From the IMG/VR virus record IMGVR_UViG_3300031785_000025, positions 1 through 33,922 of that record: 33,922 bases of DNA; one strand, 5' to 3'. The notes beneath the pieces were generated by a model that was not told the origin of the DNA, did no database searches, and worked only from the letters and a program-made list of their open reading frames with translations. The stretch is from a virus. The translations under genes and the position numbers were made by a program. This document shows, in pieces, positions 1 to 33,922 of this stretch (position 1 is the first letter of the stretch; each line of letters starts with the position of its first letter).

Positions 1-190
1 TTAAGAATGAAAAACAAATTACTACATCCCACATTTTATTTTTTACATAAAATGGTAATGCAAGTAATTCAAAGATTACATTAAGCATAGCACCAAAAAG
101 AGTGCTTATATGTAATGTAACAAAGTACCCTAGTATTATACCATATGTGCCTATCATTCGGGCAACAATTATTAATCTATCTGTTTTCAT
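1..190 (-). CDS. Small membrane protein, partial (3' end beyond window)
   Basis: This open frame starts with ATG at 188-190 and stays open to the window edge, giving at least 63 residues. It begins MKTDRLIIVARMIGTYG and has two hydrophobic stretches (about residues 6-28 and 33-49), so an inner-membrane protein is likely. Its ATG overlaps the uvsW stop codon (ATGA), so it is translationally coupled to uvsW and shares its transcript. In T4 the position after uvsW is held by uvsW.1, a small soluble protein; this one looks different. I do not recognise the family and assign no function. Confidence 0.75.
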   Translation of the reverse strand, partial: MKTDRLIIVARMIGTYGIILGYFVTLHISTLFGAMLNVIFELLALPFYVKNKMWDVVICFSFL

Positions 191-1371
191 GATCTGATAA
201 TTGAGGTAGCTGCCTGTCCTTTGTTGAATACAGTATCTACAACTGCTTCGACCTTTCTTGCAGTTGAAATACCAACCTTAGAGTAAACTGGAACACATAC
301 AAGTCCATAAACTTTGTCCTCTGCACCCTTACGAATTACTCTACCAATAGTCTGACTAATACCAATATAATCCATAGATCTCATAAACAATACTGCCTCA
401 AGACCTTTTACATTGATACCCTCTGAGAGGATGCTGTGATGGAGTACAACAAACTTTGTACCATCTACACCCCACTCGTTAAGTGTACTGAAGAACTCTT
501 CTCTACTAACCTTCTTACCATTAACAAAAGCACCTGTCTTAGAAGTAATAAACATCCAGTTGTATCCACGCACTTGTAGATCCATAACAAAAGGAGTTTG
601 AGATATCAAGTTAGTAATCTGCTTTGTAGACTTAGCACATATCAACACCTTGTTCTTCTGAATGTTATCAAGAGCATTAATCATTTGATCGCAATCAGCA
701 TCTACAACCAACTCATCCTTCTCTAGTATTCTTGTCTTGTATACTGCAACCTTTGGTGGTAAAATATGTCCTTCCTCCACTAACTTAGGTGCAGGTACTT
801 GGCAAATAACATTACCAAAGATAGCAGGATTGTTCATACCTACCTTAAGAGGTGTAAGAGAATGCTTTGGTGTAGCAGTAAAGAAGTATGCTCTTGCTGA
901 ATATGTTGAGAAGTACTCAACTGCTTCAACAAAGTTCTTCTGAACTCCATTATGTGCTTCATCAAAGTAGATTGTATCTACATTAATACCACTCTCTACA
1001 ATCTTATGTAATGAATGATATGTAGTAAACATAAGAGTATTCTTTCCCTTATTTGCATAGTGAAATAATTTAACATCGTTTACTTGAGTACTGCAGAAAT
1101 ATAAACTCTTACCAGTTAGATCGCCACTGTGAACATGCATTACATTATCAGGATGAATATCAATCATTTCACGGAACTCTGAGCATAACTGCTTTGCAAG
1201 TAATATACGAGGTGCAACTACTACAATAGTCTTAGGAGCACTTTTGAACTGATATATCGTATCCTCTATCATGCACATTGTTTTACCACCACCAGTAGGA
1301 ACGATAACCTGTCCCTTGGTGTTAGATTGCATAGCAACTAAAGAATCAATTTGATGTGGACGTAATTGCAT
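187..1371 (-). CDS. uvsW: UvsW-like ATP-dependent DNA/RNA helicase
   Basis: This 394-aa protein is a superfamily 2 helicase. Walker A is PTGGGKT at residues 25-31, the DEAH box is at 137-140, TAT (motif III) at 165-167, and motif VI is Q340-T-I-G-R-V-I-R347. In T4, UvsW unwinds branched DNA and R-loops and helps switch origin-dependent to recombination-dependent replication in the host cytoplasm. T4 UvsW is about 500 aa; here the protein begins almost directly at the helicase core, so the N-terminal DNA-binding extension is missing or replaced. It has its own host-like promoter upstream and is followed with overlap by a small membrane protein. Helicase class is certain; the UvsW name rests on length, motifs and phage context. 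Confidence 0.9.
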   Translation of the reverse strand: MQLRPHQIDSLVAMQSNTKGQVIVPTGGGKTMCMIEDTIYQFKSAPKTIVVVAPRILLAKQLCSEFREMIDIHPDNVMHVHSGDLTGKSLYFCSTQVNDVKLFHYANKGKNTLMFTTYHSLHKIVESGINVDTIYFDEAHNGVQKNFVEAVEYFSTYSARAYFFTATPKHSLTPLKVGMNNPAIFGNVICQVPAPKLVEEGHILPPKVAVYKTRILEKDELVVDADCDQMINALDNIQKNKVLICAKSTKQITNLISQTPFVMDLQVRGYNWMFITSKTGAFVNGKKVSREEFFSTLNEWGVDGTKFVVLHHSILSEGINVKGLEAVLFMRSMDYIGISQTIGRVIRKGAEDKVYGLVCVPVYSKVGISTARKVEAVVDTVFNKGQAATSIIRS

Positions 1372-1392
1372 TAACTTTGTTTCGTTACACTT

Positions 1393-1422
1393 ATTATAGC
1401 AAACGCAACATCATTTTGCAAA
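1393..1422 (-). promoter_or_regulatory. Host sigma70-type promoter upstream of uvsW
   Basis: On the minus strand a perfect -10 box TATAAT (1393-1398) lies 18 bp after a -35-like TTTGCA (1417-1422, 4 of 6 consensus bases). The -10 ends 21 bp before the uvsW ATG. No T4-type late motif is present here, so uvsW is probably transcribed early or middle by unmodified host polymerase. Confidence 0.55.
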
Positions 1423-1438
1423 CTAATGTGCCAGTATT

Positions 1439-1759
1439 TTAACTGTCTTTATCCATCTTATCAGAAAGTCTTTTAAGTGCTTCTTCCCACCCATCCTTAT
1501 CTTGAGACCATTTATCTAATGGACAAGACTCTAACACAATTTTAGCCTTAGCAGGTATAAAACATCCACATTCTGCACATATATCTTTCTTCTTTATCCA
1601 CATCTCACATGATTTACAAATCTCATGTCTGATCTTATAAGTTTCATCAGATACTACTAAAGAACTAGCTCCGTTCTTATTGATATAGTTTATAATATCC
1701 CACGAAAAATTAGCAAAATTCTTTGTTTTTTCAATAAATGATGGTTCAGTTGGTTCCAT
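1439..1759 (-). CDS. Zinc-ribbon-like small protein
   Basis: This 106-aa protein has six cysteines in the pattern C48-x2-C51, C61-x2-C64-x-C66 and C79, the last inside a CPLDKW motif. The spacing suggests a zinc-ribbon fold that binds one zinc through four of the six. Similar short proteins with a final CP-x-x-KW motif occur, to my recollection, in marine T4-like phages among structural or oxygenase genes, without an assigned role. It starts 14 bp after the Gly-rich adhesin candidate and was probably made on the same late transcript. The N-terminal half is alpha-helical and charged. No function is assigned. Confidence 0.8.
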   Translation of the reverse strand: MEPTEPSFIEKTKNFANFSWDIINYINKNGASSLVVSDETYKIRHEICKSCEMWIKKKDICAECGCFIPAKAKIVLESCPLDKWSQDKDGWEEALKRLSDKMDKDS

Positions 1760-1773
1760 AATATTATGTATTA

Positions 1774-2928
1774 TTAAGGTGTAGCAGGATAATCTCCCTT
1801 AATTGTTGTAGCACTAATAGATCCAATTACACTATAACTTGTTCCTGCAATTGCTCTTCCTGCAGCACCACCGTCTCCAGTATTATTAGTATCTGCACCT
1901 TTCAATGCCCACTCTCCACCTGCTCCACCAGTTTCGCCTGGTTGTCCTTGACTAGAGTTACAACCATTATCAGGAGCAGGTTGTGCACCAATGTCTCCTT
2001 GTAATGAACCAGATTCATTTCCATGTCCTCTTCCATTACCACCATCGCCACCTTCTCCACCAAGTCCACCAGCTACCTCATATTCATTAAGGCAATCATC
2101 GTAACGTAGATAAGCAGTTGTTTCAAACCAACAACTTCCCCACCAGTTACAACGTCTTACTCTAGCACATGCATTTCCTGTATAACATCCACTTGTTGAT
2201 GTCCATCCATCTGGGCAATCAGGACAGGCACCACAATTTTGAACAGTTTCAGTATCTTGACATAATCCACTAGCACCTTGATCTCCTGTCTTTCCTTTTT
2301 CTCCTCCACCTCCTCCACCATAAATTCTTGCAGAGGAGTTTACATTTACAACTAAATTTTCTCCACCAGTAGAAATAATAGAGAGTGCAGTTCCACCAGT
2401 TTGTCCAGTAATTGAAACATTACCAGGTTTTCCACCACCCAATCCAGGTGCACCCTTAATTGTACCACTAACATCAAACAAAACATTATATGCAGGAGAC
2501 TCTTCAAATGCAGCTGCAGGAGTAAGTGCATTATCAGATCCTATGTTACCTTCTATAAACATAGTTTTGTTTATAGTTTTCCCTAAATTAGAATTCCAAG
2601 TTAAGGCATCAATATCAAAATAGATATCAGATCCTGTTTGTGTAATATAATAAAATTTTATACTATTTCTAAATTGAGACAAAGCAACATCACTAACAGA
2701 ACCTATTGCAGAATTTTCTGTAGCATCTGGAACTATTGGATCAGCACTTGTAGGAGTTGTATCTCTCTTCAACTCTGACATACTAATTGGAGCAACATCA
2801 GTAGCAAATGTTTCAGATCCACTAGAGGTAGTTTTACGAGACTGTGCTCTAAAAGTTCTCCTCAACTCACTAAAAGTTATGGGTCCTGAAGTAAAAAATG
2901 GTCCTGCTTTTGATATTGATACAGACAT
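1774..2928 (-). CDS. Gly-rich, Cys-containing tail fibre adhesin candidate
   Basis: This 384-aa protein starts with two related short motifs (ITFSELRR at 17-24 and ISMSELKR at 48-55), of a kind seen at the N-terminus of phage fibre proteins. A predicted beta-rich stretch follows (about 90-200), then a Gly run (204-209), a cysteine-dense block with nine Cys between residues 223 and 279, and a second Gly-rich region (286-357) containing C323. The layout recalls adhesins in which polyglycine strands carry variable loops at the fibre tip, such as gp38 of S16-like phages, but I see no direct homology. It has its own consensus late promoter. A receptor-binding role is inferred from composition and position. 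Confidence 0.7.
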   Translation of the reverse strand: MSVSISKAGPFFTSGPITFSELRRTFRAQSRKTTSSGSETFATDVAPISMSELKRDTTPTSADPIVPDATENSAIGSVSDVALSQFRNSIKFYYITQTGSDIYFDIDALTWNSNLGKTINKTMFIEGNIGSDNALTPAAAFEESPAYNVLFDVSGTIKGAPGLGGGKPGNVSITGQTGGTALSIISTGGENLVVNVNSSARIYGGGGGGEKGKTGDQGASGLCQDTETVQNCGACPDCPDGWTSTSGCYTGNACARVRRCNWWGSCWFETTAYLRYDDCLNEYEVAGGLGGEGGDGGNGRGHGNESGSLQGDIGAQPAPDNGCNSSQGQPGETGGAGGEWALKGADTNNTGDGGAAGRAIAGTSYSVIGSISATTIKGDYPATP

Positions 2929-2947
2929 TATATACGATCTTTTTTAC

Positions 2948-2961
2948 TATTTATATTTATT
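2948..2961 (-). promoter_or_regulatory. T4-type late promoter (tandem AATAAATA/TATAAATA)
   Basis: On the minus strand the sequence reads AATAAATATAAATA, two overlapping late motifs, the second matching the T4 consensus TATAAATA exactly (2948-2955). It ends 19 bp before the ATG of the 384-aa adhesin candidate and covers the 3' end of the halogenase gene. Confidence 0.8.
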
Positions 2962-4423
2962 TTTTAATTATAACTGAACCATTTAAAACAGATCTATGGG
3001 GAACGTATCTTTTTTTATTTTTAATTTTTTCTAATATTTCATGTAATGATTTTGAATCTTCAACTAAAGCTTTTGCTTTGGGTAAATTTTTTAAAAATTC
3101 ATTTACTGCATCTACATTTACCATACCCAAACCTTCGCTAACCTGCATATAACTATCAATATGAAATTGAGAATCCTCATCTGTAATTCCAGAAGGTATA
3201 AATTCAAGAGAACATTTCTCCTCATATGCTTTCATCCAATCTGTTTTATTATTGGTCATGTATTGCCAGAATGGAGAATCTGTTCTGTTAGTATTATAAT
3301 GTAAGCATATAAAATTAAATATATCTACGTAACTTTCCTCATTAAAATTATTATAGTTTCTCCTATCAAACTCTAAAAATTTAAGAGTGGTATTATTTTT
3401 TACAAAAAATTGTATTTGGTTGTAAAGTATCTGAAGTCCTGTTGATTCTAATGGTTCAATAAATCCACTTGCAAGACCAACTGATAAACAATTTCCTATC
3501 CAGTTCTTTTTATAATAGCCTGGTTTGTAATGAATTATTCTTGGATCTTCATTTAACTCTACACCATGATTCTTTTTCAACCATTCATTATAATTTTTCT
3601 TTGCCTCTTCATCAGTAGTAAATTTAGATGAATACACATATCCAGTTCCATATCTTTTCTTCAATGGAATTTGCCATGTCCAACCATCTTTTGTTGCTTC
3701 TGCTTGTGTATATGATGGTATTTCTACAAGATTATGAGGTATCTGTTGTGGAATTGCTCTATCTAATGGAAGATAATTTGTAATATCAACCCAATCTGGA
3801 TTGAGATGTTTGAATAATACATTACTAAATCCAGAAGCATCAACATAAAAATCAGCAGTTACTTCTCCTTTATTTTTAAATACAATACTTTGTATATTCT
3901 TTCCGTCAGAATTTACTTTTTCTACTACATCATCAATATGATCTATTTCATCTTCAATGTCATCTAAAATATATTTTGTAATTAGTTGCGTATCAATATG
4001 GACTGCATGATTATAATAAAAATCATGGCTAGGAACTGTTGTAGTTGCTTTGTTATATAAAGTTCCCCCATTGAATGTTCCATTTGGAATTGAGTATAAA
4101 GACTCTGGATATTCTCCTTTTGAATTATCAACATTACATTCATTGAATCCATGAAAATATTTTCCATTCTCTGTCCAATTTTTAAATAATATTCCTAACT
4201 TAACTGTACTTCCAGTATCTTTAATAAAATCTGCAGGATGAACGTAAAGATATCGTCTAAGGAAATCTACAAATGCTTGTGTTGTACTCTCTCCAACACC
4301 TATAGTTTTTCTTTTACTATCGTAATATACTTCTACTTTAACTCTACCTGCGTAAAATCTTTTAAATATAGCTGCAGTCATCAGTCCAGATGTACCAGAC
4401 CCAATAATAATAATTTTTTTCAT
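2957..4423 (-). CDS. FAD-dependent tryptophan-halogenase family protein
   Basis: This 488-aa protein carries all hallmarks of flavin-dependent halogenases: the FAD-binding GSGTSG at residues 8-13, a lysine at 75 in STVKLGILFKNW matching the catalytic lysine of PrnA/RebH, the diagnostic WxWxIP motif at 248-253, and EPLEST at 323-328, where E326-S327 match Glu346-Ser347 of PrnA. Full length and intact catalytic residues argue for an active enzyme that uses reduced FAD, oxygen and halide. The substrate cannot be told from sequence; tryptophan is only the family name. No flavin reductase is present, so reduced flavin would come from the host. It lies 8 bp downstream of a fibre gene and upstream of the adhesin candidate, so it is probably expressed late. 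Confidence 0.92.
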   Translation of the reverse strand: MKKIIIIGSGTSGLMTAAIFKRFYAGRVKVEVYYDSKRKTIGVGESTTQAFVDFLRRYLYVHPADFIKDTGSTVKLGILFKNWTENGKYFHGFNECNVDNSKGEYPESLYSIPNGTFNGGTLYNKATTTVPSHDFYYNHAVHIDTQLITKYILDDIEDEIDHIDDVVEKVNSDGKNIQSIVFKNKGEVTADFYVDASGFSNVLFKHLNPDWVDITNYLPLDRAIPQQIPHNLVEIPSYTQAEATKDGWTWQIPLKKRYGTGYVYSSKFTTDEEAKKNYNEWLKKNHGVELNEDPRIIHYKPGYYKKNWIGNCLSVGLASGFIEPLESTGLQILYNQIQFFVKNNTTLKFLEFDRRNYNNFNEESYVDIFNFICLHYNTNRTDSPFWQYMTNNKTDWMKAYEEKCSLEFIPSGITDEDSQFHIDSYMQVSEGLGMVNVDAVNEFLKNLPKAKALVEDSKSLHEILEKIKNKKRYVPHRSVLNGSVIIKK

Positions 4424-4431
4424 AAACTAAA

Positions 4432-6606
4432 TTAAGATAAGGTCAAACTTGTGCTTCCAATTCCTGCTACTGTAAATGTTAAAGTAGATCCAACTACACT
4501 TATTTGAACGGGAGTTCCAGTTCCACTTGTGAATCCATTTGCTGCTGTTACAATTCCTGTTTGATTAGCAAATCCTACCCACTCATCATCGCAATATGCT
4601 TGATGTTCTCCTGCATCTGTATTATAAATTATAGATCCAGTTTGAGTTATAACACCAACTCTTTGAGCAGTTGTTGAATGAGGAGTTCTCATTGCTCTAG
4701 AAGAACTAAGACCTGGACCAGGACCACTTCCTGCTTTAGAGAAGTCAACTGCAGAAAGAGGAACGTGCGTACCTACACCTAATAAACTATTCTCATCGCA
4801 TAATAAACCAGAATTATAAACTCTAACCTGTGTGCTAAAGAATCCTGCAGCTTGATAACATGCAAGACTTTCGCCAGTATTATTTTCATATAAGTATGCT
4901 ACCGAAGTTGTTCCTACACCAACCGCACCAAAGTTTGCTTGTCCACCAACTACTAAAGCACCACTAGCAGAATTACTTACATAATCATTGGTTGTATTAA
5001 TTCCAAGTCTTCCGAGTATTCCTGTCTTACCCTCTGCATCAAGGTCAATCTGTGGATCAGCAGTTCCAATACCAATACTGGTTCCTGCACCAATACTAGA
5101 GTTTACATATACTTTTCCGAAAGTATTAACTCCTGCGTTGTTGATCTTAGAAGGAATAACATTTGGTAAATTGAATGTTCCCGCATCAATTGATCCACCT
5201 ATCTTAAAGTTTCCACCAATAAATGCGTTACCTGTAATAGTTGATGTACCAACCACATGTAACTTATGTTGTGGAATCGCAACACCTATACCTAAATCTC
5301 CCTTATAGGTTAAGGTCATTAAGTCTCCATTTGATTGTCCATCAACAAAATTAAAGTTACCTGTTGATAATCCTGCAGGACCTCCATGAAGAACTAAGTT
5401 AAAGTTTCCTGTATCATTGTTAACTATATCAAGTGTTTTATCAGCAACACCAAACTTGATTGCTGCAGAACTAGCACCAACACCTACTGATTGTCCAACA
5501 GAAATTACAGCATTGTCTTTATCAGAAACTACTTCTATCTTTGCAACACCAGTTGGTTTACGAATCTGAAGATCAGAAGTAGGAAGAACAGTTCCTATAC
5601 CAATAAATTTTCCGTTATTTGCAAGAATAGTTCCACCAGTACCAACATGAAGTATATCAGTTACTGTGCTAACTCCTATCGTTGAGAAACCTGATTTTAT
5701 TTCAGATGCATTTAAGATAATTACATTACCAGATCCAAGATTAAATCCCTCTGTTCCTGTTCCAATTCTTGCATCTGCTTCTTTATTAACTAATTCAAAC
5801 CAGTTTCCTGCGTGTGCATATAATGCTTTTCCACTTGCATGAACATGAGCAAATGCACCATGATATGTTGATGGAGATGGTAGTTCATCATAAGTTTGAT
5901 ACAAGAATGGAATTACATTACTTGTTGCAGCACCAACAATTCTACCGTTAGCATCAATACTTCCATCAACTTTTAGTGCATCAACCCCAGATTGAAGTTG
6001 ACTTACTGTTAATAAAGGTAGTGCTGTGCTATCAATAATTGATGTAACACCTGTTATTCTTGCTTCAGGACCTTCAAATGAAAGTTGTCTTGTTGTTATT
6101 ATACCTGTTGCCTTAATATCTCCTGTTGAATTTATTCCAACACCTGGTGAATACTCATCATCTGCTGTACCACCAATTTGAAGAGCATTATATGGGAGTT
6201 CAGTTGCTATTCCAACATATCCTGCAGAGTATATACTTGAAAAACCTAAGCCAGGATTTACATCAATCCATTGGGATGTTGGTAAATTTAATAAGTTAAC
6301 ACCATCTCCATAGTAAGTAACAACTCCTGATGTAGAAGTTGCAGTGATAATACCTGATGGAAGTATAGATGTTATACCAACCTCAACTTGTCCTATAGTT
6401 GCCACTCCCGAAACTATAGCACCTTCCTCAATAAACGTATTTTTTATTGTTGCTACTCCGACAACCTTCGCAGTTCCCCTGACATCTAAAAACTCTGTTG
6501 GAACCGATGTACCGATTCCAACCAGACCATTGGGATTTACGATAAAATTGTCGTCATCAACTTGGACACCATTACGAAAATTAAACGACTTCTTATAATT
6601 AGGCAT
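4432..6606 (-). CDS. Virion structural / tail fibre protein with GIGT repeats
   Basis: This 724-aa protein begins MPNYKKSFNFRNGVQVDDDNF and is built of beta-strand repeats. A motif of the form G-(x)-(I/V)GIGT-x-x-P-x-x-x-L-x-(V/I) recurs at least six times, for example VGIGTSVPTEFLDV, IGIGTVLPTSDLQI and LGIGVAIPQHKLHV. Such repeats are typical of trimeric phage fibres. There is no S74 chaperone at its C-terminus, which ends in a Thr/Ser/Val-rich beta segment. It lies 13 bp after the 1759-aa fibre gene and has a late-type motif (ACTAAATA) 18 bp before its ATG. A structural role is well supported; the exact place in the virion is not. Confidence 0.8.
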   Translation of the reverse strand: MPNYKKSFNFRNGVQVDDDNFIVNPNGLVGIGTSVPTEFLDVRGTAKVVGVATIKNTFIEEGAIVSGVATIGQVEVGITSILPSGIITATSTSGVVTYYGDGVNLLNLPTSQWIDVNPGLGFSSIYSAGYVGIATELPYNALQIGGTADDEYSPGVGINSTGDIKATGIITTRQLSFEGPEARITGVTSIIDSTALPLLTVSQLQSGVDALKVDGSIDANGRIVGAATSNVIPFLYQTYDELPSPSTYHGAFAHVHASGKALYAHAGNWFELVNKEADARIGTGTEGFNLGSGNVIILNASEIKSGFSTIGVSTVTDILHVGTGGTILANNGKFIGIGTVLPTSDLQIRKPTGVAKIEVVSDKDNAVISVGQSVGVGASSAAIKFGVADKTLDIVNNDTGNFNLVLHGGPAGLSTGNFNFVDGQSNGDLMTLTYKGDLGIGVAIPQHKLHVVGTSTITGNAFIGGNFKIGGSIDAGTFNLPNVIPSKINNAGVNTFGKVYVNSSIGAGTSIGIGTADPQIDLDAEGKTGILGRLGINTTNDYVSNSASGALVVGGQANFGAVGVGTTSVAYLYENNTGESLACYQAAGFFSTQVRVYNSGLLCDENSLLGVGTHVPLSAVDFSKAGSGPGPGLSSSRAMRTPHSTTAQRVGVITQTGSIIYNTDAGEHQAYCDDEWVGFANQTGIVTAANGFTSGTGTPVQISVVGSTLTFTVAGIGSTSLTLS

Positions 6607-6619
6607 CTACTTACACTTT

Positions 6620-9600
6620 TTAGTTATTTAGTCTTTGTTCTAATGAATCAACTTTTGCGTTGAGTTCTTTAATTGCTTCCACAAGTAGGGGAACAACTCT
6701 ATCATAATCAACAGCAAGATATCCATTCTTGCGTGTTGTAACTGCTTCTGGTAAAACTTCTTCAAGTTCCTGTGCAATCACACCAACATCTTTACCTGTC
6801 TTTCCAGACTTATCATTCCAATCATATGTGTTACCACTGATTGATATAACTTTAGCAAGAGGATCATCAATAGGAGTAATGTTATCTTTCAATCTACGGT
6901 CAGAAGTATAGAATGCAGTGATGTCTCCTTCTACATTCAAGTCTGATGTGATTGTTGTAACTGTACTGATTGAAACACTACTTCCAATAGCAGCACTTAT
7001 AACAAGATCTCCACCTCTGGTATCAATGGTTGTAGTGCCACCAACACCAAGTCTAATTCCATCAATATATGCAGTTTCAAATGCTTGATCTTCCTTACCA
7101 ATGTATGCTCCTTTATCAACATCAGGAATAATTCCTGTATCAACAATAATTTCATCACCAAATGTTGCCTTGCCAGAGACACCCATACCACCCGCAACGA
7201 CAAGAGCACCAGTAGTTCTACTTGTTGATGGAGTTGTATCATCTAATTTTAGAACTCCAGTGATTGTTCCTGTGTTTCTAAGTCTAACTTCTTTGTTGAA
7301 TGTTACAGGACCATCAAACTGAGATAATACTGTTCCAGACTTACCACCCTCAACTCTTAATCTTTCTTTGATTAATACTTCATCAAATACAACACTCAAT
7401 CTACCAACTTCCTGTCCTGTTACAGTAGGAGATGGAATATCAAATGTTCTCTCTTGTCCAGTTGCAGAACTGGATTTTTTATTACCTATGAAGAAGTCTC
7501 CTTCGCTGTTCATACCAGTGTAAACAACAACACCTGCAGCTTTCTTCTGAGATTGTGCTAAGAAGGACTCTATATCTGTTAGAGTTCTTACTTGTACTTG
7601 AGGTAAACCTGTGGAATAGTTACCTGGACCAAAACCAAGATACTCAAATGTATGGGCAGAAGCACGAATGATAGATGGTCTTCTAAGTTCAATTGCTCTT
7701 GGTTTTATTTTCTTACCAATTGATCCTGTGGCATGAGATTCTTTTGGAGTTCCAAACACACCACGGATAACATTTAATTCATTATTATTAGTTCCACTAA
7801 ATGAGGAGTTAGCAATCCTCATTATTTCATTGTCAATCTGAAGGTATGATCCAACAGGGAATTGATTTAGAGTTGCAATACCACAAAGAGGTGAATCAGT
7901 AACAGCAATAGTATTTCCATCTGAAATTGGTACATGGAGGAATAACTTATCATTGTCATATGTTGGTATACCTCTAGTTCCTAAGTTCTCTGTTACATTA
8001 TCAGAAGCAGCATTATTTGAATCAAAACCATGAGGTACTAAGTATGAAGCAGATGATAAGGTATCAGATGTTTTAACTGTGAATGTAGTAACACCAACTT
8101 TCTCATTTACAACGAAGACTCCTAACTTATTATTACTTGTATCTTTAAATTCAACTTTAGATCCTGCAGTTAAACCATGTGCAAAGGAACTAGTAAAGGT
8201 TGTAATACCTAACACTGGTCCTGCAACTGAAGTTACATGAACAGATGGTCCTAAATTTAATAGATACTGTCCTGAATGAATCTCTGTATCTCCTGCAGTT
8301 ATAGCGATTGAAACTTGATTCTTAGAAGGTATTGAAGCAATCTTATAATATCCCTCTCCAGTAGTTCCTATTCCTGTTATCTGAATCGCATCTCCTATAT
8401 TTGTAGAAATACCAGAAGAAGATATCGTAACTCCTGCACCTGTACCAGAACCTAAAACTGAAGTATCGAAGTCCAACTGTTCAGCATCAGTATATCCAGA
8501 TCCTCTAGATATGAAACTTACATCTGTTATTGTTCCACCAGTTCCAACTGTAACTTTTGCGGTTGCACCATCCCAAGTTGTAGTTCCGTTATTAAATAGT
8601 TTTACATTATAATGTACTCCTTCATTGTAACCACTACCACCTGAAAATGTGCTATAAGTTGTTACACCTGAGAATCCATGCTCTCTGTCAAGAGTAATTG
8701 TTGCAATTCCTGCATTTACACTTGTAAAGACTGTTGTAATACCAGTTATTGCTTTACCAATACCAAAATCTTCTACAAATGAATCTAAAGTTTCTCTTGT
8801 AATACTTTTTGTAAGATCATTGGATACAACATCTCCAATTGGAGCTCTTTTTGCAAAGGACTTCATTGGACCAGGATTATCATCTACATTATCCTTATCT
8901 AATTCTGGATAAAGATTAGTAACATTCTGACTATACTTAAATTCAGTAAATTCTTCAGATAATGCATTGTTTGAATTTAAAACATAACCATGATACACAC
9001 CATCTTGTACATCTTTAATATAGTCTGCAATTACTTCAGAACGATATACATAATAATTTCTCTTTGTATCATTCTTTTCAAATCTTGGTAAATTTAAATT
9101 TCTTGTTGAGGTATCGCTTGTAAATACACCTGGCGTATGAACAATATTATCAACATCAGTGCTTGAATATGTAAATGTATGGTCATTTACAATACCAGTT
9201 ACCGAAAATCTTCCGTTGTATCCTAAGTTAGATGCACCACCAGTATTAGTTGTACTTCTTACATTTACAATATTAACTAAATTACCTGTGTTTAATTGAT
9301 GTGGTATTTCTGAAGTTACAGTTACGACACCTGCACTTCCTGCTATACATGTACTAATGAATCTTACGTTTCTATCAAAGTCATGGTCTGTAGCACCAAT
9401 ACTTACTCTTGATGGATCAGCATCATTTCTAAATCCAGTAGAGCTAGATTCCTGAATGATGAAAGTTTCAGCAGGTTGTTTAGCATTCTCAGCATCTTTT
9501 GGAACAACAATTCTAACTTTATATAATTTTTCATCTAAACTTCTTGAATCATCAGTTCTTACAATGAAAGTGTTATCAGTTTTTTGTGTAAGTGCAGCAA

Positions 9601-11899
9601 CTCCATTTGTATTTAATGCACTGTAAATATTATTTGGATGTGTAGTATGTAAATACCAATTACCAACATTAGAGTCAAACTGAACTGGATGTCCAACATC
9701 TCCTGCACTCTTATCAGAAACTCTACTGGTTATTGTTAAATTAGTTCCACCATATACTGAAACTGATGCATCGCTATCTGCAGCTGCTTTTGAAGATGCT
9801 AATTTAATTGTAGTAGAACTTTCTCTAATTGCATAATAAAGTCTATTAGGAACTAAATTTTCTGGAAGATCTCCATCGCTACTCTTAATAATAACACTTT
9901 CTCCAGTTAATATATTATGAGTTCCAATGGTAAATATGTTATTAACAGGTCCAGATATTACGGGAAATTCTTTAAATGCTACATTAATTCCAAGAGAAGT
10001 TGTTCCTCCACTAACAACATTATCTACCATACAAATACTAGAAGTAAATGTACCGATACCTGTACCTAAATCAACCGAAAGTGTATCTTCTCTTTTTGCA
10101 CCAACTCTATAACCTTGTGTTAATACTGGTGGAGCATCATCAAAGTTATTAAATCCATAAAGATATAATTGACTTGAAATACCAACTGATGTGGTCAAAC
10201 CAACATCTAAAGATTGCCAATCAACATTTGTTTCAGATTCACTTATTGCTCTTGGAGTTATAATAGATGTTATATAAGATTTGTTATCTTTATCAAACGC
10301 AGCTTTTCTAAATCCATCTGAAGCGAGAGAGAATTGTCCAAAGTTTGAGTTAGAGTTAGTAATAGAAGCATCTCCACCACTTAGGGTCTCAAAATGCTTA
10401 TTAAATCCAATAGCGAATACAGATACGATCTGCATAACAGCATCATTAGATATCTTTATATGTGTAGTATCAAATCCTTGTCTGTAAACTGCTTCAGAAT
10501 CTAAATGATATACTTTTGCTTTATCTAATGAAGAAGAACCAGAGGATAATTCTGCTCCTGTTTTCTTACTTATAGATCTTCCTTCATAAGCTCTTGTAGC
10601 AGGATTATATTTTACAAATGCACGATCATCTTTCTGTAATGATATACCAGTAAACTGGGCAACAACCATTGAACGGAAACCAGATGCTTTTGATCCATCT
10701 GCATGCATACCCTGCATACCAAATACAGATCTCAATGATATATTAAAGATATAAGGAGAAGCACCAGAAACAGTGTCAGTTTCAATTGTTACTACTGCAC
10801 CACTAACATCAGGTAAAGTTAATAAGTTGGGTTGAACATACGGTAAAAGATATGTAAAAGTTTTACTATTAACTATACTTTGTACTTTTGTTGATATATT
10901 GTAATCGTTTACGTTATCTGGAACTCCAACTCCATCAATTTTGATTGGAGTGCCTTCATTAAATCCATGATCCAATACAGTAGTAACTGTTATTACTGGT
11001 CCTGCTGTTCCACCACTACCAGATTCAATTCTGGCAATTGATAATGGATCTGCAGCAAATGCACCTACAATTTCCCATTCTGGTCTTTGTTTTGCGAATG
11101 CATCTGGATCATCAGGATATTTTTCTGGTATATTTCTTATAGAACTGAATGCGTTTGATAGTTTACTGTAGAACATATCAAGGTCAGTTAGATCATAACC
11201 AGATACCTTGTTAACACCATCAGCATATTCAAAACAAGTTAATTTATGGTGAGAAAAACTTGGTTTTGATCTGTTAGTTGTCGAAAAGTCAATTGGGTCT
11301 GTATAAACAGTTCCTAATTCATTTCCATCAAATATTGAGAATTGCCAGAAATAAGATGTACCAGTAATTCTGAATATAGAACTTCCTGCAACATCTGTAT
11401 CTGTTGGGTTTGGAATATATTTTGGTCTTATTTTTGTCTTTCTTAAATCTAATCCAACAAGTGATGTACCACGAGGAACAATTACACCACCATAAACACT
11501 ATTAAACTTATATAATTGGTTATCTACTTGATTCAAATCAAAATTTGAATCTAAATTTAAAGCAATTTCTTCAGAAGGTGGGGAGTTTGTTCCGTCTGGA
11601 GAAGTAACTCTTACACCTAAACTTGCATCATTAAAGATAGCAAAACCAGGTCTATTATCTACAACGTGCTCGCCTGGAAAAAGCAAGATTGTAGTTTGTT
11701 CTATTTTGTCGTTGTTATTTCCCTTAAGATATGAAAATCTGGCAGACTCTATTAATGCCCTTTGAATCGTTTTAAAAGGTTTAGCAAGAGAATTTCCTTG
11801 GTTTTCAATACTGTCGGTGGCTTCAAGATCATTCGGATTGACATAAAGAGTCCTTCCGTCCGTGTTCTTGATAAAATTATCTAATTTATTAAGTGGCAT
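6620..11899 (-). CDS. Giant tail fibre/structural protein with beta-helix and C-terminal S74 chaperone
   Basis: This 1759-aa protein opens with a pectate-lyase-like beginning (around residues 17-75, with the motif KPFKTIQRALIE), followed by a right-handed beta-helix up to about residue 540. Long beta-repeat regions with GSGY-type motifs follow. The C-terminal 94 residues are a peptidase S74 intramolecular chaperone: SDRRLK places the Ser-Lys dyad at S1666 and K1671, followed by GVIAQELEEVLPEAV and a closing coiled coil. In the S74 family this domain trimerises, helps the fibre fold and cuts itself off. A CATAAATA late promoter lies 31 bp upstream of the ATG. It is likely a host-contacting fibre; the glycan-degrading potential of the beta-helix is unknown. 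Confidence 0.88.
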   Translation of the reverse strand: MPLNKLDNFIKNTDGRTLYVNPNDLEATDSIENQGNSLAKPFKTIQRALIESARFSYLKGNNNDKIEQTTILLFPGEHVVDNRPGFAIFNDASLGVRVTSPDGTNSPPSEEIALNLDSNFDLNQVDNQLYKFNSVYGGVIVPRGTSLVGLDLRKTKIRPKYIPNPTDTDVAGSSIFRITGTSYFWQFSIFDGNELGTVYTDPIDFSTTNRSKPSFSHHKLTCFEYADGVNKVSGYDLTDLDMFYSKLSNAFSSIRNIPEKYPDDPDAFAKQRPEWEIVGAFAADPLSIARIESGSGGTAGPVITVTTVLDHGFNEGTPIKIDGVGVPDNVNDYNISTKVQSIVNSKTFTYLLPYVQPNLLTLPDVSGAVVTIETDTVSGASPYIFNISLRSVFGMQGMHADGSKASGFRSMVVAQFTGISLQKDDRAFVKYNPATRAYEGRSISKKTGAELSSGSSSLDKAKVYHLDSEAVYRQGFDTTHIKISNDAVMQIVSVFAIGFNKHFETLSGGDASITNSNSNFGQFSLASDGFRKAAFDKDNKSYITSIITPRAISESETNVDWQSLDVGLTTSVGISSQLYLYGFNNFDDAPPVLTQGYRVGAKREDTLSVDLGTGIGTFTSSICMVDNVVSGGTTSLGINVAFKEFPVISGPVNNIFTIGTHNILTGESVIIKSSDGDLPENLVPNRLYYAIRESSTTIKLASSKAAADSDASVSVYGGTNLTITSRVSDKSAGDVGHPVQFDSNVGNWYLHTTHPNNIYSALNTNGVAALTQKTDNTFIVRTDDSRSLDEKLYKVRIVVPKDAENAKQPAETFIIQESSSTGFRNDADPSRVSIGATDHDFDRNVRFISTCIAGSAGVVTVTSEIPHQLNTGNLVNIVNVRSTTNTGGASNLGYNGRFSVTGIVNDHTFTYSSTDVDNIVHTPGVFTSDTSTRNLNLPRFEKNDTKRNYYVYRSEVIADYIKDVQDGVYHGYVLNSNNALSEEFTEFKYSQNVTNLYPELDKDNVDDNPGPMKSFAKRAPIGDVVSNDLTKSITRETLDSFVEDFGIGKAITGITTVFTSVNAGIATITLDREHGFSGVTTYSTFSGGSGYNEGVHYNVKLFNNGTTTWDGATAKVTVGTGGTITDVSFISRGSGYTDAEQLDFDTSVLGSGTGAGVTISSSGISTNIGDAIQITGIGTTGEGYYKIASIPSKNQVSIAITAGDTEIHSGQYLLNLGPSVHVTSVAGPVLGITTFTSSFAHGLTAGSKVEFKDTSNNKLGVFVVNEKVGVTTFTVKTSDTLSSASYLVPHGFDSNNAASDNVTENLGTRGIPTYDNDKLFLHVPISDGNTIAVTDSPLCGIATLNQFPVGSYLQIDNEIMRIANSSFSGTNNNELNVIRGVFGTPKESHATGSIGKKIKPRAIELRRPSIIRASAHTFEYLGFGPGNYSTGLPQVQVRTLTDIESFLAQSQKKAAGVVVYTGMNSEGDFFIGNKKSSSATGQERTFDIPSPTVTGQEVGRLSVVFDEVLIKERLRVEGGKSGTVLSQFDGPVTFNKEVRLRNTGTITGVLKLDDTTPSTSRTTGALVVAGGMGVSGKATFGDEIIVDTGIIPDVDKGAYIGKEDQAFETAYIDGIRLGVGGTTTIDTRGGDLVISAAIGSSVSISTVTTITSDLNVEGDITAFYTSDRRLKDNITPIDDPLAKVISISGNTYDWNDKSGKTGKDVGVIAQELEEVLPEAVTTRKNGYLAVDYDRVVPLLVEAIKELNAKVDSLEQRLNN
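6625..6632 (-). promoter_or_regulatory. Late promoter-like motif ACTAAATA
   Basis: On the minus strand ACTAAATA ends 18 bp before the ATG of the 724-aa fibre gene and overlaps the last codons of the 1759-aa gene. It differs from TATAAATA at two positions, but the same CTAAATA core occurs at the divergent junction at 30963-31001. Confidence 0.45.
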
Positions 11900-11930
11900 T
11901 GTCGTACACGACCATGAGATTTCTATGTTT

Positions 11931-11938
11931 TATTTATG
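11931..11938 (-). promoter_or_regulatory. T4-type late promoter CATAAATA
   Basis: CATAAATA on the minus strand fits the NATAAATA late consensus of T4-like cyanophages. It lies 31 bp before the ATG of the 1759-aa fibre gene, in the 84-bp gap after the small 57-aa gene. Confidence 0.75.
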
Positions 11939-11983
11939 GTAGTAGAAGTTACCCTACTTTCATGATGTAGTACCAAACCACTA

Positions 11984-12157
11984 TTAAAGGTCTGAGTGAG
12001 TTTGCATTTCAAACCACTCTTCTTCGGTTTCGGCATATTTTCCCAATACAGATGCTTTTCCATTGGCATCTAAGATACCAATGAGTTCTCCATCTTTTGC
12101 TCTGCTAATCATTTCATACTTTTTAGTTTGAAATTCTTCAGATGTAATAATTTCCAT
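11984..12157 (-). CDS. Small acidic protein of unknown function (57 aa)
   Basis: This short frame starts MEIITSEEFQTKKYEMISRA and ends EEEWFEMQTHSDL. It starts one base after the stop of the preceding small gene, with which it forms a two-gene unit behind a strong host-type promoter. It is acidic, soluble and has no cysteines or membrane segment. The middle part (GELIGILDANGKASVLGKYA) suggests a small beta-hairpin, and the end is Glu-rich. I do not recognise it. Given its early promoter it may act on host functions, which is inference only. Confidence 0.75.
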   Translation of the reverse strand: MEIITSEEFQTKKYEMISRAKDGELIGILDANGKASVLGKYAETEEEWFEMQTHSDL

Positions 12158-12158
12158 T

Positions 12159-12353
12159 TTACTGATTACTTAACGATAAGTTTGCATATCTAATTCGATC
12201 TGGAGGCAGATACTCATTACATACTTTCAATACACCCATGAATTCATCGGTGGTGTCACATTGTATTAATTTTTCATCGGTTTCACTGCCAAGTAATTTA
12301 AAAGACTTAGCACATATATCAATGATCACATGATCAATAAATTCGTCATTCAT
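12159..12353 (-). CDS. Small protein of unknown function (64 aa), probable start at the second ATG
   Basis: The frame could begin at ATG 12375-12377 (72 aa), but that ATG overlaps the -10 box of a near-perfect promoter, so a transcript starting about 7 bp downstream would not contain it. The next ATG, at 12351-12353, gives a 64-aa protein beginning MNDEFIDHVIIDICAKSFKLL and has a GGAAA sequence about 8 bp upstream as a ribosome site; I chose it. The protein is acidic, probably alpha-helical, with two cysteines (residues 14 and 32), and has no recognised domain. It is followed one base later by the 57-aa gene. Confidence 0.7.
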   Translation of the reverse strand: MNDEFIDHVIIDICAKSFKLLGSETDEKLIQCDTTDEFMGVLKVCNEYLPPDRIRYANLSLSNQ

Positions 12354-12375
12354 CCATGTTTTCCAAAGTACTAAC

Positions 12376-12404
12376 ATTATATAGTACTGAGGACTCTATG
12401 TCAA
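12376..12404 (-). promoter_or_regulatory. Strong host sigma70-type promoter (TTGACA-17-TATAAT)
   Basis: On the minus strand both hexamers match consensus exactly: TTGACA at 12399-12404 and TATAAT at 12376-12381, with an ideal 17-bp spacer. It fills the 33-bp gap between the 180-aa gene and the small-gene pair. It is the best host-type promoter I see in the window and stands in the middle of late structural genes. Confidence 0.85.
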
Positions 12405-12410
12405 TAGTAG

Positions 12411-12953
12411 TTACAACCCTAAAAGAGTTCTTAATTCTGAGGTTGTAAGACCAACATTAGCAAGTTTTTCTGCTGCAGTTAGAGTTGATGCAGTTGAAAC
12501 AAGACTCCATGCATTAGTAACTCCTATTCCTGCATCAGCACCACCAGATGCTGTATCCCAAGATAAAGCAGTTTTAGCTAACATTATGGGTGGAGAAAAT
12601 GTGGTTACTCCTGCAGGAACTGGTCCCCATGGACTTGTAACAACTACAGCTGATCCTATTGTTGCATCATCGACAGAGTAATAAGTTCCACTAAGATCAT
12701 TAATTTGACTCCAAGTTTGAGCACCTTCATCAAAGACTCTAACTTTTCCAAGTTCTTTTTCAGGTGGTTTTACTGGAGTAGTAAATGCAGGTGCGTTGTA
12801 ATATGATGGATTAGTTGGTGAAGAAGGTTTCTCCAACATACCAAGATACTCTTTATGAGTCTCACCGTAACTATACAGTGGGCAAGTGTTTTCAGAGTCT
12901 ACAGTAATAGTGCGTTCTACACCATCATAAGTCTTACAAGTTACGGTTGCCAT
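12411..12953 (-). CDS. Unknown protein of the fibre cluster (180 aa)
   Basis: This 180-aa protein begins MATVTCKTYDGVERTITVD, has a Pro/Thr-rich middle (residues 42-68), a short segment around RVFDEGAQTWSQI, and a C-terminal alpha-helical part ending LTTSELRTLLGL. A good ribosome site (AAAGGA) lies just before the ATG and a CATAAATA late promoter lies 38 bp upstream, so it is a late protein. It follows the 879-aa collar-tipped fibre gene. A fibre-associated or fibre-assembly role would suit the place, but no motif supports it. Confidence 0.7.
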   Translation of the reverse strand: MATVTCKTYDGVERTITVDSENTCPLYSYGETHKEYLGMLEKPSSPTNPSYYNAPAFTTPVKPPEKELGKVRVFDEGAQTWSQINDLSGTYYSVDDATIGSAVVVTSPWGPVPAGVTTFSPPIMLAKTALSWDTASGGADAGIGVTNAWSLVSTASTLTAAEKLANVGLTTSELRTLLGL

Positions 12954-12991
12954 GTCCTTTTATAACAATTATCTAGAAGTTTGATTACACC

Positions 12992-12999
12992 TATTTATG
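12992..12999 (-). promoter_or_regulatory. T4-type late promoter CATAAATA
   Basis: CATAAATA on the minus strand overlaps the TAA stop of the 879-aa fibre gene and lies 38 bp before the ATG of the 180-aa gene. It matches the motif before the 1759-aa gene exactly. Confidence 0.75.
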
Positions 13000-15634
13000 T
13001 TTTTATTATAGGCAAGAAATTAATATTTCGTGGTCTGGTCTCACTACCATTATTTCCACCATTTGTAGCATTTGGCGAACCACCTTCAACATTTCTGATG
13101 AAACTGGAATCATCGGCAGCTGGTCTATCATTGACACCACCACTCCAGTCTCCATTTCCACGAGCATGAATTGGTATATCATGAGTATGAGATTGGAATT
13201 GATGTCCTTGAGTTGTCGCAAACCCTCTGCCACTGTCTATACCTCTAGCATCATCATATCCTCTAATAAATTCTCCACGAAGATCAGGAACATTAAAATT
13301 CTGTCCACTTCCTCCATACTGATAACCAATAGCATTGTATAAATCTTGATATTGCCCAAGTCCTGCATTATTACCTACATTACCATATGATGCACCATCA
13401 CAATATAAGAATCCAGAGGGAGGTGTTGGATAACTTCCACTTCCCTTGTCACCTGCATACCATACAATACTTCCTGTAACTACACCACCTACTGCACCAG
13501 TACCCTGAATACCCTGAATACCCTGAATACCCTGAATACCCTGTCCACCAACAACACCACTAATACCTTGATTACCCTGAAGACCCTGAATACCTTGAGA
13601 TCCTGTAATACCCTGAATACCTTGATTACCTGCACCAGTGTCTCCTTGAACACCTTGACGACCTTGTATTCCTTGAAGACCCTGAATACCCTGAACACCT
13701 TGATTTCCATCAGGTCCTTGTATACCTAAGAGACCTTGTATACCTTGAATACCCTGAGATCCTACACCATTATCCCCTTGAATACCTTGTTTACCCTGAA
13801 TACCCTGAATACCCTGACGACCTTGTGCACCATCATTACCATTGTTTCCTTGTATTCCTTGTATTCCTTGAATACCCTGCTGTCCCTGAATACCCTGTAA
13901 ACCTTGGAAACCTTGAATACCCTGTAAACCTTGCGGACCTTGAATACCTTGGCGACCTTGAGGACCAAAATCTCCTTGAACACCCTGAACACCTTGAGCA
14001 CCAGCTCCTTGAATACCTTGAATACCTTGAATACCCTGTTGTCCCTGAGTACCAGTATTACCTTGAATACCCTGAAGACCTTGATTACCCTGAATACCCT
14101 GAACACCTTGAATACCTTGATAACCTTGTCTACCCTGTATTCCTTGTGTACCTTGTCTTCCTTGAATACCTTGGATACCCTGAATACCTTGAGATGCCTG
14201 ATTACCTTGTGCACCTGAGATACCTTGGATACCTTGGTTTCCTGTAGTTCCTTGAGTTCCTTGTCTACCCTGCCTACCTTGATTTCCTTGTCTACCTTGT
14301 GTTCCCTGAACACCTTGAATACCCTGAATACCTTGACGACCCTGAACACCCTGAACACCTGCAGCACCTATACCCTGCAGTCCTTGTATTCCTTGTGCAC
14401 CTCTTATACCTTGTTGACCAGTTGTTCCCTGTGCAGCTTGTGTACCTTGAGTTCCTTGTAAACCTTGACTCCCCTGAATACCCTGAAGACCTTGGAAAGT
14501 AGCATCTTCAATAGATATTTTTCTAACATTATCATTACCCGCATCATATATTAATAGTAAATCATTTTGACCATTTGCACTTGTAGTTAATACTTGTTCT
14601 GTTATTGCTTTCTTACTTACCTTACCATCAAAGATAGTGGCAGTGGACATTCCTGAAACAAATGATCCACCATCTACAGTCAAATCTGAGGTAGAGACTG
14701 CAGCACCAATTATAATTTGATCACTAAAAGTTGATACTCCTACAAAACTTGAAACACCTGTTACTACTAAATTTTTTGTTTCAGTAGTTTCAGAGAACTT
14801 TGAATTACCGACAACTTCAAATATAACTTCTGGAAACTGAGTTCCTATTCCTATTCTATCATTTGTATAATCATACCAAAAAACATCAGCACCACCAACA
14901 GTTCCTGATGCACTATGATATTGTATTTGAGATATTGTTCCACCTGCACCAGAGGTAACTGCATTTGCAGTTTGCCATTGCATTCCACCTGTAGCAGTTT
15001 TGACTAGAAGTTCTCCCGTGCTTCCTGTCCCGTCTGAAGCATCAACTATGGTTCCACTAATTTTTACATTTCCTACAATATCTAAATCATACTTTGGTAT
15101 AGCACTTCCAATACCAATATAACCATTAGTCTTAGAGGATAATATTGTTCCACCAACACCAATTTGAAAAACATCTGTTGCAGTTACTATTCCTGAACTA
15201 TTAACTAAAAGATATGGTGATCCTGCAAAACTACCATCATCATTGAATATAATTTGACTCGCACTACCTGGTGGAGATATGGTAATTGTAGATATTGATC
15301 CAAAATTATTTGCAGTTACATTTACAATATTACCAACAAAATCAAGTTTACTAATACTGTTACCAGTACCAACTATCCCTCCTTCATCAAAAATAGTTAA
15401 ACCAGTAGTTAATATTCCTGAAGGTGCAACTTGCCAATAACGATCATATTGTCCACCATTTTCAACAGTAACTAACTGATAATATTCATCTCTTATAGGA
15501 AGTGTTTTCTCTCCAACAAAACCTAAATTGGGTTCTGTTTCTTCAGGAGACAAATAAACATGACGATCTGTACTTAAACCACTTAACGCAGCAAGTTTTC
15601 TTTTACCACTTAGAAATCTCTCCTTATTCGCCAT
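12995..15634 (-). CDS. Tail fibre with Gly-X-Gln collagen rod and tail-collar tip
   Basis: This 879-aa protein has three parts. Residues 1-378 are beta-rich and contain two IGIG-x-x-x-P repeats (IGIGSAIPKYDLDI and IGIGTQFPEVIFEV). Residues about 380-712 are an almost unbroken collagen-like rod of Gly-X-Gln triplets. Residues about 720-879 form a phage tail-collar domain: GDKGSGSYPTPPSGFLYCDG, NVPDLRGEFIRG, the SHTH motif expected to bind metal in the trimer, and the ending RPRNINFLPIIKT. The tip resembles that of T4 short tail fibre gp12 and related receptor-binding tips. It starts one base after the preceding gene's stop, so the genes are coupled. A trimeric host-binding fibre is very likely. 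Confidence 0.88.
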   Translation of the reverse strand: MANKERFLSGKRKLAALSGLSTDRHVYLSPEETEPNLGFVGEKTLPIRDEYYQLVTVENGGQYDRYWQVAPSGILTTGLTIFDEGGIVGTGNSISKLDFVGNIVNVTANNFGSISTITISPPGSASQIIFNDDGSFAGSPYLLVNSSGIVTATDVFQIGVGGTILSSKTNGYIGIGSAIPKYDLDIVGNVKISGTIVDASDGTGSTGELLVKTATGGMQWQTANAVTSGAGGTISQIQYHSASGTVGGADVFWYDYTNDRIGIGTQFPEVIFEVVGNSKFSETTETKNLVVTGVSSFVGVSTFSDQIIIGAAVSTSDLTVDGGSFVSGMSTATIFDGKVSKKAITEQVLTTSANGQNDLLLIYDAGNDNVRKISIEDATFQGLQGIQGSQGLQGTQGTQAAQGTTGQQGIRGAQGIQGLQGIGAAGVQGVQGRQGIQGIQGVQGTQGRQGNQGRQGRQGTQGTTGNQGIQGISGAQGNQASQGIQGIQGIQGRQGTQGIQGRQGYQGIQGVQGIQGNQGLQGIQGNTGTQGQQGIQGIQGIQGAGAQGVQGVQGDFGPQGRQGIQGPQGLQGIQGFQGLQGIQGQQGIQGIQGIQGNNGNDGAQGRQGIQGIQGKQGIQGDNGVGSQGIQGIQGLLGIQGPDGNQGVQGIQGLQGIQGRQGVQGDTGAGNQGIQGITGSQGIQGLQGNQGISGVVGGQGIQGIQGIQGIQGTGAVGGVVTGSIVWYAGDKGSGSYPTPPSGFLYCDGASYGNVGNNAGLGQYQDLYNAIGYQYGGSGQNFNVPDLRGEFIRGYDDARGIDSGRGFATTQGHQFQSHTHDIPIHARGNGDWSGGVNDRPAADDSSFIRNVEGGSPNATNGGNNGSETRPRNINFLPIIKT
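13501..14494 (-). repeat. Coding triplet repeat of the collagen-like rod
   Basis: About 1 kb is made of degenerate 9-bp units encoding Gly-X-Gln, mostly as GGTATTCAG-like variants (shown on the plus strand as ccctgaata or ccttgaata). It encodes about 110 triplets. The internal similarity makes it a likely site for slippage and length change, and it leaves other frames open, which produces false reading frames on both strands. Confidence 0.9.
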
Positions 15635-15635
15635 A

Positions 15636-17546
15636 TTATGTCGTACTGTTTTCTAGGATACTTGCAAGAAATTCCATTTGTAATGGTGCGACTAATCCAC
15701 CAGCCTGAGCACCAATTTGAAGAGTTACTGTATTTAAAGTTGTGGCACCCACAGCAACTGAGGTATTGTATGCAGGATCTTTATTCTCTCTTGGATAGAA
15801 TTTAGTTACTGTATTATTATCTTTATCGCAAGTAAATCCAATAGATCCAGTTGCTATCTTAACATTTTTTCCAACCATCAATTTATGAGATCCAATAGTT
15901 ACTACTAAATCTCCATTTGCAGGATTATATGTAGCGTCTGTTGGTGTATGATATACAAGACTTGAAATACCAACATTGACTGTTATAGTATCTGATGTTG
16001 TAGATACTATAGGAATTGAAGTATTATAATATGGATCAGTTGTTCTTGGATAAGAATGTTCCGAACCATGATTATCCATATCGCAAGTAAATGTCAGAGA
16101 ATTTGTAGCAATCTTAATTGATTCTCCACCTTTCTTCATATCTCCAACAGCATTGATAAATGTATGAATACCTGTGCTTGTAGAGGGATACCCATCAGGT
16201 CCTAATACCTGAACTTCAAAAGTATTAGCAGTTACATTAGATATAGGCAACCATTTATTATTTGCATAATCATTAACTCTAGGATATGCTTTTATATCAG
16301 GACCAGTAGTACAACTGAATCTTAAAGACTCTGTATCAAATTTGATTCTTTCTCCTGCAGAGTATTCATGATTAGCAATAGTAACAGTCATAATTCCTGT
16401 AATAGGACTGTATTCTGCACCTTGCACAGTCGTAGTTACTCCACTCTTCAAACTATGATTACCTATGTTAAGAGTTAACTGTCCTGTTGTTGGTATGTAA
16501 GATGCATTTGAAACATTATAATTAACGATACTTGATATTCCTACGTTGACGGTGAATGTATTAGTTGTAAATGTTGTGATCCCTAAATTAAATGCATTAT
16601 AATTTGGATCACTTCTTCTTGGATATGCATGATCTGTTGCATTTCCGTCCATTGAACATTTAAAAGTAATACCATCAGTAATGATTCCGACTGTATTTGC
16701 ATCAGTCAATCCATGAGAATTTGCTGTAATTACTAGCAATCCTGTCGCTCCATCATAGGTAGCTCCTGTAGGAGTTACATTACCACCACCAGTAACTTTT
16801 ACTGCTCCTGTTTTTGCACTTACAAATGTATGGTTGTAATCGCCACCCTGAATGACTGCTCCATCTGTTGCACGTACAAACTTATGATCATACGCACCAC
16901 CAGCTATTATTGAGCTGGTAGCTGCACTAACAAATGTATGAACAGAGTTACCAACATAAGTGTGTTCATATCCTACAGCACCACCGATTACAGCAGAAAA
17001 TGTTTTTGATATACCTACGTCATTAACAATGGTATCAACAACGTATGATTGTTGTGGATCTGGGAAAAATGTAGTAGTAATACCTGTACCACTAGGACAT
17101 TTGAATTCTAATCCAGATAAAGTTATTTCCTGCCCAACAGGAAAATTATGTGGTGTTAAAGTTGTGACTGTTACGATACCACTTGGTTCATCATAGACTG
17201 CACCTGTAACTGATACTATACCACTTTGTTTTGCATCAACATATATTTCGTCTACTTTTATTGCATCCTTTTCTAATACTAAACGACCATCAATAAGAAC
17301 GACTGCATCATTTGGTGGAACTTGTATATCTCTTATAACACGAGTATCTCTAAAATTACCTGTGCTTCTTGAAGTTCTTCTATGCCAGAATGTTACTGCA
17401 GGATATGATGCTCCAATACCAACGTTTGATACTTGAGCAAACAAAAGAATTGAGGAAACTCCCGTAGGAACCTCATAAAGTTTCTGCGGACCTGGTGCTA
17501 CAGGAACTGCAACTGTTAAAAACTTATTTACTGGTGCGACTGCCAT
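15636..17546 (-). CDS. Virion structural protein with tandem YPR beta repeats
   Basis: This 636-aa protein begins MAVAPVNKFLTVAVPVAPGP. After a compact N-terminal beta domain it has three short repeats with H-(T/K)-F-V-(S/R)-A (about residues 205-265), then at least four longer repeats. Each long repeat has a TFTCDMD-like strand followed by YPR and an Asp/Pro-Asn motif: HAYPRRSDPNYN, KAYPRVNDYANN, HSYPRTTDPYYN and KFYPRENKDPAYN. I know this repeat only as a feature of uncharacterised marine phage structural proteins. The gene starts one base after the stop of the 1402-aa gene. Its virion role is unknown. Confidence 0.78.
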   Translation of the reverse strand: MAVAPVNKFLTVAVPVAPGPQKLYEVPTGVSSILLFAQVSNVGIGASYPAVTFWHRRTSRSTGNFRDTRVIRDIQVPPNDAVVLIDGRLVLEKDAIKVDEIYVDAKQSGIVSVTGAVYDEPSGIVTVTTLTPHNFPVGQEITLSGLEFKCPSGTGITTTFFPDPQQSYVVDTIVNDVGISKTFSAVIGGAVGYEHTYVGNSVHTFVSAATSSIIAGGAYDHKFVRATDGAVIQGGDYNHTFVSAKTGAVKVTGGGNVTPTGATYDGATGLLVITANSHGLTDANTVGIITDGITFKCSMDGNATDHAYPRRSDPNYNAFNLGITTFTTNTFTVNVGISSIVNYNVSNASYIPTTGQLTLNIGNHSLKSGVTTTVQGAEYSPITGIMTVTIANHEYSAGERIKFDTESLRFSCTTGPDIKAYPRVNDYANNKWLPISNVTANTFEVQVLGPDGYPSTSTGIHTFINAVGDMKKGGESIKIATNSLTFTCDMDNHGSEHSYPRTTDPYYNTSIPIVSTTSDTITVNVGISSLVYHTPTDATYNPANGDLVVTIGSHKLMVGKNVKIATGSIGFTCDKDNNTVTKFYPRENKDPAYNTSVAVGATTLNTVTLQIGAQAGGLVAPLQMEFLASILENSTT

Positions 17547-17547
17547 A

Positions 17548-20500
17548 TTATCTCAATGCTAGTATTAATGGTGTAACTTCTGCTTGGATTGCCCTACTGA
17601 AATCTCTACCTCTGATTGTTGAAGTTGTTTGGTCGATTGTGATACCTTCACCGATTTTGAAGTTACCAGCTTGGTCGGTACTTGTAAATGGTATTTGAGC
17701 ACCATTGGTAGCAACAACTTCGTTTTCAGGAATAGGAACTCCACCCTGAAAGGGGTTCGCTCTATTTATGTTAACACCTGTACCGACATATTCAAAAGAG
17801 TGTGAGCTGGTTAATATTCTACTGATTCTAAACATTTCAGCAGTTACACCAACTCCAACACTATAAGGTATAAACTGATCAAGTGTTACTGTTGTAAGAC
17901 CAACGGTTGGTGTAGGTTCTGTTGCTTCAGAAACAGTAAAGTATATTGGTTCTGTTACAGCAGTTGCTATTCCTCCTCCACCACCACCGATTGAAATTAC
18001 TAATTCTTCATTAGGTAGATAGTTCCTACCTTCATTAGTAACATCAATTGAAGTAATGGTTCCTGCAACACTAACATTCGCACTACCTTCAGCAGATATT
18101 CCCTCAGGTCCGCCAGGAGATGAAATTGTAACTGCGGGTGGTGCTGCCTGACTGTATCCACTACCACCATTTAATATATTAATTTTTCTCAAAGAACGCA
18201 ACGGTGCAGTAATAATACCACTAGCAGTCGTATCATCATAATCATCAAGATTTATTTTAAAGTATAATGCTTGTCCGTTATATGGTCTTCTGTAATTACC
18301 TATAGTATCTGCAACCCCCGTTAGAGTTGTTGTATCAGAGTCTCCTCCGACTGTTGCTACTGTTGTTATACCTGTAAAATCAATTCTACCAACACCATCA
18401 GCAACTAATCCAAAGTTACCAAAGGAAGAGTTTGAGTTTGTTAAATCGCAAGATCCACCAGTGTTACAAAATATAGCAATATCGCTATTGATAGTGAATA
18501 TAGAAACTAACTGTGCATAAGCATTGTTAGTAATCGAAACACCAATACCATTTTCATTGTATTGAGTAAATGAATCGCAAACCATAGATTTTAGATCCTG
18601 TCCTGGATTTACTGCTCCAGTAAATGCTGATCCCACATGATCTCCATCAATCTTCATACCAATACTATCAGTAATAAAGTTTGTACAGTTTCTAATATAA
18701 GGAGATCTCCATCTACCACTAGGACCTTCATTAGCAGGACCAATATCTAAACATCCTGATCTTGCACTACCAACTCCTGCAGGAGGAGGGAATGCTACAC
18801 AACCACCAGTAATTTTTATTGGTGCCAAATTATCTAATGGATCTTGACTGTATGCAAAGTTTAGATTTTCAACAAGACACCCTCTTCTAACATAGAAGAT
18901 GTCATCATCATTCTGCGGATATATTGTAACCAAACGAAGGTCTTGTCCAGTTACACTAACATCAGTCCTTAAACCAATTGGATTATTTTCTGAATATACA
19001 CCAGATCTTACGTAAATTGTATCTCCTTGTTGTGCAACAGCAGCTGCACCACCAATAGTTAACTTTGCGTCTCCCTCTGTTCTACCACTATTAGCATCAT
19101 TTCCAAACTTGGAAACATAAATTATATTTTTAGAATCTCCACCTCTTGGTGCCCAAACTACTTTACTATCTGGGTAAGTTACTGTTGGTGCTCCTGTAGT
19201 TCCTATTCCAATAATTGTACTGGTAATTCCAACAAGAGTATTAATTGCTGAATATACGTTGGCACATCCCTCTGGATCATGATTACTATTTCTAGCAGAG
19301 TCTGGTAATACTGTCTGATCAATTACTTGTGCAGAGAATAAAGAATATGAATCTGTTCTAGTGTCTGGTAATCTTGTAAGTCCAACACCAACAGTTACGA
19401 TTCCAACTAACGATGTTACAGATGCAACTTGATCCACACGGGACACAGCAGATCCAATAGTAATCTGTGTAAATGTATTCAGTGTTCCAGATACTTTTGC
19501 AACAGTATTATTTCTTATAACATCATTTACAACCGCAAGCATTTGATTGTAACCATATAATACTTCTGTCTCCTCTCCTGCTACAAATCTTCCATCAACA
19601 TAATATCTGGTAGCATCATAAACTCTATCATTACCACTAAATGATAAATTATACATTATGGCATCTAATACTTGTTTTACATCATCAACACAAGCTTGAG
19701 ATCCACCAGTAATATTATGAGATGGATATGTTGCTAATATTCTATCTACTGTTTCTGTGGCAATAAAATCTTTATTAAGTTCAATCAATCTTGAAGATGC
19801 AGCATATTCACTATTGATTGCATCTATCTGATATGATCTTGGATATGGAGCATTATTAATAACATATTTTGCAACCTTAGAGGCATAATCGACTGCTGTT
19901 ACAGTCGCATCTTTAATTGAATAACCACTATCATCTGTACCAGTGATATGCAATAAAGTATTTCCATTATAATAAGATAATCCCGCACCAACACTCTGTT
20001 CATTACCACCTCTTGTTATATCATTAGCAACAGAATATAAAATTGATTTAATATCATCTCTACAGTTTCTATAGTTAGATGTTGTTAGAGAAAAACTAGG
20101 ATTTAGATAATCAGTGCTTGTAATAAATCCAACCGATTCTGCAGCAATAAAATCAGCATTTTGTCTGAGTAATGCAGCTGCATCAAAGAATCTAGGTGCT
20201 ATCAGTCCAGTTGTACCAACACCGACTGATGCAAAAACTGATTTAGGAACTCTTACATCTTCAGCAGTGGTAAATGAATTAAATCCTACATTATTATCAG
20301 AGTCATACACCGCACCCTGATTAAAGTAAACATCTTTATTATTAAACTCTATATCTCTTGATGGTTGATTAGTTCCAAAACCAACTGATCCTATACCAGT
20401 GGTTGTAATTACTGTTCCATTAGGACCAACTTTTAATGTTCCTTCAAGAGTTGAGTCTCCATCTACATTCAATGCAGAATCAAAATCAACATCATTAATA

Positions 20501-21756
20501 ACATTTAATTGATTTTGAAGAGTAGTGTTGTTTGCAACTGTTAAAGTATTCTGCAGAGTGGTTGCACCTGAAACATCAAGTAATTTTTCTAATGCTACAT
20601 CATCTTCTACTGTTAACTTATCTTTGAAAGTTGCAGCAGCACCAACTTCCATTGTACCAAATATAGTTGCTGAAGTTCCAACTTGTATATTTTCTGTAAT
20701 TGATGCACCTTTACCAACAACAATATTTTTTTCAAACGTAGATACACCTACAACTATTAAAGACCCACTTAAAGTAGATCCAGATCCCACAAATAATTGT
20801 TCCTCAAGTTGAGTATTTCCTTCGACTGTTAAAGTATTTTCAAATAATCCTTGACCACTTGACCCAACTGTAAAATCATCAAGTATTGAAGTTATACCAG
20901 TTACTTTTAAAGGAGCATCTATTGTAGAACCTGCACCTGTAGCATTAAATCCATCAGTAAATTCTGATCTCTGGAAGAAACTGGATATACCTAATACAAT
21001 TATATCTCCTTGAAATCTTGAAGTACCTTTAACATGAAGATGATTTTGTGGAAGTGTAAGACCAATACCAATATATGAGTTGGTTACAAGTCCCGCAGGT
21101 CTCTTTTCCCAAAAAGTTCTAATCGCAATATCTGCGATATTTACATTATTTGGGTTTACAGAACCTTCTACTAATTCTTTTAGAGATCCACCACCACTGG
21201 TAATTAAGTTTATACCACGGAATGATGAAGTACCTACAAGAGTTTCTTCATTGTAAACAAAGATACCTTCACTGAATGAGGGTTCAAATTCTACCCATTT
21301 TACACCTTGAGCATCTTTTGTTAGGAATGCTCCTAAAACACCAGGATTATTAGTTGAGTCATATAAGTTGGCACTCAATCTCATGTCGCCAACAACATCC
21401 AATCTTCTTGTTGGGAATAATGTTCCTAATCCTAATCTGCCATCGCTTTCTCTTATTATTAAACTTGCACCCTCTGGGTTTCCGTCTTCTCCACCAACTC
21501 TAAAAACATCAGTAACAGTTAATATTCCTACCTGTAAGTTTTCTAATTCTTGATCAAAATTTACCGCACCTTTAAATGTACTAATACCATTAAAGATGGC
21601 ATTACCTAATACCTTTAACTCTCCAAAATCATTATTATCCCCTTGAAAATCATAATATAATTTACCAAAAACATAAACGTCTTTGTAAAACTTTGCATCC
21701 TCATTCTGGACGGTTGGTTTTCCAATAATAGTTAGATCCTTACCTTCCTCTTCCAC
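17548..21756 (-). CDS. Giant virion structural / fibre protein (1402 aa)
   Basis: The start is GTG at 21754-21756, directly after the TAA of the spike gene, so it relies on coupled translation. The N-terminus has GLGT/GIG-type fibre repeats, then about nine short beta repeats of roughly 18 residues (about 270-440). Next come two related helical domains, each with a (C)xDDIK/DDVK-type motif and a GGN or SGN segment (about 550-800). A pectate-lyase-like beta-helix starts near residue 873 (VSKFGNDANSG) and reaches TNSNSSFGNFGL near 1102, a block also found in the 1759-aa fibre. The end is beta-rich with a GSGY motif. There is no S74 domain. A baseplate-attached fibre or spike is likely. Confidence 0.82.
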   Translation of the reverse strand: MEEEGKDLTIIGKPTVQNEDAKFYKDVYVFGKLYYDFQGDNNDFGELKVLGNAIFNGISTFKGAVNFDQELENLQVGILTVTDVFRVGGEDGNPEGASLIIRESDGRLGLGTLFPTRRLDVVGDMRLSANLYDSTNNPGVLGAFLTKDAQGVKWVEFEPSFSEGIFVYNEETLVGTSSFRGINLITSGGGSLKELVEGSVNPNNVNIADIAIRTFWEKRPAGLVTNSYIGIGLTLPQNHLHVKGTSRFQGDIIVLGISSFFQRSEFTDGFNATGAGSTIDAPLKVTGITSILDDFTVGSSGQGLFENTLTVEGNTQLEEQLFVGSGSTLSGSLIVVGVSTFEKNIVVGKGASITENIQVGTSATIFGTMEVGAAATFKDKLTVEDDVALEKLLDVSGATTLQNTLTVANNTTLQNQLNVINDVDFDSALNVDGDSTLEGTLKVGPNGTVITTTGIGSVGFGTNQPSRDIEFNNKDVYFNQGAVYDSDNNVGFNSFTTAEDVRVPKSVFASVGVGTTGLIAPRFFDAAALLRQNADFIAAESVGFITSTDYLNPSFSLTTSNYRNCRDDIKSILYSVANDITRGGNEQSVGAGLSYYNGNTLLHITGTDDSGYSIKDATVTAVDYASKVAKYVINNAPYPRSYQIDAINSEYAASSRLIELNKDFIATETVDRILATYPSHNITGGSQACVDDVKQVLDAIMYNLSFSGNDRVYDATRYYVDGRFVAGEETEVLYGYNQMLAVVNDVIRNNTVAKVSGTLNTFTQITIGSAVSRVDQVASVTSLVGIVTVGVGLTRLPDTRTDSYSLFSAQVIDQTVLPDSARNSNHDPEGCANVYSAINTLVGITSTIIGIGTTGAPTVTYPDSKVVWAPRGGDSKNIIYVSKFGNDANSGRTEGDAKLTIGGAAAVAQQGDTIYVRSGVYSENNPIGLRTDVSVTGQDLRLVTIYPQNDDDIFYVRRGCLVENLNFAYSQDPLDNLAPIKITGGCVAFPPPAGVGSARSGCLDIGPANEGPSGRWRSPYIRNCTNFITDSIGMKIDGDHVGSAFTGAVNPGQDLKSMVCDSFTQYNENGIGVSITNNAYAQLVSIFTINSDIAIFCNTGGSCDLTNSNSSFGNFGLVADGVGRIDFTGITTVATVGGDSDTTTLTGVADTIGNYRRPYNGQALYFKINLDDYDDTTASGIITAPLRSLRKINILNGGSGYSQAAPPAVTISSPGGPEGISAEGSANVSVAGTITSIDVTNEGRNYLPNEELVISIGGGGGGIATAVTEPIYFTVSEATEPTPTVGLTTVTLDQFIPYSVGVGVTAEMFRISRILTSSHSFEYVGTGVNINRANPFQGGVPIPENEVVATNGAQIPFTSTDQAGNFKIGEGITIDQTTSTIRGRDFSRAIQAEVTPLILALR

Positions 21757-22476
21757 TTATCCAAAACCTCCTAATAGATTCTTTATCTGACTAGAACCAA
21801 GTTGACCTTTTAATTGATTTTGAAGAGCACCTGTATCAATCTTATCTAAGTTACCTGCTATATCAAGATCTGCTATTTGAGATTCAAGTTTACCTGCAAA
21901 GGTATTTCCTACATTAGCAAGTTCTGGTAATGCTCCACCTAACTTATCTGCTAAGAAATCAGGACCAACAAAACTACCTTCAAAGGCATTTTTAGCAAAG
22001 TCTATACCCATTGTTCGAGGAAGATTACCTAACTTAGCAGATACAGTAGCCTTCAATCCACCTATATCTACCTTTCCACCTCTTGCCACTAAATTTATAT
22101 TTTTTCCTTTAATATCAACATCATTATCTGCATCTATAAGAATATTAGGTGCTTTGATTTTAACCTGTCCATTACCATTTGCTGTGATAAGAATACCACC
22201 TTTTAATGAAGTTATGGTTATATCTTGGTCTTTTTCATTTTCATTATTTGCACCCGCAGCAATATCTATTTTTCTATCACTATGTAAACTAAGTGTTCCA
22301 TCATTAGATTGGAACAGACTTGACTTATCTCCATCATCATCTGTACCGTAAATCAACCATGATAAGTTTCCATTGTTTCCCATCTTAGGATTATTTGCAT
22401 CTATCCTAAAATCTGGACCCAGAGATATAAACCTTCGTCTATCCCAATTACATGTCTCGGTTGGTCTTTCAGACAT
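21757..22476 (-). CDS. Baseplate spike protein, gp5 C-terminal beta-helix-like
   Basis: This 239-aa protein has alternating beta strands of the form I-x-I-x-A/D between residues about 68 and 142 (for example ITITSLKGGILITANGNG and VDIKGKNINLVARGGK). This pattern is typical of the triple-stranded beta-helix of T4 gp5C and VgrG spikes, which pierces the host outer membrane. The first 65 residues may be the attachment domain; the C-terminal 90 residues are Leu/Gly-rich. Its ATG overlaps the stop of the gp5-like gene (TAATG). In T4 this needle is part of gp5; here it appears as a separate gene. Confidence 0.7.
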   Translation of the reverse strand: MSERPTETCNWDRRRFISLGPDFRIDANNPKMGNNGNLSWLIYGTDDDGDKSSLFQSNDGTLSLHSDRKIDIAAGANNENEKDQDITITSLKGGILITANGNGQVKIKAPNILIDADNDVDIKGKNINLVARGGKVDIGGLKATVSAKLGNLPRTMGIDFAKNAFEGSFVGPDFLADKLGGALPELANVGNTFAGKLESQIADLDIAGNLDKIDTGALQNQLKGQLGSSQIKNLLGGFG

Positions 22477-24851
22477 TAGTATCCTCCTCCGTACGATCCA
22501 CCACCTGATCCCGAAGACCCGCTATCACTAGAAGTGTTATCAGAAATAGGAGGGTCACTCTGTCCAGTCGTTTGTTGATTTGGTGTATCAGTTGTTCCAG
22601 TTGTAGGAGGAGTACTTGTAGTAGTTTGGGTTGTGGTGTCGGAAACATTTGTCTGCATAGATGGTTGAGATACTGTCATTGTAGACGCAATACTAACTCG
22701 CGTTCCAAAACTTTGTTCTGGAGTATCATATATGATTTCATGAGGTGAGGTTGTATGTGCAATACCAACCATTTTTACACCTCTTGTTGGATGAACATGG
22801 TAAGGACCGTAATATGGTTGTCCTTTTACATAACCAACTAAATTATTCTCTTCTGGATCAATACAATCAATAACTTGTTTGACCTCTCCTGTTGGTTTTG
22901 GAGGTCCTAAAACTGGTCTAATTAATGCACCACTTCCAGTATCACTCTTAATTGTAATTTGCGGTAGAAGAGTAGTTATATTGATATTTAGTGGTTTAAC
23001 AGAAACAATACTTCCCTTATCAATAACAAGTTGATATTGGTTTCCAAACTGATCTGTTGCTGTATCATTTTCTGAATATCCTAGACCTGCGTTATCCACC
23101 ACTGTATCAACAACACCAAAATCTTCTATTTCTCCTGGTGGATATCCTTCTCCTTCAGATACAACATAAAGACCTACAACTTCGCCATTTTTAATTAATG
23201 CCCTACCAATTGCACCATATCCTTGATCACAATCATCTACAATTTCAACAAAAGGAGGAAACTCATATTTAACACCAGGACTAGTAACTCTTAAACCAAT
23301 AAGACTAGCAGTAGTATCTGGAAGACCTAATTCTCCACTTAAATTTCCCATTATAGCTTCTCCTGCAGCTCCAAATCCATTACCACCAAATATTCTTACC
23401 TTTGGTTTACCACAACCTGTTCTCTTTCCTCCAAAACATTCCCCAAGAGGATCGTTGAAATCTTTATTAAAATTAGGAATATCTAAACCTAAATCTAATG
23501 AACTTTCAAGTCCTTCTGCTGTTTGTACAAAACTGTTTGCAGCATCTAATACATCATCTAAACCACTTAATGCAGAATTAGCAATACCTCCACCTATCTT
23601 AAATGCTCCACTTATACCAGTACACTTATCAATACTTGCACCACAATCAAACAATGAACCTACACCACTAATCATATCTACTTTACTTCTAATCTGTGAA
23701 GAAATATCATATCCACTAGACAATACCTTACTTATACTTCCAAGAGGACCTGCTAAAGTATCTCCAATACTATCAACTATATTATTTAAAAGTGCTCCTG
23801 TGAATTGATCTGCCATACATTGTGGAAACCCAAGAACATCATCAAATGAATCCATCATAGATTTTAACATCTTTTCAGTTGTTGCTGCTAAACCACCTGC
23901 AACATTACCAACCATACATTCAAGATCTCTTTGAATAGCACCAACTGGACTAACCATAGCTTTCTGTGCTGCTACACCTGCAAGGTGTGCTGCTACAGGA
24001 TTTTGAGTCAACGACAACACATTATTAAAAACACCTTTATATAATACTTGCAAACCTTGTTGTACCTGTCCTGTTAAATCTCCAACAACATTCTCACTAA
24101 TATCTCCAACTAAACCATTAACTCCCGTTGTTATGGTTTTACTTGTATCTTTTATTAATTGATCTATTTTTCCAACTTGTCCCTCACCCATTTGTGAAAG
24201 TTTTTTGAAATCTTTTACAAAATTATTAACAGTTGCTGTTACTTTATTTGTGCTTGAATCTTTACAGGCACTAGGAACAGTGACCTCTTTACCAATATTA
24301 TTACTTATGGTTACAGTCCCTCTGCCCTCCGCATTTTCAGCATCTGTATTGATTGGACTTGCTTGACTATCAGTTGTTTCTTGATTTGATTCATCTGTTA
24401 CGATAGCCTTGTTCTGATCATATTTCTCTTTTGGTATCTCATCAGTAAAACCTGTGAATGGTTTAAACGCACCACTATAAGCTGCAAATGCATCACTAGA
24501 TGCTTTTGTTCTACCAAAACTTGCAATGATTGCAGGAACTTGGGCATCATCTCCATCTAAGAAAAATCCTAATACAATTTCTCCAGGTTCAATATATATT
24601 GACTGTGCCTGATTCTTTGCTCCTGTTCCCGCAGTTGGAGGTAATAATACAATTGCCAAAGGTAAATCTACATCTGGTAACTTTTTCTCATCAGGATGAT
24701 AACCCATTATCCTGACTCTTCTCTTAAGACCCCAGTTTTTGTTAACGTTGAAATTTACTTTATGATTAGGAGCTGGAGGAACTTGTCCTATCCACCATCT
24801 AAAACCATCTTTTCCGAGAAAATTTGTCTTTATATTATTTGAATCATCCAT
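22476..24851 (-). CDS. gp5: Baseplate hub protein gp5-like, without lysozyme domain
   Basis: This 791-aa protein starts with a gp5-type OB fold (residues about 15-140): FRWWIGQVPPAP, RVRIMGYHPDEK, GEIVLGFFLDGDDAQVPAIIASFG and then FTGFTDEIP, which matches the layout of T4 gp5N. The T4 lysozyme domain with its Glu-Asp-Thr triad is not seen. Residues 150-470 are a long helical segment rich in Ala, Gly and Val. Residues about 500-650 hold GxGY beta repeats, and a PYHVHP motif lies at 683-688 before HTTSPH. The last 60 residues are Thr/Ser/Gly-rich. Position between gp27 and the spike gene, with TAATG overlaps on both sides, supports the hub role. Confidence 0.8.
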   Translation of the reverse strand: MDDSNNIKTNFLGKDGFRWWIGQVPPAPNHKVNFNVNKNWGLKRRVRIMGYHPDEKKLPDVDLPLAIVLLPPTAGTGAKNQAQSIYIEPGEIVLGFFLDGDDAQVPAIIASFGRTKASSDAFAAYSGAFKPFTGFTDEIPKEKYDQNKAIVTDESNQETTDSQASPINTDAENAEGRGTVTISNNIGKEVTVPSACKDSSTNKVTATVNNFVKDFKKLSQMGEGQVGKIDQLIKDTSKTITTGVNGLVGDISENVVGDLTGQVQQGLQVLYKGVFNNVLSLTQNPVAAHLAGVAAQKAMVSPVGAIQRDLECMVGNVAGGLAATTEKMLKSMMDSFDDVLGFPQCMADQFTGALLNNIVDSIGDTLAGPLGSISKVLSSGYDISSQIRSKVDMISGVGSLFDCGASIDKCTGISGAFKIGGGIANSALSGLDDVLDAANSFVQTAEGLESSLDLGLDIPNFNKDFNDPLGECFGGKRTGCGKPKVRIFGGNGFGAAGEAIMGNLSGELGLPDTTASLIGLRVTSPGVKYEFPPFVEIVDDCDQGYGAIGRALIKNGEVVGLYVVSEGEGYPPGEIEDFGVVDTVVDNAGLGYSENDTATDQFGNQYQLVIDKGSIVSVKPLNINITTLLPQITIKSDTGSGALIRPVLGPPKPTGEVKQVIDCIDPEENNLVGYVKGQPYYGPYHVHPTRGVKMVGIAHTTSPHEIIYDTPEQSFGTRVSIASTMTVSQPSMQTNVSDTTTQTTTSTPPTTGTTDTPNQQTTGQSDPPISDNTSSDSGSSGSGGGSYGGGY

Positions 24852-26302
24852 TAATCTACATCCTGTGACTGTTGTTGCTCTCTATCAGGATTATCTCCTG
24901 CAAAATCTTTCAGAACTTTCATAACTGTGTATGATTTTTCTAGATCGTAATGATGACATAACTCTTTGATTATATAAACACCAGACTGTTTACTATCTAT
25001 GGCATCTCCAATTGATGGAGATGTGGTCATTGGAGGAAATTCACATTCAATACACATTCCTGCCTCTAAATTTGAATTAAGAGGTATCGTTATATCTAAT
25101 ACATTTGTAAACAACGTATTATATCTTGTAACAGATTGCATTTGAAATTTCAACGGATTAGATTTTTTGAGATGATTTGTATCTTTCCTTGCTAATACTC
25201 CAATATCAAGTACTCCAGTTAGTGATCTGGTTGCAGTATCTTCGATAGTGTCATCAGAACCTGTCTTAGTATCAGGATCAAGTTTTAGTGGATACCTCGT
25301 AGGATCCTCAGAACCCATCAAAGACATGTTATCTTTTTTTATCTCATCTTTTCTTTTATATTGAAGTGTTTCAAATTCAAAGTTATATGGATTGAAATAC
25401 ATACCAGTACTTGAATAAGTTCCTAATTTTAAATTTTTTACAATATCATTATTTTGTTGTATAGAAAATTTTAATATCTTAAAATCAGCATTTACGGGTC
25501 TATCTTCAGAATCAAATCCTTGTGTTGCTTCTCCATAGTAAAATGGTGGTGCTTTTAGTTTTTCACCAGATTCATCTGTAACTCTGTAAGTTTCTTGTCT
25601 CATCAAAGTATCAACAGATTTAAATTTATAACCAGTCTTAGTTTGATAAAATAAAAATCCTGCACTTCCACCACCCGTTGAAACAGAAACAGATTTCTTT
25701 GCTAACCATACTATTGTAGGAAATGGTTTTTTTAAATTTCCAATAAACCCATATGAATTTGCTGCCACTTCAACCTCGAAACGATCTTTCTCTACACCAA
25801 GAGTATCTGTTAAAATATTTTCAACACTAGAACTAATATTCTGATCTGGAGAATATTTTTTATAACACCTAACAGTTTCATTAACTATTGCTTCCCTAGA
25901 GGTCAAGTTAATAGTGAACATTTCTCTTTTAGAGTCTCTAACGACACCTGTAACACCAGTTACATACATATAATCTTGTACTTTTTCAGAAAAATCTAAT
26001 GGAATATTAGTCTCAACATTTGCTCCAATTTTTATCCTGCATATTTCTCCACCTCTAATAGGTAAACCCTGATAAAGTGCTTTTAATTTATCATCTGTGC
26101 TTTCTGTATCTTCCTCATCTTCTGTAACAACTTGAGCTTCATTAATTACTAATACCTTTAAGGTAACACATGGGGAAAATATATCTTCATAATAATCAAC
26201 AGCAGCGATAAACGGAGTCAAATCAAAAGGTTTTTCGCCCTCTTTTCTTCTGTCCGAATGTATCAAAAATTCTTCTATTATACACTGATTAGTTGCTGAC
26301 AT
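24851..26302 (-). CDS. gp27: Baseplate hub subunit gp27-like
   Basis: This 483-aa protein fits the trimeric gp27 hub that joins the tail tube to the gp5 spike. The N-terminal part contains IEEFLIHSDRR, then PFIAAVDYYEDIFSPCVTLKV and LPIRGGEICRIKIG. This is followed by a region typical of tail-tube-like hub domains (YMYVTGVTGVVRDSKREMFTI) and ends with ECEFPP and GVYIIKELCHHYD, where hub proteins have their last tube-like strands. It is longer than T4 gp27 (391 aa). It lies directly upstream of gp5 with a TAATG overlap. The identity rests on pattern and synteny. Confidence 0.75.
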   Translation of the reverse strand: MSATNQCIIEEFLIHSDRRKEGEKPFDLTPFIAAVDYYEDIFSPCVTLKVLVINEAQVVTEDEEDTESTDDKLKALYQGLPIRGGEICRIKIGANVETNIPLDFSEKVQDYMYVTGVTGVVRDSKREMFTINLTSREAIVNETVRCYKKYSPDQNISSSVENILTDTLGVEKDRFEVEVAANSYGFIGNLKKPFPTIVWLAKKSVSVSTGGGSAGFLFYQTKTGYKFKSVDTLMRQETYRVTDESGEKLKAPPFYYGEATQGFDSEDRPVNADFKILKFSIQQNNDIVKNLKLGTYSSTGMYFNPYNFEFETLQYKRKDEIKKDNMSLMGSEDPTRYPLKLDPDTKTGSDDTIEDTATRSLTGVLDIGVLARKDTNHLKKSNPLKFQMQSVTRYNTLFTNVLDITIPLNSNLEAGMCIECEFPPMTTSPSIGDAIDSKQSGVYIIKELCHHYDLEKSYTVMKVLKDFAGDNPDREQQQSQDVD

Positions 26303-26307
26303 GGTTC

Positions 26308-27543
26308 TTAATTAAGTACCTCCAATGCTTCTTTCTCTTTAAGTAACTTGTAATCATCACCTCTATTATACTTTTTCAAATCCAGAGAATACTGTTTAGA
26401 ACCAGACCTCGTATTTGCATAATCTGATCTTTGTGGTGGAGCAATAACAGTTATTGTTTCCGAAACATTCTTTGGAGTTATTTTATCAAGATTGAGTTTA
26501 TTTTTTCCCTCTATTGTCAATTTGTCGTTTTTTATCTTTTCCCCTGCATTATTAACCTGTTGATTAACCTTACCTACCATGTTATTTTGTTTCTTTTCTA
26601 AGTTATTCTCATCACTTGTGCTTGAATAGTTTTTTCTATATTTAACTTCAGTAGGATCTATACCAAATTTTTCAAGAGCAGCACTAATCTCCTCTTTAGT
26701 ATCATACTCTGAAGGATTTTTCTGAACCTCATTCTTAATCATTTCGTATAATCCAGGTCCAAACTTAGAAACAACAAGATCTTTATTATCATCTAATACA
26801 ACCAATGGATCAACTTTTACACTACTACTACCACTACTTGATGTTTCGTCATCACCCTCTTTATCCTCTTTATTATTTTTATCATCACTTTCTCCCCCTT
26901 CAAACTCCTTATCAAGTTCTTTGCTCTTTTCTGGATTCTCAAAAACTTCCTCTGCACCAGTAATAGCACCACTTAATTTTTGCCAACCTAATTCTACATC
27001 AGAAAATGCTTCTTTTAATCTTCCCGACTGATCTGTAAAATCAAATTCTAATATATTTTTTCCAAACGCAAGAACTGTTTTAGCTATACCTTTTACAACA
27101 TCAATACTTCCCGTAACAAAATCTCCTATTCCCTTCCAAACTTCTTGGATTTTCTTTATTGCTTTTTCAACTGTATCTTTAATATTATCAATATTTTTAA
27201 ATAACCAAGCACCCGCAAGGAGTCCAACTATTTTTAACACACTACCAAAAAGATTTCTACCAGTTTTTACAATAGATTCTTTAATATTAGAGAATGCTGA
27301 GACATTAGGTTTTTCTAGTCTTTCTTCTTCTGCTTCTTTTTGTCTTAGATCTTTTTGTTTTAATCTATTCTCTTTAAGAATCTCTAAACGTTTTCTTTTC
27401 AATTCATTTTCTTTTTGTAATGCTGTTTTTATTCCAATAGCAGATTTGGACATTGATTTAATACTATTTTTTAAACCACGAAACTTAGACCTCATAGAAT
27501 CTATGGGAGACTTTTTTCCTGGTGGTAATGCTGCTACTGCCAT
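26308..27543 (-). CDS. Tape-measure-like tail protein, second part
   Basis: This 411-aa protein begins with a basic segment, then a long charged coiled coil (residues about 40-78), a hydrophobic stretch at about 99-117 (LFGSVLKIVGLLAGAWLF), amphipathic helices to about 200, a very acidic low-complexity region (about 210-245) and a basic C-terminus. No enzyme motif is present. Helical, coiled-coil and hydrophobic segments between the tail-assembly chaperone and gp27 fit a tape measure or an inner hub component (the place of gp29 or gp28 in T4). It overlaps the preceding gene by TAATG. Confidence 0.6.
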   Translation of the reverse strand: MAVAALPPGKKSPIDSMRSKFRGLKNSIKSMSKSAIGIKTALQKENELKRKRLEILKENRLKQKDLRQKEAEEERLEKPNVSAFSNIKESIVKTGRNLFGSVLKIVGLLAGAWLFKNIDNIKDTVEKAIKKIQEVWKGIGDFVTGSIDVVKGIAKTVLAFGKNILEFDFTDQSGRLKEAFSDVELGWQKLSGAITGAEEVFENPEKSKELDKEFEGGESDDKNNKEDKEGDDETSSSGSSSVKVDPLVVLDDNKDLVVSKFGPGLYEMIKNEVQKNPSEYDTKEEISAALEKFGIDPTEVKYRKNYSSTSDENNLEKKQNNMVGKVNQQVNNAGEKIKNDKLTIEGKNKLNLDKITPKNVSETITVIAPPQRSDYANTRSGSKQYSLDLKKYNRGDDYKLLKEKEALEVLN

Positions 27544-28964
27544 TATGCTAAGTATGCGTTATACGTTGACCTTGAGAAATCATCATACAAATTTTCTCTG
27601 TTTGATGAACTAAGAATAGGTACACCATTATCTGCATTTGCCATTTGGTTCCCTTTCACATTTGATTTCTCATTAGCTTGAACCACATTTACCTTAACTG
27701 GTGGTTTACCAGTTGCTTTAAGATTTTCATAACTTTTATTTTCCATACCACTTATCTCAACATTATCTCCATTACCTGTGATATCAACTCCTTCATTATT
27801 AGCATCTCTCTTCAAGTCTGAATGTATAGATTGACCCATGGCAGAGACACTTAAGACACCCGAAATACCTTGCATACCTGGTATTAAACTGGTAATGGCA
27901 CCTGCAGTATATAATCCTGCACCCACCCAGTTACCTTTCATACCTTCACTTACAGCACCCCAAATATCAAGACCAGTACCAATAATAGGTATGGATCCTA
28001 AAATTCCTTTCTTAGCGATTTTACCTGCAGTTTTTTGTACTACTTTCTTACCAACTTCTTTTCCTGCTTTTTTACCCAAACCTAACATTTTCAATGCTTT
28101 TTTCAAAGGACCAGGTATTGCTTTTTTTATAGCAGCAAATGCCTTTCCCATTGAAGCCTTAATAACTCTTCCTGCAACTTTAAATGGAAAAGTTATAACT
28201 TTCCCAACTAATTTACCAATACTCCTGACAAAATTACCTGCAAGTTTTATCAAATTGCCTATGATTTTGTTGAAGAAATAAACTCCAGTTGTTACTTGTT
28301 GAAGAGCAGAGTTCAAATCTATACCCAACTCTTTCATCAACTCTCCATTACCATCTCTCCATGCATTAAACAATCTAAATGCTTTCTTTAAAATAAAACC
28401 ACCAAAGAGAAGCATTAGTCCTTTCTTCAACCCTTCAAAGAAACCAAATGTTTTCTTCTCTTGCTTCTCTACCTGTACTCCTGCTTCTTTTTCTAAATCA
28501 GACTCTTCTAATTCTGCCTCTGCCTCTTGTTTTTCTTTATTTTCAAGAAAAAGACTTTGTTGTTTTGCTAGTTCTTCTTGTATCTTAGTATCAACCTCAT
28601 TTCCTTTTATAATTACTTTTCTAATATTAGCAAGAGATGTTTGTATACTGGCAATACTAGACTCTAACGCATCTACTCTCTTAGTTAAATTATTAACTGG
28701 AGCAACTAAAGCACCACCCTCTGCTTGTACTCTCTTTTCTTCTATAGCACCTTTACCTGCTAATACTAAAGCACCCCCACCAATAGCCATTTTACTGGTT
28801 CTAGCTATTTTCTGTCTATTTTGTTGGGATAGAATACGACTTTTAAATATCTTCTTTCTTTCTGCGGGTGTCAAAATTCTTCCCGTAGCAGGATCTATCC
28901 CAGTATCTGCTGCATCCAGATTGGGATTATTACCTACATTGAAAAATTGATCGTTAACCGCCAT
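27543..28964 (-). CDS. Tape-measure-like tail protein, first part
   Basis: This 473-aa protein has coiled coil at about residues 88-170 (heptads around LTKRVDALESSIASIQTSLANI, then Glu/Lys-rich), a hydrophobic segment at about 178-195, basic amphipathic helices to about 320 and a second hydrophobic region at about 321-377 (ILGSIPIIGTGLDIWG onward). These features, and its place right after the frameshift chaperone pair, fit a tail tape measure, whose length sets the tail length in long-tailed phages. T4 gp29 is 590 aa; this protein is shorter and is followed by a second similar protein. The first 11 bases overlap the end of the 58-aa gene. Confidence 0.65.
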   Translation of the reverse strand: MAVNDQFFNVGNNPNLDAADTGIDPATGRILTPAERKKIFKSRILSQQNRQKIARTSKMAIGGGALVLAGKGAIEEKRVQAEGGALVAPVNNLTKRVDALESSIASIQTSLANIRKVIIKGNEVDTKIQEELAKQQSLFLENKEKQEAEAELEESDLEKEAGVQVEKQEKKTFGFFEGLKKGLMLLFGGFILKKAFRLFNAWRDGNGELMKELGIDLNSALQQVTTGVYFFNKIIGNLIKLAGNFVRSIGKLVGKVITFPFKVAGRVIKASMGKAFAAIKKAIPGPLKKALKMLGLGKKAGKEVGKKVVQKTAGKIAKKGILGSIPIIGTGLDIWGAVSEGMKGNWVGAGLYTAGAITSLIPGMQGISGVLSVSAMGQSIHSDLKRDANNEGVDITGNGDNVEISGMENKSYENLKATGKPPVKVNVVQANEKSNVKGNQMANADNGVPILSSSNRENLYDDFSRSTYNAYLA

Positions 28965-29130
28965 TTACACCATTTTTTAAATTTTCTTCTTCAATATACT
29001 GAGATAAGAGAGTTACATATACTTCTCTTTCCCAAGGCATCATATTTTCTAACTCCGTTAATGAATATTTATGATGCTGCATGAGGGCAAAATTCGTCTT
29101 AAAGTATGACTCAAGAGATTCATGAGCCAT
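28954..29130 (-). CDS. Tail-assembly chaperone T-domain (58 aa), probably made as frameshift fusion
   Basis: This short frame begins MAHESLESYFKTNFALMQHH and contains YSLTELENMMPWEREVYVTL, ending NLKNGVNGG. The Leu-x-x-Met-Met-Pro-Trp-Glu-Arg type segment is typical of the short second part of tail-assembly chaperone pairs, which contacts the tape measure. The reading frame is -1 relative to the upstream 238-aa gene and lies just past its stop. A slippery T TTT TTC at 29139-29145 would fuse the two into a protein of about 298 residues. It could also start alone at ATG 29128-29130, but no good ribosome site is seen at the right distance. The end overlaps the 473-aa gene. Confidence 0.8.
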   Translation of the reverse strand: MAHESLESYFKTNFALMQHHKYSLTELENMMPWEREVYVTLLSQYIEEENLKNGVNGG

Positions 29131-29132
29131 GG

Positions 29133-29849
29133 CTACTCGAAAAAAGACGATAACCCTTCTAAAACGATATGATTAGTAACTTTAGTTTTAGGATTAACTA
29201 TATCAAAAGTATGTTTTAACTTCGGCATAGTCTCAAAAAATGTCTCAATTTTTTTGAATTGTTGAGAATTAAGTTGTTCAAGAAAAGTAGTTAATTCTTT
29301 CTTTGTACAATCAGAGGCAGAAAATGATTCCTCTGGACTAAAAACTTGATCAATACACTCAGCAATCAATTCAAAAGTATCTTCTACCGAAACATTCTCA
29401 TCATTAAAATTGGATTTAATAAATTGCCCTAAAGAAGGGTACTTTAACCTTAGAGTGTAATTACTATCTAAAACTACATCCTTATCATGATCTGGATCTA
29501 CATCAAATGTTATTTGATCTATATCAATTAATACAGGAACTTGTGTTACTCCATCATCTGGACAAGTAATATTAATCTCAACTTGCTCTCCAACAGATTT
29601 ACCACGAATATGTAAAAATAAATATTCTATCTCAAAAGTTGGTAGTTTGTCTACTTTAATACCTCTTGTTAATATACAACTAGAGAGAACATCTTTAACA
29701 GCACGACCAATTTGTTTTTCATCTTGACTCTCCATTGCTATAACAAGAATTTTTTCTTCTTTAACAAGGAAAGGTCTATATTTTACAGTTTTTTTCGTAA
29801 CAGGCAACTCTAACTCATACGTTGGAGTTGTAATGGTTGGTAAAGGCAT
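29133..29849 (-). CDS. gp26: Tail-assembly chaperone / gp26-like baseplate hub assembly protein
   Basis: This 238-aa protein begins MPLPTITTPTYELELPVTKK followed by VKYRPFLVKEEKILVIAMES, a strong signature of the T4-like baseplate hub family usually annotated gp26 in cyanophages. Its middle contains EIEYLFLHIRGKSVGE and a CPDD motif typical of that family. The C-terminal half is helical and ends LSSFFE. Together with the following 58-aa frame and the slippery site it behaves like the G/GT chaperone pair that loads the tape measure in lambda-like phages. The gene is separated by 51 bp from the gp54-like gene. The family is well supported; its exact job is inferred. Confidence 0.8.
   Translation of the reverse strand: MPLPTITTPTYELELPVTKKTVKYRPFLVKEEKILVIAMESQDEKQIGRAVKDVLSSCILTRGIKVDKLPTFEIEYLFLHIRGKSVGEQVEINITCPDDGVTQVPVLIDIDQITFDVDPDHDKDVVLDSNYTLRLKYPSLGQFIKSNFNDENVSVEDTFELIAECIDQVFSPEESFSASDCTKKELTTFLEQLNSQQFKKIETFFETMPKLKHTFDIVNPKTKVTNHIVLEGLSSFFE
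29139..29160 (-). other. Probable programmed -1 ribosomal frameshift site
   Basis: On the minus strand a heptamer T TTT TTC (29139-29145) is placed in the correct frame (TCT TTT TTC GAG TAG) two codons before the stop of the 238-aa gene. A -1 slip gives CGA GTA GCC and then continues in frame into the ATG of the 58-aa gene. An internal Shine-Dalgarno-like AGAAGGG (29154-29160) lies 8 bases upstream, similar to the stimulator found before the dnaX slippery site of E. coli. I did not model a downstream RNA structure. Confidence 0.7.
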
Positions 29850-29900
29850 AATAAATTATAACAATTCGTATAGTATATAGCACACTTTTTTAAATTAATT

Positions 29901-30962
29901 TTATTTTACCATCTCCATCTTTACATCTATCTTTCCATAATAAACACTCATATATCCATCTGGTTGTAGTGCAACAGCTTCTGGATGTCTTTCAAGTATC
30001 TCTTGTGCCATAACACCACGATATCTTTGTGTATTACCCTTGTAATTCCACTCGTATATATTGATACCAGATGGTGAGTTTCCTACCTTAGTAATATTCT
30101 CTTTTAATCTAACATCACTTGCCATAGGACCATACTGTTGTCCTGGTGGTGCTGTGTCGGAATAATTATTCTTTTCAGCATTCGTGCCACGACCAGGACC
30201 GATCTTAGATGGATCTAAAGATTCTTCTATGAGTCGATCTTCAGCATCAGGTCTTGTAACATCAGTTTGGTTTGCCATTTCTTTAAGTTCTGCGACAGTA
30301 AGGTTATTAAATCCTGCACCACTACGATACTTAGATATATTACTTATAGGTCCGCAAACATAACGAGTGTATTCAAAAGTGGCAGAGGCAGTTAAAATCT
30401 TAGACGCATCATATCCAACTTGAACAGCACTTACGTTTTGTGGAAACAAATTAAAGAAAGTATACTCCAGACTACTACTATAATCTCTTTCAAACTTAAT
30501 TATCTTAGTTTCTTCCATTCTATAATCATCAGGATACTGCATCCTTATGTAATAATTTGTTTTATTTTGAGTAATAGGTCCTGTTCTTCCACCAGGTGCA
30601 TGAGTTCCACCTGCAGTATATTCCATCCAATGCTCTAAAAATTTTATAACCTTATACTCTTTATCAACGTAAAAATTAAGATTAATTGGTATAAATGTCC
30701 TACTATGTGCAAATTTCTCTGTTATTCCTGTAAATGCACCTGTTATGTTAGTAGTAGCGATTGATGAAAATGGTAATGATGCTTGATTACATAACAAACC
30801 CATCTCTCCTATTATGAATCTCTTATCTACTCCTCTACTCCTTAAATATTCACTTAATCCTCCAGCTGCTCTACCAAAACGAACTTCGTAATGAGAAGTT
30901 TGAGCCAGATTAGTTAGAGTTGGTTTGAAATCACTTATTCTTTTTGGTCTCGGTTTTTCCAC
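29901..30962 (-). CDS. gp54: Tail-tube-fold baseplate protein (gp54-like) with C-terminal S74 chaperone
   Basis: The start is GTG at 30960-30962; an in-frame stop lies four codons upstream and no ATG is available. Residues 1-205 of the 353 match the tail-tube fold of T4 gp19 and gp54: SHYEVRFGRA, LCNQASLPFSSIAT, a hairpin around RTFIPINLNFYVD, then HWMEYTAGG, and paired strands around YYIRMQYPDDYR and TASATFEYTRYV. Tail tube initiator gp54 is the best match by operon place, just before the chaperone and hub genes. A Pro/Gly linker (240-280) leads to a short S74 domain from S282 (SDVRLK, dyad S282-K287; GVMAQEILERHPEAV), ending at residue 353 without a long coiled coil. Confidence 0.72.
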   Translation of the reverse strand: MEKPRPKRISDFKPTLTNLAQTSHYEVRFGRAAGGLSEYLRSRGVDKRFIIGEMGLLCNQASLPFSSIATTNITGAFTGITEKFAHSRTFIPINLNFYVDKEYKVIKFLEHWMEYTAGGTHAPGGRTGPITQNKTNYYIRMQYPDDYRMEETKIIKFERDYSSSLEYTFFNLFPQNVSAVQVGYDASKILTASATFEYTRYVCGPISNISKYRSGAGFNNLTVAELKEMANQTDVTRPDAEDRLIEESLDPSKIGPGRGTNAEKNNYSDTAPPGQQYGPMASDVRLKENITKVGNSPSGINIYEWNYKGNTQRYRGVMAQEILERHPEAVALQPDGYMSVYYGKIDVKMEMVK

Positions 30963-30970
30963 ACTAAATA
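30963..30970 (+). promoter_or_regulatory. Late promoter-like motif for gene 4 (ACTAAATA)
   Basis: ACTAAATA on the plus strand ends 31 bp before the ATG of gene 4. Its mirror, GCTAAATA at 30994-31001 on the minus strand, ends 31 bp before the GTG of the gp54-like gene, giving a symmetric divergent pair. Confidence 0.5.
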
Positions 30971-30993
30971 TCTATTATGAGTTTAATTATACT

Positions 30994-31001
30994 TATTTAG
31001 C
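30994..31001 (-). promoter_or_regulatory. Late promoter-like motif for the minus-strand tail operon (GCTAAATA)
   Basis: GCTAAATA on the minus strand matches six of eight positions of TATAAATA and lies 31 bp before the first gene of the long tail operon. It shares the CTAAATA core with motifs at 6625-6632 and 30963-30970. Confidence 0.5.
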
Positions 31002-31436
31002 ATGACATATAAAGGAAAATACCGACCATCTCATCCTGAGAAGTATAAAGGTAATCCCATGAATATAGTGTATCGTTCATTATGGGAAAGAAAGTTTATG
31101 GTTTATTGTGATAAGAATAGAAATATATTAGAATGGTGGAGCGAAGAAATTGCTATTCCTTACAGATCACCCATTGATAGAAGAGTTCATAGATACTTCC
31201 CAGATTTTTACATCAAAGTAAAAGAATCCCATAATAAAATTAAATCATACCTTATAGAAGTAAAACCTAAAAAACAAACAAAACCTCCAGTAAAACCAAA
31301 GAGACAAACAAAAGGTTATATTCGTGAAGCATATGAATATGCTAAAAATCAATCAAAATGGAAAGCAGCAACCGAATATTGTTTAGATCGTGGGTGGGAG
31401 TTTAAAGTAATTACAGAAAAAGAACTAGGAGTATGA
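31002..31436 (+). CDS. gp4: Head completion protein gp4 (nuclease fold)
   Basis: This 144-aa protein aligns by eye over its whole length with T4 gp4 (150 aa): SHPEKYKGNP, YRSLWERKFMVYCDKN, WWSEEIAIPY, RYFPDFY and LIEVKPKKQ. In T4, gp4 (gp50) completes the DNA-filled head before tail joining. The residues P67-D68 and E86-V87-K88 form a PD-(D/E)xK pattern, so the nuclease-type fold of this family is kept and its catalytic residues appear intact. It opens the plus-strand unit and overlaps the next gene by ATGA. Confidence 0.93.
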   Translation: MTYKGKYRPSHPEKYKGNPMNIVYRSLWERKFMVYCDKNRNILEWWSEEIAIPYRSPIDRRVHRYFPDFYIKVKESHNKIKSYLIEVKPKKQTKPPVKPKRQTKGYIREAYEYAKNQSKWKAATEYCLDRGWEFKVITEKELGV

Positions 31437-31777
31437 GTAGATTAGAAGGAATATTAGATGATTACACAGGTTCGGGAGATGTTGATGATATCTACCAAGA
31501 GGTTCTAGGTGCATTAACAGAGGGTGGTGCCCCAGAGGTTGGAAAATATTATACCTTTGTATATCGTCCTAAAACACCTAACTTAAGATATGATGAATAT
31601 CCTCTAGTGGCAGTTACAGGTGTGTTTGATTGGGGATTCAAAGGAATTAACTTTCATTGGGGTCAATCAAGACAATACACCTTTCCAGAGATAGTTGGTG
31701 GTTTGTATAACATAACTGATGAAGAGATAACCGATGCCCGAAACTTATCTTTCGGAAAATATAGGCTAAATAGATAA
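31433..31777 (+). CDS. Conserved-type small phage protein of unknown function (114 aa)
   Basis: This 114-aa protein starts within the stop of gene 4 (ATGA) and is therefore coupled to it. It contains GKYYTFVYRPKTPNLRYD, YPLVAVTGVFDWGFKG and FHWGQSRQYTFPEIVGGLY, an aromatic-rich beta segment. I recall similar proteins between the head-completion and tail-cap genes of T4-like cyanophages, with no known role. The place suggests a head or tail assembly function. It is soluble, acidic at the N-terminus and has no metal site. Confidence 0.78.
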   Translation: MSRLEGILDDYTGSGDVDDIYQEVLGALTEGGAPEVGKYYTFVYRPKTPNLRYDEYPLVAVTGVFDWGFKGINFHWGQSRQYTFPEIVGGLYNITDEEITDARNLSFGKYRLNR

Positions 31778-31790
31778 AAAAGAGATATAT

Positions 31791-32840
31791 ATGCCAAATT
31801 TTCCTGCTAATTACGCTGAACAAGAGAAATATTATGCATCTGAAGAATATCAGTCAAGTGCAAAAGCAGCGATTGCAAACAATGAACCTTTACCTACATA
31901 TGAAAAAAATAAGGATTTAGGTAAAGAAGCTGAAAAACCTAGTGAGACACCAAAATCATCTGCACCTCTCAGATATCCTTACACAAAGATAGATGAGCAT
32001 GATGATTATATGAGAATTGAAGTAGTTAAATTTACTCCACCAGGTCTACAAAGAGCAGAGGATTCACTTCGTTTAAGAACTAGTGATGAAATTGCAAAGA
32101 AAGATATTAAACATACTATCATGTTACCAGTCCCTCAAGGAGTGCTAGATGGTAGATCTGCAAATTGGAGTATGGGAGAAATGAGTCCTATTGATGCAGG
32201 AATTGTAAGTGCAGTACAGGCAGGTATGAATGCAGAAGGTAGTATTGGAAATATGGCAGGAAAAACCCTCTCAGAATTAACAAATCAATTATCACAATTA
32301 GGACAAGCAGATAGAGCAACAGTTGATAGTTTACTTACTGGTCAAGTTGCATCAATGATTGCAAGTGCAATTACAGGTAACAATGTTGATGCTGTTGGTA
32401 GGGAAACTGGTTTAAGAATTAATAAGAACCAACAGTTACTATTCGATGGTGTAACTGGTAGAGACTTTAGTTTTGGTTGGGATATAGTTCCAAGAAGTAG
32501 AAAAGAAGCTCAACAAACAAAAATTATTTTGAGAGTTCTTAAACAAGCAATGTCTGCTCAAAGGGGAGGAACAAAAACAGTAAAAGGTTTGTTTATAGCA
32601 TCTCCAGATATATTTTATCTAACATATATGAAAGGGAAGGAACAACATCCATTTTTAAATGCTTTTAAACCATGTGCACTTACTAATATGGCTGTAAATT
32701 ACACAGGTTCTGGAACTTATGCTACATATCATGATGGCAATCCTGTGCATTTAAACTTAAGTTTATCTTTCAGAGAATTAACACCAATATTCAGAGAAGA
32801 TTACTTCTCAGAAGAGTCAGGAGATGGAGTAGGATACTAA
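31791..32840 (+). CDS. gp48: Baseplate tail tube cap gp48
   Basis: This 349-aa protein has the C-terminal signature of T4 gp48 (364 aa): FSFGWDIVPRSRKEA at 226-240 corresponds to the FTWDLTPRS segment of T4, PDIFYLTYMKG precedes a KPCALTNMAVNYTGSG strand, and it ends with HLNLSLSFRELTPI. The first 60 residues are hydrophilic and probably disordered. gp48 sits on the central hub, and the tail tube and sheath are built on it. The gene lies 13 bp after the 114-aa gene and overlaps gene 53 by TAATG. Confidence 0.85.
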   Translation: MPNFPANYAEQEKYYASEEYQSSAKAAIANNEPLPTYEKNKDLGKEAEKPSETPKSSAPLRYPYTKIDEHDDYMRIEVVKFTPPGLQRAEDSLRLRTSDEIAKKDIKHTIMLPVPQGVLDGRSANWSMGEMSPIDAGIVSAVQAGMNAEGSIGNMAGKTLSELTNQLSQLGQADRATVDSLLTGQVASMIASAITGNNVDAVGRETGLRINKNQQLLFDGVTGRDFSFGWDIVPRSRKEAQQTKIILRVLKQAMSAQRGGTKTVKGLFIASPDIFYLTYMKGKEQHPFLNAFKPCALTNMAVNYTGSGTYATYHDGNPVHLNLSLSFRELTPIFREDYFSEESGDGVGY

Positions 32841-33496
32841 TGGGATTTTTTAGGGAGTTACCAAATGTCGAGTTTCTATCTCCTCTTGCAGATAGAAACT
32901 CTTCCTTAGATTATATAAAAGTTAAAAATTTATTTCGTCGTGTAAAAATCAGAGACGACTTAAAGAAATACTTTACTATTTTTGATAAGATAACTATCAG
33001 AGATGGTTTCCGTCCTGATCAAGTTGCGGAACAAGTATATGGACAATCTGATCTTGATTGGGTTGTGCTAATCACTGCAGGGATAATTAATGTAAATAAT
33101 GAATGGCCATTAAATAGTCGTGAATTATATGAATTTGCTCTTAATAAATATGGTGCGTACTTAAATGCGACAAAGCATTATGAAACAATTGAAATTAGAG
33201 ATATTAGAAATAGGTTAATTTTACCTGCGGGTCAAATTGTAGATGAAGATTTTTCAATACCAGATCCTTCTAACACACTTACTAGTTTATCAGGTAATGC
33301 AGTTAGAATTGGTATATCTAACTATGAATATGAAACTCGTGTAAATGAAAAGAAAAGAAATATTGATTTATTAAAACCAGAATATTTACAGCAATTTTTA
33401 AAAGACATGAGAAAAATTATGAAATACTCAAAGTCTTCTCAGTTTATCAATACAAGATTAGTTAGAACGTCTAATGTAAGAATCAAATCGCCATAA
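32840..33496 (+). CDS. gp53: Baseplate wedge protein gp53
   Basis: This 218-aa protein begins MGFFRELPNVEF and contains the conserved gp53 section: an IRDGFRPDQVAEQVYGQSD segment followed by WVVLITAGIINVNNEWPLN, which parallels T4 gp53 (SPRPEELANAIYG and LYWVLLMCND). A C-terminal helix follows (LLKPEYLQQFLKDMRKIM). In T4, gp53 clamps neighbouring baseplate wedges around the hub. The start overlaps the gp48 stop and the gene ends 3 bp before the terminator hairpin. Confidence 0.9.
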   Translation: MGFFRELPNVEFLSPLADRNSSLDYIKVKNLFRRVKIRDDLKKYFTIFDKITIRDGFRPDQVAEQVYGQSDLDWVVLITAGIINVNNEWPLNSRELYEFALNKYGAYLNATKHYETIEIRDIRNRLILPAGQIVDEDFSIPDPSNTLTSLSGNAVRIGISNYEYETRVNEKKRNIDLLKPEYLQQFLKDMRKIMKYSKSSQFINTRLVRTSNVRIKSP

Positions 33497-33499
33497 AAA

Positions 33500-33522
33500 A
33501 AAGGGGTCTGAACGACCCCTTT
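33500..33522. terminator. Bidirectional terminator between genes 53 and 32
   Basis: A perfect 9-bp stem AAAGGGGTC / GACCCCTTT closes a TGAAC loop. On the minus strand it is followed by a long U-run (from the A-run at 33495-33502); on the plus strand only a short TTT follows. It lies between two convergent genes and can serve both. Confidence 0.88.
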
Positions 33523-33538
33523 CTAGTATATTCTAATA

Positions 33539-33922
33539 TCATTCTTGTGCTAATTTAGCAAAATATGATAACGCATCATCCTCATCTTCAGTAGATGATG
33601 TTGATTGAGTTGCAGCAGTAACTAATTCTTCTGCAGAACCACGACCATCATCTTCATGTTCAAGATCTTCTGTTGGTTGTATACGAGTGCTTCCAACTCT
33701 TAAGACAGATTCAAGTCTCTTCTTCAAATCATCGTAAGATTTGAATTGATCAGCAGCAACAAACTCTTCAAGAGAGTATTGCTTCTTCCAAATTGCTTCA
33801 AGAGCATCGTCATCATCAAGTAATGGAGTTACAGCAGCAAATTCAGAACTATCATAGTTTCTGTATCCTGCTACGTTCTTTGCCTTTAACTTGAAGTTTG
33901 CACCTTGCCAGAAATCGAATGG
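33539..33922 (-). CDS. gp32: Single-stranded DNA-binding protein gp32, C-terminal part
   Basis: The frame is open from the window edge to TGA at 33539-33541, covering the last 127 residues; the N-terminus lies outside. The first visible residues, PFDFWQGANFKLKAKNVAG and then YRNYDSSEF, match the end of the T4 gp32 core DNA-binding domain nearly residue for residue. After it comes a helical segment (EEFVAADQFKSYDDLKKRLE) and an acidic tail (EDLEHEDDG and STEDEDDAL) that in T4 recruits replication and recombination proteins. gp32 coats single-stranded DNA during replication. A frame starting at TTG 33725-33727 is not a separate gene. Confidence 0.95.
   Translation of the reverse strand, partial: PFDFWQGANFKLKAKNVAGYRNYDSSEFAAVTPLLDDDDALEAIWKKQYSLEEFVAADQFKSYDDLKKRLESVLRVGSTRIQPTEDLEHEDDGRGSAEELVTAATQSTSSTEDEDDALSYFAKLAQE

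Follow-up and report, generated by a model that had tools for sequence, protein, structure and literature searches.

A probable programmed -1 frameshift joins the gp26-like and gp51-like frames of a T4-like phage tail assembly chaperone locus

At one locus of a T4-like phage, a gp26-like gene ends at a TAG stop codon and a short gp51-like open reading frame follows after two further bases, which raises the question whether these are two genes or the two halves of one that are joined by a change of reading frame. The stretch of DNA analysed here (hereafter the window) comprises 33,922 bases from a virus record and may be a fragment. Its minus strand reads TTA GAA GGG TTA TCG TCT TTT TTC GAG TAG CC ATG at the end of the gp26-like ORF. 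The original prediction had described a heptamer T_TTT_TTC in the right frame near the TAG of the 238-aa gene, an AGAAGGG sequence 8 bases upstream of it, and a -1 frame that is open into the ATG of a 58-aa frame. All three were found where they had been placed (Table 1). Translated in the -1 frame, the junction reads FF-R-V-A-M-A-H-E and continues without a stop codon through the 58-aa ORF, giving a predicted long product of 298 aa. On the strength of the sequence comparisons described below, we consider a programmed -1 frameshift at the gp26/gp51 junction very probable (roughly 0.93). The mechanism is supported by the conservation of the junction, by gp51 frames that have no start codon nearby and, modestly, by a fold match.

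Table 1 Features of the junction and its surroundings in the window.
Feature	Position	Strand	Basis
TAC-N, gp26-like short tail assembly chaperone, 238 aa	29133..29849	-	PF12322, phrog_150, predicted fold of residues 1-86
-1 frame from the candidate slip site: FFRVA + gp51-like TAC-C	28954..29145	-	translation; phrog_634; phrog_150 C-terminal end; homology upstream of the ATG to FF
58-aa gp51-like ORF, stop codon included	28954..29130	-	translation
Candidate slippery heptamer T_TTT_TTC	29139..29145	-	in frame of the 238-aa ORF; kept among relatives
SD-like AGAAGGG	29154..29160	-	8 nt upstream of the heptamer
0-frame stop TAG of TAC-N	29133..29135	-	one codon between heptamer and TAG
Possible hairpin, 8 bp (arms 29130-29123 / 29113-29106, loop 29122-29114)	29106..29130	-	pairing over 114 sequences
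Next gene, 473 aa (P0003)	27543..28964	-	position would fit a tape measure

Both reading frames could be assigned to families. The 238-aa ORF matches PF12322 (T4_baseplate, E 1.8e-71) and phrog_150 (E 9.2e-75), which places it in the same family as T4 gp26 and gp51. The 58-aa ORF matches phrog_634 (E 2e-27), annotated 'baseplate hub assembly catalyst' as gp51 is, and in addition the C-terminal end of phrog_150 (E 1.1e-4). Searches of the PDB by sequence gave no convincing relative of either protein (E 0.11 at best for gp26, 0.32 for gp51), and a Foldseek search of the PDB with the AlphaFold2 model of the gp26-like protein (mean pLDDT 86.5) gave no significant match, the HK97 tail assembly chaperone 2ob9 standing at E 2.8. 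When the Foldseek candidates, 971 chains in all, were aligned structurally to the model, 2ob9 came first: residues 1-86 of the model align to it over 84 residues with Z 7.6, where the limit of the tool is 8, and an rmsd of 4.3. YqbN (3klu) came second with Z 7.2; the next chain reached Z 4.6 and all others fell below 3. This suggests that the gp26-like protein is a TAC-N, with support from the predicted fold that is independent but modest. In T4, gene 26 and gene 51 are divergent, and gene 25 follows gp26. T4 gp51 covers columns 13-280 of the 282 of phrog_150 and also matches phrog_634, while T4 gp26 covers only columns 14-235; judged from these profile matches, the two appear to be the short and the long chaperone form encoded as two genes.

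An alignment of the junction in relatives, which the original prediction had put forward as its check, bears out both the heptamer and the -1 phase. Two scans of IMG/VR that were independent of the slip site, one with a gp26 query and one with the gp51 ORF, gave 160 loci, with many contigs found by both. Four loci were set aside before counting: L016 and L031, which have no gp51 match and whose contigs end 46 and 34 bases past the gp26 match, L024, in which gp26 and gp51 are fused in frame, and L137, in which the end of gp26 is deleted. The remaining loci together with the window comprise 114 distinct 100-nt junctions, and TTTTTTC occurs at the same place, with gp51 in the -1 phase, in 114/114 of them. 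We also surveyed a wider set, made up of the close loci, 20 isolate regions and five clade scans, which amounts to 496 analysed sequences with 380 distinct junctions; as the five clade-scan queries begin with FF, this survey is partly biased and not independent of the slip site. Here, gp51 is in the -1 phase in 379 of the 380 junctions and T_TTT_TTN (T6N) is present in 374 (356 with C as last base, 12 with T, 4 with A and 2 with G). Among the isolate regions, the -1 phase of gp51 is seen in 20/20 and T6N in 17/20, the exceptions being Vibrio phage D493 and two Serratia Ackermannviridae.

Six junctions of the wider survey do not have T_TTT_TTN. Four of them (L442, L172, L176 and L178) keep the -1 phase with shorter T runs. 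In two of these loci, both from Ackermannviridae, the sequence is GGTTTTC at positions 1650-1656 of L178 (Serratia 2050H1) and GATTTTC at 1692-1698 of L176, gp51 being in the -1 phase; GGTTTTC resembles the motif of T7 gene 10. The other two are L024 and L137, each represented by one contig and perhaps the result of sequence errors. In L024, a 236-kb contig, gp26 and gp51 share one frame (about positions 2205-2225), with two bases missing at the slip site compared to L027; the contig may contain an error here, or the phage may produce the long form alone. The sets of 375 and 147 sequences that are used in the following were chosen for having T6N. Among the 375 junctions, the 0-frame stop codon lies 3 nt past the heptamer in 341. 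It lies 24-27 nt after the heptamer in 20 others, found in L167 (Mosig, positions 901-934) and similar loci, so that the short form there has a tail of 8-9 residues encoded by the same bases as the C domain.

Could the protein alone account for the heptamer, with Gly-Leu-x-x-Phe-Phe being kept for its own sake and the nucleotides following as a by-product? The two Phe residues are in fact invariant or nearly so in an alignment of 61 sequences. However, other Phe-Phe codon pairs in the 114 gp26 genes are spelled T_TTT_TTC in only 1/114 and T_TTT_TTT in 2/114, and in all 114 unselected junctions T is the last base of the codon preceding the Phe pair, though the residues encoded by this codon differ. 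T4 gp26, whose downstream neighbour is gene 25 instead of gp51, keeps the Phe pair but spells it TTC TTT, and the residues alone thus do not force the heptamer. Chance estimates and counts of the residues before FF were taken from T6N-selected sequences and for that reason were not relied on. Judged by codon usage, conservation of the heptamer is far above chance, and we regard chance or protein constraint as an exceedingly improbable explanation.

The frameshift signal of E. coli dnaX consists of a Shine-Dalgarno (SD)-like element about 10 nt upstream, a heptamer and a downstream hairpin. The first of these has a counterpart here, the AGAAGGG of the window lying at a comparable distance. An SD-like core is present in 323/375 junctions and absent in 52, compared to 7.6% of phase-matched gp26 windows, a background that is unmatched for the conserved Glu-Gly. 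The G-rich stretch is in part conserved because these residues are conserved; the choice of codon for the Glu is nevertheless uneven, as it is GAG rather than GAA in 104/114 junctions versus 31% elsewhere in these genes.

But is gp51 perhaps a gene of its own, translated by termination at the TAG and reinitiation at a nearby start (TAG CC ATG), so that two proteins and no fusion are made? Since the gp51 frame of the window has its own ATG, 2 nt after the stop codon, separate initiation is possible there; 224/375 distinct junctions have a start codon no more than 12 codons from the slip site, and gp51 is a separate gene in those isolate records that annotate it, with a join flag or joined gene in 0/20 isolate regions. 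In the other 151/375 junctions, however, no ATG, GTG or TTG occurs within these 12 codons. A later start exists in them, for example an ATG at codon 19 in 89, inside the conserved domain, and could initiate a shortened gp51. Peptide conservation argues against a start at the Met of the window as well, as it runs without a break from the slip site through this Met, which aligns with Leu in many relatives. Reinitiation would also leave unexplained why the conservation of the heptamer extends to its nucleotides, and 23 nt separate the end of the G-rich stretch from the ATG of the window, too great a distance for normal initiation. The isolate annotations themselves are uneven: in the syn9 record the start of gp51 is placed 60 bases past the slip site, and for S-WAM1 no gp51 is recorded, as would be expected if gene finders seek a start codon that is absent. 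Reinitiation in place of frameshifting therefore seems very unlikely to us, while both could coexist in phages that have the ATG. The products would differ in the window protein: only the frameshift product is predicted to yield the tryptic peptide VAMAHESLESYFK and also VTNHIVLEGLSSFFR with Arg at its end in place of ...FFE, whereas separate initiation of gp51 is predicted to give AHESLESYFK with or without Met.

Downstream of the heptamer, the sequences point to a hairpin, of which the original prediction made no mention. RNAalifold returned no structure for the alignment of 114 sequences, and a stem read by eye was for that reason assessed with pair counts and shuffles. The 8-bp stem of the window is paired in 87.9% over the 114 sequences, compared to 19.0-48.4% when slid, and a 10-bp stem of the window's clade in 85.3% of cells, compared to 24.8-42.4% when slid, an advantage that is partly built in, the stem having been picked from the very sequences in which it was then counted. 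One position of the clade's stem occurs as U-A (58), G-C (22) and A-U (18) among the 114, and covariation in this clade comes mainly from one pair. Around four reference loci, 71-94% of cells are paired in the reference structure versus 26-54% when it is slid, with two-sided changes, and around a fifth (L237) 68.9% versus 36-58%; these counts too are partly built in, since each structure comes from one member of its clade. Three tree-based tests of covariation gave concordant to discordant pairs of about 5:0, 4:0.1 and 0.6:0, which is the right direction but not significant (best p 0.0625). A search of Rfam gave one sub-threshold hit (13.4 bits versus a gathering score of 68, E 0.81).

Scans of folding free energy are a fairer test of the hairpin than pair counts. 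We scanned 147 representatives at 80% identity in 40-nt segments from position -240 to +140. The strongest signal came from the segment starting 5 nt after the heptamer, whose mean stability exceeded that of dinucleotide shuffles by 3.9 kcal/mol; for segments clear of the slip site the excess was at most 1.4 kcal/mol. Shuffles of synonymous codons gave p < 0.05 in 48% of the representatives at the junction, compared to 6-14% at nine control positions. Helices of at least 7 bp do not by themselves single out the junction: they were present there in 92/147 representatives versus 34-77/147 in control segments, and 49 of these 92 start 4-9 nt after the heptamer. For single sequences, the z-scores were -7.69 for S-WAM1, -6.50 for S-PM2, -4.53 for P-SSM2 and -2.57 for S-H34, with stems that differ between lineages. 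The hairpin of the window taken alone was not significant (z -1.40, 16/200 shuffles as good), and syn9 (z -0.01), pelagiphage Mosig (-0.95) and PVA8 (-1.22) have no hairpin beyond chance; among the 32 weakest representatives listed, many come from the syn9 and Mosig queries. Taken together, folding and pairing suggest that the hairpin is real in many cyanophage-type lineages, as a putative stimulator that comes and goes.

The length of the T run and the flanking elements also bear on the question which enzyme would slip. Transcriptional slippage, in which RNA polymerase would miss out or insert bases on the T run, leading to a mixed pool of mRNAs, would suit a site that consists of such a run, and runs of 7 or 8 T do occur in 12/374 distinct T6N junctions. 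The run is exactly six in the other 362, though, and a run of six T is short for transcriptional slippage; in addition, an SD-like element before the run and a hairpin after it suit the ribosome better than the polymerase. We thus judge slippage of the polymerase highly improbable and return to the ribosomal frameshift.

The slip itself, its rate, the effect of the stimulators and the role in assembly we infer as follows. The gp26-like gene and the gp51-like frame would form one tail assembly chaperone locus. Most ribosomes would stop at the TAG and release the short form TAC-N of 238 aa. A minority, carrying tRNA-Phe on TTT and TTC, would slip back by one base at T_TTT_TTC and make TAC-NC of 298 aa, composed of residues 1-237, RVA and the 58-residue C domain. 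The SD-like stretch and, in many relatives, the hairpin about 4-9 nt downstream would probably raise the frequency of the slip, as in dnaX. If lambda G/GT is a guide, the short form may bind the tape measure, and the C domain may recruit tail tube subunits.

For the cyanophage-type T4-like phages as a group, we consider it more probable than not that they carry a signal of three parts with a near-frozen heptamer, that the hairpin has been rebuilt in different lineages with compensating changes, some of which alter a Glu, Ala or Val of gp51 to keep the pairing, that the annotated 'gp51' is no independent gene but the end of gp26 read in the -1 frame, and that T4 genes 26 and 51 are a later replacement of the frameshift.

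The genes around the junction were inspected as well. The next gene had been thought to look like a tape measure, and its position would fit one; the assignment could not be confirmed, as searches of Pfam, PHROGs and NCBIfam linked P0003 to no tape-measure family and tblastn against the phage collection gave no hit at all. The annotation of phiM12 notes similarity to tape measures for the gene two places after gp51. The second gene after gp51 in the window (26308-27543, minus strand, 411 aa) has weak hits to endolysin and tape-measure families, and together with P0003 it may make up a tape measure divided over two genes, similar to the pair of hypothetical genes that P-SSM2 has in the corresponding position. 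Just upstream of the chaperone locus lies a tail tube-like gene (29901-30962, minus strand; phrog_45, PF23849) with a C-terminal Peptidase_S74 domain (residues 282-330, E 1.2e-6). Among 172 sequences with a tail tube-like gene, the window included and duplicates kept, the S74 part was matched only in the window; elsewhere this domain is mostly found on tail fibres.

If true, the frameshift would mean that two core tail genes of marine T4-like phages need to be reannotated as a pair, and it would link T4 genes 26 and 51 to the chaperones of the lambda type. It would also provide a natural series of hairpins of differing strength for studying how the proportion of short to long chaperone is determined.

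How does this locus compare with known systems? In lambda G/GT the slippery site is G_GGA_AAG, whereas here it would be T_TTT_TTC together with the SD-like element and, in many relatives, the hairpin. The three-part layout is that of dnaX, with stimulation predicted in the present case; unlike in dnaX, the protein is an unrelated one and the shift would lead to a longer product, not a shorter one. A review of 2016 describes, in its available part, the G-T frameshift as widespread and widely conserved 'except T4' (PMC5009743). According to the accessible portion of a later article, poly-T sequences are known -1 signals in the TAC-N genes of T4-like phages, a finding credited there to Vladimirov, Gautam and Davidson 2022 (Virology 566:9-15) (PMC12846349). 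The original prediction, which assumed that such a shift was not generally described in T4-like phages, hence is supported in its mechanism, a -1 frameshift of the G/GT chaperone type, but not in its novelty: frameshifting in T4-like chaperone genes had already been proposed, so that the central idea is not new and the surprise is modest. The downstream hairpin and the often start-less gp51 are possibly details of our own, as we did not find them described in the literature searched, including the available parts of PMC10885494, PMC12846349, PMC12671138, PMC5009743 and PMC3711429; this is weak evidence of absence, and they may well be in print. Some T4-like phages use two genes, a short and a long one, instead of a frameshift, which is likewise credited to Vladimirov et al. 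2022 in the portion available of PMC10885494, and T4 gp26 and gp51 as two genes agree with these two-gene phages. A parallel in what is accessible of PMC12846349 is Pseudomonas phage Adele of the Vandenendeviridae, in which a -1 shift at the T-rich GTTTTT, conserved over the family, takes place at the end of TAC-N. As at the present locus, a -1 shift is thus assigned to a T-rich site ending TAC-N, and the C part of Adele is annotated as a separate hypothetical gene. The phage family and the slippery motif differ, and a hairpin is not mentioned for Adele in that portion (PMC12846349), while one is suggested here for many cyanophage-type lineages.
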